DNA from: Methanococcus maripaludis
Lineage (GTDB): Archaea; AGJL01; Methanococci; Methanococcales; Methanococcaceae
Assembly: GCF_013760955.1 (NCBI RefSeq)
Contig: NZ_JACDUL010000002.1
Location: 132,719 to 196,718, forward strand
Length of the DNA: 64,000 nt
Reading direction: 5' to 3'
The stretch's first letter is position 1, and each line of letters starts with the position of its first letter. Of the stretch, positions 1 to 64,000 are shown piece after piece. The position numbers were made by a program, and so were the translations under genes. The notes under the pieces are model-generated. The model saw only the letters and a program-made list of their open reading frames with translations. It ran no database searches and was not told the origin of the DNA.

Positions 1-854
1 TTGGGATAAATGTTTCTCCGTTTGGTAGAATTTACTGTTTACCCGGAGTTTCGGGGTATATCGGAGCAGATATTGTTGCAGGAGTTATCGTTTCTGAACT
101 TTTAAAAACTGAAAAAAATATTCTTTTTATTGATATTGGTACAAATGGGGAGATAATATTTTCAAAGGCAGGCATTCTTTCGTCGTGTTCCTGTGCTGCA
201 GGTCCTGCGCTTGAAGGAATGAATATAAGCTACGGAATGAGGGCGGCAGACGGCGCAATCGAAGGAATTAAATTTGCTGAAAACGGGGTTGAATTAAAAG
301 TTATTGGAAATAAAGATCCGGTTGGAATTTGTGGTAGCGGAATACTTGATTCAATATCTGAAATAGTTAGAACAGGTCTTGTTGGTAAAACTGGCAGGTT
401 AATTAATTCAAATGGTTCAGATAATGAATATAAAAATTTAATAATAGAAAAAAACTCAAAAAAATTCGTACAGATTTCAAAAAATCCTGAAATACTGGTT
501 TCACAAAAAGATATAAGGCAGGTTCAGCTGGCAAAAGCAGCAATTGTTTCGGGATTTTTAGCACTTCTGGATGAAAATAATTTGACAATGGGAGAAATTG
601 ACGAAGTAATAATTGCAGGACAGTTTGGAAAACATTTAACTGTTGAAAGCCTCGTTGGAAGTGGAATAATTCCAGAAAAATTGGGTAAAAAAGTGAAATA
701 TATCGGAAATTCTTCCAAAACTGGTGCTTTAATGTGCCTACTTTCAAAAGAATCACGGGAGGAAATGGAGTCAGTTTCTAGAGATATAAAATATTTTGAA
801 CTCTCTACAAAAGAAAACTATGAAAAATTGTTTGTTGATTCTTTAAATTTTTAA
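1..854 (+). CDS. RACo/RamA-like ASKHA-domain activator of corrinoid proteins (3' part; start lies before the window)
   Basis: The reading frame is open from base 3, so the gene enters from outside the window. The visible part is the C-terminal ASKHA domain (DUF4445 type), with phosphate-loop-like IDIGTNGE, the SSCSCAAGPALEG segment, GICGSG, and AGQFGKHL near the end. Family members couple ATP hydrolysis to reduction of inactive Co(II) corrinoid proteins and usually carry an N-terminal 2Fe-2S ferredoxin domain, which would be off-window. A methyltransferase of the MtaA family lies convergently downstream, which fits a corrinoid methyl-transfer role. Which corrinoid protein it serves cannot be seen here. 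Confidence 0.8.
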   Translation, partial: GINVSPFGRIYCLPGVSGYIGADIVAGVIVSELLKTEKNILFIDIGTNGEIIFSKAGILSSCSCAAGPALEGMNISYGMRAADGAIEGIKFAENGVELKVIGNKDPVGICGSGILDSISEIVRTGLVGKTGRLINSNGSDNEYKNLIIEKNSKKFVQISKNPEILVSQKDIRQVQLAKAAIVSGFLALLDENNLTMGEIDEVIIAGQFGKHLTVESLVGSGIIPEKLGKKVKYIGNSSKTGALMCLLSKESREEMESVSRDIKYFELSTKENYEKLFVDSLNF

Positions 855-911
855 AAATCAGTAATTAAAATAATAATTTATTAATTTTGTATTAAAAGCG
901 TTTACAATATA

Positions 912-1775
912 TTATTCTTTTATTTCCCAAATTGTATTTTTTGGAATTTTATAAATTGATTTTTTGATGCAGTTATGCCCGATAATCTTTGTTTTTGTGT
1001 TTTCACGGATTATTTCATAAATTGCTTTTCCATATGTTTCAGAATTGCAATTTATTGGATTAAATTCATACATTCCTTCATTTTCGAGTGAAACAGACGT
1101 TTTTCCACAAACGTGAATAATACAGTTTTTTTCGTTGGATTTTACTTTTTCGATAATGTTTTTAGCAATTTTTCCGCTGTATTCCCTAAAGATTTTTGGA
1201 CCAACTATATCAATGCTTCCTGCTGGATCTCCAAAAGAAATAATTTTAGCACCATTTTCAATTCCCGATAGGATATATTTTACAATTTCATCTTCTAAAA
1301 AATTTAAGAAATTATTCATTCTTTCGGGGTTTTTCCTAAGTTCTTTGTAAAAAATTCTAGACTCCATTAATGAGGAAATTATTGTAATTGGCCCTTCAAC
1401 TGCAAGAATTGGGATTTCACCCGACTCTTTTAATGCATGGACTGCATCAAGAACTATTTTAATTCGGCCAGAAGTTAAATCAATCGGTTTTATGGTTTCT
1501 AACTCATCTAAATTTTTAAAAGCATATTCTTTAGCTCTTGGGCCATATTTTTCATCGCCCATATTAATTTTTGCACCAAATGATTCTGCTTCAACAGTCA
1601 TGCAGAATGGAACTCTACAAAAGAGGTCTTTTTTGTGTTCTTTCATTATTTTTGAAAATTCCACCATATCTGAAAGATTTTCATGTACATTTGGAAATTT
1701 TAAATTGTTTGATTCAGTTAATTCTTTTGGAATCTTTTCTAAATTGTCGCTGATGCATGAAAATGTTTTTTTCAT
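912..1775 (-). CDS. MtaA/CmuA-family (uroporphyrinogen decarboxylase fold) methyltransferase
   Basis: The 287-residue protein has the URO-D barrel fold signature of methylcobamide:coenzyme M methyltransferases. Zinc ligands are present as His221-X-Cys223 (IIHVCGKT) and Cys269 (GHNC), the pattern that binds zinc and activates the thiol of CoM in MtaA/MtbA. It is shorter than typical MtaA (about 340 aa). The start is set at the ATG after GGTGGAATTT; an ATG four codons upstream overlaps that ribosome site. The gene is convergent with the ASKHA activator gene. Substrate is not deducible; a stand-alone member in a hydrogenotroph may move methyl groups between a corrinoid protein and a thiol. Confidence 0.75.
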   Translation of the reverse strand: MKKTFSCISDNLEKIPKELTESNNLKFPNVHENLSDMVEFSKIMKEHKKDLFCRVPFCMTVEAESFGAKINMGDEKYGPRAKEYAFKNLDELETIKPIDLTSGRIKIVLDAVHALKESGEIPILAVEGPITIISSLMESRIFYKELRKNPERMNNFLNFLEDEIVKYILSGIENGAKIISFGDPAGSIDIVGPKIFREYSGKIAKNIIEKVKSNEKNCIIHVCGKTSVSLENEGMYEFNPINCNSETYGKAIYEIIRENTKTKIIGHNCIKKSIYKIPKNTIWEIKE

Positions 1776-1840
1776 AAATTCCACCATGTTTAAATTGATT
1801 TTTAAATTTTAAAAAAGAAAAAAGAAAAAATTTAATGGAC

Positions 1841-3145
1841 TTAAAGTCCTTGTTCTTCTGAGAAATAAACACAGATTGTTGCAATAACCATTCCAACGGC
1901 AAGTAATAACCATGCCATCTGGTATCCTGCACTGGTAAATCCCCCTAATGCATTAAGCCCGTAGCTTGCGATTACTAAACCACAAACTTGTTGGAGCACT
2001 GCACCACCAAAGAATGGGAAGAAGTTGAGGATTGATGTAGATGTTCCAGCTATCGAAATAGGGAATAGGGATTTTACCTGTCCGTAGCATACAACGAAGA
2101 ATCCTGCGAAGAATCCGAATAATACGTATAGGATTTTATAGAATAATGGATTGTCCATTCCGTTAAAGAACCAGACTGCAAACCATAATAATGTGTACAT
2201 TATTGTACCGATAATTAATGTCTTTTTTCTTGATTTTAAAACTTTATCTGCGATGTATCCTGAAACAGGGCATCCTAAGATCAAACCGATCCCGATAAAC
2301 GTTAAAAGACCTGCATATGTTGCTTTGTCCCAGCCTAAAATGTCTTTGAAGTATGGGCCTGCCCAAAGTCCTTGGTATGCCATTAATGATCCGTAGTAGA
2401 AGAAAAACCATATTGACAAAGGCCAGAATGATTTTTTACCTAAAACCATTTTAATAGAATCCATAATTGATATGTTTTCCGCAGTTTTTGCCGATGTTGA
2501 AACAGCTTCGCCATTTTCATAAGCTTCAATATCTTCAATATTTGGAAGACCCATTTCTGATGGCTTATCTCTAATAACAATGTATGAAAGAATTGCAAGA
2601 GCAATTGATACTACACCAAGCCCCATGAATACTGTCTGCCAACCTAATGCCGTGTTAAGGTAAGCAAGTGGAGCTGCTGCGGATAATGCCCCAACGTTTC
2701 CAACTGCGAGCATTATACCACTTTGGGTAGCAAATTCGTTTTTTCTAAACCAGATTGAAAGCATTTTCATTATCGGAATGTATACTGCAGCTACACCGAT
2801 ACCGATTAAAAGCCTTCCCATTATAACCATGTTAAAATCAGTTGCAATACCTGTAAGGATTGCACCTGCTGCTGCAACAAGTGTAAAAACAGCAACGACC
2901 CTTCGAGGTCCGAATTTATCAGACATTATCCCTGAAGGAATCTGCATTAGTGCGTATGCATAAAAATAAACTGATCCGAGTAGACCCATTGAAGTAGCAC
3001 CTACTCCAAACGTTGTCATAAGATCTCCAGCCATAACTGCTGGCGATACTCTGTGGAAGTACACAAAGAAGTAAACTAACGCAAGAACTGCAAAGATTAC
3101 CCATCTATACTTCATCATTTTGCCGATGTTGTCTTTGGATAACAT
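1841..3145 (-). CDS. Major facilitator superfamily transporter
   Basis: A 434-residue membrane protein with about 12 predicted hydrophobic segments in two six-helix halves. The first cytoplasmic loop carries the MFS signature (SDKFGPRRV, residues about 75-83) and a related ADKVLKSRKK loop occurs in the second half. A charged loop near residues 195-225 separates the halves. The ATG start follows GAGGTCAT. It resembles the sugar-acid/organic-anion carriers (GudP/OFA-like), but the substrate cannot be read from the sequence. It is divergent from the double-cubane protein gene across a 222-bp spacer. Confidence 0.8.
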   Translation of the reverse strand: MLSKDNIGKMMKYRWVIFAVLALVYFFVYFHRVSPAVMAGDLMTTFGVGATSMGLLGSVYFYAYALMQIPSGIMSDKFGPRRVVAVFTLVAAAGAILTGIATDFNMVIMGRLLIGIGVAAVYIPIMKMLSIWFRKNEFATQSGIMLAVGNVGALSAAAPLAYLNTALGWQTVFMGLGVVSIALAILSYIVIRDKPSEMGLPNIEDIEAYENGEAVSTSAKTAENISIMDSIKMVLGKKSFWPLSIWFFFYYGSLMAYQGLWAGPYFKDILGWDKATYAGLLTFIGIGLILGCPVSGYIADKVLKSRKKTLIIGTIMYTLLWFAVWFFNGMDNPLFYKILYVLFGFFAGFFVVCYGQVKSLFPISIAGTSTSILNFFPFFGGAVLQQVCGLVIASYGLNALGGFTSAGYQMAWLLLAVGMVIATICVYFSEEQGL

Positions 3146-3269
3146 TTATGACCTCAAGAATATTTATTTTAAATTTTTTTGGTATCTTAAAATCTAAGAC
3201 CTCCATTGGACTATTTAATTACGAATATATATTGATAACGGTATTAAATTTTAGTAGTTATTTTACAAC

Positions 3270-3292
3270 TAATAGATATTCTAATAGATATT
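3270..3292. repeat. Two 11-bp direct repeats in the divergent spacer
   Basis: TAATAGATATT occurs twice, separated by one base (period 12), in the 222-bp spacer between the divergent MFS and double-cubane genes. It could be a tandem regulator site or simple AT-rich repetition. Confidence 0.45.
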
Positions 3293-3367
3293 AAGTACTA
3301 TAAAAAATGAAAAAGAATTTAAATAATACCTTAGAAGATAGGTTAAACTATAAAAATCGGTGAAATT

Positions 3368-4489
3368 TTGGACGAATTAAAAAGCATCAAAAAGCTCGAT
3401 GAAGTCTATTCGAAAAGAAAAGATGAGTTATATCGAGAAAAAAACGAAGGAAAGAAAGTATTTGGTAGATTTTGTGTATTTGTTCCAACCGAAATTATAT
3501 GTGCGGCAGATGCAATTCCGGTTGGACTCTGTGGTGGAAAGGAATCTACTATTCCTTCAGCAGAAGAAGATCTGCCAAGAAACATTTGTCCACTGATTAA
3601 ATCTTCATATGGTTTCAAAAAAGATAAAAAATGCCCTTATTTTGAGGCTGCAGACGTTATTGTTGGAGAAACTACGTGTGATGGAAAGAAAAAAATGTTT
3701 GAACACATGGCAGAAATGTCAGAAATGCATATTATGCATCTTCCACACTTTAAAGACGAAAGATCGTATGAATTATGGCTTAAAGAAGTTTACGATTTCA
3801 AAGATTACGTAGAAAAGTTTACTGGAAATGAAATTACCGAAGAGAAATTAAAAGAAGCAATTGATGAAGAAAACGAAGAAAGGAAGTTATCACACAAACT
3901 CTATGAATTAAGGTCTAAAATTCCATCTCCAATAACTGGAACTGATGCACTAAAAATATTTCAAAGGTCATTTTTATTAAATATAAACGATAGGATCGCA
4001 ATTTTAAAAGAATTAATATCCGAACTCGAAGAACGGATTAAAAATGGCGAAGGCTACTCTGGAAAAAGAATACTGGTTGCAGGATGCCCGATGGTTGCAG
4101 GAAATACTAAAATTGTAGATATTATCGAAGAAGTTGGTGGACTTGTAGTTGGCGAAGAAACCTGTACTGGAACCAGAAAATTTGATAATTTGGTTAACGG
4201 TTATACCATTGATGACCTTGCAGAACGGTACTTTAAAATCAACTGTGCATCAGCATTTAAAAATGACAGCAGAATTGAAAGAATAAAAGAACTTGTAAAA
4301 GAACAGAATGCTGACGGAGTTGTTTACTATACTCTTCAATACTGCCATACCTTTAATGTTGAAGGCGCATTAATTGAAAAAGAACTCAAAAATTTAGGAA
4401 TTCCAATTATTAGAATTGAAACGGACTATTCAGAAAGTGATAAAGAGCAAATAAAAACGAGACTCGAAGCGTTTGTTGAAATGATTTAA
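3368..4489 (+). CDS. HgdB/DCCP-type double-cubane cluster protein (2-hydroxyacyl-CoA dehydratase D family)
   Basis: A 373-residue protein of the family that includes 2-hydroxyacyl-CoA dehydratase beta subunits and the double-cubane cluster proteins. Ten cysteines are spread over two halves (Cys36, 45, 55, 74, 89, 104, then 240, 266, 293, 326), with the paired motifs [11 protein letters not shown] and [11 protein letters not shown] at the end of equivalent domains. Such proteins do ATP-driven low-potential electron transfer with an ASKHA-type reductase. No alpha subunit or dedicated activator adjoins it, so a reductase role for an unknown small substrate is more likely than amino-acid fermentation. 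Start is TTG after GGTGAAAT. Confidence 0.75.
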
Positions 4490-4527
4490 TTTTTTTAATT
4501 ATTTTTTTAAAATATATTTTATTTTTT

Positions 4528-5133
4528 TTACAAAAGTGATTCTTTTGCCAGTTTATCCGCAATTTCGTTATTTTTATCGCCGGAATGCGCCTTAACTTTT
4601 ACAAATTCAATATTTAACTTTTTTAGATAATTTTTACATTTTTCTTTATATTCGGTGGTTCCTTCCTTGTTGGTTTTCCATTCGCCAGTACACCACTTTT
4701 CAATTCCGAGATAATCGTGGTATATTATTAAATTTTTTACATTTTTAGAAACTGCATATTCCATTGCAAGTTCTGAAGCTAAAATTTCGCCAGCAACGTT
4801 TCTCATTTTCGATAACTCCTTATTATTTCCCTTAGCTTTAATTTCTTTTTCAATTCCGTTGAATATTGTTAGAACTCCTGCCCCATATTCTTTATTTTTT
4901 AAATTAAAACTTCCATCAACCCATGCATACATTACATCTTTTTCAAATTCGTTTGACTGTATATTATTTTGTTTTTCTTCAGTTTTTTGATTTAAATATA
5001 TTTCTGCATCTTTTTTAGATGTAAAACTTTTAAATTCAGCTCCAGAAAATCCTTTGACCTGATTTTCACATTCGCCCCATGTTTCAAATAGTCCTGTTTT
5101 TCGCCCTTTTCTAACAGCATAGATTTTAGACAT
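4528..5133 (-). CDS. rnhA: Ribonuclease HI with N-terminal hybrid-binding domain
   Basis: The first 45 residues form the RNase H1 hybrid-binding (viroplasmin-like) domain (YAVRKGRKTGLFETW, GAEFKSF). A linker leads to a type 1 RNase H domain with the acidic catalytic set: Asp in AWVDGSF, Glu in GEILASELA, Asp in YHDYLG and Asp in GDKNNEIAD, with the HSGD loop. It degrades RNA in RNA-DNA hybrids. A GTG three codons upstream is in frame, but it forms part of the GTGA ribosome site, so the ATG is chosen. Confidence 0.88.
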   Translation of the reverse strand: MSKIYAVRKGRKTGLFETWGECENQVKGFSGAEFKSFTSKKDAEIYLNQKTEEKQNNIQSNEFEKDVMYAWVDGSFNLKNKEYGAGVLTIFNGIEKEIKAKGNNKELSKMRNVAGEILASELAMEYAVSKNVKNLIIYHDYLGIEKWCTGEWKTNKEGTTEYKEKCKNYLKKLNIEFVKVKAHSGDKNNEIADKLAKESLL

Positions 5134-5267
5134 TTTTTTCACGCAAATTTATTTTTAAAACAAATTATAAATATAAATTAAAGATAATTCCTATATTAAA
5201 TTATAATTTCAAAAGATTTTTATAAACTCTTGAACGAAATATATTATTCGTAAAATGAGGCGATATT

Positions 5268-5459
5268 TTGATATTCACTCCATTTAAATCGTATTTAATG
5301 GCATTTATATTCTTTTTATCTGCAATACTGCTTGGAATATTTTTAAAATCACAAATGGGGGAATTAAATATTATTTACATGATTTTAAAAGATTTAGGGA
5401 TTGTATTTTTAGTAATTGGAATTATACTTCAAATAAAACTTAAAAAATCTAAAAAATAA
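5268..5459 (+). CDS. Small two-helix membrane protein, unknown function
   Basis: A 63-residue protein with two hydrophobic segments (about residues 8-25 and 38-56) and a basic C-terminal tail (KLKKSKK). TTG start after the good ribosome site GAGGCGAT. It lies 25 bp before the metallopeptidase gene on the same strand, so the two may be co-transcribed. No family recognised. Confidence 0.6.
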   Translation: MIFTPFKSYLMAFIFFLSAILLGIFLKSQMGELNIIYMILKDLGIVFLVIGIILQIKLKKSKK

Positions 5460-5484
5460 TTTATTTTAATTTAAATGGTATAAC

Positions 5485-6153
5485 ATGATAGAAAACGTCA
5501 AAATAATCCGTAAAAAAATCAAAAACATGTATCTGGTTGTAAATCCCGATTGTTCGATTGTTTTAAAGGTACCACCACACGTTTCTGATGAGTATATCCA
5601 TTCATTTATCAAGAAAAAGGAAAACTGGATAAAAAAGCATCTTGATAATTTTGAATCGTTGAATACAAACTCGGCTGAAAAAAGGTACGTTGACGGGGAA
5701 ATATTCAAGTATCTTGGGGAGAATTACGTTTTAAAAATTCACCTTTCAAAAAAAGAAGGCTTGGAAATTTTGGACGGTTATTTTAATCTTCATATTTCAG
5801 AAATAGATGATTTTGAAAAAAAGAAAAAAATAATTCAAAAATTTTACCGAAAACATGCAGAAATTGAACTTTTTGAAATTTTTAAAAATAGTTATATGGT
5901 AGTTACAAAAAATATACCGGATTTTGCCGTTAGAAAGATGAAAAAACGATGGGGTTCTTGTAGTTTTCATAAAAATAAAATTATATTAAATGAAAGATTA
6001 ATCGAAAAACCAAAAGAATGTATTGAATATGTCGTGTTTCATGAACTTGCTCACTTAAAATATCCAAACCACAGCAAGGAATTTTATAATTATTTAACCG
6101 AATTAATGCCTGATTGGAAAAATAGGAAGATTAAATTAAATGAAATTTGCTAA
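5485..6153 (+). CDS. YgjP/DUF45-type zinc metallopeptidase
   Basis: 222 residues. The C-terminal half carries the zincin motif HELAH (186-190) with a third ligand His196 (YPNHSKEF), preceded by RKMKKRWGSCS, the usual signature of the YgjP-like WLM/SprT-related family. The N-terminal half is a beta-rich region typical of this family. Probably a cytoplasmic peptidase; its substrates are not known for the family. The ATG start has a weak upstream GGT. Confidence 0.85.
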   Translation: MIENVKIIRKKIKNMYLVVNPDCSIVLKVPPHVSDEYIHSFIKKKENWIKKHLDNFESLNTNSAEKRYVDGEIFKYLGENYVLKIHLSKKEGLEILDGYFNLHISEIDDFEKKKKIIQKFYRKHAEIELFEIFKNSYMVVTKNIPDFAVRKMKKRWGSCSFHKNKIILNERLIEKPKECIEYVVFHELAHLKYPNHSKEFYNYLTELMPDWKNRKIKLNEIC

Positions 6154-6167
6154 AATTTTTTATTTTA

Positions 6168-6632
6168 TTAAAATATGTTTTTATCAATTGCAATTTTTAA
6201 AAATATCTGCCTTAAATGTGGAAGAACGTCTAGTGCCGGAACTAAATAACAGTCTGCTTTTTCAAAGCCATTTTCTACGTTATGGGGTTTTTTAATATTA
6301 TCTAATGTATATCTCAAAAAACCTTCATTGTTTCTCCATATTGTAAATACTAGGTAGTTTTTTTCAATTGGGTGGACAAACTCCCGATGTTTATATTTCC
6401 TAACGATGTTTAATGCAAGTTTTTCGGGACCGCTAACTTCCAGTTTTGAAAGTTCTTTTTCAAATACTTGCGACATAAACATAGTTTCAAAACCAAGTTC
6501 CATTACATCCCGCGGGCTAATATTTTCAAAACCTTTCTTTTCAGCTTTTTCATACTTTAAAAGATATCTAAGTAACGATGTATGCGCATTGTCAGTAAAT
6601 ACTGAAAATCCAAGTTCAAATATATTATCCAT
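6168..6632 (-). CDS. Conserved hypothetical protein downstream of a TetR regulator
   Basis: 154 residues, soluble, mixed alpha/beta, with no recognised catalytic motif. ATG start after a strong site (GGCGGTGAAAATTT). The gene follows a TetR-family gene on the same strand, and a GC-rich imperfect palindrome lies just upstream of its start, suggesting it is a target of that repressor. Sequence features of note are the central WRNNEGFLRYTLDNI and C-terminal LVPALDVLPHLRQIF. Function unknown. Confidence 0.65.
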   Translation of the reverse strand: MDNIFELGFSVFTDNAHTSLLRYLLKYEKAEKKGFENISPRDVMELGFETMFMSQVFEKELSKLEVSGPEKLALNIVRKYKHREFVHPIEKNYLVFTIWRNNEGFLRYTLDNIKKPHNVENGFEKADCYLVPALDVLPHLRQIFLKIAIDKNIF

Positions 6633-6666
6633 AAATTTTCACCGCCCTATTATGATTATGTTATTT

Positions 6667-6684
6667 ACCGGTCGCCCGGCCGGT
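6667..6684. promoter_or_regulatory. Candidate TetR-family operator
   Basis: ACCGGTCGCCCGGCCGGT is an imperfect palindrome (ACCGG...CCGGT) of about 80% G+C in an otherwise AT-rich intergenic region, between the tetR-like gene and its downstream neighbour. The ACCGG/CCGGT half-sites resemble those bound by many TetR repressors. It may also help end tetR transcription, since T8 follows on the plus strand only. Confidence 0.5.
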
Positions 6685-6702
6685 TTTTTTTTATATAAAA
6701 AA

Positions 6703-7290
6703 TTAATTCTTTATAAGTTCCCAAAAAGAACTAATTACCAGTCTAGATTTATCTTCAAATTTTTGGTTGGTATAATATGAAACTAGGTGTATGCCTTCAA
6801 ATATTGAGCAAAAATGGAATGCAACGGAATATGGATCTAATTCTTTTTTAACTTCTCCTGTTTCCTGTGCCAAGATTATTTTGTTAACCAATGTATCTAT
6901 TGCGTTTTTATATATATTATTATTGAATTCCCAAATTTCGGGGAATTTTTTGATTGCATCGGAAACCGGTCCGAAGTATGCGGTTTTTTCACAATCTTTA
7001 TTGTAGTTATTGATGTATTTGGTCCTTATTATAATTGCCTGTTCTATGGCTTCAAAAATAGCGTTTTCAAAGCGGGTTTCATTTTCAATACTCGATATGA
7101 CGGCTTTTCCATTTTCTTCGAGTATCGAGATCATTGTTTCTATATAAAGGTCCTCTTTTCTTTCGAAATGGTGGTAAATGCCCCCTTTTGAAATATTGCA
7201 GGCTCTTGCAATTTCTGAAAGGGATGTTTCACTATAACCTTTTTCAAGAAACAATTCTTTTGATTTTTTTAAGATCAAATTTCGTGTCAT
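6703..7290 (-). CDS. TetR/AcrR-family transcriptional regulator
   Basis: 195 residues from the ATG at 7290; an in-frame TTG at 7326 has no ribosome site. Residues about 10-50 are a TetR helix-turn-helix (LSEIARACNISKGGIYHHF, followed by RKEDLY). The rest is an all-helical ligand-binding and dimerisation domain with no recognisable ligand signature. The neighbouring gene at 6168-6632 on the same strand and the palindrome between them suggest local autoregulation or an operon of two. Confidence 0.85.
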   Translation of the reverse strand: MTRNLILKKSKELFLEKGYSETSLSEIARACNISKGGIYHHFERKEDLYIETMISILEENGKAVISSIENETRFENAIFEAIEQAIIIRTKYINNYNKDCEKTAYFGPVSDAIKKFPEIWEFNNNIYKNAIDTLVNKIILAQETGEVKKELDPYSVAFHFCSIFEGIHLVSYYTNQKFEDKSRLVISSFWELIKN

Positions 7291-7429
7291 ATTTTTGTTC
7301 CAAGTTTTATCGGGGCCACTAATCAAAAATTTTTAAATTAAATTTAAAGTCTTATTATTAATTCAAATTTACTTTTAATTTTTCAATTATGCCATATTAT
7401 TTTATCTTTTAACTATTATGTTGTTGTTT

Positions 7430-7580
7430 TGGGATCATTTATACAAAACTATATATTTAAGTTCGATCTAGTTATGCTGGGAACGGGATATAATGGTGCT
7501 CACACCGTGCATTTTTGATCAAATTGATCAAAATTTAGATCTAGATTGTTATTTTAGATCTAAATCTTAATCAATGATCA
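7430..7580. repeat. GATC-rich cluster with a near-perfect 21-bp inverted repeat
   Basis: GATC occurs seven times in about 150 bp (near 7432, 7465, 7517, 7526, 7538, 7557 and 7576). Within it, 7523-7543 and 7555-7575 form an inverted repeat matching at 19 of 21 positions around an 11-nt spacer; the inner 11 bp (ATTTAGATCTA and its complement) are perfect. No gene overlaps. An archaeal TATA-like sequence precedes it near 7450-7458. Possible roles: operator, replication or segregation site, or RNA hairpin. Confidence 0.6.
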
Positions 7581-7749
7581 TTTTAACAATGTTGGAGTTT
7601 TTATTTTTAAAATGTTTTCAAGAGTTATTTTATGGTTATTTTAGTAATTTATTAAAAAACAAATATGTACTAAATACGATTAATTGTTACACTTTCTATT
7701 TTCAACCAAAAATACCCTAAATTTAAATACGAGGATTTTTAAAATATAT

Positions 7750-7935
7750 ATTACCTCGGAATAACTGGTTCCGGGGGTTAAGGGGGATATATTAAAGTCG
7801 AATAAACACGGAAAAAATAGTTCCATGTGCTTATTGTGCAAAGGGAAATATTGAGAAAAGATATGTTTTGTATGAAAGCTGTTTTTCTTCTTCATGCAAA
7901 ACACCATGTTTTTAAACCGCATCTATTTTTTTTAT
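7750..7935 (+). ncRNA. Candidate structured non-coding RNA
   Basis: A GC-enriched island inside the 0.94-kb gene-free stretch between tetR and the next gene. A TATA-like TTTAAATA lies at about 7720-7727, roughly 25 bp before the first hairpin: 7754-7761 pairs with 7769-7776 (8 bp, 7-nt loop). A second hairpin pairs 7865-7876 with 7902-7891 (12 bp with one G-U pair, 14-nt loop). T-rich runs follow at 7923-7940 as a possible terminator. The rest of the stretch (7581-7740 and 7936-8230) shows only AT-rich sequence. Confidence 0.4.
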
Positions 7936-8230
7936 TTTTTGATCAAAATTAAAACGATTTTAAATTATCAAAGTAATTAAAACACAGTATGTGCTATTTT
8001 ACATTTTCCAAACATTTTTACTCGGTAATATCATAACTATAAATTGGATGATAACCTTCCATGATTTTTCAAAGCTTATTTTTATGAAATAGGTTCAGCA
8101 AAAACTCAAAAGCTCCTAATTTAGATAGTGCTTCAAATACTATTGTTTTTGTATTATTTCAAAAAAAAAACAAAATTTTAAATTCTTTTTTTAAGATAAT
8201 TTAATTAATAATTTTTAAAAGTGGTTCAAC

Positions 8231-8629
8231 ATGGATTACAGACAGGGTTTTACAAAAATTACTGTTTATGAAAATATATTTACTATGAAAAACATTTTTC
8301 AAAATATTTCTGCTAAGGTAAATGATGTATCAGCTCTTGAAATTGATACTCGTGGGAACTGTATCGTGCTATTGATTGGATTTTTGTGGTATATATCTTC
8401 AAATATTTTATTAATGGTTTCAAAAGAGGTAAGTTATTCTTTGTACTATACGATTCTTGATTTAAAGGCTTATCATACAATAATGACTGTTTTAATTTTT
8501 ATTGCAGCACTGTTTTCGACACAGATTAAATTATATGTCACAGGTTACAAGCCGATAATAATTATCGGAAACTACTTTTCAATGCAAAAACTCTTTGAAA
8601 TATTGAAAGAAGAATTAAATTTGAAATAA
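8231..8629 (+). CDS. Hypothetical membrane protein
   Basis: 132 residues with two or three hydrophobic segments (about 48-68 and 82-100, and a weaker one near 107-117) between short soluble ends. The ATG start follows GTGGTTC. No family recognised. It stands alone between the long structured spacer and a small winged-helix-like gene on the same strand, with a 104-bp gap downstream. Confidence 0.6.
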   Translation: MDYRQGFTKITVYENIFTMKNIFQNISAKVNDVSALEIDTRGNCIVLLIGFLWYISSNILLMVSKEVSYSLYYTILDLKAYHTIMTVLIFIAALFSTQIKLYVTGYKPIIIIGNYFSMQKLFEILKEELNLK

Positions 8630-8733
8630 ACTTTTTAATACGTGCCAATTATAATGTTGTTATACAAAGGTTTAAAAATAGTTAACCATATTTATGAAAT
8701 AGGTAATAATAACTATCAACAAGCGGTGGTATT

Positions 8734-8961
8734 TTGGAAGAAATTTTTATGAAAGAGGGAGTGTTAGAGGCGCTTGAATACATAAATGATAACGGATTTT
8801 CTGAAGTAATTTTAACAAAAGAAAATGTTAAAATAAGTTCAAAAGATCTTGCAGTATTAATGGATTTAGGAATAATTGAAGTTAGAATGAATGAAAATGT
8901 TGTAGTATTTAATTTATCGAATGAAGGTAGAAAAGTTTTAAGAAATCTTAAACGAAGTTAA
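8734..8961 (+). CDS. Small winged-helix-like protein, possible DNA-binding regulator
   Basis: 75 residues, TTG start after GGTGGTATT. The pattern of helices followed by a short beta hairpin (LMDLGIIEVRMNENVVVFNLSNEGRKVL region, about residues 42-70) resembles the MarR/PadR-like winged-helix fold, where 'LSNEGRKVL' is typical of the wing end. The assignment is by pattern only. No neighbouring target is evident. Confidence 0.55.
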   Translation: MEEIFMKEGVLEALEYINDNGFSEVILTKENVKISSKDLAVLMDLGIIEVRMNENVVVFNLSNEGRKVLRNLKRS

Positions 8962-9062
8962 TTTCTTTTTTTAATCAATTTTGTTATTTATATTAATAAA
9001 ATCTATTTTAAAATTTCAAAGAAAATATATATTTTAACATTTATATTTAAATTAAACAATTT

Positions 9063-9806
9063 ATGGCGATAAATATGAGAACAAGTAATCCTGCTCTTTC
9101 AAATGATACATTTACTGGATTTAATACCTACGGACAAAATCAAATGACAATAAATGGAACTGTAAATAAAACAATAATTTCTCTTGGAATCGTATCGATT
9201 TGTGCATATTTTTCATGGGACGTATTATTTTTTGGCCCATATTCTGGTATTTTAATGATATTAACTCCAATTTTAGGATTTGTAATGGCACTTGCAACGA
9301 TATTTAAAAAGGAATGGGCACCAATGACAGTTCCGTTTTACTGTGTATTTGAAGGGCTATTTTTAGGAATTATTTCAGGATATTTCGAGTTAATGTATCC
9401 TGGAATTATATTTCAGGCAGTTATTGCAACGTTTGGAGTTTTATTCAGCCTTTTACTTGCGTACAAGTCGAAATTAATCCGTGCGACAGAAAACTTTAAA
9501 TTGGGAATTGTGGCTGCAACAGGTGGAATTGCTTTAATATATATTATTTCATTACTTTTGGGTTTATTTGGAATACCAATACCGTTAATATTTGGTAGCG
9601 GGCCAGTTGGAATATTATTCAGCCTTTTTGTAGTGATAATCGCGGCATTAAACCTTGTTTTGGATTTTGACTTTATTGAACAAGGTGAAAAATATGGTGC
9701 ACCAAAATACATGGAATGGTATGGGGCATTTGGATTGATGGTAACTTTGATCTGGTTATACCTTGAAATCTTAAGGTTGCTTGCAAAATTAAGAAGTAGA
9801 GATTAA
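9063..9806 (+). CDS. Bax inhibitor-1/YccA family membrane protein
   Basis: 247 residues: a polar N-terminal 40 residues rich in Asn/Thr, then about seven hydrophobic segments. The family-typical FEGLFLGIISGYFE motif is in the third segment region and LDFDFIEQG in the sixth-seventh, matching the BI-1/YccA (TMBIM-like) group, whose characterised bacterial members act as pH-sensitive calcium-leak channels or protease modulators. Its role in archaea is not known. It has its own AT-rich promoter region and is flanked by unrelated genes. Confidence 0.82.
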   Translation: MAINMRTSNPALSNDTFTGFNTYGQNQMTINGTVNKTIISLGIVSICAYFSWDVLFFGPYSGILMILTPILGFVMALATIFKKEWAPMTVPFYCVFEGLFLGIISGYFELMYPGIIFQAVIATFGVLFSLLLAYKSKLIRATENFKLGIVAATGGIALIYIISLLLGLFGIPIPLIFGSGPVGILFSLFVVIIAALNLVLDFDFIEQGEKYGAPKYMEWYGAFGLMVTLIWLYLEILRLLAKLRSRD

Positions 9807-9831
9807 TTTTAATTTTAAATCTTTTTTTAAG

Positions 9832-10176
9832 TTATTCAGATATTCGCTTCCATTTTTCGAGTAATCCGTTTTTAATATTCCCAAATAATAGTGTTATGAT
9901 TGGAACAACGGTATTTCCTAAAAACTTCCAATCGAATAATATTGTCAAATCATTGAAATTATTCAATATTTCAAAGTATGCAAAGAAAAATGTTATTAAA
10001 AATGAGCTCAAAAACCAAATAAGCCATAAAATGTTTCCTATTTGTTCTATTTTAGATTTATCGTTAATTAAAAATGTGTAAATTTTGAAAATGGCGTACG
10101 AAACGAGGATAAATATTGCATTATTTGTATAAATTAAGAATCTAGAAATATCCTGTAAATTTTGTCTGAGGTTCAT
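9832..10176 (-). CDS. Hypothetical membrane protein
   Basis: 114 residues with about three hydrophobic segments (roughly 13-35, 45-68 and 85-100). ATG start after AAGGATTTTT. Convergent with the Bax-inhibitor-like gene, 25 bp apart. No family recognised. Confidence 0.55.
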   Translation of the reverse strand: MNLRQNLQDISRFLIYTNNAIFILVSYAIFKIYTFLINDKSKIEQIGNILWLIWFLSSFLITFFFAYFEILNNFNDLTILFDWKFLGNTVVPIITLLFGNIKNGLLEKWKRISE

Positions 10177-10495
10177 AAAAATCCTTTTTTAAATTATGTA
10201 CTAATAATTTAACAGCATGAAATATTAATTTTTTGATTTAAGTCGGGTAAAATATCATGTTTTTATTATTATATAGTTGTTTTTAACGGGACATTATATG
10301 TAAATGGTCATTTAATTTTTTAAAAAAACTTAGTTTTTAAAATATCAAAATATCAACAAGTCTATTCAAACTTCCATTTCAATGACTATTTTTTTGGACA
10401 TTTCACATGATAAAGTTAAATTTTAGGCCTAAAAATGGGCAAATTATATATATCCCTATAATTAAATATCAAAACATACAACCGCGGGTGGTTTT
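10177..10495. other. 319-bp intergenic region
   Basis: AT-rich spacer between divergent membrane-protein genes. A TATA-like AATTATATATA lies at about 10440-10450, placed to drive the gene at 10496. No other convincing structure or open frame is seen. Confidence 0.5.
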
Positions 10496-10765
10496 ATGAA
10501 CTACGCAGGCCCCAAAATCAGGGAGTATGTTGCGTTGATTGTAACTACTCCAATACTGATTGTTACAACGTTTTACTTTATTTTTAAGATACTCAATCCT
10601 GATATTTTTACAGAATACTGCGTTATGATTACGAGTGCCTGTTCAATATGTTTTGGAAACGAATTATTACTTAAAATTTCCAAATTTGGGGCGATCGGAG
10701 CAATTGCGTTGATTGGTTTTTTAAAAATTGCAGAAATAAAAACTTCAAGACTTAAAAATTTTTAA
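10496..10765 (+). CDS. Small membrane protein, unknown function
   Basis: 89 residues with three hydrophobic stretches (about 9-31, 38-55 and 60-75) and a basic C-terminus. Strong ribosome site GGGTGGTTTT before the ATG and a TATA box about 50 bp upstream support expression. No family recognised. Confidence 0.6.
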   Translation: MNYAGPKIREYVALIVTTPILIVTTFYFIFKILNPDIFTEYCVMITSACSICFGNELLLKISKFGAIGAIALIGFLKIAEIKTSRLKNF

Positions 10766-10791
10766 ATAGTTTCTTTTTTTAATTTTTTAAA

Positions 10792-11391
10792 TTAATTTGT
10801 AATAAGCCCGTATTTTTTTATTTCATAATCATTTAAGTAGTACATTCCAAAAGACGGTGCTGAACTAATCATAAACCAGTAGAATTCTTCAGAAATCCCC
10901 ATTTCTTTGAAATATTCAACATATGGTTTGTGAACTGGATTATTCCGGGGTATGTTTGAAGCATCCGTTATAAATTCATTTTTCCACGAATGGACTCCAA
11001 CTCTTGCATTTTCTTCAATTGTTCTGTTAACGCCTGCACAGAAAAAAACAGTTCCGCCTGATGCAATATATCCGTTTTTTGGAACAATTGTGCTGATATT
11101 ATTGGTTCTAACGATTCTTGCGGCTTTGAAATTTGCATTACTGTTTACTGATCCGGGAACATTTAACATTACAATTGTTTTAACTTCTGGATAATTTTCC
11201 ACCAGATTTTCTACTTCATAGACGATATTTTCGTTAATTATTCCAACCATTATGGCACTATTGCCTTGAATTTCAAAAATTACTGGTTCGCGAGATAAAA
11301 TCTGTTCGGAAATTTTTTTTGAATTATATAACGAAAATCCTGTGAATATCATTAATATAATTAAAATAGCCCCAATTTTTCTAAAAAACAT
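10792..11391 (-). CDS. Membrane-anchored ClpP/crotonase-fold protein (predicted periplasmic serine-protease-like)
   Basis: 199 residues from the ATG at 11391; the longer TTG start overlaps msrA and lacks a ribosome site. One N-terminal hydrophobic helix (about 5-22) is followed by an extracytoplasmic domain. The segment ASGGTVFFCAGVNRTIEENA then VGVHSW has the glycine-rich oxyanion turn and downstream His seen in ClpP/SppA-like folds of the COG3904 type. The usual catalytic serine is not obvious (the turn reads SGGTVFF), so it may be a degenerate or non-canonical member. msrA lies immediately upstream on the same strand. Confidence 0.55.
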   Translation of the reverse strand: MFFRKIGAILIILMIFTGFSLYNSKKISEQILSREPVIFEIQGNSAIMVGIINENIVYEVENLVENYPEVKTIVMLNVPGSVNSNANFKAARIVRTNNISTIVPKNGYIASGGTVFFCAGVNRTIEENARVGVHSWKNEFITDASNIPRNNPVHKPYVEYFKEMGISEEFYWFMISSAPSFGMYYLNDYEIKKYGLITN

Positions 11392-11423
11392 ATCATCTGC
11401 CGCCAAATTGGATAAAATTAGAT

Positions 11424-11897
11424 TTAAAAATTTAAAATGCAATTATTTTTTTTCATGAAGTATTTTTGATGATACTCTTCAGCAGGGAAAAAATCGCTCG
11501 CTTTTTTAATTGCAGTTACTATTTTTAAATCCATATAACATTGCATTTTTTCAAGGGATTTTTCAGCAACAATTCGTTGTTCATCAGTAAAATAGAATAT
11601 ATGGGAGGAATACTGTTCCCCAACATCCCAACCTTGTCTGTTTGGTGTTGTCGGGTCGTGATTTTTCCAAAATAGTTCTAATAAATCATCATAAGTTATT
11701 ATTTTCGAATCATAACTCACCTTAACAACTTCAATATGCCCAGATTTTCCACGACAGACTTGACCATACGTTGGATTTTTAACATTGCCACCCATATACC
11801 CTACTTCTGTTGAAATTACGCCATCAACGTGCCTAAATAATTCTTCTGCACTCCAAAAACAACCCATGCCAAAAACAGCAGTTTCAGTATTTGCCAA
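11424..11897 (-). CDS. msrA: Peptide methionine-S-sulfoxide reductase MsrA
   Basis: Repairs methionine-S-sulfoxide in oxidised proteins. The catalytic GCFW motif (Cys13) starts the protein, followed by [24 protein letters not shown] and QYSSHIFY, all MsrA landmarks; a C-terminal Cys (NNCILNF) could resolve the disulfide. The TTG start at 11897 follows GGTGGGGGAC and gives the usual length of 157 aa; an upstream ATG at 11969 would add 24 residues unrelated to the family. Likely co-transcribed with the downstream ClpP-fold gene. Confidence 0.92.
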
Positions 11898-12144
11898 AGT
11901 CCCCCACCTTTTGAAATACTTTCTTAAATGAATATGTATATTATGTCCATTCAGCCCCATTTCATTCAATTATTGTAGTTATGAAGTTTTTATGTATTTA
12001 ATTATAAATTTAGTCCTATAAATGTTTATTTGAATCCAAAATCTATTTTTTAAAAGATTGATTAATTGAAATACGTTGAAACTGGCCGTAGGGGTTAAAT
12101 ATCATAAATACATAACTAAAAACCTAAAAAATTATGGTGTCGTG

Positions 12145-12768
12145 ATGATCGAAACTACTCAGTTATTTTATTTTTTAATTGCATCAGCTGCACTAACTAT
12201 TCTTCCAGGGCCGGATATACTATTTGTAACGGTTCAAAGTATATCTCGGGGAAAATGGGCTGGAATTTCAACTGCACTCGGGTTATGTACTGGATTAATA
12301 GTTCACACTACTGCAGCCGCAATTGGAATTTCTGCAATAATTTATAATTCTGCCGTAGCATTTACAATTGTGAAATATCTGGGAGCTTTGTATTTATTAT
12401 ATCTTGCAGTAACTGTATTATGTGATAAATCTGCATTAGTTTCTGAATCAGTGGTTAAATTAGATAAAATGGCACTTTATAAAAAAGGAATATTTATGAA
12501 TTTATTAAATCCCAAGATTTCGTTATTTTTCCTTGCATTTCTTCCGCAATTCGTAAATCTAAATTCTGGAAGTGTTTCGATTCAGATGATAATTTTGGGT
12601 TTAGTTTTCATGCTACAGGCAATTTTAATTTTTTCAGCTGTTGCAGTTTTTTCGAGCTTTTTTGGAGAAAAAATATTAAAAAGTCAGAAATTTGGAAAAT
12701 ATATTAATATTGCTAAAGCAGGGATTTTTGGTGTAATTGGGATTCAGCTGGCACTTTCTACAAAGTAA
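12145..12768 (+). CDS. LysE/RhtB-family amino-acid exporter
   Basis: 207 residues, about six hydrophobic segments, with the family motif GPDILFVTVQSISRGKWAG near residues 21-40 and GIFMNLLNPKISLFFLAF centrally. Such proteins export amino acids or related small solutes. The ATG at 12145 follows GGTGTCGTG and gives the normal length; an upstream ATG at 12076 would prepend 23 polar residues. An APC permease gene follows after 24 bp on the same strand, suggesting a transport operon. Confidence 0.87.
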   Translation: MIETTQLFYFLIASAALTILPGPDILFVTVQSISRGKWAGISTALGLCTGLIVHTTAAAIGISAIIYNSAVAFTIVKYLGALYLLYLAVTVLCDKSALVSESVVKLDKMALYKKGIFMNLLNPKISLFFLAFLPQFVNLNSGSVSIQMIILGLVFMLQAILIFSAVAVFSSFFGEKILKSQKFGKYINIAKAGIFGVIGIQLALSTK

Positions 12769-12792
12769 TATCAGTTAATAATGTGAAAAATT

Positions 12793-14046
12793 ATGAGTTC
12801 TAAAAAATTAGGGCCCTGCACCCTCAGCGGACTTATTGTGGGGCCAATACTTGGATCAGGAATTGTTATAATACCGCCAATAGTTTACGATATTTTAAAA
12901 GATTATTCCATATTTGCATGGGTAATCATGATGGTCATTGGTGGAATTTTTGCATATTTTGCAAGTAAATTATGTTTAAAATTTCCAGGGGATTCTGGAT
13001 TAACTGAGGTAGTTGGTCATTCTTTTGGAAAATCCTATAAGGATCTAAATGCTTATTATCTGCTTATTGCGTTAGCAATGGGGCCATTAGTTGTGATAAT
13101 GGTTGCAGGTGAATATCTTTCAGTATTATTTTCAAATTTCATGTTTGGAGCAGAGTTTTATTCAGCAATTTTAATGATAATTGGCGGAATAATCCTTTCA
13201 AGAAATATTTCTTCGGTAGGTAAAATTTCAATGATTATTTCCTCAGTAATTTCCACAATACTGGTAGTTGGCGGACTTTTTACAATTTTATTTTACAGAA
13301 AAGAAGTTTTGTTTACCGAAACTGCGATAAATACAATCGATATAGGATATTCGTTTTTGATAATGTTTTGGTCAATTATTGGCTGGGAAATTCTTGGAAA
13401 TTACAGTTTGGAAGTTGAAAATCCCAAAAAAACAATTCCAACGGCAGCACTTTTAAGTGTAATTGCAATGTCTGTAGTTTATTTAATAGTTTCAGGGGCC
13501 CTTCAGGTATTGGATGTAGAAAAATTAGGACCCATAAATCCAATTTCAGGACTTTCATTAATATTGTACCCGTTATTTGGGGATTATTCAAGCATTATAT
13601 TATCAATTACGATAACAGGGCTTTGTTTATGTAGTTTTCTAATGTTAATTGGCGGTGCATCAAGATTAGTTTATGCACAGGCTCGGGCAGAAGTATTTCC
13701 AAAAATTTTTAAATACCGGTCAAAAACAAATGCTCCTCTTTCAGGAATATTATTAATGGTTTTTACAAACTTTTTGACATTATTTGCAGTATATTTAGAT
13801 TTAATTTCGCTTACGGGAATAATTGCGGCAGTAAATGCATTTTTAATTAGTAATATAATCATGGCTGCAATTGCATCGATAAAAGTTTTTGATAATTTAC
13901 TTGAAAAGGGATTTGCAATATTTTTGGCGGTTTCATTCCTGTCAATGTTTTTATTTTCTTCAAAAATAGTAATAATAATTATTTTGGTAATGTTTTTTGG
14001 AACTATTGCAAATAATTTAAAAAAGAGTAATTTTAAACTGAAATAG
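12793..14046 (+). CDS. APC-superfamily amino-acid permease
   Basis: 417 residues with about 11-12 hydrophobic segments. The first has the APC substrate-loop signature GPILGSGI (about residues 17-24), and the central region has SIIGWEILGNYSLEVENPKK, typical of YjeH/CadB-like exchangers. Amino-acid import or exchange is likely; the substrate is unknown. ATG start after GTGA; directly downstream of the LysE-type gene. It ends 6 bp before a convergent gene. Confidence 0.85.
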   Translation: MSSKKLGPCTLSGLIVGPILGSGIVIIPPIVYDILKDYSIFAWVIMMVIGGIFAYFASKLCLKFPGDSGLTEVVGHSFGKSYKDLNAYYLLIALAMGPLVVIMVAGEYLSVLFSNFMFGAEFYSAILMIIGGIILSRNISSVGKISMIISSVISTILVVGGLFTILFYRKEVLFTETAINTIDIGYSFLIMFWSIIGWEILGNYSLEVENPKKTIPTAALLSVIAMSVVYLIVSGALQVLDVEKLGPINPISGLSLILYPLFGDYSSIILSITITGLCLCSFLMLIGGASRLVYAQARAEVFPKIFKYRSKTNAPLSGILLMVFTNFLTLFAVYLDLISLTGIIAAVNAFLISNIIMAAIASIKVFDNLLEKGFAIFLAVSFLSMFLFSSKIVIIIILVMFFGTIANNLKKSNFKLK

Positions 14047-14052
14047 TGTTGA

Positions 14053-15414
14053 TTACGTGTTGAATTCTTCTGAAGATACTTCAACTGTTTTAAAATTGTC
14101 CCCGTATATTGTACATTGGATTTTTGTTACTTTATTTCTTGGAATTTTTAATATGGAATTAACAACACCATAATCTCCTTCTTCATAATTTTCTAGTTCT
14201 ACCGTGATATCTGGTTTCCAGATATAGTTTTCTCCTTTTTCAATTGCAATTGCAGCAATATTTACTTTGGGATTTTTTGCAGTTCCAGGGCCTAAATTTT
14301 CTAAGTTGCATGTTACATTATAGTATACGTAAGTTCTATCGTAAGCAATTCTTTCAGCAAAAAAATTCATAATTATGCGAGGAATTTGAATCAAAGGTCT
14401 AATTATTACTTTTTCATCCCGATATTCTTCAGGAATTTCTCCAATAACCCAGTTTTTATCGGTAGTTTCCAGGTAATAGTATTTTTTGCCGTTATATTCA
14501 TAGTACGATCCATAAACTTCCCCATCACAACCAATGCCTACTGCCATGTGGTCTGAAAGATCTATGAGTACAACATCGTAATCAAGCTCATTTAAAAGTG
14601 CAGCAGCCAGTATTGATTTATCTTCACAATCTCCACCCATATCAACGAGTGTTTCTAACGGGTATCTGGGGTATTCGTCAAATCCGGTGGTTTCATTATC
14701 CGAAGTATAATCTAAAGACTGTACAAAAGAGGCTATGAAAAGTGCTTCATCGTATTTAGAATACTCATTTTTAAGTGAAGCTTCTTCAAAACTCTGGATC
14801 ATCATGTCAAGGCATGTTTTATCATAATCTGAGAGTGCATATTGTGCATAATTGTCTTCACGATTGTGAGGTTTATTTTTATAATATTCATAAGCTGATT
14901 TTGAGAGTGATAATTCCAAATGCCATTTTTTATTGTCGTAATCCCATGAATAATTTCTAGAGTAATAGTTTTCATGGGTGTCTGGGCAATATTGTTCGCT
15001 TAACGATTCGTAATTGTCATTTAGGGCATAGTTTTCATTTTCTATTACTTCAAAATTTAAAATTTTGCAAGTTCCAGATGGCGTAGTTATTTTAGCAGAA
15101 TACTGGTCTGCTTCAAGAGATTTTGTATTTATTTTAAATTCGAACATCAAATTTGAAAGGGAAACATTTTCTGAAATAATATAATTTGGACTTCCATTTT
15201 TTGAAATTTCAATATTAACTTCAGAGCTTTTTCCAATTAAAATACCATTAATCGTTAATTCATCGCCATTTTCAAAAGTTTCTGAGTTTATATCTGCATT
15301 TAGGGTTTCAAAATTCGTTAAAATATTAAAGTCTTCACTAACTATTTCCGAATCTTCAATGCATCCAGAAAGCATTATAAAAAAAATAACTGCTGAAAAA
15401 ACAATTTTTTTCAT
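14053..15414 (-). CDS. Secreted lipoprotein with a transglutaminase-like domain
   Basis: 453 residues. The signal peptide ends in a lipobox (FIMLSGC, Cys18), so the protein is probably lipid-anchored outside the membrane. Residues about 210-330 form a transglutaminase-like cysteine-protease fold with Cys263 (GGDCEDKS), His289 (SDHMAVG) and an acidic residue in LETTDKNW (about 316-319). An N-terminal Ig-like region (about 45-120) and a C-terminal beta-rich region (340-450) flank it. Could crosslink or cleave cell-surface protein or peptide. Single gene, convergent with the APC permease. Confidence 0.75.
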   Translation of the reverse strand: MKKIVFSAVIFFIMLSGCIEDSEIVSEDFNILTNFETLNADINSETFENGDELTINGILIGKSSEVNIEISKNGSPNYIISENVSLSNLMFEFKINTKSLEADQYSAKITTPSGTCKILNFEVIENENYALNDNYESLSEQYCPDTHENYYSRNYSWDYDNKKWHLELSLSKSAYEYYKNKPHNREDNYAQYALSDYDKTCLDMMIQSFEEASLKNEYSKYDEALFIASFVQSLDYTSDNETTGFDEYPRYPLETLVDMGGDCEDKSILAAALLNELDYDVVLIDLSDHMAVGIGCDGEVYGSYYEYNGKKYYYLETTDKNWVIGEIPEEYRDEKVIIRPLIQIPRIIMNFFAERIAYDRTYVYYNVTCNLENLGPGTAKNPKVNIAAIAIEKGENYIWKPDITVELENYEEGDYGVVNSILKIPRNKVTKIQCTIYGDNFKTVEVSSEEFNT

Positions 15415-15458
15415 AGTCTACCATAAAGAAAGATGTGGAAATTATCTAAAATAAATAT

Positions 15459-16088
15459 TTATTTTTTATTTTTAAATAATCTTTCCTTATAGTAGCTATT
15501 TGCGGTATAAATGGCCGCTAAAGGATTATGTCCTAAAACCCGGTCTTTAACACCAATTATTGTAACTGGCGCTTTTGAATATTTTATAAATAGTGAATCG
15601 TGTCCCACACAGAGCCCGAGTATGATATTTAGATCTGTTTTTGTTTCGTTTAAAAATAATGCTTGGCCGATAGGGTTACACATGGCTTCAAATTCAAATT
15701 CGTGAACTTTTTCATTTTCGGTTATTTTTAGGAATTCTTTAGGAATGCTTCCGGCCTTACAGATAACTGATTCAACTTCAAAATCATGATCCAAAAATAT
15801 GTTTTGTAAAACTTTAGCTTCATTTGAAAGTCCGGTGCAAAATGCAATTCCAAGCTTTTTATAATTCATTTTTTTTGCAAACAAAATAGTTTCTTCAATT
15901 CGCGTAAGTTTACAGTATCCTTCTGATTCTACAAGTGCGGAATTATATGCAATTTTTTCATTTTCTTCTTTTAAATATAATTCTTTACTTTTTTCAACTA
16001 TTTCATTAGAATTTGGACATTTTTTCGGCATTTTTTCAGGTTCGCCCGATTTACAGGCTTTTATATTGCATAGTGCACAATAATACAT
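15459..16088 (-). CDS. DUF1847 predicted metal-binding protein
   Basis: 209 residues from the ATG at 16088 after GGTGAATTTA. The N-terminus is Cys-rich (MYYCALCNIKACKSG, then KKCPN), the probable metal site, followed by AFCTGLSNEAKVL and CNPIGQA and a C-terminal GLCVGHDSLF...APVTIIGVKDRVLGHNP pattern typical of DUF1847. Function of the family is not established; its architecture resembles redox or metal-sensing proteins. The flavin-binding gene upstream on the same strand is likely in the same operon. Confidence 0.78.
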   Translation of the reverse strand: MYYCALCNIKACKSGEPEKMPKKCPNSNEIVEKSKELYLKEENEKIAYNSALVESEGYCKLTRIEETILFAKKMNYKKLGIAFCTGLSNEAKVLQNIFLDHDFEVESVICKAGSIPKEFLKITENEKVHEFEFEAMCNPIGQALFLNETKTDLNIILGLCVGHDSLFIKYSKAPVTIIGVKDRVLGHNPLAAIYTANSYYKERLFKNKK

Positions 16089-16143
16089 TAAATTCACCAA
16101 AGTACATACTGTTATATTTATATTAAGTTTTTTTGTTTGGTAA

Positions 16144-16620
16144 TTATTCACTGTTTTTTAATGCAACAATGTCTTCTACTTCAGTTAATTTCCAAACATA
16201 AGTGTTATCTGCAGTAATTAAACTATCTATTGGATCATCAGGGTTCTGTCCAAGTGCTTCTAAAACCATATTTGATAAATTTTTTGAAATAATTAAATTT
16301 ACAAACTGATTTCTAATTTCTTTCTTTTTTTCCAAGTGATATTCTGGAACAATTTTTCCTTGAAGTGTTATAAATTTATAACAAGACATATCTTCTGAAA
16401 ATTTTTCAATTTCAACAGAAACGTAGGGGTTGTTTTTCAAAAGATCAATTTTACGACCATATTTTGTCGAAAGAAAGTAAATATTATTTTCGTTAAATAC
16501 ATATAAAAATGGTGCAATGTATGGATACTTTGGTCCCAAAAATGCAATTCTTGAAATATAATTTTTCTCTATAAGTGAATCGTACTCTTCACGAGCCATT
16601 TTAGGAATTTTAAACACCAT
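16144..16620 (-). CDS. Pyridoxamine 5'-phosphate oxidase-like flavin-binding protein
   Basis: 158 residues with the split-barrel FMN-binding fold of the pyridoxamine oxidase-related/NimA group: an N-terminal RISRIAF-like strand (SRIAFLGPKYPYIAPFLYVF), YFLSTKYGRKIDLLKNNPYVSVEIE and a GKIVPEYH segment. Probably binds FMN, F420 or heme; substrate not known. Start is the ATG at 16620, eight bases after GGAGGGAT; the TTG five codons earlier overlaps that site. Next to the DUF1847 gene on the same strand. Confidence 0.75.
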   Translation of the reverse strand: MVFKIPKMAREEYDSLIEKNYISRIAFLGPKYPYIAPFLYVFNENNIYFLSTKYGRKIDLLKNNPYVSVEIEKFSEDMSCYKFITLQGKIVPEYHLEKKKEIRNQFVNLIISKNLSNMVLEALGQNPDDPIDSLITADNTYVWKLTEVEDIVALKNSE

Positions 16621-16832
16621 TTCAAATCCCTCCAAAACAATGTTTCATATGATATTATCTAATTTTTAAGATTAATATATTATGTACTTTATGAAAATTT
16701 AATTATATTTCGATAAATTTTCCAATTATTAATTATTATTCATTACTTTTTTTCTTAAAAGTTAATTTAAAAGAATTACAGGACGTTTTTTTAGTTTTTA
16801 TTGGGGTATCAACCTTATTTTTTTGATTGGAT

Positions 16833-16849
16833 CGAAAACTTTATATATT
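16833..16849 (+). promoter_or_regulatory. nif operon core promoter (BRE/TATA)
   Basis: CGAAAACTTTATATATTG region: purine-rich BRE then TTTATATA at about 16840-16847. Transcription should begin about 25 bp downstream, near 16866-16873, just before the first NrpR-type operator. The upstream spacer (16621-16832) shows no further clear elements. Confidence 0.8.
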
Positions 16850-16873
16850 GAATAGTAGTATAGGATAGTTCAC

Positions 16874-16889
16874 CGGAAAGAAGCTTCCG
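16874..16889. promoter_or_regulatory. NrpR nif operator 1
   Basis: CGGAAAGAAGCTTCCG: a palindrome of the form GGAA-N6-TTCC immediately downstream of the expected transcription start. In M. maripaludis the nitrogen repressor NrpR is known to bind such sites at nif and glnA promoters and to be released by 2-oxoglutarate. Confidence 0.92.
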
Positions 16890-16906
16890 TATAATAACTA
16901 AAAGAT

Positions 16907-16922
16907 CGGAAATAAATTTCCG
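16907..16922. promoter_or_regulatory. NrpR nif operator 2
   Basis: CGGAAATAAATTTCCG: a second GGAA-N6-TTCC palindrome, 33 bp (about three helical turns) after the first, on the same face of the DNA. Tandem operators are characteristic of the M. maripaludis nif promoter. Confidence 0.92.
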
Positions 16923-16948
16923 AAAGACAACAATATATAGAGGCCTAA

Positions 16949-17779
<831 letters not shown>

Positions 17780-17821
17780 ATACACTAAATTACTTACTTT
17801 AAATTTTCAAGAGGGCAAAAA

Positions 17822-18139
17822 ATGAAAATGATTAGAGCAGTAGTCAGACCAAGTAAAGCTGAAGAAGTTGTAGATGCACTCGCTGAATCCGGATGCGTAG
17901 CTTTAACAAAAATGGACGTTATCGGAAGAGGAAAACAAAAAGGAATTAAAATCGACCAAATCTACTACGATGAACTTCCAAAAACAATGCTAATGATTGT
18001 AGTTGAAGACGATGCAGCAGAAAGCGTTGTTGAAACAGTTACAAAAACTGCATACACCGGAAGCTTTGGTGACGGTAAGATATTCATAAGTCCTGTAGAG
18101 GAAGCATACACCGTTAGAACAAGATCATGCGGATTATAA
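17822..18139 (+). CDS. nifI1: PII-like nitrogenase regulator NifI1
   Basis: 105 residues of the GlnB/PII family, with N-terminal MIRAVVRPSK, GRGKQKGIKI at the T-loop base and the GDGKIFISPVEEAYTVRT C-terminal signature. NifI1 and NifI2 form a complex that inhibits dinitrogenase on ammonium addition and is relieved by 2-oxoglutarate. Placement between nifH and nifD is typical of methanogen operons. No Tyr at the uridylylation position expected for bacterial GlnB is evident; the T-loop is divergent as in other NifI1. Confidence 0.95.
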   Translation: MKMIRAVVRPSKAEEVVDALAESGCVALTKMDVIGRGKQKGIKIDQIYYDELPKTMLMIVVEDDAAESVVETVTKTAYTGSFGDGKIFISPVEEAYTVRTRSCGL

Positions 18140-18148
18140 GGTGATTCT

Positions 18149-18514
18149 ATGAAAGAGATAATCGCAATAATCCGGCCAAGTAAAATGGCTGCAACAAAAA
18201 ATGTCCTCGAAGGCCTTGGATTTCCAGCAATGACTGCAAACAGAGTTCTTGGAAGAGGAAAACAAAAAGCAATTGTTGGAGAACTCGGATTCGAAATCGA
18301 CAACAAAGAATTGTTAAACCAGCCTGGTGACATGAGATACATCCCAAAAACAATGATGACATTAATTGTTCCCGATGAGGATGCAAGCCTCGTAGTTGAA
18401 GCAATTATGAAAGTTAACAAATCTGGTCAATATGGTGACGGAAAAATTTTCGTTTGCCCAATTGAGGATATAATCACAGTAAGAACCTCTGAAAGAGGAG
18501 AATCTGCACTTTAA
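18149..18514 (+). CDS. nifI2: PII-like nitrogenase regulator NifI2
   Basis: 121 residues, PII family, with a longer T-loop than NifI1 (residues about 38-65, ELGFEIDNKELLNQPG...) and GDGKIFVCPIEDIITVRTSERG at the end. Partner of NifI1 in ammonia switch-off. ATG follows AAGGTGATTCT only 9 bp after nifI1, so translation is coupled. A 53-bp gap with AGGAGAG leads to nifD. Confidence 0.95.
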   Translation: MKEIIAIIRPSKMAATKNVLEGLGFPAMTANRVLGRGKQKAIVGELGFEIDNKELLNQPGDMRYIPKTMMTLIVPDEDASLVVEAIMKVNKSGQYGDGKIFVCPIEDIITVRTSERGESAL

Positions 18515-18567
18515 TTAAATTAACCCCGAATAAATATACCCTTTAAAAATTTTTTAGGAGAGCGAAC

Positions 18568-19998
18568 ATGCCATTCTGTTTATTGGATGTAGATAAAGAT
18601 ATTCCTGAAAGAGAACAACACGTTTACATCAAAGATTCAAAAGATACAAACGGACATTGCCAAAAATGTAATACCACCACAATCCCAGGAAGTATGACCG
18701 AAAGAGGCTGTGCTTTTGCAGGGGTAAAAGGTGTGATTACTGGTGCAATAAAAGACGTACTACAAGTAGTACACTCGCCTGTTGGATGTTCCGCATACGG
18801 AAACGGTACAACAAAAAGATACCCAACAAACTCAACAATGCCTGATGGAAGCACATTCCCAGTTGAAAATTTCAACCTCAAACACATTGTCGGAACAGAC
18901 TTAAGTGAATCCGATGTTGTATTTGGTGGAATGAAAAAACTTAAAGCAACAATTAGAGAAGGTGCAAAAGAGTACCCATTCGTAAATGCAATCTATGTTT
19001 ACGCAACATGTACAACAGGTCTTATCGGAGACGACTTAGATGCAGTATGTAAAGAAATGCAAGCAGAACTTGGAAAAGATGTTGTAGCGTTCAACGCTCC
19101 AGGATTTGCAGGACCAACACAATCAAAAGGACACCACGTAGGAAACTTCACGATATTCGAAAAATTAGTTGGAACAAAAGAACCTCTTGAAACAACTGAT
19201 TACGACATCAACCTCATTGGAGAATATAACATCGATGGTGACTACTGGGTTCTTGAAAAATACTTCGATGCTATGGGCATTAGGGTTCTCAGTAAATTCA
19301 CAGGAGATGCATGCCACGATGAGCTCTGCTGGATGCACAAAGCAAAACTAAGCCTTGTAAGATGCCAAAGATCTGCAACATACGTAGCAAAATTAATTGA
19401 AGAAAAATACGGTGTTCCATATATTAAAGTAGATTTCTTCGGACCAGAATACTGTGCTGAAAACTTAAGAACAGTAGGTAAATTCTTTGGAAAAGAAATT
19501 GAAGCTGAAGCTGTTATTAAAAAAGAAATGGAAAAAATCCAGCCTGAAATTGATTTCTACAAATCAAAATTACAGGGTAAAAAAGTTTGGATTTCAGCAG
19601 GAGGGCCAAAAAGCTGGCACTTAGCTAAACCACTTGAAGAATACTTAGGAATGGACGTGGTAGCACTTTCAGGTCTTTTCGAACACGAAGATGGATACGA
19701 AAAAATGCAAGAAAGGGCAAAAGATGGTACAATTATCATTGATGACCCGAACACCCTTGAAATGGAAGAAGTAGTTGAAAAATACCACCCAGATATAGTT
19801 CTTGGAGGTATCAAAGAGAAATATTTCTTCCACAAATTAGGAGTATCTTCAGTAATGATACACTCTTACGAAAACGGTCCATACATTGGATTTGAAGGAT
19901 TCGTAAACCTTGCAAAAGATATTTACACAGCAATCTACAACCCAGCTTGGAGTTTAATGGAATTTGAAGACGAAGAGCCAGGTGATACAAATGAGTGA
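18568..19998 (+). CDS. nifD: Nitrogenase MoFe protein alpha chain
   Basis: 476 residues. P-cluster ligands Cys48 (ERGCAF), Cys74 (PVGCSAYG) and Cys148 ([12 protein letters not shown]) are present. FeMo-cofactor ligands are Cys266 (LVRCQRSA) and His432 ([10 protein letters not shown]); Gln185 and His189 in TQSKGHH correspond to the residues around the cofactor. This argues for a molybdenum enzyme. The start follows AGGAGAGCGAAC. The stop overlaps the nifK start by 8 bp. Methanogen NifD is shorter than the Azotobacter chain. Confidence 0.97.
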
Positions 19999-21379
19999 AT
20001 TAAACGTAATCAAAAAAGAAAGAACTTCAGTAATCAACCCGCTCGTAACCTGCCAGCCATTAGGTGCAATGTATGCAGTAATGGGAATTTATAGAGGAAT
20101 GCCTTTAGTTCACGGATCACAGGGATGTTCAACATTCGTAAGATACGGATTCTCAAGACACTATAGGGAACCTGCAGATATTGCAGTAACTTCACTTCAC
20201 GAAGATGCAGCAGTATTTGGTGGAAGAAAAAACCTGATTTCCGGTCTTGGAAACTTGGCACAAAGATTCAAACCTGATGTAATGGGTGTTGTAACAACCT
20301 GTTCAAGTGAAATCATCGGAGATGACGTTGGTGGTTTCATTAAAACCGCTAAACAAGAAATTATCAAAAAAATGGGTGAAGAAGCTGCTTCAAAAATAAA
20401 AATTGTTCAGATTAACACCCCAAGTTTCGTTGAACACCAGTACAAAGGATACGACAATGCAATAAAAGCAATTGTTGATACCTTAGCTGAACCAAAAGAT
20501 GAAGAAAATGGAAAATTAAATATCGTTCCAGGAATTGTAAACCCTGGAGACATCAGAGAGGTAAAACACATGCTTTCACTCATGGGAGTTGAAGGTATAT
20601 TACTTACTGATACATCTGATCCATTTGATTCACCACTCAGACCTTCAGTTGCTGAGAAAACCCCTTACTACCAAAAAGGTGGAACAACTGTTGCAGAAAT
20701 TCAAGACTGTGCAAATTCACTTGGTACAATTTCACTTGCTAACTATGCAAGCAGTGCTCCTGCTTCACTTGAGAAAAAATACAACATGCCTTCAAAAGTG
20801 AGCGAAGCACCAATTGGTATTAAAAATACCGACAGCTTCATAAGAACCGTTAAAAAATTCACAGGAAATGACGTTACTGAAGAAATCCTTGACGAAAGAG
20901 GTATTGTAATTGACGCAATGGCAGACGTTGCATCAAGATACTTATTCGGAAGAACAGTAGCAATTTACGGTGACCCATCAATAACAGTAGGAATGGCAAG
21001 ATTCATAACAGAACTTGGAATGATTCCTAAAGTGGTATGTACCGGAGCTAAAAATGACTACTTTATTGATGATTTGAAAAAAGTAGCTAAAGAATCAGAC
21101 GAAGATATCGATGCACTTTCTGGACAAGATTTAAGAGCATTGGATGTTTACTTAAAAGAAAACCCAGTCGATTTATTGATTGGCCACTCAGATGGTAGAT
21201 TGATGGCAAAAGACCTCGGAATACCACTCTACAGAGTAGGATACCCAGTATATGATAGAGTAGGATACCAAAGAAGACCAATCATCGGATACAATGGTGC
21301 TTTGAACCTTGTCGATGGAATAACAAATACAATCATCGATAAATACTACGAACCTCAAGACTGGAAACTCCAACAGTAA
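19991..21379 (+). CDS. nifK: Nitrogenase MoFe protein beta chain
   Basis: 462 residues from the ATG inside the nifD stop overlap (AGGTGATACAAATG); the longer in-frame upstream start is inside nifD and lacks a ribosome site. P-cluster cysteines are Cys21 (TCQPLGA), Cys46 (GSQGCSTF) and Cys104 ([11 protein letters not shown]). It lacks the long N-terminal extension of Azotobacter NifK, as in other methanogens and clostridia. Forms the alpha2-beta2 dinitrogenase with NifD. Confidence 0.97.
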
Positions 21380-21402
21380 GCCCAAAATTAAAGAGGAATA
21401 CT

Positions 21403-22845
21403 ATGGTTTTGAACCTTGATACAGAAAACCGGAAAACGCAAAATGGAAATAACTGTGATGATTTTGACATAGAAGTCAAAATCCCAAAATCCATTTTCGA
21501 AAAATTAAAATCTATTGAAGCGTTAAAAGCCCGAGAATCGCAAATGTGTATTTCGGGAAAAGACGATTCAATTCCTACATGTGACAAAAACTCGACCCCA
21601 GGTATAATTACCCAGAGATCCTGTGTATACGGGGGAGCAAGAGTTGTTCTGATGCCTATAACTGATGCAGTACATCTCGTACACGGGCCAGTAGGCTGCG
21701 CAGCATGCACTTGGGATATTCGTGGAAGTAAATCTACAGGAGATAAACTTTATAAAAACGGATTCACAACTGATTTGCAGGAATCAGATATTGTATTTGG
21801 AGGGGAAAAAAAGCTTTATGAATCCATTCTGGAAGTACATAAGCTTTACAGCCCTGGTGCAATATTTGTTTACTCCACTTGCGTAGTAGGCTTGATTGGA
21901 GATGATATCAAAGCAGTTTGTAAACAGGCAGAAGAAGCAACAGGTTGTAGAGTTATTCCGGTACAGTCAGAAGGGTTCAAAAGCTTTAATAAATCTGCAG
22001 GTCACAAACTCGCATGTGACGCAATGCTTGACTATTTAATTGGCACAGAAGAGCCAGAAGAAGAGCACCCTTACAGTATTAATATAATTGGAGAATTCAA
22101 TGTTGCAGGAGACCTCTGGGGAATTATTCCATTATATGAAAAAATGGGTGTAAAAGTACACACTGCAATTACTGGAGACTCAACTGTCAAAAAAGTTGCA
22201 AGTGCGCACAGATCTAAATTAAATATAGTCCAATGTCAAAAATCATCTAATTACTTAGCTGCCCAAATGCAGAAGAAATACGGAATACCTAACCTCAAAG
22301 TGAATTTCTTTGGAATCGACGAAACTACAAAGTCCTTAAGGGCAGTTGCAGAATTTTTCGGTGACGAAGAAATGATTAAAAAAACCGAAGAATTGATAAA
22401 ATCAGAAGTTAAAAATCTTCGAGATGAAATTTCGGAATACAAAAAAGATCTAGCTGGTAGTACTGTTGCGATATATTCCGGAGCCCACAAATCTTGGGCA
22501 CTGGTAAGCGCATTTGGTGAACTCGACATGGAAATTATCATGAGCGGTACCCAAAACGGAAAGCCAGAAGATTACCAAAAAATCAGAGAGCATGTCAATG
22601 AAGGTACATTAATTGTAGACGATGCAAGTTCAATGGAACTTGTACAACTTCTCAAAGAATACAAACCTGATATATTAATTTCTGGAGCTAAAGAAAAATA
22701 TCTATCCCTGAAAAGTGGAGTTCCTCACTGTGATTTCAATCACGACAGGATAACTGCATTCTCAGGTTTTCAGGGTTTCATAAATTTTGCAAGAGTTGTA
22801 CATACCGCAGTTATGACGCCAGTGTGGAAACTTTCTAGAAAATGA
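21403..22845 (+). CDS. nifE: FeMo-cofactor scaffold protein NifE
   Basis: 480 residues, homologous to NifD, with QRSCVYGGARV, HGPVGCAACTWD and YSTCVVGLIGDD retaining three cluster-binding cysteines. It lacks the NifD-type FeMoco His context (here GVPHCDFNHDR), as expected for the scaffold. With NifN it receives the NifB-cofactor and matures it to FeMo-co. Ribosome site AGAGGAATACT. Confidence 0.95.
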   Translation: MVLNLDTENRKTQNGNNCDDFDIEVKIPKSIFEKLKSIEALKARESQMCISGKDDSIPTCDKNSTPGIITQRSCVYGGARVVLMPITDAVHLVHGPVGCAACTWDIRGSKSTGDKLYKNGFTTDLQESDIVFGGEKKLYESILEVHKLYSPGAIFVYSTCVVGLIGDDIKAVCKQAEEATGCRVIPVQSEGFKSFNKSAGHKLACDAMLDYLIGTEEPEEEHPYSINIIGEFNVAGDLWGIIPLYEKMGVKVHTAITGDSTVKKVASAHRSKLNIVQCQKSSNYLAAQMQKKYGIPNLKVNFFGIDETTKSLRAVAEFFGDEEMIKKTEELIKSEVKNLRDEISEYKKDLAGSTVAIYSGAHKSWALVSAFGELDMEIIMSGTQNGKPEDYQKIREHVNEGTLIVDDASSMELVQLLKEYKPDILISGAKEKYLSLKSGVPHCDFNHDRITAFSGFQGFINFARVVHTAVMTPVWKLSRK

Positions 22846-22861
22846 TGATTAGAGGAATATT

Positions 22862-24238
22862 ATGACTGAAAAAAAATTTGCTGTAATAAATCCCTGTAAA
22901 ATATGCCAGCCAATGGGTGCAATATTCGCATTAATGGGTGTAAAGAATTCAATGCCGTTAATACACGGATCGCACGGATGCAGCACGTACATGAGATTCC
23001 AACTTGGACGTCATTTTAAAGAAGCTGTAAACGTGGCATCTACATCAATGAGTGAGGCAAATGCTGTACTCGGTGGTGAAGAAAATTTAAAACATGCGAT
23101 CAGAAACGTGAGCAGAATTTATGGTCCTGAAATAATTGGTGTAACTACAAGCTGTCTTAGTGAAACTATTGGTGACGACGTTGAAGGAATTATCCGTTTA
23201 TTCAAGAAACAAAATGATGATTTGCCTGAAATAGTCCCTATATCAACCCCAAGCTATAAACATACGCACGTAGAAGGATACGATTCAACAGTTAAAGCAC
23301 TAGTGGAACACTTAGCAACTTCATCTAAGCCTAATTCCAAATTAAACGTGATTACTGGAATGGTTTCTCCAGGTGATATTGCAGAAACCAAAAAGTTGTT
23401 GCTTGAAATGGGGATAGAATCAATAATTCTAACCGATACTTCGGAATCTATGGACGCCCCTTACGATGGAGAAGTTTCATTCGTGATGTCTGCAGGAACT
23501 ACTGTGGAAGAAATTAAAGACACTGCAAATTCATTTGCAACGATTTCACTCTGTAAGCATGCAAATTCCGCCGCCAAATTCCTCCATGACGCTTACGGTA
23601 TAAAATCAGTCTCACCTTATCTTCCAATAGGTCTGCAGAGTACTGATGAATTCATTAATGAACTTTGTAAACTTACGAATAAAGATATACCTGAACAGAT
23701 AACTAGAGAACGTGGTAAATTAATCGATGCCATGATCGACGCCCACCAACATAATTTCGGAAGAAAAGTTGCAATCTACGGCGATCCCGATGTCGTAGTT
23801 GGATTTACAAGATTTGTCTTAGAACTTGGAATGATTCCTTCAATTGTATGTACCGGAAGCGAAAGTAAAACTTTCGTTGAAGACATCGAAGCAGTAACTA
23901 AAGATAGCAAACATAAACCAGTAATCTTAGCTCCAGGGGATCTCTACGATCTCCATCAAGAAATTAAAAAATCAAAAGTGGATCTCCTCATTGGAAATTC
24001 ATACGGTTCAAGAATTGCAGGTGCCGAAAATATTCCATTAATTCGAATGGGTTTCCCAATCTATGATAGAGTTGGAGCTCAAAGAATAACTTGCGTAGGA
24101 TATACTGCAGGAATTAGGCTTGTAGATACAATAACCAACACCATACTCGACAGATACTTTGACGAGTTTGGCTGGGCATTAAATGAAGATACAGAGGTAG
24201 ACCATGGAGACTTTGAAAGTAGCAATTGCATCAACTGA
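22862..24238 (+). CDS. nifN: FeMo-cofactor scaffold protein NifN
   Basis: 458 residues, homologous to NifK, with NPCKICQPMGA, HGSHGCSTYMRF and TTSCLSETIGDD. Partner of NifE in the cofactor-maturation scaffold. Starts 16 bp after nifE behind AGAGGAATATT, nearly the same leader as nifE. Its last 35 bp overlap nifX. Confidence 0.95.
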   Translation: MTEKKFAVINPCKICQPMGAIFALMGVKNSMPLIHGSHGCSTYMRFQLGRHFKEAVNVASTSMSEANAVLGGEENLKHAIRNVSRIYGPEIIGVTTSCLSETIGDDVEGIIRLFKKQNDDLPEIVPISTPSYKHTHVEGYDSTVKALVEHLATSSKPNSKLNVITGMVSPGDIAETKKLLLEMGIESIILTDTSESMDAPYDGEVSFVMSAGTTVEEIKDTANSFATISLCKHANSAAKFLHDAYGIKSVSPYLPIGLQSTDEFINELCKLTNKDIPEQITRERGKLIDAMIDAHQHNFGRKVAIYGDPDVVVGFTRFVLELGMIPSIVCTGSESKTFVEDIEAVTKDSKHKPVILAPGDLYDLHQEIKKSKVDLLIGNSYGSRIAGAENIPLIRMGFPIYDRVGAQRITCVGYTAGIRLVDTITNTILDRYFDEFGWALNEDTEVDHGDFESSNCIN

Positions 24239-24524
24239 TGGTGTAAATGTCAACATGCACTTTGGAGCTGCCACACATTTTCTTATTTTTGAAATAAAAG
24301 ATAATGTAGCAGAATTTATGGAATTTAGGGAAAATCCAACAACAACAATAAAAGAACACACCGACAGGTGGAATTACGCACTTGATCTTTTGAAAGACTG
24401 TGGTGCAATCTTTTGTAGTAGAATTGGTGACAACCCCAAATCCGTTTTCGAAGGAAAAGGTGTGAAAATAGTCACAACAGAAAATACATTAAAAGAAGCT
24501 TTAAAAGAGTTTTTAACCGCCTAA
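24204..24524 (+). CDS. nifX: NifX-type FeMo-cofactor-binding protein
   Basis: 106 residues of the NifX/NifB-C-terminal/VnfX family: LKVAIASTDG at the start, MHFGAATHFLIFEI, and CGAIFCSRIG with EGKGVKIV. It would bind cofactor intermediates between NifB and NifEN. Starts inside nifN after GAGGTAGACC. Last gene of the operon; nifB, nifS/U and nifV are not in this window. Confidence 0.85.
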   Translation: METLKVAIASTDGVNVNMHFGAATHFLIFEIKDNVAEFMEFRENPTTTIKEHTDRWNYALDLLKDCGAIFCSRIGDNPKSVFEGKGVKIVTTENTLKEALKEFLTA

Positions 24525-24610
24525 ATTATCTATTACTTATCAAATTTTAGTTATTATGCGATTTTCAAAACGATTACCCAAAATTAAGAACTTAATAATA
24601 TATGATGAAC

Positions 24611-24649
24611 GTGGTTCTAGGGTTTTATCATTAATTTCGCTAAAACCAC
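24611..24649 (+). terminator. Hairpin downstream of nifX
   Basis: GGTTTTA (24621-24627) pairs with TAAAACC (24641-24647) over a 13-nt loop; GTGGTT/AACCAC is an alternative outer pairing. About 90 bp after nifX. No clean T-run follows, so it may be an RNA-stabilising 3' structure rather than a terminator. Confidence 0.35.
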
Positions 24650-24714
24650 ACTTCTAGCTTTTGATTTTTGAAATTCTTTTTCTTAGGCCAAAAAGATTTA
24701 AAAAAAGAGAGGTA

Positions 24715-24769
24715 CAGTGTGTACTAGTGAAATAATCCCCCCAGATCCCCACTTCACACTGATTTTTTT
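24715..24769 (+). terminator. GC-rich hairpin with T7 tail; terminator or small RNA
   Basis: CAGTGTG (24715-24721) pairs with CACACTG (24755-24761), followed by T7 (24763-24769). The loop carries C-rich blocks and an alternative GTGAA/TTCAC pairing. The complementary strand also ends in T7, so it could act in either direction. It lies about 190 bp after nifX in the 576-bp nifX-ablA spacer; the rest of that spacer (24770-25000) is AT-rich with TATA-like sequence near 24936-24945. Confidence 0.4.
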
Positions 24770-25014
24770 AAAAAACTTTACAGCAGATTTAATTATCTTA
24801 AACCTACATATGGATATTTGTTTTATGGGTTAATATAATTATGTGAATATTGTGGCAGGTTTAATGATAATGTATTAACAAACTTTTTTCAGATTTTAAT
24901 TTTTAGCTTATGTTATAATAGTGTTATCCATTAATTATATATACTATCTTTTAAAAAAAGGATGTATAAGCCTTTTTAAATTTTGAAACCTCATATTTTC
25001 GGTTTTTCAATTTG

Positions 25015-25076
25015 TTATTTGGGATACCCCCTCATGTTGATATGTCTCGTTTAAATTTTGAAAGATTTAGATATAT
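25015..25076 (+). promoter_or_regulatory. GGGATACCCC element upstream of ablA (copy A)
   Basis: TGGGATACCCC at 25020-25030, followed by ATGT-TC--TTTAAATTTTGAAA and then TAGATAT. The same core with similar flanks is found at 33840-33890 upstream of proV. It lies 70 bp before the ablA start, in the probable 5' leader. Confidence 0.5.
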
Positions 25077-25100
25077 CGATTATATTTTTAGGTGATAATT

Positions 25101-26402
25101 TTGAACGAATTAAGTGACGAAAGTATAGTAAAATATACGAAAAAAATTTCAGAAAATGCTACGATTGATAATTGGAATGATTACAAGTGGCAACTTTCAA
25201 ATTCAATTAAAGATGTTGATACTTTAGAAAATTTTCTTGGAATAACTCTGGAGAATGAAGAAAAAAAGGAAATTCAAAAAGCAATTGAAGTATTTCCAAT
25301 GTCAATTACCCCTTACTATGCAAGTTTAATCGATATAAAAAATTTAGATAAAGACCCAATTTACAAGCAAAGTGTGGCATCTTCAAAAGAACTCATACTT
25401 GAAAATTTTGAAATGGAAGACCCATTATCTGAAGATGAGGACTCTCCGGTTATAGGAATAACTCATAGGTATCCAGATAGGGTTTTGTTTTACATAAATC
25501 CAAACTGTGCAATGTATTGCAGACACTGCACGAGAAAAAGGAAAGTTTCAGAGAAAAGCAGTAATCCTTCAAAAGAAGAAATTCAAAAAGCAATAGATTA
25601 CATTAGAAATAATGATAAAATAAGGGATGTTTTACTTTCAGGCGGGGATCCCCTTTTACTTTCTGATGAATATTTGGACTGGATATTGTCAGAAATAAGC
25701 AGCATAAAACACGTTGAACTCATAAGAATTGGATCAAGAGTTCCTGTGGTTCTACCTCAGAGAATTACTGATAATTTAGTCAATACTCTAAAAAAATACC
25801 ATCCAATCTGGATAAATACTCATTATAATCATCCTGTGGAGATTACAAAAGAATCTAAAAAAGCACTCGACAAACTTTCTGATTCTGGAATTCCACTTGG
25901 AAACCAAACGGTTCTTCTTGCAGGAGTTAATGACTGTCCATATGTTATGAGAAAATTAAATCAAAAGCTCGTTTCTTCAAGAGTAAGGCCGTACTACCTC
26001 TACCAGTGCGATTTATCAAAAGGAATTTCTCATTTTAGAACCCCCGTTAGCAAGGGCCTTGAAATTATCGAAAGTTTAATCGGACACACAACAGGCTTTG
26101 CAGTTCCAAGATACGTTGTAGATGCACCAGGAGGCGGTGGAAAAATTCCAGTAATGCCCAATTACATAGTTTCTTGGGGTTCTGATAGGGTAATTTTGAG
26201 AAATTATGAAGGAATCATTACAACTTATGTTGAACCATCAAATTATGGCGGATGCAGTAAAAGCTGCGATAAGTGTGACAGAATGTGTATCGGTGACTTT
26301 GAAATCAATCAAACAGGAATTGAAAAGTTAATAACCGATGTAGATAATTCAATCTCCTTAATCCCTGAAAACAACGAGCGCGTAGCCCGGAGGGATGACT
26401 AA
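25101..26402 (+). CDS. ablA: Lysine 2,3-aminomutase
   Basis: Radical SAM, PLP-dependent enzyme that converts L-lysine to beta-lysine, the first step to the osmolyte N-epsilon-acetyl-beta-lysine. The radical SAM cluster motif CAMYCRHC (about residues 136-143), [11 protein letters not shown] and the C-terminal zinc-type Cys cluster ([14 protein letters not shown]) are present. TTG at 25101 is chosen because GGTGAT (25091-25096) precedes it; the GTG at 25092 is part of that site. One base separates it from ablB. Salt induction is known for abl in methanogens. Confidence 0.93.
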
Positions 26403-26403
26403 A

Positions 26404-27228
26404 ATGGAAAAAATAATCGAAATAAACGATTCAGTAATTCAAATAAGTGACTTAAATGATAGGATATACATAATGAAACTTGGAAAAGATGCAGATGGAG
26501 TAATTGGGAATGTAAATAACGTATGCAAGGAAAAAAACCTTTCGAAAGTTTTTGCAAAAGTTTCTGGAAATAAAAAGGAAATTTTTGAAAAAAATGGGTA
26601 CATCTGCGAAGGAAAAATTAAAAATTACTTTTTGGATGATGATGCATATTTCATGTCTAAATTTTTTGAAGAATCAAGAAATATATCAAAATTTTCAAAA
26701 GAAGCTAAAGATGTTTTAAATTGTGTGGATACTGTTGACGTAGATTTATCTGCAAACATTGATGAAAAATTCCACTTAAAAATTGCAAATGAAACGGATG
26801 CGGAAAACCTCTCGAAACACTATTCGAAAGTTTTTGAAACGTACCCTTTTCCAATAAATGACCCAAATTACATATTAAAGACAATGCAGACAAACGTAAA
26901 ATACTTCATACTCGAAGATAATGGTAAAATCGTTGCAGCGGCGTCTTGTGAAATGGATAGTAAGAACAAATGCGTTGAAATGACTGATTTTGCAGTTCTT
27001 GAAGAATACCAAAAATTAGGGCTTTCTAAATACTTATTATATATCATGGAAAAGATAATGAAAGACAACGGATACAGAGTTTTTTACACGATTGCAAGAA
27101 GCATATCCTATGGAATGAATATCACTTTCAAAAAAATGGGTTATACTTACAGTGGAACTGCAATTAACAATACAAACATCTGCGGAAACTTTGAAGACAT
27201 GAACTTTTGGTATAAGCTCGTAGAATAA
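26404..27228 (+). CDS. ablB: Beta-lysine N6-acetyltransferase
   Basis: GNAT-family protein, about 274 residues, with the acetyl-CoA-binding domain in the C-terminal half (FAVLEEYQKLGLSKYLLYIME, then RSISYGMNITFKKMGY). It acetylates beta-lysine made by AblA to give the compatible solute. An N-terminal domain of about 120 residues is typical for AblB. The ATG at 26404 lies nine bases after GGAGGG; an ATG three codons earlier touches that site. Co-transcribed with ablA. Confidence 0.92.
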   Translation: MEKIIEINDSVIQISDLNDRIYIMKLGKDADGVIGNVNNVCKEKNLSKVFAKVSGNKKEIFEKNGYICEGKIKNYFLDDDAYFMSKFFEESRNISKFSKEAKDVLNCVDTVDVDLSANIDEKFHLKIANETDAENLSKHYSKVFETYPFPINDPNYILKTMQTNVKYFILEDNGKIVAAASCEMDSKNKCVEMTDFAVLEEYQKLGLSKYLLYIMEKIMKDNGYRVFYTIARSISYGMNITFKKMGYTYSGTAINNTNICGNFEDMNFWYKLVE

Positions 27229-27377
27229 CTTTCTAACTCTTTTATTTTTTTAATTTTTAAATTAACTTCAATTTTTTTCTATTTTTGCTAATTCCACCCT
27301 TATTTTTAAAATTAAAATGAAAAGTTTAATTATTTTAAAAAAACATAAGTTATACCAGAATTATTTTGAGGGGTTTT

Positions 27378-27854
27378 ATGAAGGAACTTGAAACGGCAAT
27401 TGCCAAGTATCATGCAATGAAATTAAAGGATATTCTTCCACCAAAAGATACCTTGCCTGTTGTATGCAATGATTCTTCAATTTTAGATGTTTTAGAAATA
27501 CTTAGGACCCGCCACCATGTTTGGGTAATAAACTGTAAGGACGATGGAAAACTTATTGGAGTAATCCGCTATCTGGACGTTATTAATTTTATAATGCCTC
27601 CGGAGAAACATTCGACATTTATTGGAACTACTCGAACAGTATTAATGTCGATACAGGGCGGGGCGGAAGTTGCAAGCGAAGTAATGGAAAAAAGTGCGAT
27701 TAAAATAAACTACAATAAATCTATATTGTATGCACTCGAAAAGATGAAAAATTATAACTTACAACTTTTAGCCGTAGTTGACGATGAAAATAAGCTTGTT
27801 GGGGAAGTTAGCCTCAGGATATTGATAAATAAGTTTCTTGATCTCTGCTTTTAG
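27378..27854 (+). CDS. CBS-domain protein
   Basis: 158 residues made up of two CBS motifs (about 20-75 and 95-155), e.g. VVCNDSSILDVLEIL and LLAVVDDENKLVGEV. CBS pairs bind adenine nucleotides or sense ionic strength. It abuts the antiporter gene (the stop TAG is part of the AGGTG ribosome site of the next gene), so it probably regulates that antiporter. ATG follows GAGGGGTTTT; the upstream TTG is rejected. Confidence 0.82.
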   Translation: MKELETAIAKYHAMKLKDILPPKDTLPVVCNDSSILDVLEILRTRHHVWVINCKDDGKLIGVIRYLDVINFIMPPEKHSTFIGTTRTVLMSIQGGAEVASEVMEKSAIKINYNKSILYALEKMKNYNLQLLAVVDDENKLVGEVSLRILINKFLDLCF

Positions 27855-27863
27855 GTGTTTTTG

Positions 27864-29030
27864 TTGAGTATTTCGTGGGTACTGTTTACTGTTGGGCTAT
27901 GTCTTATATTTGGAAAAATTGGAAACGAAATAATGTGGAGAATCGGGTTTCCAAGTGTATTTGGGGAAATAATTGTTGGAATAATATTTGGAAATCTTTT
28001 ATTTTTCGGAATAGTTGATCCAACCCACTTAACGCTTCACGAAAATGATATTTTTGATTTTTTGTCCACGGTTGGAATTATGTTTTTGCTGTTCTTAAGT
28101 GGGCTTGAAATAGATATACACAAACTAAAAAAGACTGAATATATCTCGATAGTTGCAGCAGTATTTGGCGCGATATTTCCTTTAATTTTGGGATATATTG
28201 TTCTTTCTGAATTTGGTTATACTGCCAAAGAATCCATTGTTGGGGGAGTAATTCTTACTGCAACGAGTATTGGAATTACTGCAAGGCTTTTGATGGATTT
28301 AAAAGTTTTAAAAACAGATGTGGGTGCTGCTGCAATCAGTGCGAGTATTCTTGATGACTTTTTGGGGCTTATCCTCCTTATCCTCGCTGTTGGTTCTGGA
28401 AGTTTGCTCGGGTTAATTTCAGAAATTACAGTATTTTTCATAATTACTGGGTACTTTGGATGGAAACTGATTAACAAATATTTAATTTTTGCAGAAAAAT
28501 TCCACATTGAAAAAACCGTTCTTTCATTTACAATCGCGTTAATGTTTTTATTTTCATTTTTATCAGAAAGCTGGTTTGAAGTTGCAATTGAAGGCGCATT
28601 CATGGCAGGATTAATCCTTTCAAAAACTTCTGAAGGTAAAATGCTTGCAAAAGAGATAAAATCAATTGGAAATTCATTTTTAATTCCGTTATTTTTTATA
28701 TATACTGGAGCAAGGCTAAATTTAACGGCATTTTTAAATCACGAGGCTTTGATACTCGCCACAATTTTTATTGTAGTTGGAGTGTTGAGTAAGTTTGTTG
28801 GATGGGGACTTGGAGCAAAATTGATGGGTAAATGGAATCTTAAAAAATCAATACAGCTTGCATCATCATCAGTTCCAAGGGCAGAAATAGCGCTGATAAA
28901 TTTAATGATTGCAGTTTCTGCAGGAGTAATCTTAGAAGAAAATATTTCAAAGTTTATTGCTGCAACGCTGATATTTGTTACATTTTCGATAGTTATAACA
29001 CCACCGCTCTTAAAAAAAGTTTTTGAGTGA
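27864..29030 (+). CDS. CPA2-family Na+/H+ (or K+/H+) antiporter, NapA/KefB type
   Basis: About 388 residues and 12-13 hydrophobic segments. The ion-binding pair Asp-Asp in SASILDDFLGLILL identifies an electrogenic CPA2-type exchanger, and the second-half AEIALINLM helix fits. Start is uncertain among GTG 27855, TTG 27861 and TTG 27864; AGGTG at 27853-27857 favours the last. Translationally coupled to the CBS protein; close to ablAB and proVWX, so part of an ion and osmotic block. Confidence 0.85.
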   Translation: MSISWVLFTVGLCLIFGKIGNEIMWRIGFPSVFGEIIVGIIFGNLLFFGIVDPTHLTLHENDIFDFLSTVGIMFLLFLSGLEIDIHKLKKTEYISIVAAVFGAIFPLILGYIVLSEFGYTAKESIVGGVILTATSIGITARLLMDLKVLKTDVGAAAISASILDDFLGLILLILAVGSGSLLGLISEITVFFIITGYFGWKLINKYLIFAEKFHIEKTVLSFTIALMFLFSFLSESWFEVAIEGAFMAGLILSKTSEGKMLAKEIKSIGNSFLIPLFFIYTGARLNLTAFLNHEALILATIFIVVGVLSKFVGWGLGAKLMGKWNLKKSIQLASSSVPRAEIALINLMIAVSAGVILEENISKFIAATLIFVTFSIVITPPLLKKVFE

Positions 29031-29083
29031 TATAAATTATTAAAATTTTAAAAAAGAAAATAAAATCAATTAAAATTTATTTT

Positions 29084-30487
29084 TTAGAGTATTTTTTCAT
29101 CTAAAAGTTCAGAAATTGATTCATAAATTTTTTTGGTAAGCAATTCAATTTCTTCCGGTTTAATTATCAATGGAAGTACGAATATCAAAGTGTTTCCAAT
29201 TGGCCGGATGTAAATTCCTTTTTCAAGAAGTCTTGCGGCAGTTTTATATCCTGCTTTGTAGCCGTAATTGTATGGTTCTTTAGTTTCCTTATTTTTTACA
29301 AGTTCTATTCCAATCATGTAGCCTGATTTTCGAATATCTCCAACACAGGGGAATTCTTTTAATTTATCAAGGTTTTCATGCAATAATTTGATATTTGGCC
29401 TTATTTCTTCGCAGATGTTTGTTTCTTCTAAAATATTTACGGTTTCAATTGCAGATGCACATATAATCTGGTTTCCTGCATACGTGTGACCGTGAAAGAG
29501 CTGCTTACACTCGTCAAAAGTTCCTAAAAATGCGTTGTATATTTCATCGGTTGCAAGGGTCAGTGCAAGTGGCAAATATCCACCAGTAATTCCTTTTCCA
29601 AGGCAGATGATATCTGGTTTTTCCAATTCTTTTAATTCATCTATATCTGAATAAAATGCTCTTCCAAGCCGTCCAAAGGTTGCGATTTCGTCAAGTATGA
29701 ATATAATATCAAGTTCTTTACAGAGTTTTGCAACGCCTTCGATGTATCCTTTTGGATATGGAATCATTCCTGCAGAGCCCATGACTCCAGCTTCTAAAAT
29801 AACGCAGAATATCTCTTCTTTATTCGTTCTAATTAAATTTTCCATTTCTTTTAGACACTTCATTTCGCATCCTAATTTATTTTGTTCATCAGTGTCTTTA
29901 AAGTTGCAGTATTCACACCTGTAGCAGTATGGCGTACTTGCGTGATACCCGTCAAACAATAATGGTTTAAAACACCCGTGAAAGAGTTCACTTCCACCAA
30001 CACTCATTGCACCAACGGTATCTCCGTGATAGCCTTCTTTGACTGATACAAATTTTGTTTTATTGGAAAATCCTTTTAATTTACAGTACTCAAAAGCCAT
30101 TTTTACGGCAATTTCAACAGCCTCAGCACCATCTTCTGAAAAGAATACCTTTGTAAATTGTTCTGGTGAAAAATCAACGTATCTTTTTGCTAGAATTGCT
30201 GAAGGAACATTTCCACAACCAAGTTGGGTGGAATGTCCAATTTTCAATGCCTGTTTTGAAATTGCATCAGCTATTCTTTTCTCAGAGTGCCCAAAGAAGT
30301 TGCACCAGATTGATGAAACTGCATCCATATACTTTTTGCCGTTCACATCAATTAGGTAAATTCCATCCCCTTCTTCAATTAAAAGGGGATTTCCTTCTGA
30401 ATATTCTTTCATCTGGGTAAATGGGTGCCAAACGTATTCTTTATCCCATTTTTCAAGGTCATTTTTTGAATAGTTTTCAGAGTTCAT
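29084..30487 (-). CDS. bioA: Adenosylmethionine-8-amino-7-oxononanoate aminotransferase
   Basis: Class III PLP aminotransferase, about 467 residues, for biotin synthesis (KAPA to DAPA using SAM). BioA-specific features: WHPFTQMKEY at the N-terminus, SSIWCNFFGH, EGYHGDTVGAMSVGG, and a Cys-rich insert PYCYRCEYCNFK as seen in other BioA. The PLP lysine is in CLGKGITGGY. ATG at 30487 follows GGTG. No other bio gene is adjacent; the neighbours are osmoadaptation genes. Confidence 0.88.
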   Translation of the reverse strand: MNSENYSKNDLEKWDKEYVWHPFTQMKEYSEGNPLLIEEGDGIYLIDVNGKKYMDAVSSIWCNFFGHSEKRIADAISKQALKIGHSTQLGCGNVPSAILAKRYVDFSPEQFTKVFFSEDGAEAVEIAVKMAFEYCKLKGFSNKTKFVSVKEGYHGDTVGAMSVGGSELFHGCFKPLLFDGYHASTPYCYRCEYCNFKDTDEQNKLGCEMKCLKEMENLIRTNKEEIFCVILEAGVMGSAGMIPYPKGYIEGVAKLCKELDIIFILDEIATFGRLGRAFYSDIDELKELEKPDIICLGKGITGGYLPLALTLATDEIYNAFLGTFDECKQLFHGHTYAGNQIICASAIETVNILEETNICEEIRPNIKLLHENLDKLKEFPCVGDIRKSGYMIGIELVKNKETKEPYNYGYKAGYKTAARLLEKGIYIRPIGNTLIFVLPLIIKPEEIELLTKKIYESISELLDEKIL

Positions 30488-30652
30488 TTTAAACACCAGA
30501 GGTTTTTAAATTGTTTTTAATTTAATTAAGTTTTTTTTATCAGATATTATCTCAAAAATATGGATTTAGCAGATATAAGGTTTTTCGAAAAAAATTTTAA
30601 AAATGTTTAAAATAGCTTCTTTAAAACTTATAAAAAAATAAAGAATTTTTAT

Positions 30653-31540
30653 TTAATTCATGTGTGAAGTCCATTCTGCTACAAGTTCAGGGTTATTTGC
30701 AACCCATTCTTCTGCAACTTCTTCTGGATCCATTCCTTCGTCACTGTATTTGTATATCCATTCGCTCTGAACGCTTGGATCAACTTCGAATTTTTGGAGG
30801 AATTCGTAGACTTCAGGGAAGTCATCTTTAAAGTCGTTTCTTGCAATGGTGTATACTTTGTCACCATCACCATATACTTTTTCAGGGTCATCCAACATCG
30901 TTATGTTGAATTTGAAGAAAACTGAGTGAGGTTCCCAAACTGTAACTATTATATTTTCGTTTTCATTCATTGCACGTGCAAGTTCAGCCATCATTGCAGG
31001 AGTACTGCTTGACTGTAGTTCGTAACCTTCTAAGCCGTATAATGTAATAGCTTTTTCAGTATTGGACATAATTCCAGCACCGGGTTCAATTCCAACAATT
31101 CTTCCATCGAATAATTCTTCATTACCGTTCAAATCAGTAATTGATTGAATTCCTGCTTCATAGGTGTATGTTGGAACTGCAAGACCAAGTGCGGTTTTTC
31201 CAACGTTTACATGAACCATTTCAAGCTGTTCTCCATACTGTTCCCAGTAATCCTGATGAGTTGTTGGTAACCAGCCTGCAAGTAATATATCGAGTTCGCC
31301 ATCTGCAAGTTTTGCATAGGTAATTCCTGCATCAAGCTGATTTAATTCAACGTCGTAGCCCTGTTCTTCGAGAATGACTTTTACAACGTTTGATTTAACG
31401 GTAACTCCTGGCCAAGGGGGTAATCCGAATTTTATCGTGCCTTTTTGTGTATCTTCCACAACTTGGGAGGATTGAACACATCCTGAAAACATGACTGCCA
31501 AACCCAAAATAGCTATGGCAAATAAAGTCCCATATTTCAT
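30653..31540 (-). CDS. proX: Glycine betaine/proline-type ABC transporter, substrate-binding lipoprotein
   Basis: 295 residues. Signal peptide with lipobox VMFSGC (Cys21). The mature part is an OpuAC-type binding domain (LPPWPGVTVKSNVVKVILEEQGY, GWLPTTHQDYWEQYG, GIEPGAGIM, VTVWEPHSVFF) with aromatic residues suited to caging a quaternary ammonium. ATG after GGTGAATTT. Third gene of the proV-W-X operon. Confidence 0.9.
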   Translation of the reverse strand: MKYGTLFAIAILGLAVMFSGCVQSSQVVEDTQKGTIKFGLPPWPGVTVKSNVVKVILEEQGYDVELNQLDAGITYAKLADGELDILLAGWLPTTHQDYWEQYGEQLEMVHVNVGKTALGLAVPTYTYEAGIQSITDLNGNEELFDGRIVGIEPGAGIMSNTEKAITLYGLEGYELQSSSTPAMMAELARAMNENENIIVTVWEPHSVFFKFNITMLDDPEKVYGDGDKVYTIARNDFKDDFPEVYEFLQKFEVDPSVQSEWIYKYSDEGMDPEEVAEEWVANNPELVAEWTSHMN

Positions 31541-31555
31541 AAATTCACCTTTTTA

Positions 31556-32389
31556 TTATATTTTAGATCCCACGAGGTTACGGGTAATCCTATCAAAAAT
31601 TACAGCAAGAAATGTAACTGCAATACCTGCTTCAAGAGCAGGTGCTAAGCTATATCGTTGGATACCGGAAATTATAACCTCACCTAACCCGCCCGAGCCG
31701 ATGAATCCGGCAATAACTACCATTGAGAATGATAGCATGATTGCCTGATTTACGCCCATCATTATTGAAGGAACTGCTGTTGGCAGTTCTATTTTTGTTA
31801 ATATCTGCCAGGAAGTACCTCCAAAGGCCTTCCCAACTTCAATTAATTCTTCAGACACCTGCTCAATTCCAAGCGATGTAAGTTTTATTGCGGGAGGCAT
31901 TGCAAAAATTACAGTTGCAATAACCCCTGGAACTTCCCCGATTCCAAAGAATAACACTGCTGGAATCAAATATGCTAACGAGGGAAGCGTTTGCATTACA
32001 TCGAGCAATGGATCGAGCAGTGTGCTGACTAGTTTTGAGCGTGCTTTTACTATTCCAAAAGGAATGCCAAAAATAAGCGCTATCAGTGTAGATGTTATTA
32101 TTAGCGATAGTGTAATCATTGATGTATCCCAAAGGCCCATCATCAAGATAATAACCAGGAAAAATGCCGTAAACGGAACCGATTTAAGATTAACCGTTTT
32201 CCAGACAAGTATCGAGATTAAAATAATCATCAAGTAGGGGTTTATTGCAAAAAGCAAGAATAGGAAGAAATCCACAATGCTTTGGATTACTGATGAGATA
32301 ATGTCGAAAAATCCCGAGTAGTTATCGATTAAAAAGTCTATTAAATTTACCAAAAATTTTCCAATTCCAAGATTAAATGTATCTGCCAA
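31556..32389 (-). CDS. proW: Glycine betaine/proline-type ABC transporter permease
   Basis: About 277 residues with some six hydrophobic segments and the binding-protein-dependent permease loop (EQVSEELIEVGKAFGGTSWQIL...ELPTAVPSIM). Belongs to the ProW/OpuAB family. Start is either GTG 32398 or TTG 32389; GTGATT favours the TTG. 15 bp upstream of proX and directly after proV. Confidence 0.9.
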   Translation of the reverse strand: MADTFNLGIGKFLVNLIDFLIDNYSGFFDIISSVIQSIVDFFLFLLFAINPYLMIILISILVWKTVNLKSVPFTAFFLVIILMMGLWDTSMITLSLIITSTLIALIFGIPFGIVKARSKLVSTLLDPLLDVMQTLPSLAYLIPAVLFFGIGEVPGVIATVIFAMPPAIKLTSLGIEQVSEELIEVGKAFGGTSWQILTKIELPTAVPSIMMGVNQAIMLSFSMVVIAGFIGSGGLGEVIISGIQRYSLAPALEAGIAVTFLAVIFDRITRNLVGSKI

Positions 32390-32402
32390 CGAAATCACGC
32401 TC

Positions 32403-33572
32403 TTAATTTTTTATCAGGTTAATTACTTCTTCAAATTCAACGTATCCTAAAAAGTTATTTTCATCGTCAACAACTGGAACGGGATAATCTGAAGAAATAA
32501 ACTGAGGCAACCCTTGATTAATGGTTTTTACATCTTCTAAAGGTTTAATTTTTTGAATACAATCGATAATCTGTTCTGAATTTTGAAGTTCTTCTTTATT
32601 TACGACTCCAACGTATTTTCCAGAATCATCGAGTACGTATGCAAAATCAAGGCTCAAATCGCCTAAAATTTTAATTGCATTTTCTTTTTCCATTCGCGTA
32701 TTTAGTGTAAATTCTGGTTTTTTAACAAGTGATTCAGCCCGAATTACTGTTGTTTTATCGACTTCTTTTACAAAGGATTCAACAAAGTCATTCTGAGGAT
32801 TTAAAAGGATTTCTTCAGGTTGTGACAACTGAACGAGGCTTCCCTCTTCATTTAAAATCATGATCCTGTCGCCGAGCTTTATCGCTTCGTTCAAATCATG
32901 AGTTATGAAAATAATCGTTTTTTTCATCTTTTTCTGAATTTTTAAAAGAAGTTCCTGCATTTCAAGTCTGATTAACGGGTCAAGTGCGCTGAATGGTTCA
33001 TCCATCAATAATATTTCCGGATTTACTGCAAGACCTCTTGCAAGACCGACACGCTGCTGCATTCCGCCACTTAATTCCGAAATTTTACTTTTTTCCCAGC
33101 CTTTAAGCCCAACGAGAGAAAGAGCCTTTTCTGACTTTTCAATTCTTTCTTCAAGTCCAATTCCCTGAATTTCAAGTCCGAGTGCCACGTTTTCTAAAAC
33201 TGAACGGTTTGGCAAAAGTCCAAATTTTTGAAATACCATTCCAAAATACTTCCTTCTAATTTCAAGGAGGTCTTTTTCACGCATTTTGGATATATCAACG
33301 CCATTTTCAAGAACTATTTTTCCGTAGGTAGGCTTTATGAGCCTGTTGATGCACCTTATCAGTGTGGATTTACCGCTTCCGGAAAGTCCCATGATTACAA
33401 AAATTTCTCCACGTTTAACGTCAAAATTGATGTTTTTAAGTCCAACAACCTGTTTTGTTTTTTCTTTTATTTCTTTTCTGGAAAAACCTTCTTTAATTAA
33501 TGGGTATGCTTTTTCTGGTTTTTTACCGAATATTTTGTATAATTCTGTTATCTGGATTATGGGGTCATTCAT
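32403..33572 (-). CDS. proV: Glycine betaine/proline-type ABC transporter ATPase with CBS domains
   Basis: 389 residues. Walker A GLSGSGKST (about 58-66), signature LSGGMQQRV, Walker B ILLMDEPFSALDP and the H-loop TH. The last 120 residues form two CBS repeats (ILGDLSLDFAYVLDD, VPVVDDENNFLGYV), which in OpuA-type systems sense ionic strength and gate transport. The N-terminal region before the ABC domain is typical for ProV. ATG after GAGGGATT; first gene of the operon. Confidence 0.92.
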   Translation of the reverse strand: MNDPIIQITELYKIFGKKPEKAYPLIKEGFSRKEIKEKTKQVVGLKNINFDVKRGEIFVIMGLSGSGKSTLIRCINRLIKPTYGKIVLENGVDISKMREKDLLEIRRKYFGMVFQKFGLLPNRSVLENVALGLEIQGIGLEERIEKSEKALSLVGLKGWEKSKISELSGGMQQRVGLARGLAVNPEILLMDEPFSALDPLIRLEMQELLLKIQKKMKKTIIFITHDLNEAIKLGDRIMILNEEGSLVQLSQPEEILLNPQNDFVESFVKEVDKTTVIRAESLVKKPEFTLNTRMEKENAIKILGDLSLDFAYVLDDSGKYVGVVNKEELQNSEQIIDCIQKIKPLEDVKTINQGLPQFISSDYPVPVVDDENNFLGYVEFEEVINLIKN

Positions 33573-33727
33573 TTAATCCCTCTTAAGTCAACAATAATGT
33601 TTCAAATGTAAATTATGAATTTTAACGAATTATTCTTCGAAAAATGAGTTTCGAGTAGAAAATAATTTTAAAAATATTTCCAAATTCGAATTTAAGAATG
33701 CTTGTAAGAATACCTTAAATTTCTAAA

Positions 33728-33748
33728 CCATACTTTATATACGTATGG
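33728..33748. promoter_or_regulatory. Inverted repeat around a TATA box upstream of proV
   Basis: CCATAC (33728-33733) and GTATGG (33743-33748) flank TTTATATAC. On the minus strand the TATA would start proV transcription about 130 bp before its ATG. A palindrome overlapping the TATA box is a typical place for a repressor. The rest of the 346-bp spacer is AT-rich. Confidence 0.45.
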
Positions 33749-33837
33749 AGTTAAGTATTTATAGTAGGTAATCAAAAAAACGTAAAAACTGTCAATTCGG
33801 TTAAGATACCTGATTATACTGACTTTTTAAAATTGAA

Positions 33838-33895
33838 TATGGGATACCCCTGAAAAACAATGTATCTTTAAAATTTAGAAAAAATAGGATATGGA
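33838..33895 (+). promoter_or_regulatory. GGGATACCCC element upstream of proV (copy B)
   Basis: TGGGATACCCC at 33840-33850, then ATGTATCTTTAAAATTTAG, AAAAA and ATAGGATAT: the same order of blocks as near 25020 upstream of ablA. It is 268 bp from proV and points away from it, toward the 3' end of the TPR gene. Confidence 0.5.
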
Positions 33896-33918
33896 TTATT
33901 TAATTATATTGGGGTTAT

Positions 33919-35727
33919 CTAATTACCACCAAAAATTTTTTTGAAGAAATTAGCTAAAATGTATGAAAAACTATTGAGTTGATCTTCAGTATCTTGTTTT
34001 CCAAGTTTTGCCAATTCAAAGTTTGTATTTATTTCCAATGCTCTATCGTAACATTTTAAGGCTTCTTCATAGTTTTCAAGTTTAAAAAATATGTTTCCTT
34101 TGTTATTCCAAAGTTCTTCATCTTCTGAATCTAATTCCAATGCTTCATCATAGCATTCAATTGATTCTTCGTATCTTTCGAGTTTATAAAGAGTATCCCC
34201 TTTGTTATTCCAAATTTCTTTGTCATTGGAATCTAATTCAATGGCCTTATCAAAACATTCTATGGCTTCTTCGTATCTTTCAAGTTCAAAAAGGGCATTT
34301 CCTTTATCGGCCCATGCTTTTTCATTGCTTTTATCAACTGCAATAACTAAATCATAGCATTCAAGTGCTTCCTCATATTTTCCAAGTTCAAAAAGGGCAT
34401 TTCCTTTATTTTGCTGTGCTTTAGTGTAATTAGAATCTATTTCTAAAGCTTTATCATAGCATTCTATGGCTTCTTCGTATCTTTCAAGTCCTGCCAAAGA
34501 ATATCCTTTGTTTTTATATGCCTTACTATAGTTATTGTTTAATTCCAATGCTTCATCATAACAGGTTATTGCTTCTTCGTATCTTTCAAGTCCTGCTAAA
34601 GCATAACCTTTGTTATTCCAGAATTTCTCATTTTTAGAATCTATTTCTAAAGCCTTATCCAAACACTCGCTAGCTTCTTCGTATCTTTCAAGTTCGTTTA
34701 AAGAATATCCTTTTTTATTCCAGAATTTCTCATTTTTAGAATCTATTTCTAAAGCCTTATCCAAACACTCGATAGCTTCTTCGTATCTTTCAAGATTTGA
34801 AAGAGAACAGCCTTTACTATACCAAATATATTCATTTTTAGGATCTATTTCTAAAGCTTTATCATAGCATTCTATGGCTTCTTCGTATCTTTCGAGTTCA
34901 TAAAGTGAATCCCCCTTATAGTAATTAGACTCGAGATAATCAAAATTTAATTCCAAAGATCTGTCAAAACATATTATGGCTTTTTCATATTTTCCAAGTT
35001 CATAAATAGCATATCCTTTATTACCCCATAAAACATAACTGCTAGAATCTATTTCTAAAGCTTTATCATAACATTGAACTGCTTCACTGTACCTTTCAAG
35101 TTTACATAATGTATTTCCTTTATCATTCCAAGCATTTAGATAACTAACATATTTTAATGCTTTATCAAAACATTCTATGGCTTCTTCGTATCTTTCGAGT
35201 TCATAAAGAGTATTTCCTTTATCCGTTAACATGTATATGTTATTTGGATAGGTTTCTAAAGCGATATCAAGGCATTCTATGGCTTCTTCGTATCTTTCAA
35301 GACCATATAAAGAGGCACCTTTCATATAGTAAACTTCTGGATTTTCTTCATATATTTCCAATGACTTATCAAAACATTCTATGGCTTCTTCGTATCTTTC
35401 AAGATCATGCAATGCATATCCTTTGTACTGCCAAGTGTCGTAATAGTCAGAATTGATTTCCAATGCTTTATCAAAACATTCTATGGCTTTTTCAGACTCA
35501 TTTATGGCATATAAAATATAGCCCTTGCTGACCAGTGCTTCCATATTGTACGGATTAATCCTTAAAGTTTCATCAAAACTTTCAATTGATTTTTCAAAGT
35601 TTCCGTTTCCAAAATACTCAAGTCCACTGTCAATCCAGTCTTCTGTAGATGATCCAATCGTCCCAGCATAACAAGTATTCATAATAAAAAAAATTGAAAA
35701 TAGTAGTAAAACCCCCTTTATTTTCAA
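33919..35727 (-). CDS. Secreted or surface-anchored tetratricopeptide-repeat protein
   Basis: About 602 residues: N-terminal signal sequence (KGVLLLFSIFFIMNTCYAG), then roughly 16 TPR units of 34 residues up to about residue 590, many with nearly identical cores (LERYEEAIECFDKALEID). The DNA shows the same 102-bp periodicity. A short basic/aromatic tail ends the protein. TPR arrays bind other proteins; the export signal suggests an extracytoplasmic scaffold. TTG start at 35727 after GGTGATT; the ATG upstream overlaps it. Function unknown. Confidence 0.8.
   Translation of the reverse strand: MKIKGVLLLFSIFFIMNTCYAGTIGSSTEDWIDSGLEYFGNGNFEKSIESFDETLRINPYNMEALVSKGYILYAINESEKAIECFDKALEINSDYYDTWQYKGYALHDLERYEEAIECFDKSLEIYEENPEVYYMKGASLYGLERYEEAIECLDIALETYPNNIYMLTDKGNTLYELERYEEAIECFDKALKYVSYLNAWNDKGNTLCKLERYSEAVQCYDKALEIDSSSYVLWGNKGYAIYELGKYEKAIICFDRSLELNFDYLESNYYKGDSLYELERYEEAIECYDKALEIDPKNEYIWYSKGCSLSNLERYEEAIECLDKALEIDSKNEKFWNKKGYSLNELERYEEASECLDKALEIDSKNEKFWNNKGYALAGLERYEEAITCYDEALELNNNYSKAYKNKGYSLAGLERYEEAIECYDKALEIDSNYTKAQQNKGNALFELGKYEEALECYDLVIAVDKSNEKAWADKGNALFELERYEEAIECFDKAIELDSNDKEIWNNKGDTLYKLERYEESIECYDEALELDSEDEELWNNKGNIFFKLENYEEALKCYDRALEINTNFELAKLGKQDTEDQLNSFSYILANFFKKIFGGN
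33990..35660. repeat. Tandem 102-bp coding repeats of the TPR gene
   Basis: A block around TTCTATGGCTTCTTCGTATC recurs about every 102 bp, often identical. Adjacent units (e.g. 34612-34710 and 34714-34812) are nearly copies, so repeat-number change by recombination is likely. Confidence 0.75.
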
Positions 35728-35886
35728 AATAATCACCATTTATTTTTATTAATTAAATAAAGTTGTAAAAATTGCACATTTATCATGTCTTAATGGGCCA
35801 TTTTATGCCCATAAAAATTATATTTATACCCTTATTAAATTATCGATTTAACTTCAACAAAAAAATAAAACTTATGAAAAAGTTAT

Positions 35887-36519
35887 TTAAAAGAATTTTG
35901 GAAGTTCTAATTTTGGAAGTTCGATTTTAAATGGATCATTAGATTTTTTACTAGTTTTTTTCGGTTCAGCAGGCTTTTTACTAGTCGCTGGTTTTTTAGC
36001 ACTTTTTGGTTTTGAAGTTTTGCCTGTCGGTTTTTTAGATCCTGGCTCTTTAGCTTTTGGTTTATTACTTGTAGTTCTTAATTTTGGCGTTTTTTTCTCA
36101 ATAATCTTAATATTTTTTTGGGAAAATCCCATAGAGTCTCCTGTATTGATACTTCTTAATTCATATTTTAAATCTTCAAGTGTTTTGGTGCTGGTTTCAC
36201 CAGTTAATACGATAAGTACACCTTCAGAATAATCTTGCATATATCGACTAACTTGTCCTAATAAACGGTCTACTTTTGCTTTTTTATCAAGGTTATGTTT
36301 AAGTTCAATTCCAACTGCCCGTTCAACTGCAATGTCACACAAATTTCTACCGCTTTCCATTCGAACTGAGTAGTTTGACGATCCGAAAAAAGAATTATTG
36401 TTTAAATTCGTTCTAAGATGGTGAAATAAGTCATCTTGATAACCTTTTTCGTTTGGGTAAAATTTTGGTTTCCAAACCTTAACACTATCATGAACCTTTG
36501 GAAAAAGTCCGCCTAACAT
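35887..36519 (-). CDS. PD-(D/E)XK nuclease-like protein with lysine/proline-rich tail
   Basis: 210 residues from the ATG at 36519 after GGGGGATTTTT. Residues about 25-110 look like a restriction-endonuclease fold: Asp62 (NLCDIAVE) and Glu72-X-Lys74 (GIELKHN) at the usual spacing, followed by LLGQVSRYMQDY and a VLIVLTGE strand. Residues 145-195 are a low-complexity tail of Lys, Pro, Ser and Ala (KPKSAKKPATSKKPAEPKK), likely to bind nucleic acid, and the end reads KIELPKLELPKFF. Same strand and 41 bp after a 51-aa basic protein with a similar tail. Function unknown; no methyltransferase partner is visible. Confidence 0.6.
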   Translation of the reverse strand: MLGGLFPKVHDSVKVWKPKFYPNEKGYQDDLFHHLRTNLNNNSFFGSSNYSVRMESGRNLCDIAVERAVGIELKHNLDKKAKVDRLLGQVSRYMQDYSEGVLIVLTGETSTKTLEDLKYELRSINTGDSMGFSQKNIKIIEKKTPKLRTTSNKPKAKEPGSKKPTGKTSKPKSAKKPATSKKPAEPKKTSKKSNDPFKIELPKLELPKFF

Positions 36520-36559
36520 AAAAATCCCCCTCAAAGTTAGTAAAAAAAAGATGAAGAAA

Positions 36560-36715
36560 TTATTTTTTCTTGCATGCTTTTTTAGTAGTTTTTTTAGCAC
36601 TTTTTGGTTTTGCACCTAAAATTTCGTTTGCAACTTGTTTACTAAAACTCTTTCTTCCGTCCCCCGTTAACATCTTATTAACCATGCCTTGTGCCGTAGT
36701 TGGACCTTTGGCCAT
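36560..36715 (-). CDS. 51-aa basic protein with lysine-rich tail
   Basis: Short gene with a good ribosome site (GAGGTGGGATA before ATG). The protein begins MAKGPTTAQGMVNKMLTGDG and ends KPKSAKKTTKKACKKK. Net charge strongly positive. A 23-bp stretch encoding the KPKSAKK part is identical to one in the nuclease-like gene downstream, in the same frame. Probably co-transcribed with it. No family recognised. Confidence 0.7.
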   Translation of the reverse strand: MAKGPTTAQGMVNKMLTGDGRKSFSKQVANEILGAKPKSAKKTTKKACKKK

Positions 36716-36800
36716 TATCCCACCTCAAATTTAATAGTTAAATTTTTTTAAAAAAGTATATTTAAAAATGTCGATTTTGATTCGATAAAATAAATTTTTT

Positions 36801-36986
36801 TTACTTTCGCTTTTTTAAGTCAGTACCCAAATGTAGTAAAACTATGCAAAACACTAAACCCAAAATGCCTATGACTGAGTGCCCCAATATAAGGGCCAAC
36901 CCAGTTATTGGAAGTACTAAGAAGAACGTTAATGTGATAATTATTTCCCCGAGAGTTTTTCGACCCGCATCTTCAATAATTCCCAT
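36801..36986 (-). CDS. Small two-helix membrane protein
   Basis: 61 residues from ATG 36986 after GGTG: short N-terminus (GIIEDAGRKTLGE), two hydrophobic segments (about 15-32 and 36-53) and a basic end (LKKRK). Upstream of the 51-aa gene on the same strand, 85 bp apart. No family recognised. Confidence 0.6.
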   Translation of the reverse strand: MGIIEDAGRKTLGEIIITLTFFLVLPITGLALILGHSVIGILGLVFCIVLLHLGTDLKKRK

Positions 36987-37158
36987 AATAAACACCAGAT
37001 AAACGTCATTTTATTGTCGGAGTAATATTATAAATTTAACAGTATATATAATTAAAAATGACTCGATAAAAATAATTTTTAGACTTATTCATTTCAGAAA
37101 TTATAAATATTGTTTGTAAAAGAATTTTTTTAGATAATTTTGGATTAATGGTGGAAAA

Positions 37159-37596
37159 TTGACTGATTTTATGGACGAAGCAATAAAAGAAGCTAAGCTG
37201 GGACTTAAAGAAGGCGGAATTCCTATCGGCGCAGTTTTGGTTTATAAAAATAAAATTATTGGCCGAGGACACAACAGACGGGTTCAAAATAACAGCGCAA
37301 TTTTGCACGCTGAAATGGACGCGCTTGAAAATGCAGGAAGGCTAACTTCAGACGTTTATAGAAATTGCGAACTCTACACAACACTTTCGCCCTGCATCAT
37401 GTGCAGTGGCGCAGTTTTGCTTTACAAAATTAAAAAAGTAGTGATCGGAGAAAATAAAACTTTTTTAGGTGCAGAAGACCTGTTGTTAAAAAATGGAGTC
37501 GCTGTTGAAGTTTTAAATGATGAAAGATGCGTAAAAATGATGAAAGATTTTATAAAAAATAACCCAAAATTATGGAATGAAGATATCGGAGAATAA
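37159..37596 (+). CDS. Cytosine deaminase of the fungal (Fcy1) type
   Basis: 145 residues, CDA-fold zinc enzyme. Zinc ligands His50, Cys79, Cys82 and proton shuttle Glu52 (LHAEMDALENAGRL; TLSPCIMCSGA). The sequence follows yeast cytosine deaminase closely: GRGHNRR, ELYTTLSPC, VVIGEN, DERC and the same EDIGE C-terminus. Likely hydrolyses cytosine to uracil for pyrimidine salvage, although related guanine or tRNA deaminases exist. TTG start after GGTGG. Confidence 0.85.
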   Translation: MTDFMDEAIKEAKLGLKEGGIPIGAVLVYKNKIIGRGHNRRVQNNSAILHAEMDALENAGRLTSDVYRNCELYTTLSPCIMCSGAVLLYKIKKVVIGENKTFLGAEDLLLKNGVAVEVLNDERCVKMMKDFIKNNPKLWNEDIGE

Positions 37597-37624
37597 TTTA
37601 AAATAGTGCTAAAAAGTGATTTTA

Positions 37625-38578
37625 ATGAAAATAGTCGTACTTGATGGATACACGATGAATTCTGGGGATTTATCGTGGGAAAATTTGGAAGAACTTGGTG
37701 AACTTACAATTTATGATAGAACTTCTGAATCAGAAGTAATTGAAAGAATTTCGGACTCTGAAATTGTTATTACGAACAAAATAATAATTGACAAGGCAGT
37801 TTTTGAAAAATGTAAAAACATAAAATACGTTGGAGTTACCGCAACGGGTTATAATGTTGTAGATACCAATTTAGCAAAAGAACTGGGGATTGTTGTAACA
37901 AATGTTCCAGCATATTCGACAGATTCAGTAGCACAGGCAGTATTTTCATATATCCTCGAACATGTGCAAAATGTTTCCAAATATAATGAAAGCGTAAAAT
38001 CAGGTACTTGGGTAAATTCAAAAGATTTTTCATACCGAAAATTTCCTATTATTGAACTTGCAGGTAAAAATCTTGGAATAATTGGATTTGGAGCAATTGG
38101 AAAAAAAGTTGCAGAAATTGGAATTGCTTTTGGAATGAATGTGTTTGTAAACACGAGAACTGTTTCAAACACGAATTTGAATGTTAAATTTGTATCTAAA
38201 GAAGAAATTTTTAAAAATTCTGACTTTTTAACGCTACACTGTCCATTAACTGACGAAACAAAAGAACTTGTTGACGAAAAAACGCTTAAATTGATGAAAA
38301 AATCTGCAATGTTGATAAACACCGGGAGGGGAGGACTCGTCAATGAAAAAGATCTTGCAGATGCATTAAATCTCGATAATATTGCCAGAGCAGGTTTAGA
38401 TGTACTTTCAACCGAGCCTCCAAAAGAGAATAATCCCTTAATCAACGCCAAAAATACAATTATAACCCCGCACATTGCATGGGCATCTTACGAAGCGAGA
38501 AAACGACTGATGGATGTGACTGTAAACAATGTAAAGTCATTTATCGAAGGAAACCCAATAAATATTGTAAACAAATGA
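37625..38578 (+). CDS. NAD-dependent D-2-hydroxyacid dehydrogenase
   Basis: About 317 residues. Nucleotide-binding motif GIIGFGAIGKKVAEIG (about 145-160); catalytic residues in INTGRGGLV (Arg), LDVLSTEPP (Glu) and ITPHIAWAS (His). Closest in pattern to glycerate/hydroxypyruvate reductases, but the substrate is uncertain. ATG at 37625 follows GTGATTTTA. 28 bp after the deaminase gene, possibly an operon. Confidence 0.85.
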   Translation: MKIVVLDGYTMNSGDLSWENLEELGELTIYDRTSESEVIERISDSEIVITNKIIIDKAVFEKCKNIKYVGVTATGYNVVDTNLAKELGIVVTNVPAYSTDSVAQAVFSYILEHVQNVSKYNESVKSGTWVNSKDFSYRKFPIIELAGKNLGIIGFGAIGKKVAEIGIAFGMNVFVNTRTVSNTNLNVKFVSKEEIFKNSDFLTLHCPLTDETKELVDEKTLKLMKKSAMLINTGRGGLVNEKDLADALNLDNIARAGLDVLSTEPPKENNPLINAKNTIITPHIAWASYEARKRLMDVTVNNVKSFIEGNPINIVNK

Positions 38579-38627
38579 AAATACATTTTTCATAAAAATT
38601 AATTTTTTTAAGATGGGAGATAACTTT

Positions 38628-39821
38628 ATGAAACCAGCCGATGTTGTGAATTTTGCCGGGCGAAATATAACTCAAAAAAAGACACAGAGTTTTTTAACAA
38701 TAATTGGGGTAGTTATAGGTATTTTGGCAATAGTTAGTTTGATTTCCCTTGGATATGGTGTTCAAAATTACATAACTGGCGAGATTACGACTATCGGTGC
38801 AAATATTATTTCAGTTATCCCTTCGCAGAATTTTGGAGGTCCTGCAGTTTCAAAAACTTTTAATGATAACGATGTTGATGCTGTAAAAAGCGTCAGGGGA
38901 GTTGACGAAGTTGTTGCTGTATGGATAGGAAGTTACGAGCTGGAATATCGGGATCAATCCATCTATGGAAATATCTTGGTAGTCGAACCTTCAAAATTTA
39001 CTTACGTATACTCAACAACTTGGGGTTACGAGCCATACAAGGGGCGTTGGATTGAAGACAGTGATAAATATTCCTGTATGGTTGGATATTCACTTGCAAC
39101 TAACTCTTTTGACAATGATATCGATATTGGGGATAAAATAACGATAAATGGTACAAAATATAAAGTTATAGGAATACTCGAAGAAACAGGAAACCCTGCA
39201 ACCGAAAATTCAGCTATTTTATCAAAAGATGTAGGTCAGGCACTTTTCGAAATTGATGACGAATACAACAGGATGATTGTATCCGTAAAATCTGGCGAGG
39301 ATGTAATTCGGGTTTCAGAAGATATTCAGAAAGAAGTGGAAGATTCAAGGGGGGACGAAAATTTTTCCGTTTTAACGGCAGAACAACTTGCTGAATCGAT
39401 TAACAACATCTTTAAGGTTTTAACAATATTTTTAGTTGGTGTTGCAGGAATTTCATTGCTTGTTGGAGCGGTTGGAATCTCAAACACGATGCACATGAGT
39501 ATTTTAGAACGAAGAAAAGATATTGGAATTTTAAAAGCACTTGGTGCAGAAAACACGACGATTCTTTCAATATTTGTAGTTGAGGCTGGATTTTTAGGAT
39601 TATTCGGTGGAATCATCGGAACGATAATTGGAATATTAATTGCAAAGGCAGTTGAATATATTGCAGCAGCTTCTGGTTACGGCATTATAAAGGCGTGGAT
39701 TTCCTGGGAATTAATTGTTGGAGTTTTAATATTCTCATTTGTAGTAGGAATTTTAAGCGGCTACTTCCCTGCAAGAAGCGGTGCAAAATTAAACCCTGTT
39801 GATACTTTGAGAGGGGAATAA
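38628..39821 (+). CDS. MacB/FtsX-family ABC transporter permease
   Basis: About 397 residues: one N-terminal membrane helix, a large extracytoplasmic MacB_PCD domain (about 50-260), then three C-terminal helices with ERRKDIGILKALGA, the coupling helix typical of FtsX-like permeases. These export peptides or lipoproteins or do mechanotransmission. The cognate ATPase is not adjacent, which is unusual since the genes usually pair. ATG at 38628 after GGGAGATAAC. Confidence 0.85.
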   Translation: MKPADVVNFAGRNITQKKTQSFLTIIGVVIGILAIVSLISLGYGVQNYITGEITTIGANIISVIPSQNFGGPAVSKTFNDNDVDAVKSVRGVDEVVAVWIGSYELEYRDQSIYGNILVVEPSKFTYVYSTTWGYEPYKGRWIEDSDKYSCMVGYSLATNSFDNDIDIGDKITINGTKYKVIGILEETGNPATENSAILSKDVGQALFEIDDEYNRMIVSVKSGEDVIRVSEDIQKEVEDSRGDENFSVLTAEQLAESINNIFKVLTIFLVGVAGISLLVGAVGISNTMHMSILERRKDIGILKALGAENTTILSIFVVEAGFLGLFGGIIGTIIGILIAKAVEYIAAASGYGIIKAWISWELIVGVLIFSFVVGILSGYFPARSGAKLNPVDTLRGE

Positions 39822-39946
39822 TTTTAAAAAATTAATTAAAGCAAAAGTAATAAGAATAAAATGTTTAAAAATTAAAAGCAAGTTATAAATTTTAAATTTA
39901 TTCGATTTCGATATTTATTATAGTTTAGATATTTAGCGGTGAAATT

Positions 39947-40861
39947 TTGAAGTTAAGAATCGGAACAAGGGGCAGTACGCTTGCAATGGTCCAGACAGAA
40001 TATATCGCAGGTCTTTTAAATGATCTCGGTGTTGAAACAGAAATTGTTATTGTTAAAACTACTGGGGATAAGGATCAGACTAAAAAACTTGTAGATCTTG
40101 GACTTGGAGTTTTTACAAAAGAACTTGATAGCAAAATGCTTGAAAACGAAATTGATATTGCAGTACACAGTTTAAAAGACGTTCCAACCCTTTGGAGTGA
40201 TGAATTACAGATTACTGCAACCCCAAAACGAGAAAGTCCTGATGATATTATAATCTGGAGAAAAGACAGCGATTTTGATATCGAACATGACGAATTAGAT
40301 GTTGGAACTTCGAGCATTAGACGAACTTCATTTTTACAATTTACACACCCCAATTTAACACCTAAACTTTTAAGGGGGAATGTCGCAACAAGAATTGATA
40401 AATTAAGAAATAGGGAATACGATACAATTATAATGGCAAAAGCAGGCCTTATCAGGCAGGGTATTGATTTATCCGAATTTAATTATACAAAGCTCGATAT
40501 GCTTCCTGCACCAGCTCAAGGAGTAATTGGAGTTGCTTCAAGAAAAGCAGACATCAAAATCAACGAAATTTTGGAAAAAATATGTGATAAAAAAACATAT
40601 ATTGAAGCTACTGCTGAAAGATGGGCCTTAAAAGAATATGGTGGCGGATGTCAGGCACCTTTTGGAGCTTTTGCAGTTTATGATACTGAAGATGGGATTT
40701 TAAATTTAAGATGTGAACTTGTGGACGAACAGGGCACAATAAAGCGAGTAAAATCAAATGAAGGATTTGTAATCTGCACTACTGATGAAGTTGAACTTGC
40801 AAAGGAACTCGGTGCAAGAGTCGGTGCATTATTTAAAGAAATCGAAACTTTTACTTATTAG
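39947..40861 (+). CDS. hemC: Porphobilinogen deaminase (hydroxymethylbilane synthase)
   Basis: 304 residues. Condenses four porphobilinogens to hydroxymethylbilane for siroheme, F430, cobalamin and heme d1-type tetrapyrroles. RIGTRGSTLAMVQT opens the protein, SLKDVPT follows, and Cys235 in GGGCQAPFGA carries the dipyrromethane primer. TTG start after GGTGAAATT. Single gene with its own AT-rich promoter region. Confidence 0.95.
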   Translation: MKLRIGTRGSTLAMVQTEYIAGLLNDLGVETEIVIVKTTGDKDQTKKLVDLGLGVFTKELDSKMLENEIDIAVHSLKDVPTLWSDELQITATPKRESPDDIIIWRKDSDFDIEHDELDVGTSSIRRTSFLQFTHPNLTPKLLRGNVATRIDKLRNREYDTIIMAKAGLIRQGIDLSEFNYTKLDMLPAPAQGVIGVASRKADIKINEILEKICDKKTYIEATAERWALKEYGGGCQAPFGAFAVYDTEDGILNLRCELVDEQGTIKRVKSNEGFVICTTDEVELAKELGARVGALFKEIETFTY

Positions 40862-40950
40862 TTCTTTTTTCTTTTTTTTAAAAATTTAGAGAAAGTTTTA
40901 AATTATTTAAAGTTTAATTTTATTTTAATTGTAATTATCGAGGGATTTTT

Positions 40951-42681
40951 ATGGCAGATTATAACAATGCAGTAGTTTTCTATGATGCATGCGGAATCGA
41001 ATATTCAAAACAGATTAAAAAAACTCTTGAAAGGGGTTTTGAAAGAGAATGTTTTTTAATAAACCTTGATGCGCATGAAAATACTCTTTCGAAGATTAAT
41101 TCGGCACTGAAAACGAGTAAATATGTTATTTTTATGTTTAGTTCGATTTATTCTAACGAACAGCTGTTAAGTGAAGCAAAAAATGCATTTAATTCCGATA
41201 AACAGATAATTTCTTTAAAATTAAACGATCCGAGTTTAAAACAACAGATTTCAGTCCACCAATCTGAATTTACGGATAACTACAGTCTTTCAAAAAAAGT
41301 AAGTGAAGAAGTTGAAAAACTTAAAAAAATGGAAATTAGGGGTCCAGATTTTATAGAATCAATAATTTCATTTAATATGGGAAATATTTACTTTAATTTT
41401 GGAAAATACGACGAAGCTATAAGATGCTACAAAAAAGCCGTGAAAATAATACCTGATTTCGTAGATGCACTAAATAACTTTAATTCACTTTCAAACCTGA
41501 GATTATCTGAAATTGAAGATAAAAGGCCTGCCATATACAAGGATGCAAAAATTGATGAAATCGTACCAGATATTTTTTCAAATGCTGTTGAAGAACCCGA
41601 AGAAACTCAAAAGTGCACAGAACTTGAACCAGAAGAGCTTGAAGACCTTATTTTAGAAGGAGAAATTGGGGCGGGGCCTGAACCAGAACTTGAAAAAGAA
41701 GTTGAAACGCCAGTTGAGGAAAATATAGAAACTGAGTTAGAAACGAATATTGAAGATGAAATGGTGGAAATTGAAGAATTAAATAACGAAAAAGAAGTAA
41801 TTTTTGAAGAAGAACCACAAGAAGACATTGAAATTGAATCTGATGACGTGGACGATGAACTTATTTCAGATGCCGAAATTGAAGAATTTGGTATTGAAGA
41901 AAATTTTGAGGAAATCGAAGAAGATATTCCTGAAACTGAAGAAATATCTGATGAAACAGAAATAATTTTAGAAGAAGAAATTGAATCAGAAATTGACGAA
42001 GTTGTCGTAGAAATTTCTGAAGAAATAATTGAAGACATTGAAATTTTGGAAGTTGTTGATGAATCTGAAGATATCGAAAAAATAATTGACGCAGATACCT
42101 CTGGTGAATTAGAGTCTTTTGAAGAACTATTGGATAAAAATGAAATCGAAGAGGAAACACAAGAATTAATCCTTGGAGATATAACCGATACAGGATTTGC
42201 TGAAGTTTTAACTTTTGCAAACGCACTTTATGAATCAGGAGATTTTAACGCTGCCGAAGTAGAATATAAAAAAGCAATAATCCTAAATCCTAATTATTCG
42301 GAAGCACATAATAATTACGGATGCCTTTTGGAATATCTCGAAAGATTCGATGAAGCAGAAGTTGAATTTAAAAAAGCAATAGAATTGAATGTTTTAAACA
42401 TAAGGGCGCATAATAACCTTGCAACGCTTTTAGCAAAAGCTGAAAAATACGAAGAAGCAGAAATGCACTATAAAAAAGCAATTGAACTAGATCCTGAGTA
42501 TTGGGGCGCAATTTATAATTTAGGGGCAATGTATGCAACCTTAAAAAGATATGATGATGCAATATCTCAAGTTAAATCAATGATTAAAATCTTCAGGTCT
42601 GAAGGAAATATTAAAGAAGTTTTAGAGCTTAAAAAACTTGTAAAACATTTAAAAAAGTTAAAAATCCAAAATGGTAAATAA
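40951..42681 (+). CDS. TIR-like domain protein with acidic linker and TPR repeats
   Basis: 576 residues in four parts. Residues 5-125 resemble a TIR/STIR fold: NAVVFYDACGIEYSKQIK strand-helix, KYVIFMFSS strand, then SNEQLLSEAKNAF with Glu75 at the place of the TIR catalytic or structural Glu. One TPR follows (139-172). Residues about 195-405 are extremely acidic (mostly Glu/Asp/Ile/Ser). Residues about 425-560 hold three to four TPRs (NPNYSEAHNNYGCLLEYLERFDEAE pattern). No signal peptide, so intracellular. TIR assignment is by pattern; function unknown. Confidence 0.65.
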   Translation: MADYNNAVVFYDACGIEYSKQIKKTLERGFERECFLINLDAHENTLSKINSALKTSKYVIFMFSSIYSNEQLLSEAKNAFNSDKQIISLKLNDPSLKQQISVHQSEFTDNYSLSKKVSEEVEKLKKMEIRGPDFIESIISFNMGNIYFNFGKYDEAIRCYKKAVKIIPDFVDALNNFNSLSNLRLSEIEDKRPAIYKDAKIDEIVPDIFSNAVEEPEETQKCTELEPEELEDLILEGEIGAGPEPELEKEVETPVEENIETELETNIEDEMVEIEELNNEKEVIFEEEPQEDIEIESDDVDDELISDAEIEEFGIEENFEEIEEDIPETEEISDETEIILEEEIESEIDEVVVEISEEIIEDIEILEVVDESEDIEKIIDADTSGELESFEELLDKNEIEEETQELILGDITDTGFAEVLTFANALYESGDFNAAEVEYKKAIILNPNYSEAHNNYGCLLEYLERFDEAEVEFKKAIELNVLNIRAHNNLATLLAKAEKYEEAEMHYKKAIELDPEYWGAIYNLGAMYATLKRYDDAISQVKSMIKIFRSEGNIKEVLELKKLVKHLKKLKIQNGK

Positions 42682-42691
42682 TTTAAATATT

Positions 42692-43552
42692 TTAGATATT
42701 TTGTTCTTTTTTCCAAGTAATCATTGCTTCTTTTGACGTTTTTGTAAATGTCCAAGAATCTTCTGCTTTAGTTAACTCTTCTGACAATATCTCTTTTATT
42801 TTTGAATACTGTTCATCATTTAATGTAAGTTCTCCGCGAGCTTTGAATCTATCCAAATAATGTTCAGCTGCATCATCTAAATTGTTAAATGTTTGGGAAA
42901 ATGATTTTTCACTTAATTTAACATCAGCATATATTCCAAGTTGGTGTAAAATATTGTAAATTAAAATATATGTCATGCCAAATTCTTTTCTTTCAGGTTT
43001 TTGTTCAAAAATGGATTCCCTAATTTTATTATATATCTCCCTCCAAGCTTGGCGAGTTCCAAACGTTAAAATGCAACAGTATTTTTCAGCATAATTATTC
43101 ATTTTTTTAAGTGACTCTTCCATGTCATCTACGCCGAGTGAATAGGACGAAAATACAATATCGGGGTTAAATTCCCTATTTAATTCAAAATTATCCCATC
43201 TTTTATTTATTATGTTAATGTTGTCAATACATTCTTCTTTCATTCTATTTTTCAAAATATCTATCATACCAGTAGACTGTTCTACAACAGTAATTTCTTT
43301 GACTTCTTTTGCAAGCGGTATTGTGTAAGTTCCAGGTCCAGGTCCAATCTCTAAAATTGATGTGTTTTTATCGATATTAAACTCGTTTTTAAGATAGTCA
43401 ATATTGTGTCCAACCCATCCATTTTTATTATTTAGCACATTTTTAGCGTAATTTTTTGAAAAAGTATCCCAAAAATTTTTCGATTCTTTTTCTGACTTAA
43501 ATTGGGTTTTCCCATGATTTTTTCGGTAATATTCTGCCCAATCTACTTCGAT
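42692..43552 (-). CDS. Class I SAM-dependent methyltransferase, possible start-codon lesion
   Basis: Motif I is ILEIGPGPGTYTIPLA; post-I acidic VVEQS and motif IV DIVFSSYSLG are present, so it should bind S-adenosylmethionine; substrate unknown. The first standard start is GTG at 43438 (248 aa) without a ribosome site. The same frame stays open for 38 more codons to 43552, with a coherent N-terminus (VDWAEYYRKNHGK, NFWDTFSKNYA) typical of related proteins. It begins just after GGTGAAACT at a codon ATC where ATG would be expected. I list the longer form; the true start needs proof. Confidence 0.65.
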   Translation of the reverse strand: MEVDWAEYYRKNHGKTQFKSEKESKNFWDTFSKNYAKNVLNNKNGWVGHNIDYLKNEFNIDKNTSILEIGPGPGTYTIPLAKEVKEITVVEQSTGMIDILKNRMKEECIDNINIINKRWDNFELNREFNPDIVFSSYSLGVDDMEESLKKMNNYAEKYCCILTFGTRQAWREIYNKIRESIFEQKPERKEFGMTYILIYNILHQLGIYADVKLSEKSFSQTFNNLDDAAEHYLDRFKARGELTLNDEQYSKIKEILSEELTKAEDSWTFTKTSKEAMITWKKEQNI

Positions 43553-43737
43553 AGTTTCACCCTATTTTTTTGTAATCCTACTTTACATTTTTTCCATATT
43601 TAAATTATATGATTTATTATCAAAACTTTATTAAAAAAATCATAACATTTAAATATTATTCATAAATATTACATTAAATTAGGATAGACATATTAATTAT
43701 GACTATTTTTAAAAAACTATTACATACAGGTGAGTAG

Positions 43738-45336
43738 ATGGCAATTAGTATTAAAAAAATAGTTAGCATCGGGTTAGGTGGCTTGATGCTCGGTTCAGCA
43801 CTTTCTTCAAGCGCTTTTGCAGTAGAAAAAGTTGGGGATGTAGATTCTTTTGTTTCAGATCTCGTTTCAACCGATAATTCAAATGTTGATATAATTGTTG
43901 GCTCAAATTCAGTAGCTTCAGATGTTGTATCCGCTGCAAATATCGCAGCAAAACTTGGATCATTATCCTTTTTAGAACAAACTGGTGAAGAAGCTTCTGC
44001 AACTTTATCAATTGGTTCAAAATCTAAATCAGATAACTTTAATTTAGTTGGTTCAGGAGTTACGGATTCCCTTTTCGCAGTTTCCGTAGACGATGATTAT
44101 GTTTCTAGTATATCAAATGTTGATTTCCACAGTTCAACAAACTTAGACGCCACGGGGTATGTTTCATTGGAAGATCTTGGTAATTTAATGGAAGTATCTG
44201 ATACGGACCCTTCAAGCTGGGTTACAGGATCCGATAACGATGTTTCTGCAGAATTTATGTTTTTAAGGCTTAAAACAGATGTTGCAGATTGGAAAGTAAA
44301 TTCTGATGAGATGTCATATATGACATTATTATTTGATGAAAATACTGGAGTTCCAGCAGGCTTAAAAGGAATGTGTCCGGGACGTAACATTGCATATTTA
44401 GGTGAAGAATGGACATTAATGGGTATGAGTTGTGATGCCGATAAAGTTGTTCTCGGAAAGGAAGTTTATAGGGGTGCATTAAAAGAAGGGGAATCTTATT
44501 CAGTAAATGGTTGTGAAATAAAAATCGACTCAATTATAACGGATGGTACCGATTACAAAGTCAGTGCAAAAATATTAAAAGATGGTGCAGTTGTGGCATC
44601 CACATATAACGAAGCACCAACAAACCTAATGGCAAACGGCATTGGAATAAGATTTCAAAAAGTTTACGAAAGTATAGACTCAAATGCGGCTTATGCTGAT
44701 GTTGTGATCGTAAATAATGTAAAAGGAATGCCTTTAGGTTCAGAAGTGATTCCGGATTATGAAATTTACTCAGTGTTATACACAGGCGGTACTTTTCAGT
44801 ATACTGATGACTTTGTAAAAGGTCAAAAAAATGTGGGGCTTGCTTTAAAGTATGTTGGTGATGATTTAACAGGTTTAGGATCCGACGATAGTGTTAAAGT
44901 TGCAGATTATGCAGATTTCCTGTTTGATGATGAGGGAAGCAGTGCAACCAAGTTAAATGTATTCTTTGAAATGAACGAAGAAAAAGAAGTTAGCTTAATC
45001 CAAACTCAAAAAACAAATGTTTTAAATGTGAAAATTCTTGCAGAAGAGATTTCTACTGGAGATGATGAATCCCTAACAATAGCCCCAATAGTTAAATTAG
45101 ATACTGAAACTTCAATGGAAACTTCAGAAAATCCATTAATATTAATTGGCGGGCCAGTTATAAATTCCATAACCAAAGAATTATCAAATGCTGGTTTAAT
45201 TGCAATAGACAATGAATCACCTGCAACTTTGGCATTAGCTGCGGGCGCTGCAAATGGAAATGATGTATTGGTTGTTGCAGGTGGCGATAGAAGTGCTACA
45301 ACAGACGCAGCAAACGCTTTAATTGCAATGATTTAA
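43738..45336 (+). CDS. S-layer protein (methanococcal Slp family)
   Basis: 532 residues. Signal peptide MAISIKKIVSIGLGGLMLG... cleaved after SSAFA, as in Methanococcus S-layer proteins. The N-terminal region matches the S-layer N-domain (VDIIVGSNSVASDVVSAANIAAKLG), and the C-terminus has the paired domain (LILIGGPVINSITKEL, DVLVVAGGDRSATTDAANAL). Three Cys-containing loops (GMCPGRN, MSCDADK, NGCEIK) are in the middle. Ribosome site CAGGTGAGTAG. Several Slp paralogues exist in Methanococcus; whether this one forms the main lattice cannot be told here. Confidence 0.85.
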   Translation: MAISIKKIVSIGLGGLMLGSALSSSAFAVEKVGDVDSFVSDLVSTDNSNVDIIVGSNSVASDVVSAANIAAKLGSLSFLEQTGEEASATLSIGSKSKSDNFNLVGSGVTDSLFAVSVDDDYVSSISNVDFHSSTNLDATGYVSLEDLGNLMEVSDTDPSSWVTGSDNDVSAEFMFLRLKTDVADWKVNSDEMSYMTLLFDENTGVPAGLKGMCPGRNIAYLGEEWTLMGMSCDADKVVLGKEVYRGALKEGESYSVNGCEIKIDSIITDGTDYKVSAKILKDGAVVASTYNEAPTNLMANGIGIRFQKVYESIDSNAAYADVVIVNNVKGMPLGSEVIPDYEIYSVLYTGGTFQYTDDFVKGQKNVGLALKYVGDDLTGLGSDDSVKVADYADFLFDDEGSSATKLNVFFEMNEEKEVSLIQTQKTNVLNVKILAEEISTGDDESLTIAPIVKLDTETSMETSENPLILIGGPVINSITKELSNAGLIAIDNESPATLALAAGAANGNDVLVVAGGDRSATTDAANALIAMI

Positions 45337-45345
45337 AAAAATAAA

Positions 45346-46404
45346 TTATTTTTCAATTTTTTCTAAAATTTTTTTATCCAGCCATTCTTTTGTAATATAT
45401 TTTTCATAAACTGGAAGTCTTTCTTTTAAATTAAATCCGAGTTCTTTTGAAAAAATGTTTAATTCATCAATATCTGGCCACGGGGCTTCGGGGTTTACAA
45501 AGTCTTTCGTTAGGGGGGACACTCCACCCCAGTCGTCAATTCCAGCCATTAAAAACAGCTGTCCGGTTTCCCGATTTAAATTGGGTGGAACTTGAATTGA
45601 AATATCTTCTAAAATTAATTTTGAGAGAATTATCATTTTAAACATTTCAACTGGACTTGGTTCTTTGTAATTTTCCATCGGAATTCCGGGTTTTACCCTA
45701 AAATTCTGAACGATTACTTCCTGGATATGCCCATAGTTTTCATGAATTCTTTTAATTTCAAATATGGAATCAATACGTTCTTCAAGAGTTTCTCCAATTC
45801 CAATTAGGATTCCCGTAGTAAATGGAATTTTTAATTTTCCAGCATTTTCAATCATTTCAATTCTTAATTTAGGGTCTTTTCCTGGGCTCTTTTCATGTGC
45901 GATAGTACCGCATAATCTCGCACTCGAATTTTCAAGCATCAATCCCATCGAAGCATTTACTTCCCTTAGGTATTTTAGCTCATCGTAAGATAAAATTCCA
46001 CAATTAGTATGTGGTAAAAGATCCGTATTGTCAAGGCACCATGCACTTATTTCGTATAAATATTCCAAAATTCCAGAGTAGCCCATTTTTTTTAATTCTT
46101 CTTTTACTTTCTCATTTTCATCAACATTTTCTCCAAAAGTAAAAAGCGCTTCTCTGCATCCAAAAGTATCAGCTTTAGTTAATATTTCATTCATTTCATT
46201 CATTTTTAATAATTTAAAGTTTTCATTTCTAAATGTACAGTAACCACAAACGTTCCTGCACCAGTTGCATACTGGAATAAACGCGTTTTTTGAAAAAGTA
46301 ATGTGTTTGGAAGAAGTTTGTGCATTAATTTTTGTTAATTTTTTTAAAATGGAATTTATCGAATCTGATTTTAAAAAATCAAGTGCTTCACTTTTTGTTA
46401 TCAT
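45346..46404 (-). CDS. cofG: FO synthase subunit 1 (7,8-didemethyl-8-hydroxy-5-deazariboflavin synthase)
   Basis: 352 residues; radical SAM enzyme of F420 biosynthesis acting with CofH. The Fe-S motif is Cys49-X3-Cys53-X2-Cys56 (CRNVCGYC); further landmarks are GILIGIGET and [20 protein letters not shown], which carries the CofG signature DWGG. 23 bp downstream of nadC, so probably the same operon. cofH is not in the window. Confidence 0.95.
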
Positions 46405-46427
46405 TTAAATCCCCAAATTGAATTAAT

Positions 46428-47264
46428 TTACAGTAAATCAAGTCCGATATCGACAGATACTGCTGAATGAATCAACGAACCCATTGAAATAACATCTACA
46501 TTGTATTTTGCATAATCTTTGACGTTATTTTCATTTATTCCGCCGCTAAGTTCAATTTTTGGTCTAAATCCCGTTTTCTGTTCAAATCCCAAAATAATAT
46601 CGAGTGCAATTTCTATATTTTTAAATTCAAAATTGTCAAGAAGTATAATATCTGGTTTATGCTCAATAACTTCTTTCAACTGTTCAATTGTATCGACTTC
46701 TATTTCAATTTTTTTTGAAAAGCTTAATTTTTCAGCTCTTTTGAAGCATTCTTTTATTCCAACAGCCTGAATGTGATTATCTTTAATCATAACCATGTCA
46801 TCAAGCCTGAACCTGTGTGTATCGCCACCACCAATAAATACTGCATATTTTTCAATCATCGAAAGGAGGGGGTGCGTTTTTCTCGTTGCCGCAATTTTTA
46901 CAGTTTTATTAATTTCTCTTACGTCTTTTATTATCCTGTGGGTTTTATTTGAAATTCCGGAAAGGTGCATCAAAAAATTTAAAACGGTCCTTTCAAGAGT
47001 TAGTATCGTTTTTGTGTTCCCCCTAACTTTTAAAAAAGGTCCAATAACCCGGTCACCATCATTTATTAATTGAGTGCAAGTTAATCCATTTTTTTCCATA
47101 AATTCAACTACAAAATCAATTCCGCAGATTACGGATTCTTCTTTAGCAACAAAAACTGCTTCTGATTCCTGGTTTTTTGGTATCATTAATTCAGTTGTAA
47201 GATCTCCAAAACCGACATCGTAATTGAGTGATTCTTCCAATATTCTTAAAGCATGATTTTTCAA
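46428..47264 (-). CDS. nadC: Nicotinate-nucleotide pyrophosphorylase (quinolinate phosphoribosyltransferase)
   Basis: About 278 residues. Converts quinolinate and PRPP to NaMN in NAD synthesis. Motifs: DVGFGDLTTE, RTVLNFLMHLSGI, AATRKTHPLLSMIEKYAV, GGGDTHRFRLDDMVMIKDNHI and ELSGGINENNV. Start chosen as TTG at 47264, six bases after GGTGATT; GTG 47267 is possible. First gene of a nadC-cofG unit. Confidence 0.95.
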   Translation of the reverse strand: MKNHALRILEESLNYDVGFGDLTTELMIPKNQESEAVFVAKEESVICGIDFVVEFMEKNGLTCTQLINDGDRVIGPFLKVRGNTKTILTLERTVLNFLMHLSGISNKTHRIIKDVREINKTVKIAATRKTHPLLSMIEKYAVFIGGGDTHRFRLDDMVMIKDNHIQAVGIKECFKRAEKLSFSKKIEIEVDTIEQLKEVIEHKPDIILLDNFEFKNIEIALDIILGFEQKTGFRPKIELSGGINENNVKDYAKYNVDVISMGSLIHSAVSVDIGLDLL

Positions 47265-47355
47265 CACAATAATCACCAAGTTTTTATAACTGGCCTAATT
47301 ATTATAAATATTGCGTTTATTATTTTTATTTTAGTATATATAGGGGAAATACACG

Positions 47356-47748
47356 ATGTTAAAAACACTACCTCCAACATTGAGAGAAAAAAAACGATAC
47401 GTTGCACTTGAAATTATTTTTGAAGATGAACTATTTCAAAAAGACGTGATTGCAATTGTTAGGAATGCTTTAATGAATTATTCCGGAGTTTTAGGATGTT
47501 CCAAAGCAAATCCCTGGTTAATCGATTACAACCACCCTTACGGAATACTTAGAATTTCAAGAGATGAAGTCGATAATTTAAGAAGTTCGCTTAGTTTAAG
47601 CAATGAACACCGAAAAAAGCCGATAAACATACATATAATTGGAATCTCAAACTCTGTAAAGCATATTCGTGAGAAGTTTTTACATGTGCCTCACGAACCG
47701 TATTACAAAGTTATACAAAAATTAAAAAAGAAGGGCCCAAAAAGGTAA
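47356..47748 (+). CDS. rnp2: RNase P protein component Pop5/Rpp14 (rnp2)
   Basis: 130 residues. Archaeal RNase P subunit for tRNA 5' maturation. Typical opening LPPTLREKKRYVALEI and IVRNALMNYSGVLG, then NPWLIDYNHPYGILRISRDEVDNLR and a basic C-terminus (KLKKKGPKR). ATG after AGGGGAAAT. Convergent with a 41-aa membrane-protein gene. Confidence 0.92.
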   Translation: MLKTLPPTLREKKRYVALEIIFEDELFQKDVIAIVRNALMNYSGVLGCSKANPWLIDYNHPYGILRISRDEVDNLRSSLSLSNEHRKKPINIHIIGISNSVKHIREKFLHVPHEPYYKVIQKLKKKGPKR

Positions 47749-47754
47749 GTTAAC

Positions 47755-47880
47755 TTATACTTCAGAGGTAGCGGCCCAAAACCAAAAAGTACTCCATACG
47801 GAGATCCCGATGACTGCTAAAGATATAAATATGGTGTCATAACAGCCAAGGACTGTATTAATCACATAATTCAAATCCAT
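47755..47880 (-). CDS. 41-aa single-helix membrane protein
   Basis: Begins MDLNYVINTVLGCYDTIF, with one membrane helix (about residues 15-36, FISLAVIGISVWSTFWFW) and ending AATSEV. Strong ribosome site GGGGGGTG before the ATG at 47880, and a TATA box (TTTATATAA, 47921-47930 region) about 45 bp upstream. The 65-aa longer frame lacks a ribosome site. Unknown function; its neat promoter supports it being real. Confidence 0.65.
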   Translation of the reverse strand: MDLNYVINTVLGCYDTIFISLAVIGISVWSTFWFWAATSEV

Positions 47881-47904
47881 AATGTACACCCCCCAGTGAC
47901 ATAT

Positions 47905-47930
47905 TGTACTGTGTACATTATTATATAAAA
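47905..47930 (-). promoter_or_regulatory. Promoter with TGTAC-TGT-GTACA palindrome for the 41-aa gene
   Basis: The perfect inverted repeat TGTACTGTGTACA (47905-47917) sits directly downstream of the minus-strand TATA box TTTATATAA. A further TGTAC is at 47883-47887 near the ATG. The position suggests a repressor site. Confidence 0.45.
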
Positions 47931-48020
47931 TATTGCTCCTTAAAAAAACCATTTTTCTTACGTTAATAGCCTAAAAAATCCATAATATCGGATAAAAAAG
48001 GATTTAATAGATAAGTGAAA

Positions 48021-49565
48021 TTATGGCCAGGTTATTAATTTAGGAATTTCTGGCAATTTTCCAACTTTTTTCTGGATTAATTCTGGCCAATCGTCGTAAT
48101 TGTAGCCGTATTGTGCTAAAAATCCAATTACCCATCTTGTTAATCCATATCCTGTACATCCAGTCCAAACTTTTCTTTCTTTATAGTCTTTAATTCCAAA
48201 TCCTTCTATAAAGTGAGTTCCATGGATATTTGCTGAAGTTACTGCAACACCTTTTCTTTCTTCTTTAATGTGTGGTAACCAAAGTCTCATTTCGTATTTT
48301 GGAACGTCTGGGAATTCAATTCCCCTATCTTCTTTCTTCCTACCTTCTAAATAGAATGGATCGTCACCAACTTCGGTCCAGTACTCTAAATCTAATTTTT
48401 CTGCCAGATTTTCTGCGTATTTTAATGTATCATCTCGAACGGTTTCCACAAATTCTGGAGTGCCCATCCATACACATTCTCCCCTCAAGAACTCATTTAC
48501 TCTGTCAAGACCTTTGGCTCCACCGCCTTCCCACCTGTAAGTCCAACCACTTTTGTCGAAAAATTTCGAAGGGTGGTCAACGTCAACCAATTCATGATCG
48601 AAGAAACTGTAGAACGGTTCACACTGTGCAGGTGCTAAAACATATGCAGGATCTCTTAACAAAGTTTTTAATTTTTCAATTGGAATTTCTTTTTTAATCA
48701 TCATTTCGTTTACAAAATCCTGAAACATTTCAGGTTCCCTTTTTGGAGGACATACGTAGTACATTCCCTCAGGAAGACCTTCCAAATATCTCATTTTGTA
48801 CATTACATCTAGTGGAATTAATTTAGGGAATAAACACTCATCAAAACCTATTTTATCGATACATTCTTCGATAATTAAGCTTTCAAACGCCCTGAACAAT
48901 TTTGCCATTGGCGCAGTATAAAACCACTGTCCTCTTCCAGGGAATCTCTTTACCCATCCGTTTGGTTCTGCCAATTCTGTCGGGTCTGTATCAAATGTAA
49001 TTTCTCGCTTTGCTTTGTAGTCTGAAACAATTGTTCCGGGAGCAATTTTACAAACTTCAAAAGTTAAATCCTGATCTTGCTTATCAAGTTCATTTTTAAC
49101 GAATTTAATTGCTCTATCGATTATATTTCTTTTTAATTCCCCATCGCCCAAATTTTCAAAGACAATGTTGATTTTTTCGCTTTCTAATTCAACTTCACAT
49201 TCTGGAACTTTTAATCCTTTTAATTCGCTAACTTTTGAAGGTTCTGCAGTAAGTGTTACAACGTATCTATCAATTGCAACATCTCGAATTCCAATCTGGT
49301 GTTTTCTTCCAACTTTTTCCATTATTGGTTTTTTCAATCTTACAATACCTTCATGTGCTCTCGTGTACGTTCCTGAAGTCATTTTAAGTTTTAAATCCTT
49401 TCCATCAAATTCATAACCTTCAATTTTTGAAGCCTCATTTTCTTTGCCTTCTGGAACACCTTTTAAGAAAATATCTCTGTTTTCCAAAACTTCGACGATA
49501 TCTTTTTGTGTTTCTTCTTCGACATCCTTGCTGAATATTATTCTCCCATCGAGTTTAAATCTCAT
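48021..49565 (-). CDS. serS: Seryl-tRNA synthetase, methanogen class (type 2)
   Basis: 514 residues with the divergent N-terminal tRNA-binding domain of the methanogenic enzyme ([18 protein letters not shown]) and a class II core. Zinc-binding residues of this class are recognisable in [13 protein letters not shown] and [12 protein letters not shown]. The helix-turn insertion of archaeal SerRS appears as the residues around [19 protein letters not shown]. This rare form is found only in methanogens and some relatives. Confidence 0.95.
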
Positions 49566-49628
49566 GAAATCACCGAATCAATTTACAAATAATGTTTTAC
49601 CTAATAGTTTTTAAATTTTTAGTATTGA

Positions 49629-50648
49629 TCATTGAACCATTTGAGATTTTATTGATTCAATGATTTTATCTGTAACTTCAGAAGTTTTTAAGTTTCCCCC
49701 AAGATCAGGAGTTAGATATTTACATTCAACAGCTTTTTTAACTGCATTTCTTATGCATTCTGCTTCTTTATTCATATTCAAATGATCAAGCATCATTGCA
49801 GCACTCAAAATTGATGCAATAGGGTTTGAAATTCCCTTTCCCGCAATATCTGGTGCAGAACCATGGACTGGTTCGAATAATCCGTTTTTATCGCCGATGT
49901 TTGCCGAAGGAGACATTCCAAGTCCACCGATAAGTCCAGCAGCTTCGTCAGATAAAATATCCCCAAATAAATTGGTTGTAACCATAACATCAAACATTTG
50001 CGGATTTCTAATTAAATACATGGCTGTTGCATCAATTAGGTAATCATCAGATGCTATTCCTAATTTTTCATATTTTTTCGAGATTTCTTCAAAGACTTCC
50101 AAAAATAAGCCATCGGTAATTCTCAAAACATTTGCTTTATGGATACAGGATACCTTTTTCCTATTGTTTTGAAGTGCATAATCAAAAGCATATTTTACAA
50201 TTCTTGAGCTTCCGAATTTGGAAATAACTCGTTCAGCAATCGCAACTTCATTTTTTTCGTCGTAATATTCTTTTTTTACATAAAGACCTTCGGTATTTTC
50301 ACGAATTATCACAAAATCAAGGTCTTTGAAGTTGAACGTCGGTCTTATGTTTGCATAAAGGTCGAGTTCTTTTCTTAAAGTTAATATTGGACTCCTATAT
50401 GGTTTATTTTTTAATTCAGTTGGTTTCGGGGTGGTAACAGATCCAAAAAGAATAGAATCAGATTCTTTTGCAATTTCTATGGTCTTTTCAGGTATTGCAT
50501 CGCCACATCTTTTAAAACATTCGTAGCCTGCATGTGTTTCTATAAATTCAAAATCCCCAATTTCACTCAAGACGCGCACTGTTTCTGGAATCACTTCGTT
50601 TCCAATGCCATCTCCATTAATAACACAAATTTTGGGAGTGTTTCTCAT
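49629..50648 (-). CDS. aksF: Isopropylmalate/homoisocitrate-family dehydrogenase, probably AksF
   Basis: About 339 residues of the beta-decarboxylating dehydrogenase family. NGDGIGNEVIPE, SPILTLRKELDLYANIRP, IIRENTEGLYV, the metal site NLFGDILSDEAAGLIGGLGM and HGSAPDIAGKGISNP are present. In methanogens one paralogue (LeuB) makes leucine and another (AksF) acts in 2-oxosuberate formation for coenzyme B and biotin. Assignment to AksF rests on resemblance and on the isolated location away from leu genes. ATG at 50648 after GGTGGTTTT. Confidence 0.8.
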   Translation of the reverse strand: MRNTPKICVINGDGIGNEVIPETVRVLSEIGDFEFIETHAGYECFKRCGDAIPEKTIEIAKESDSILFGSVTTPKPTELKNKPYRSPILTLRKELDLYANIRPTFNFKDLDFVIIRENTEGLYVKKEYYDEKNEVAIAERVISKFGSSRIVKYAFDYALQNNRKKVSCIHKANVLRITDGLFLEVFEEISKKYEKLGIASDDYLIDATAMYLIRNPQMFDVMVTTNLFGDILSDEAAGLIGGLGMSPSANIGDKNGLFEPVHGSAPDIAGKGISNPIASILSAAMMLDHLNMNKEAECIRNAVKKAVECKYLTPDLGGNLKTSEVTDKIIESIKSQMVQ

Positions 50649-50763
50649 AAAACCACCAAAAAACTCGCACATAATTTTCGATTTAACGCAGAGATACCAT
50701 ATGATTCAAACATATAAAAATACTTTGCAAAGTTTAATTTTTAAAAGATAAATAATTCGATTT

Positions 50764-51123
50764 TTATTCATCAAACGGCCTTATTTTTTTCATAAGTTTT
50801 TTAATTTCCACAATTTTTTCATCGATGTGTTTTGATCCTAAGGACTCATTTTCAGATTGAATTTCAGACTTTTCAGTGTATAGATAATCAACATATAGCT
50901 GTAATTCATCCCAAAAGATCTCTTCAATTTCTTCTTCTCCAAAATCTTCTAAAAATTCTTCGTTTTCCAAGGCATAGAGTGCTGCCCTGCAAGAATCGTT
51001 TCTTCCAAGGTACATATCTTCAGAATAAATAAAAAGTTTCGGGTCAACATCTCTTGAAATCGATTCTGCTCGTTTTAATACGTTTTTTATAACTTCAATT
51101 TCATTTTTACTAAAGTTTACCAT
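50764..51123 (-). CDS. Hypothetical acidic helical protein
   Basis: 119 residues, largely helical, acidic, with a run of Glu/Asp in the middle (DFGEEEIEEIFWDELQ) and a basic end. ATG with GGGT upstream. No family recognised. Single gene between aksF and the divergent AIR-synthase-like gene. Confidence 0.6.
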   Translation of the reverse strand: MVNFSKNEIEVIKNVLKRAESISRDVDPKLFIYSEDMYLGRNDSCRAALYALENEEFLEDFGEEEIEEIFWDELQLYVDYLYTEKSEIQSENESLGSKHIDEKIVEIKKLMKKIRPFDE

Positions 51124-51313
51124 GGGGCACCCGTTTTACCATTTTTATCTTAAATAATCTGGATAATTTATATTTAAATCTATATTTTAAAAGGAATATT
51201 TATATAAAAACAACCCATATTTTGAATAAATTTATCTTTGGAAATAGTAGAAATGCTTTTTAAACCATTTTAAAATATTAATTTACATGATTTATATAAT
51301 TTAACGTGAGAAC

Positions 51314-52195
51314 ATGGAAAATATCGAGTATGAAATTAAATATGCAATAGATCACATGATGGAGAATAACTACCCAAGAAAAGAACTCTGGAACATGGAT
51401 TCAAAGGTTCCTGGTCTTTTGAGTGGAATTCGTGCAGGGGATGATGGGGTAGTAGTTGGAAAATCTGTTTATAATATGGAAGGGCCATATCCATTGATAT
51501 TGGGCTCAAAAACTGCGCTTATCCATACTACATGTGATATTGTTGCAATGGGCGCAAAACCACTTTATGCAATGGATGCAATACAGGCTGCAAATGAAGA
51601 AGAAATTAAAATTGCAGTCGATGGTTTAAAAAAACAATCAATTGGACTTGACATTCCAATAATTGGCGGAAATACTCAAACAATCGAATCATTGAAATCC
51701 TGTATGAGTGTTGTTGTTTTTGGAGAACTTATTTCAGATAAATTTATTCGCGATTCGGGTTCAAAAGATGGGGATGTAATGTTAATGCTCGGACACCCGG
51801 TGGAAGGAGACATTGGGGAAAGAATTCAAAAAGCAAAGAATAAATTTGATACATTTTTGGAAATTTTAAAAAACAATATCGAAGTTCACGCCTGTAAAGA
51901 TGCTTCAAGAGGCGGTTGGCTCTGTAACATTTTGGAGATGCTTTTGAAAGCCCAGTATGGTGTTGAAATAACAGGTCTGCCTCACCCAAGGGCCACAAGG
52001 TATCTTGGAACTTACCTAGTAAGTGTTCCTGAAGATGAAGTTTCAAATGTATTGGATGTTGCAGTTAAAAATAGGTGCCCGTTAACTCCTTTTGGAAGGG
52101 TTACTTCAGAAAAAGTTCTTAAAATCGGAAATAAAGAATATATCAACAACGAAGAAATGAAAGAACTGATAAAAAGTTTCCCTTATAAATATTAA
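51314..52195 (+). CDS. AIR synthase-related (PurM/HypE/SelD-like) protein
   Basis: 293 residues of the PurM superfamily. The N-terminal domain has the ATP/phosphate segment RAGDDGVVVG, KTALIHTTCDIVAMGAKPLYAMDA and IPIIGGNTQ; the C-terminal domain has ACKDASRGGWLCNILEML, as in HypE and ThiL. Such proteins phosphorylate or dehydrate small substrates or carrier thiols. It could be one of the methanogen-specific AIR-synthase-like proteins, but I cannot name which. Promoter region rich in TATA-like sequence; ATG preceded by GTGAGAAC. Confidence 0.7.
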   Translation: MENIEYEIKYAIDHMMENNYPRKELWNMDSKVPGLLSGIRAGDDGVVVGKSVYNMEGPYPLILGSKTALIHTTCDIVAMGAKPLYAMDAIQAANEEEIKIAVDGLKKQSIGLDIPIIGGNTQTIESLKSCMSVVVFGELISDKFIRDSGSKDGDVMLMLGHPVEGDIGERIQKAKNKFDTFLEILKNNIEVHACKDASRGGWLCNILEMLLKAQYGVEITGLPHPRATRYLGTYLVSVPEDEVSNVLDVAVKNRCPLTPFGRVTSEKVLKIGNKEYINNEEMKELIKSFPYKY

Positions 52196-52236
52196 TTTAT
52201 TTTTTTTATTTTTAAATTAAAAAAGTATTATTGGTT

Positions 52237-53202
52237 TTAAAGTAATTTTGAAAGAGGAGATTTGTCCAAATTATACAATTTAGCTATTTCTTTAAGAATT
52301 GCTTTAAATACTGGATCATTTCCACCATACTGTTCTGCATAGAGTTCAAGGCCCGAAAGGTGATTATATAATACATCAGGGTACGTCTGTGATATTTCAT
52401 AGACAGTATTTAAAACCATACTTCTTACGATCATGTTTTTAGAACAGCCCATCAAATCAAGTGTTTGGGGCATCGTATCATCAACCTGCCCTTTGGTAAG
52501 AGTGGGTAATTTCGAGAGCTGGTATACGATATTTAGCGGATCTAACTCTTTTATCTTACCTGATTTAAGGGTTTCAATAGTAAACACGTTAAATTGTAAA
52601 TCTTCTTTTGAAATGGATTCTTCAAGCATTTCCTCAGTAATTTCTAGCTTCTCAGGTAACACAAAGAATAATGACGATCCAATTTCCATCAATCTTCCAA
52701 AGAGAGATTCCTGTTTTGACGACTTCATCAACTGCTTAACATGTTTTTGAAGCTTTTTTTGATTCTCTGAAAGATTGTATTCCTTAAATTTCCCGTATTT
52801 CTTGATCAAGTTTCCAGTATAATTTCTAATGTCTAAATTAACAAAAGTCTTGTTTATGTGGCTTACTTCTGAATTAAAATTTTCATAAACCTCTGGATAA
52901 ACATCTGTTATCAATTTAAGTGAAATTAATGAATTCAAAACTAAAACTTCGCTTTTTTGTGATAAAAATGCTTTTAAAGGGGAAAACAATTCAGAAATAT
53001 CCTTATTATTTTTTAGATAATTTTTTGTGAGCAAATAAATAGCATTCGCTTTTAAAGTCTCACTATTTGATTTAAAATACATAAATAAATCCGAAGTTAA
53101 TGAATCGTCCTCATCCAACATTTTTTGAGCGTCGTTTAGCATATCGTCTTCCAGAAGCTTTTTTAATTTGTTAGATTTTGAACGAAGAAACCCGAGGACC
53201 AT
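52237..53202 (-). CDS. Helical-repeat (HEAT/ARM-like) hypothetical protein
   Basis: 321 residues, soluble and predominantly helical, with regularly spaced helix pairs (about residues 40-125 and 235-320) reminiscent of HEAT repeats. ATG after GGTGATTTA. Downstream of a 165-aa unknown gene by 31 bp on the same strand, likely co-transcribed. No function proposed. Confidence 0.6.
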   Translation of the reverse strand: MVLGFLRSKSNKLKKLLEDDMLNDAQKMLDEDDSLTSDLFMYFKSNSETLKANAIYLLTKNYLKNNKDISELFSPLKAFLSQKSEVLVLNSLISLKLITDVYPEVYENFNSEVSHINKTFVNLDIRNYTGNLIKKYGKFKEYNLSENQKKLQKHVKQLMKSSKQESLFGRLMEIGSSLFFVLPEKLEITEEMLEESISKEDLQFNVFTIETLKSGKIKELDPLNIVYQLSKLPTLTKGQVDDTMPQTLDLMGCSKNMIVRSMVLNTVYEISQTYPDVLYNHLSGLELYAEQYGGNDPVFKAILKEIAKLYNLDKSPLSKLL

Positions 53203-53233
53203 TAAATCACCTATTCCCCTTTTTTAAGTAAAT

Positions 53234-53731
53234 TTAAAGTTCGCTTTCATCGACAGGAGTGATTTTATATTCCATATCTTTGTTTTTTCTCATGAGTTCC
53301 AAGAATTTAATGCAGTTTGAAGGGTCCTTGTTTGTAACGGTTACTTCTAATGATCCTTTGATAAATTCATCTGATGAAAGTTTTGATTTTATTGGAACAG
53401 AACCGTATGCCATCAATATTTCGAGCAGTTCTTTCTGCATTGTCAAGCAGTTCTCTGCATCCCCAGTTATAACTATTTTATATGATGGGAAAAGCAGTTC
53501 GTAACAGTTTACCAATATGATTTCATTTTTTTGAAGTATTTCACAGAGTTTTGCATAATTTTCGCTTTTCGCTTTAACTATAAACTTTATCGAGTAAAAT
53601 TTATGGTTTAAACTGTTTTTAACAGTTAAATTGTAAAGTCCTGAAACATTTTCAGCAATTAACATTCTTAACTTTCCAAAAACATCAGATTCAGACAAAG
53701 CTTGTGTTACATAGAACTTTTCTTCTTCCAC
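53234..53731 (-). CDS. Hypothetical protein, possible two-domain ACT-like fold
   Basis: 165 residues beginning at GTG after GGTGAAAAA. The alternation of strands and helices in two similar halves (KFYSIKFIVKAKSENYAKLCEIL and SLEVTVTNKDPSNCIKFLELM) suggests a duplicated ferredoxin-like/ACT unit, by eye only. In an apparent operon with the HEAT-like gene. Confidence 0.55.
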   Translation of the reverse strand: MEEEKFYVTQALSESDVFGKLRMLIAENVSGLYNLTVKNSLNHKFYSIKFIVKAKSENYAKLCEILQKNEIILVNCYELLFPSYKIVITGDAENCLTMQKELLEILMAYGSVPIKSKLSSDEFIKGSLEVTVTNKDPSNCIKFLELMRKNKDMEYKITPVDESEL

Positions 53732-53826
53732 TTTTTCACCGGGCTCAAATTTCGATTTTGCTAATCGTATAAAATCTATTCTATTTATAATTGTATGATA
53801 TGATTTAGGTTATATTTAGCATTTAA

Positions 53827-55008
53827 TTATAATCTTGAACTTTCAGTACTTTTTGGACTTGTAAGTTGGGGTTCAAGTTTTACTGCATTAGCATATGCTT
53901 CTTTTGAATATTCTTCATTTCCAATGGTTTTATATACATTGGAAAGCTGTATCCAAAAGTCAGAAACGTTTTTATTCAGTGTAATAGCTTTTTTAAAGCA
54001 GTCTACTGCCTCATAATGTCTTTCTAAAATGTTTAAAATCTGGCCTTTATAGCACCATGCTTTTGCATATCCGTTATCTTTATCCAATGCTTTTTCAATA
54101 AATTCGAGAGCTTTATTGTAATTTTTTAATTTAATGTATGTTCGAGCAATTTTTACAAGTATAGATGGATTTAGAGGATTTCTTTCATATGCAAGTTCTA
54201 AGTAATAAAGGGCAGTTTCATAATCTTTATTTTCGTAATACAAAAGTCCAACTCTGCACCAAGGTTCATGGCTGTTTATATGGTTTTCAAGAACTTTTGT
54301 ATAGAGATCAAGTGCTTCGTTAGTTTTTCCGAGTTTTCTCAAAGCATCGCCTTTTGAAAGGGTCACTTGAAAGTTATTTTTGTGTTCCGATAAATACATG
54401 TCGTAAAATTGAATTGCTTTTTCATATCTTTTAACTGTATAGAATGCATTACCAATGTTTTTCCATACTTGTGTATCATACGGGCTTATTTTTAAGATTT
54501 TTTCATAAATATCAAGAGCTTCGTTAAATTTTCTAAGTCCAACGAGTGCAGTTCCTTTTTTTGCAAGTACGTCTTTATATTTTGGTTTTTTTTCTAGAAT
54601 TTTATCAAATTCCACAAGTGCTTCTTCAAACTTACCTGTTTTTAAGTAAGCGTCACCTAAAATTTCAGTAACTTTAAAATCTGGTTCAGAAACATTTTCC
54701 AAAATTTCAATAGATTCTTTAAACAATTCCAAGGAATTTAACAACATCGCATAGTTTTTTATTATTTCGAGATTGGTTGGGCTTATGGATAGTGCTTTTT
54801 CGTATGAATCCTGAGCTAGTTTTGATTTTTCAAGCATCTTGTAGGCATTTCCTTTAAAATACCATGCATCAGGATTTTTTGGTTCTGAACCAATGGCTTT
54901 ATTAAAAAATTCTATCGCTTTTTGATATTTACCTTTATTATAATAGTCAATACCCTTTTCAAGCAATTTTTTTGGTTCCTTTGTTTCGAAAATGGATAAT
55001 ATTCCCAT
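53827..55008 (-). CDS. Tetratricopeptide-repeat protein (cytoplasmic)
   Basis: 393 residues with about ten TPR motifs from residue 12 to 380 (e.g. KYQKAIEFFNKAIGSEPKNPDAWYFKGNAY, HYEAVDCFKKAITLNKNVSDFW). No signal sequence, unlike the TPR protein near 34-36 kb. Likely a protein-interaction scaffold; partners unknown. ATG start with a weak site. Confidence 0.85.
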   Translation of the reverse strand: MGILSIFETKEPKKLLEKGIDYYNKGKYQKAIEFFNKAIGSEPKNPDAWYFKGNAYKMLEKSKLAQDSYEKALSISPTNLEIIKNYAMLLNSLELFKESIEILENVSEPDFKVTEILGDAYLKTGKFEEALVEFDKILEKKPKYKDVLAKKGTALVGLRKFNEALDIYEKILKISPYDTQVWKNIGNAFYTVKRYEKAIQFYDMYLSEHKNNFQVTLSKGDALRKLGKTNEALDLYTKVLENHINSHEPWCRVGLLYYENKDYETALYYLELAYERNPLNPSILVKIARTYIKLKNYNKALEFIEKALDKDNGYAKAWCYKGQILNILERHYEAVDCFKKAITLNKNVSDFWIQLSNVYKTIGNEEYSKEAYANAVKLEPQLTSPKSTESSRL

Positions 55009-55113
55009 GGTGAGCCCTTTTAAATTTCTTTAATATTACTTTTAAAATTATACATTTATCTAACTTTTTATTTTTTGATAAAAAGCTCCATAATTATTAA
55101 ATTATTAATCAGG

Positions 55114-55180
55114 TAGACGTTACGATTCTATATTATGTTCTTTATTTAAAGGCATAATATAACTCTCAAAAATACGTCTA
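55114..55180. repeat. Nested perfect inverted repeats (67 bp)
   Basis: Outer arms TAGACGT (55114-55120) and ACGTCTA (55174-55180); middle arms TATATTATG (55129-55137) and CATAATATA (55153-55161); inner arms CTTTA (55140-55144) and TAAAG (55147-55151). All perfect and properly nested in the spacer between cbiQ and the TPR gene. It could fold as an RNA on the cbiQ transcript or as a DNA cruciform. Confidence 0.65.
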
Positions 55181-55205
55181 AAATTAACGTTATTTTTAGA
55201 ATAAT

Positions 55206-55973
55206 CTATAGTGAAAGTATTCCAAGTGATAATACTAGTGTAGTTACGGCTAAAAATACTATGTCATTAACGCCGATTCTTTGACTAAGCGTTTTTATTT
55301 TAGAATCTTTTGAATATCCTCTTGAAAGCATTCCTAAATAAGTTCTTTCGCCCTGTTCATAAGATTTTAAGAAAACAAGGCCGATTAATGACCCAAACGT
55401 GTTCAAAAGCTCTTTATAACCCAAATTTTTCCGGTTAAGTGCTCTTGATTTCTGCGCTTTTATTGTGGATTCTAAAACATCAAACATCACAAATAGATAT
55501 CTAATCATCATTCCAAGAAGTGTGGCCATGATACTCGGAATCCCAAGTTTTTTTCCAGCATTTATCACTTCATACATCGGCGTAGTGGATGAAAGTAGTA
55601 CTACCGAAGATATAGCCACTAAAAATTTTAAAAATAATGAAATTCCAAAATCTAATCCTTCACTATAAACTGGGAATATTCCTAAATAAAATATTATCGA
55701 TTCTCCTCGTATGAATGGTTGGAATAATGTTATAAATCCGCCAAATGGTATTATCATTATAATTCTTTTGAGCAAATTTAGAATAGGGATTTTTGAAAAG
55801 AGCATTATACATAATATGTAAATTTCTATTAAAATCATTAAATAAGCATTATTAAAAAGTGTTGCAGTCAAAACTACGGCAAAAACGAATATTAATTTGA
55901 TTCTAGCATCCATATTATGGAGTGGACTTTCAACAAATGCATCTTGTTCCAGACTGCGTAATGATCCATGCAA
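55206..55973 (-). CDS. cbiQ: Energy-coupling-factor cobalt transporter transmembrane protein CbiQ
   Basis: 255 residues with five or six hydrophobic segments. Typical CbiQ start (DAFVESPLHNMDARIKLIF), and the ECF T-subunit coupling motifs with Ala-Arg-Gly-type helices appear as KAQKSRALNRKN and GMLSRGYSKD. It couples ATPases to the CbiMN substrate unit. The ATPase gene cbiO is not adjacent, and a Dabb protein gene separates cbiQ from cbiMN. The ATG has a weak ribosome site. Confidence 0.9.
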   Translation of the reverse strand: MHGSLRSLEQDAFVESPLHNMDARIKLIFVFAVVLTATLFNNAYLMILIEIYILCIMLFSKIPILNLLKRIIMIIPFGGFITLFQPFIRGESIIFYLGIFPVYSEGLDFGISLFLKFLVAISSVVLLSSTTPMYEVINAGKKLGIPSIMATLLGMMIRYLFVMFDVLESTIKAQKSRALNRKNLGYKELLNTFGSLIGLVFLKSYEQGERTYLGMLSRGYSKDSKIKTLSQRIGVNDIVFLAVTTLVLSLGILSL

Positions 55974-56030
55974 AATTTGAGCCGACCAACATTTTTGATA
56001 TTATACTATGTTATACTATTTTGAAACTGA

Positions 56031-56052
56031 TTAGATTGTATTACTAATCTAA
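56031..56052. promoter_or_regulatory. Inverted repeat upstream of cbiQ
   Basis: TTAGATT (56031-56037) and AATCTAA (56046-56052) around GTATTACT. It lies just upstream of the minus-strand TATA-like sequence of cbiQ and shares TATTACTA with the palindrome upstream of cbiM. Confidence 0.4.
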
Positions 56053-56127
56053 AATAGTTATTAATGTATAAAAAACCTATTATTTTTTAAAAAATGCGAG
56101 AAATAATGCAAATATTAGTAAAATTAA

Positions 56128-56430
56128 TTAAAATTCGTAATCAACTGCAATTCGAGATTCCGCAACTGATTTTACAAATTCTGCAACTTTTAAATGTTCT
56201 TCATTTTTTTGATAAATTTCTAAATCTTCAAAACTATTAAATTCTGAAACTAAAACTACATCGTAGTTATTTTCAAATTTTTTCGAATCAATTCCAACTT
56301 CAATATATTTTATTTCAGGAATAACTTCTTTTAAGCTTTCTAAATTCGTTTTAATAATTTTTGCATTCTCAAATTTTTTTTTATCCTCTGCATTTTCTTT
56401 CAATTTCCACATAACGATATGTTTTATCAT
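56128..56430 (-). CDS. Dabb-family (stress-responsive alpha/beta barrel) protein
   Basis: 100 residues. MIKHIVMWKLKENA opening, DSKKFENNYDVVLVSEF and YQKNEEHLKVAEFVK are standard for the dimeric Dabb fold. Function in archaea unknown. ATG after AGGTGTATTT. Sits between cbiN and cbiQ on the same strand but with its own spacers of more than 100 bp on both sides. Confidence 0.85.
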   Translation of the reverse strand: MIKHIVMWKLKENAEDKKKFENAKIIKTNLESLKEVIPEIKYIEVGIDSKKFENNYDVVLVSEFNSFEDLEIYQKNEEHLKVAEFVKSVAESRIAVDYEF

Positions 56431-56549
56431 AAATACACCTGTTTAATTTTAAAATCATGTTTTTGGTATAAATTATATAAAAATATGCAAGAAAATAAAT
56501 GCTCGAAAGTTTGAATTTTTAAAAAAGTAAAAAAGTAAAAATTGGTTTT

Positions 56550-56870
56550 TTAGTTTTTTGAAGTTGATTTAAGAAGTGAACCAACACCAAATGAAAGCAA
56601 TGTAACGAGTAAAATACCAATTATTAATGCTGCAATTTCACCAATTTTTTCCATTCCCGGAATTGCATAGTCTGGCATAGGTGAAGGTGCGATTGTTCCT
56701 TCTTCTTCAAGTCCTGCTTCTTCCAAATTTGCATCTAAAACATCTAAGTTAACAATTTTTTCTGCAGCACTTTCTAACCCATCAGGGTTTCCGGAAGCTA
56801 AAAATGGAGCTGCAATTCCAAGTAATACTGCAACAATTAATCCCGCAATTAATATCGAGTTGTTATTCAT
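56550..56870 (-). CDS. cbiN: Cobalt transport protein CbiN
   Basis: 106 residues with two membrane helices (about 5-25 and 78-98) enclosing an extracytoplasmic loop rich in acidic residues, as in CbiN, the small subunit that helps load cobalt into CbiM. ATG after GGTGGTTTTAA; overlaps the end of cbiM by 8 bp, so they are translationally coupled. Confidence 0.88.
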
Positions 56871-57501
56871 TTAAAACCACCTTTTTTACGCTCTTTACAA
56901 GATCCGGTCGAGCTGATGCGAGGTAGCCTACCACAATTACAGTGATTAATCCTTCAATAATTCCGATTACTGCGTGGTAAAGACCCATAAATTGAATTCC
57001 AAGGTCTATAGGGAATGTTCCTGCAATTGCAAGTTCTGCTGCACAAACTAATGAAGCTATAAATGTTGCAGCCCATGCGGCAATAAATATCGCAACGTGG
57101 AAGTTCGTCTTTTTCAATGCTTTGAAGATGTAGTATCCTGCAAATCCGCCAACAATACCCATGTTAAAGATGTTTGTACCCATGACGATTAAACCACCGT
57201 CTGCAAAGAATAATCCTTGAACAATTAAAACCATAGCCAACAGTAATACAGCAGCCCAAGGGCTATCAAACACTATTGCAGTCAATGCTGCACCAACCAT
57301 GTGTCCACTGGTTCCCCAAGGTATTGGCATGTTCATTGCCTGAATTGCAAAGATACCTGCTGCAAGTGCCGTAAATAATGGAACTGTCTTTTCATTCATT
57401 TCTTTTGATGCCCATCTTAAGGACAAGCTTAAAAATATCAGGGAAATTACCCAAAATATCGCGCTTTCCCAAAATGGGATAAATCCATCTGGTATGTGCA
57501 T
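56863..57501 (-). CDS. cbiM: Cobalt-specific substrate-binding membrane protein CbiM
   Basis: 212 residues with about seven hydrophobic segments. The N-terminal [11 protein letters not shown] provides the metal-binding N-terminus and His2 needed for Co(II) chelation; a second conserved His is in [13 protein letters not shown]. Works with CbiN, CbiQ and CbiO for cobalt uptake to cobamides. ATG after GGGTGAGGCT. First gene of the cbiMN unit. Confidence 0.93.
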
Positions 57502-57589
57502 AGCCTCACCCGTTTTAGAGTATTAACTTTTTAATATATTTAATACAGATAATATTTGATATATCGGGGTATAAATATCTTATGATATT

Positions 57590-57626
57590 TTATTACTATG
57601 TAATAAGATTCTGTAATTATTATTAC
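57590..57626. promoter_or_regulatory. Double palindrome between cbiM and hel308
   Basis: TTATTAC-TAT-GTAATAA (57590-57606) is a perfect 17-bp palindrome, followed after six bases by GTAAT-TATT-ATTAC (57613-57626). Four ATTAC-type half-sites lie in the divergent spacer. They could be bound by a metal-responsive regulator (NikR-type sites are inverted repeats) or be chance AT-rich symmetry. Confidence 0.5.
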
Positions 57627-57696
57627 TCATATGGGCAAAAATTATATTATACTGGGATTACAATTAAGAAGAAAGAATTAACAAAATGTTGAAAAA

Positions 57697-59937
57697 ATGC
57701 ACGTATTAGATCTACTTAAGGAAAACAAAATTACTGAATTAAGGCCTCCTCAAAAAAGAGTGATTGATGAAGGACTTTTTGATAAATTAAAAAATTTTTT
57801 GATATGTATTCCAACTGCAAGTGGAAAAACGCTAATTGGAGAAATGGCGTTACTAAACCATATTTTGGATGAAAATAGAAATTTAACTGGAAAAAAAGGA
57901 CTATTTATCGTCCCATTAAAGGCACTGGCAAACGAGAAATTTGATGAATTTAGGGAAAAATACGAAAAGTATGGAATAAAGGTGGGTTTATCTATCGGGG
58001 ACTTCGATACAAAAGAAGACCTTTCAAAATTTCATATAATAATCACCACTTCTGAAAAGCTCGATTCATTGATGAGACACAATGTTGAATGGATAAACAC
58101 GGTATCATTAGCAATAATTGACGAAATTCATTTAATCGGCGACAATGAACGAGGGGGAACTTTAGAAGTAATTTTAACGAAATTAAAAAATTTAAATGCC
58201 CAGATTGTTGGACTTTCTGCAACAATTGGAAATCCTGAAGAACTCTCAAACTGGTTAAATGCAAAATTAATTGTGGATGAATGGAGGCCAGTTGAACTAA
58301 AAAAAGGAATTTACTTCGAAAATGAACTCGAATTTTTAAAAAATCCTGCAAAAAAAATTAAAAAATTATCTAAAAATAATTTAACTGATTTAATAGTTGA
58401 TAGTGTTGAAGAAAAAGGTTCCTGTTTAATTTTTTGTAATTCAAAAAGAAATGCCGTTGGTGAAGCTAAAAAACACAATTTAACCAGATATTTAACGAAA
58501 ACTGAACAGCATGAATTGAATAAATTAAGCGAAGATATTTTATCAATTCTTGATACACCAACTGAAACCTGTAGGGCACTTTCTGAATGTATTAAAAAGG
58601 GAGTATCATTTCACCATGCTGGACTTACATACCAACATAGAAAAATTGTTGAAGATGGATTTAGAAACCGGCTGATAAAAGTAATTTGCTGTACTCCAAC
58701 GCTTTCAGCAGGATTAAATTTACCATGCAGGCGAGCAATTGTACGGGATACAAAAAGATACTCACAAAACGGCCTTGTAGATATTCCAAGAATGGAAATT
58801 CAACAATGTATTGGAAGAGCAGGTCGACCGGGACTGGATCCATATGGTGAAGGAATAATTTATATTAAAAATGAAAAAGAAGCAGAAAAAGCTTATGAAA
58901 TACTTATTGGAAATGTAGAAAATATTTATTCAAAGCTTGCAAACCAGAAAGTTTTGAGAATTCATATTTTGGGTTTAATTTCGACAGGAGAAATTAAAGA
59001 TGGCGAAAGCCTCGTCAATTTTATGAAAAATACATTTTATGCATACCAGTTTGGAAATATTGGTGCAGTTTTATTAAATGTATCCGAAGTTGTAGAATTT
59101 TTAGAAAAAAATAAATTTTTAGAAACAACAGTTCATAAAAAAACAGAAAACAAGGTTTTGGAATTATCATTGGACTCTTCAAACAATTTAGTTTTAGATT
59201 CAAAAGAAACTTCGTTTGATCTTACAAATCCAAATTCTAAAGTAGAATTTAGATCAACAAAGCTTGGAAAAAGAATTTCTGAACTCTATATTGACCCGAT
59301 GAGTTCTGAAATTATAATTGAAGAATTGAATGAATTAAAGAAAAAATGCAGTCAACTGGATCGATCTAAAATAGATCAGTATCTGTTCTATTTAATTTCA
59401 AAAACTAACGAAATGCGACCACTTTTAAGAATTCGGCCAAATGAAGAACTTGATTTAATTCTTGAAATGGATAAAATGGGACTGAAAGATTATTCGATAG
59501 AAAATATCGAAGCTTTTAAGAATTCAAAAATGTTCTGCGACTGGGTAAGTGAAATACCTGAAGAAATAATTTTGGAAAAGTATGGTGTTGAACCGGGAAT
59601 ATTAAGGTATAAAGTTGAACAGGCTAAATGGATGATATATTCAACAAAGGAGATTGCAAAATTAATCCATTTAGATAGCAGCGAAGTTTATAGGGCACTT
59701 TTAGAAATGGAATTAAGAATTGAGTACGGTGCAAAAGAAGAGTTAATCGAATTATTGAAAGTCAAAAATGTCGGTCGTGCAAGATCGAGAAAACTCTACA
59801 ATGCGGGAATTAAGTCTAAAATAGAGATAAACAATAACCCTGAAAAAATCCTTGAACTTTTCGGCGAAAAAATCGGTAAAAAAATACTTGGCGAACTTGG
59901 AATGAAATATGGTCAACAGACTCTTCTTAACTATTAA
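57697..59937 (+). CDS. Hel308/Hjm-type Ski2-like DNA helicase
   Basis: 746 residues. Q-like LRPPQK, Walker A PTASGKT (39-45), DEIH (142-145), SAT (174-176), TPTLSAGLNLP and motif VI QCIGRAGRPG. The C-terminal part has the winged-helix, ratchet and helix-hairpin-helix domains (VKNVGRARSRKLYNAGI). Unwinds lagging-strand forks in repair. ATG start without a strong ribosome site. Confidence 0.93.
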   Translation: MHVLDLLKENKITELRPPQKRVIDEGLFDKLKNFLICIPTASGKTLIGEMALLNHILDENRNLTGKKGLFIVPLKALANEKFDEFREKYEKYGIKVGLSIGDFDTKEDLSKFHIIITTSEKLDSLMRHNVEWINTVSLAIIDEIHLIGDNERGGTLEVILTKLKNLNAQIVGLSATIGNPEELSNWLNAKLIVDEWRPVELKKGIYFENELEFLKNPAKKIKKLSKNNLTDLIVDSVEEKGSCLIFCNSKRNAVGEAKKHNLTRYLTKTEQHELNKLSEDILSILDTPTETCRALSECIKKGVSFHHAGLTYQHRKIVEDGFRNRLIKVICCTPTLSAGLNLPCRRAIVRDTKRYSQNGLVDIPRMEIQQCIGRAGRPGLDPYGEGIIYIKNEKEAEKAYEILIGNVENIYSKLANQKVLRIHILGLISTGEIKDGESLVNFMKNTFYAYQFGNIGAVLLNVSEVVEFLEKNKFLETTVHKKTENKVLELSLDSSNNLVLDSKETSFDLTNPNSKVEFRSTKLGKRISELYIDPMSSEIIIEELNELKKKCSQLDRSKIDQYLFYLISKTNEMRPLLRIRPNEELDLILEMDKMGLKDYSIENIEAFKNSKMFCDWVSEIPEEIILEKYGVEPGILRYKVEQAKWMIYSTKEIAKLIHLDSSEVYRALLEMELRIEYGAKEELIELLKVKNVGRARSRKLYNAGIKSKIEINNNPEKILELFGEKIGKKILGELGMKYGQQTLLNY

Positions 59938-59971
59938 TTTAAAATTATAATATAAATTTTTTAAAAAAGTT

Positions 59972-60039
59972 ATGCTCAGCTGTCCCCGTTGTCTTCATCG
60001 GAAAAGAATCCTCAGTGAAGTCGGCACTCATCATTGCAT
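59972..60039 (-). ncRNA. C/D box sRNA
   Basis: Read on the minus strand: terminal stem ATGC...GCAT, box C ATGATGA (60028-60034), 12-nt guide GTGCCGACTTCA, box D' CTGA (60012-60015), box C' CGATGAA, second guide GACAACGGGGACAG, box D CTGA just before the 3' stem. Order, spacing and size (about 68 nt) match archaeal 2'-O-methylation guide RNAs. It stands out as a GC-rich island in an AT-rich spacer. Targets, predicted by complementarity, were not searched. Confidence 0.85.
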
Positions 60040-60153
60040 AATTAAATCAGGGAAATATTCTTTAATTAGATATAAAGCTTAAATAACCTGATATATATAG
60101 TTGAGTTATCTTGAAATGAGTTATTAAAAATTTAAAATTAAAACGTGTTAAAA

Positions 60154-60726
60154 ATGTATGTTTTTTTAGATACTGAAACAACAGGGCTTCACCCGGGTCA
60201 GATTGCACAGCTTTCATATCTTGTAACTGACGAAGATTTGAACCTAAAAAAAGTTTTCAATCAATACTACTCAGTAGACCGCATGTCAAGAAGTGCTGCA
60301 AAAATTCACGGCTTAACTATGGAAATACTTGACGAATTATCAAATGGAATGACTTTCGAAGACACCGTTGACGAAGTTAGGGATGATCTTGAAGATTCCA
60401 TAATAATCGGACACAATATCTCTTTTGATATTCGATTTTTAAAGACAGAATTTGAAAGGCTAGGTCCGGAATATGTTCCAAAAGATAAATTCTGTACAAT
60501 GTTTCATTTTACTCCAATATGTAAACTTCCAGGTCAAAAAAGATATAAAAGACCAAAATTGGTTGAATTAATGGAATTTTTAGAACAATGCCCTCACGAA
60601 GGACTTGAGTTTACAAAAGAAGCGTATGGTTGTAGTGACGTTGGATTTCACGATGCAAGGTACGATACCGGGATTTTATATCTTTGCTACAAAAAAGGAG
60701 TTTTACTCGACCATATAAAAAAATAA
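60154..60726 (+). CDS. DnaQ-like DEDDh 3'-5' exonuclease
   Basis: About 190 residues. ExoI DTETTG, ExoII GHNISFDIRFL and ExoIII HDARYDT give the full DEDDh set. A stand-alone exonuclease, possibly for proofreading, repair or RNA trimming. Start ATG 60154 chosen over GTG 60145, which lies three codons upstream; ribosome site weak in either case. Downstream of hel308 and the sRNA on the plus strand. Confidence 0.88.
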   Translation: MYVFLDTETTGLHPGQIAQLSYLVTDEDLNLKKVFNQYYSVDRMSRSAAKIHGLTMEILDELSNGMTFEDTVDEVRDDLEDSIIIGHNISFDIRFLKTEFERLGPEYVPKDKFCTMFHFTPICKLPGQKRYKRPKLVELMEFLEQCPHEGLEFTKEAYGCSDVGFHDARYDTGILYLCYKKGVLLDHIKK

Positions 60727-60758
60727 TTTAATTTGATAATTTTTTTCTTTTTCTTTTT

Positions 60759-61307
60759 TTAATTTTTAGAGTTCCATTCATCTTTTAAAATACTGTAGAC
60801 TTCTGCATCGATAAATTTTCCATTCAAGAGTTCAGCACTTCTTTCAATTCCTTCAAATTTAAAATTTAGCTTTTTTGGAATTTTTGAACTTTTTTCATTT
60901 CCAATTGCACACTTTATCTGTATTCTGTTTAGTTCTAATGTATCTAATGCATAATCTATCATTTTTATTATTGATTTTGTCACAATTCCTTTGTTTTCAA
61001 ATTCTTTTGAAATCCAGTATCCAATTTCTGTTTTTTTATTTACAAAGTCTGTGAGCTTAAATCCGATTAATCCAATTTTTTGGCCTTTATAAATGATAAC
61101 AGTAACAAAATCTCGAATTTCTTCTGGAAGAAACAGTATTGATTTTATAAAATCCTCTGTATCAAATAGTTCTTTTGTCGAATCCACAAATGAAAGCCAG
61201 ATTCTAAGATTTTCTCGATCTGAATCTATTAATCTAAAAATATCTTCTGCATCAAACAATTCTATTTCTTTTAAAACAATTTCTGAATCTACCTTAAGTT
61301 CTAACAT
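60759..61307 (-). CDS. RimJ/RimL-type GNAT N-acetyltransferase
   Basis: About 182 residues with the RimJ/L pattern: IVLKEIELFDAEDIFRLID at the start, IGLIGFKL, EIGYWISKEFENKGIVTKS (acetyl-CoA loop) and NRIQIKCAIGNEKS. Likely acetylates a protein N-terminus or small amine. ATG at 61307 follows GGGGAAG; the longer frame has unrelated residues. Convergent with the exonuclease. Confidence 0.85.
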   Translation of the reverse strand: MLELKVDSEIVLKEIELFDAEDIFRLIDSDRENLRIWLSFVDSTKELFDTEDFIKSILFLPEEIRDFVTVIIYKGQKIGLIGFKLTDFVNKKTEIGYWISKEFENKGIVTKSIIKMIDYALDTLELNRIQIKCAIGNEKSSKIPKKLNFKFEGIERSAELLNGKFIDAEVYSILKDEWNSKN

Positions 61308-61417
61308 ATATCTTCCCCTGAGTTTCCGATAAACTACATATACTCTTAAAACATACATGAATCTATTAGTTATTCTAACATTTGGATTTTTCAAAATCTG
61401 GAAACATTTATATTTGA

Positions 61418-63076
<1,659 letters not shown>

Positions 63077-63098
63077 ATAACTACTTGGAGGAAAATCA

Positions 63099-64000
63099 AT
63101 GTTCAAGACGGAACCATTTATAGAAGAATCTATTGAAGAAATAAGAAAGCAGATTGATAATAGGAGAACAATCATTGCATTGAGCGGCGGTGTTGACAGT
63201 TCAGTTGCTGCAGTTCTTGCAGATAGAGCAATTGGGGATAAATTGCTTGCAGTTTACGTTGATACTGGATTGATGAGAAAAAACGAGTCTGAGGAAATCT
63301 GGAAAATTTTTAAAGAACAGATGGGACTCAATTTAAAAATTGTTGAAGCAAAAGACATATTTTTAAAAGAACTCGAAGGAGTAATTGATCCAGAAGAAAA
63401 AAGAAAGATAATTGGAAGACTCTTTATCGAAGTATTTGAAAAAGTTGCAGAAGAACAAGGTGAAGAAGTACTTGTTCAGGGAACAATTGCGCCAGACTGG
63501 ATTGAAAGTGAAGGCCAGATTAAAACACACCACAACATTGCACTCCCTGGTGGAATGGTTTTAGATGTTGTTGAACCTTTAAGGGAACTTTATAAGGATG
63601 AAGTTAGACTTTTAGCAGAAGCTCTCGGGCTTCCAGACCAGATTGCACACAGGCAGCCTTTCCCAGGACCCGGACTTGCAGTTAGGATTTTGGGTGAAAT
63701 TACAGATGAAAAATTAGCAATCTGTAAGGAAGCAAACTTCATTGTTTCAGAAGAGATCGAAAAAACTGAACTTAAAAACGAACTTTGGCAGTACTTTGCA
63801 GCAGTGCTCGATACAAAAGCAACTGGTGTTAAGGGCGACATTAGGGACTACAACTGGGTTGTTGCACTTAGATTTGTAAGCTCACTTGATGCAATGACTG
63901 CACACACCCCCGAAATTCCATTTGATCTTATAAAAAGAATCAGCAAAAGAATAACTTCAGAAATTCCAAATGTTACAAGAGTGGTTCTTGATGTAACCGA
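63099..64000 (+). CDS. guaAB: GMP synthase subunit B (PP-loop ATPase), 3' end beyond window
   Basis: The frame is open from ATG 63099 (after TTGGAGG) to the window edge, about 300 residues; archaeal subunit B is about 310, so only a few residues are missing. PP-loop [11 protein letters not shown] (about 29-39), VDTGLMR, and the C-terminal dimerisation [14 protein letters not shown]. Works with a separate GATase subunit (GuaAA), which is not in the window, to make GMP from XMP. Downstream of pyrG. Confidence 0.96.

What the first reader, a model, noticed from the sequence alone, without database searches (positions are those of the whole stretch)
40951..42681. TIR-like/TPR fusion with a long poly-acidic linker
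The N-terminal 120 residues follow the strand-helix order of TIR domains, with Glu75 at the expected site, joined to TPRs through about 200 residues of mostly Glu/Asp. TIR-TPR fusions are signalling or NADase defence proteins elsewhere; this architecture is not one I know in methanogens.
Basis: inference. Interest (0 to 1): 0.6.

Follow-up and report, generated by a model that had tools for sequence, protein, structure and literature searches.

The report
Degenerate TIR–TPR protein of Methanococcus
A methanogen protein really does begin with a divergent TIR (immune-type) domain joined to protein-binding TPR repeats with a very acidic linker, but it looks like a vertically inherited housekeeping scaffold of the genus Methanococcus rather than an NAD-destroying defence toxin.

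Summary
The 576-aa ORF at 40951-42681 is real and conserved in all 7 Methanococcus species genomes held; its N-terminal domain was not found in the other 29 genomes of the order. Residues 1-126 are a divergent TIR domain. Pfam TIR_2 hits it below cut-off. Profile-profile P is 4.6e-5 against a TIR alignment; all decoys and 200 column shuffles gave P of at least 0.01. The model of residues 1-200 matches RRS1 TIR best (Foldseek E 5.5e-4), although model confidence is low. Glu75 aligns with the TIR glutamate.

The architecture differs from the description: TIR, one TPR, an acidic linker of about 220 aa, then four TPRs and a basic tail. "Mostly Glu/Asp" overstates the linker (43%), and four of seven species have far less acidic linkers.

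The defence/NADase reading is not supported. Glu75 is lost in three of seven species. The BB-loop Gly and Box-1 Ser are missing in all seven. There is no PADLOC TIR match, defence neighbour or sign of mobility; the gene sits between hemC and an S-layer gene in four species. A relative encodes a separate SpbK-like TIR protein, which serves as a positive control.

Best reading: a non-enzymatic TIR assembly domain tethered to a TPR adaptor. Moderate interest.

The parts
40951..42681 (+). TIR-like/TPR fusion gene, 576 aa
   Evidence: ORF; orthologues in 7 of 7 Methanococcus genomes
40951..41328 (+). divergent TIR domain, residues 1-126
   Evidence: TIR_2 E 3.3e-4, 21.6 bits, below cut-off 28; hhalign P 4.6e-5 vs TIR alignment, decoys and shuffles P >= 0.01; Foldseek top hit RRS1 TIR
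41173..41175 (+). Glu75, position of the TIR catalytic glutamate; replaced in 3 of 7 orthologues
   Evidence: joint alignment; role of this position per PMC7075850
41359..41481 (+). TPR1, residues 137-177, directly after the TIR domain
   Evidence: Pfam TPR_1 best stretch 141-170; helices 132-149, 153-166 in model
41536..42207 (+). acidic, low-complexity linker, residues 196-419, 43% D/E, net charge about -90
   Evidence: fastest-evolving part, dN/dS 0.39-0.82
42208..42600 (+). TPR2-5, residues 420-550
   Evidence: five TPR_1 stretches in the protein; 51-93% identical across the genus
42601..42678 (+). conserved basic C-terminal helix/tail, residues 551-576 (KKLVKHLKKLKIQ)
   Evidence: basic pattern conserved in the seven-sequence alignment
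39947..40861 (+). hemC-like gene (porphobilinogen deaminase, named from its sequence), conserved upstream neighbour in 4 species
43738..45336 (+). probable S-layer protein gene (slp/MMP0383-like, named from its sequence), conserved downstream neighbour in 4 species

Best explanation
It is a cytoplasmic adaptor/scaffold protein. The N-terminal divergent TIR domain acts as a non-enzymatic self-association or protein-interaction module. The TPR1 plus TPR2-5 blocks bind client or partner peptides. The long acidic, probably disordered linker lets the two ends move apart and may interact electrostatically with the conserved basic C-terminal helix. Shown here: TIR-type fold assignment, TPRs, linker composition, genus-wide conservation, and loss or absence of several TIR active-site hallmarks. 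Inferred: oligomerisation, partner binding, linker role and lack of catalysis.
For: TIR assignment. Non-enzymatic: Glu75 is replaced in the three voltae-clade-like orthologues; the BB-loop Gly present in 10 of 12 reference TIRs is absent in all seven; Box-1 F-I-S-Y has become VVFY/VVYH/VIIY; no aromatic residue lies four residues before the Glu. The domain is nevertheless under purifying selection in the four-species clade where it could be measured (dN/dS 0.15-0.31). In the other clade it is kept without the Glu. Core-gene behaviour: 7 of 7 Methanococcus genomes, syntenic in four. The TIR survey states that TIRs most commonly act in protein-complex assembly and that the Glu does not strictly track activity (PMC7075850).
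Against: Four of seven species keep Glu75, so activity in that clade is possible. The structure model has low confidence (mean pLDDT 61-64), so the pocket cannot be inspected. No binding partner is known, and the neighbours give no functional link. The voltae-clade alignment around Glu75 contains a 21-residue insertion and could be misplaced by a few residues, although no other Glu lies at the expected spacing.
Confidence: 0.5

Rival explanations
1. It is an active TIR NADase (or cyclic-ADPR synthase) whose TPRs sense a trigger, i.e. an abortive-infection defence protein, at least in the maripaludis/vannielii clade.
For: TIR fold and Glu75 retained in four species, aligned with the catalytic glutamate. 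TIR-TPR architectures exist in bacteria (group 6 TIRs, PMC7075850).
Against: Other pocket hallmarks missing; Glu lost in three orthologues. No PADLOC TIR/defence match, while a true SpbK-like TIR of a relative is detected by the same library. Fixed genus gene with no defence neighbours among those scanned.
Confidence: 0.15
2. The N-terminal domain is another flavodoxin-like/Rossmannoid domain (e.g. receiver-like or nucleoside deoxyribosyltransferase/SLOG-like) that resembles TIR by convergence.
For: Weak secondary Pfam hit to SLOG LDcluster4 (E 0.03). Some non-TIR Rossmannoid folds among the Foldseek hits. Low pLDDT.
Against: TIR models are the best and most consistent hits in sequence, profile and structure searches. 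A flavodoxin-like decoy (B12-binding) gives P 0.11.
Confidence: 0.15
3. It is a TPR co-chaperone or assembly factor for the abundant S-layer protein or a surface/secretion process, with the TIR domain as a multimerisation relic.
For: Near an S-layer-like gene in four species; acidic linker and basic tail are compatible with chaperone-like binding (inference).
Against: In the voltae-like clade the gene sits elsewhere, with no S-layer-like gene in the 16 kb examined. A methyltransferase-like gene on the opposite strand separates the two in the window. No signal peptide is apparent in the sequence.
Confidence: 0.12

Closest known systems
Group 6 TIR-TPR proteins of Actinobacteria (PMC7075850)
   Same: N-terminal TIR followed by C-terminal TPRs; classical Box 1-3 motifs not conserved.
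   Different: Those are >700 aa with multiple TPRs and characteristic Trp residues (W15, W18) not seen here; here one TPR is split from four others by an acidic linker, in an archaeon, as a gene present throughout the genus.
SpbK-like TIR defence protein (found in relative G001, L072:1126-2202)
   Same: TIR domain with glutamate in the same position.
   Different: Strong PADLOC spbK match (E 2.5e-39) and TIR_2 above cut-off; only one genome of the order has it; no TPRs. The window protein meets neither.
Non-catalytic or adaptor TIRs (RRS1, TIRAP/MAL)
   Same: Among the best structure-search matches (RRS1 TIR E 5.5e-4; TIRAP 2.8e-3); signalling by assembly rather than catalysis (own knowledge).
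   Different: Only 11-13% identity; no relation in organism or pathway; the ranking among TIRs is not informative at this model quality.

Membership tests
TIR domain (Pfam TIR_2/TIR clan) | match above the curated cut-off | tested here: not met
   21.1-24.3 bits against cut-off 28 for TIR_2; TIR 13.5 against 21.3
TIR domain (Pfam TIR_2/TIR clan) | profile-level homology over the whole domain, better than decoys | tested here: met
   hhalign P 4.6e-5, columns 1-131 vs 2-142; window decoys >= 0.22, B12-binding 0.11, reversed 0.028, 200 shuffles min 0.01
TIR domain (Pfam TIR_2/TIR clan) | TIR-like fold | tested here: inconclusive
   best PDB match is a TIR (RRS1 E 5.5e-4, TM 0.60 by target) but model pLDDT is 61-64
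TIR NADase | catalytic Glu conserved | tested here: not met
   present in 4, replaced by Leu (next to Cys/Ser) in 3 of 7 orthologues; the window protein itself has it
TIR NADase | BB-loop and Box-1 pocket residues | tested here: not met
   BB-loop column is Gly in 10 of 12 TIRs and in 0 of 7 here; FISY replaced by VVFY/VVYH/VIIY
TIR NADase | NAD+ hydrolysis | not testable with these tools
   needs enzyme assay
Known anti-phage TIR systems (Thoeris, SpbK, CBASS-TIR, etc.) | match to system protein models and partner genes nearby | tested here: not met
   only a weak generic TPR model (17.8 bits) for the protein; no convincing defence neighbours among the five scanned
TPR proteins | tandem TPR motifs | tested here: met
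   five stretches, TPR_1 E 1.5e-31, above cut-off

The most novel reading that the evidence does not exclude
A genus-wide archaeal TIR-TPR scaffold in which a former NADase TIR has been domesticated into a structural assembly domain, with stepwise loss of the active site visible across the genus (Glu retained in one clade, lost in the other), used for housekeeping rather than immunity.
Probability: 0.3. Interest if true: 0.55.

Novelty: new variant of a known kind. Interest (0 to 1): 0.35.

Why it matters
TIR domains are usually read as immunity parts. A conserved, apparently non-mobile TIR protein with a decayed active site in a genetically tractable methanogen genus would allow a test of what TIR assembly domains do outside defence in archaea. 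It also warns against calling every TIR-TPR fusion a defence NADase.

Tried and rejected
phmmer of residues 1-130 against PDB: no hits. The profile search gave only weak hits, 4 of the 5 sequences being TIRs (7xoz twice, SNC1, RPP1) at E no better than 0.15. Weak hits of the N-terminal profile in another genus and in the own genome proved to be hybrid-cluster-protein-like and DNA-polymerase ORFs, i.e. noise. Viral contigs and plasmids: no relative of the N-terminal domain. Foldseek against viral structures: nothing significant. No paper found for the expected locus tag MMP0381, itself a guess from gene order. The 'phylum' search covered only the same 36 genomes as the order. Pfam family TIR (PF01582) searched over the own genome: no match.

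Full report
What is there. The ORF 40951-42681 (+) encodes 576 aa. It lies between a hemC-like gene (39947-40861) and, across a methyltransferase-like gene on the opposite strand (42692-43438, -), a gene for a probable S-layer protein (43738-45336). The window lies in a 1.76-Mb genome. Full-length orthologues occur in all seven genomes of the genus. Four share the hemC/TIR-TPR/methyltransferase/S-layer order; in three others a longer orthologue (763-792 aa) lies at a different place. A profile of the N-terminal domain finds no credible relative in the other 29 genomes of the order (two weak hits there are unrelated hybrid-cluster-protein-like ORFs), nor in viral contigs or plasmids.

Architecture. 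Residues 1-126 are the TIR-like domain. TPR1 (137-177) follows at once; then comes a low-complexity acidic linker (about 196-419), then TPR2-5 (about 420-550) and a basic helix/tail conserved in all seven sequences. The linker is 43% D/E with 3% K/R and net charge about -90, by far the most acidic stretch of the window. In the two nearest relatives the acidity is the same (42-43%), but in the other four species it is 24-26% D/E with net -20 to -40. The linker's sequence is loosely constrained (dN/dS 0.39-0.82), whereas TIR and TPR parts are under purifying selection (TIR 0.15-0.31, TPR2-5 0.08-0.24). These values come from the four-species clade only. This fits a disordered tether.

Is the domain a TIR? 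Pfam TIR_2 hits it at E 3.3e-4 (21.6 bits, below the cut-off of 28). When whole genomes are searched with TIR_2 it is the only match in the own genome and in G002. A profile of the seven domains aligned by hhalign to an alignment of 12 other TIR domains gives P 4.6e-5 over the entire domain. Nine other window families give P >= 0.22, a flavodoxin-like B12-binding alignment 0.11, the reversed profile 0.028, and 200 column shuffles no better than 0.01. Each of the two clades on its own also aligns in a TIR-like register (P 0.0013 and 0.006). AlphaFold models from this shallow alignment have mean pLDDT 61-64, but the strand-helix order is TIR-like. Among the best PDB matches of residues 1-200 are the RRS1 TIR (first, E 5.5e-4, probability 1.00, target TM 0.60), a cryptic TIR and TIRAP; ranks 2 and 3 are TRAPP subunits with poor TM-scores. 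I conclude a divergent TIR domain with about 0.85 confidence.

Is it an NADase? The survey PMC7075850 describes the glutamate at consensus position 75 as critical for NADase activity where that activity exists, and notes that its presence does not necessarily correlate with activity. In the joint alignment Glu75 of the window protein sits in the column that is Glu in all 12 reference TIRs. It is Glu in the four maripaludis/vannielii-like species and Leu (neighbouring Cys or Ser) in the three others. The BB-loop Gly, present in 10 of 12 references, is absent in all seven; the Ser of Box 1 (FISY) is replaced (VVFY, VVYH or VIIY); and no aromatic residue precedes the Glu at the SARM1 Trp position. 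Together with retention of the domain in spite of these losses, this favours a non-catalytic role. It is not proof: the four Glu-bearing species could retain activity.

Is it defence? PADLOC gives no TIR or defence-effector match for the protein, only a weak generic TPR model. The same library recognises a separate TIR protein of relative G001 as SpbK-like at E 2.5e-39, a useful positive control. Hits of neighbours to PADLOC models (methyltransferase to mad2, permease to CARF-LolE) most likely reflect shared generic domains. Presence throughout the genus, shared gene order in four species and absence from the viral and plasmid collections argue against a typical defence gene.

Mechanism. I commit to a scaffold: TIR-driven self-association, TPR-mediated partner binding, and a flexible acidic tether possibly contacting the basic tail (confidence 0.5). 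Fold assignment, architecture and conservation rest on the results above; every functional step is inference.

Limits. The alignment is only seven sequences deep, model confidence is low, and no wet-lab data or strain-level presence/absence were available.

Noticed in passing
L072:1126-2202 (G001 contig 1 near 467011): A relative of the window genome encodes a SpbK-like TIR protein (PADLOC spbK E 2.5e-39, TIR_2 above cut-off), the only above-cut-off TIR_2 match among 36 genomes of the order.
   Followed up: partly
window 35887-36615 (-) and L072:1126-2202: A 242-aa protein with no Pfam match has a Lys/Pro/Ser-rich C-terminal tail containing 'KKSNDPFKI'; the SpbK-like TIR protein of G001 has a similar tail with 'KKSDDPFNI' (BLASTP E 0.029 for the pair, low complexity). 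Relatives of the 242-aa protein occur in 3 of 6 other Methanococcus genomes. Unexplained.
   Followed up: partly
window 33919-35739 (-): 606-aa protein with about 16 TPRs (102-bp tandem array), starting with a hydrophobic signal-like segment.
   Followed up: no
window 52237-55008 (-): Two uncharacterised ORFs beside another TPR-like protein (53827-55008); not examined beyond a PADLOC scan of the first.
   Followed up: no
window 1-64000: No tRNA and no Rfam family above threshold in 64 kb.
   Followed up: yes
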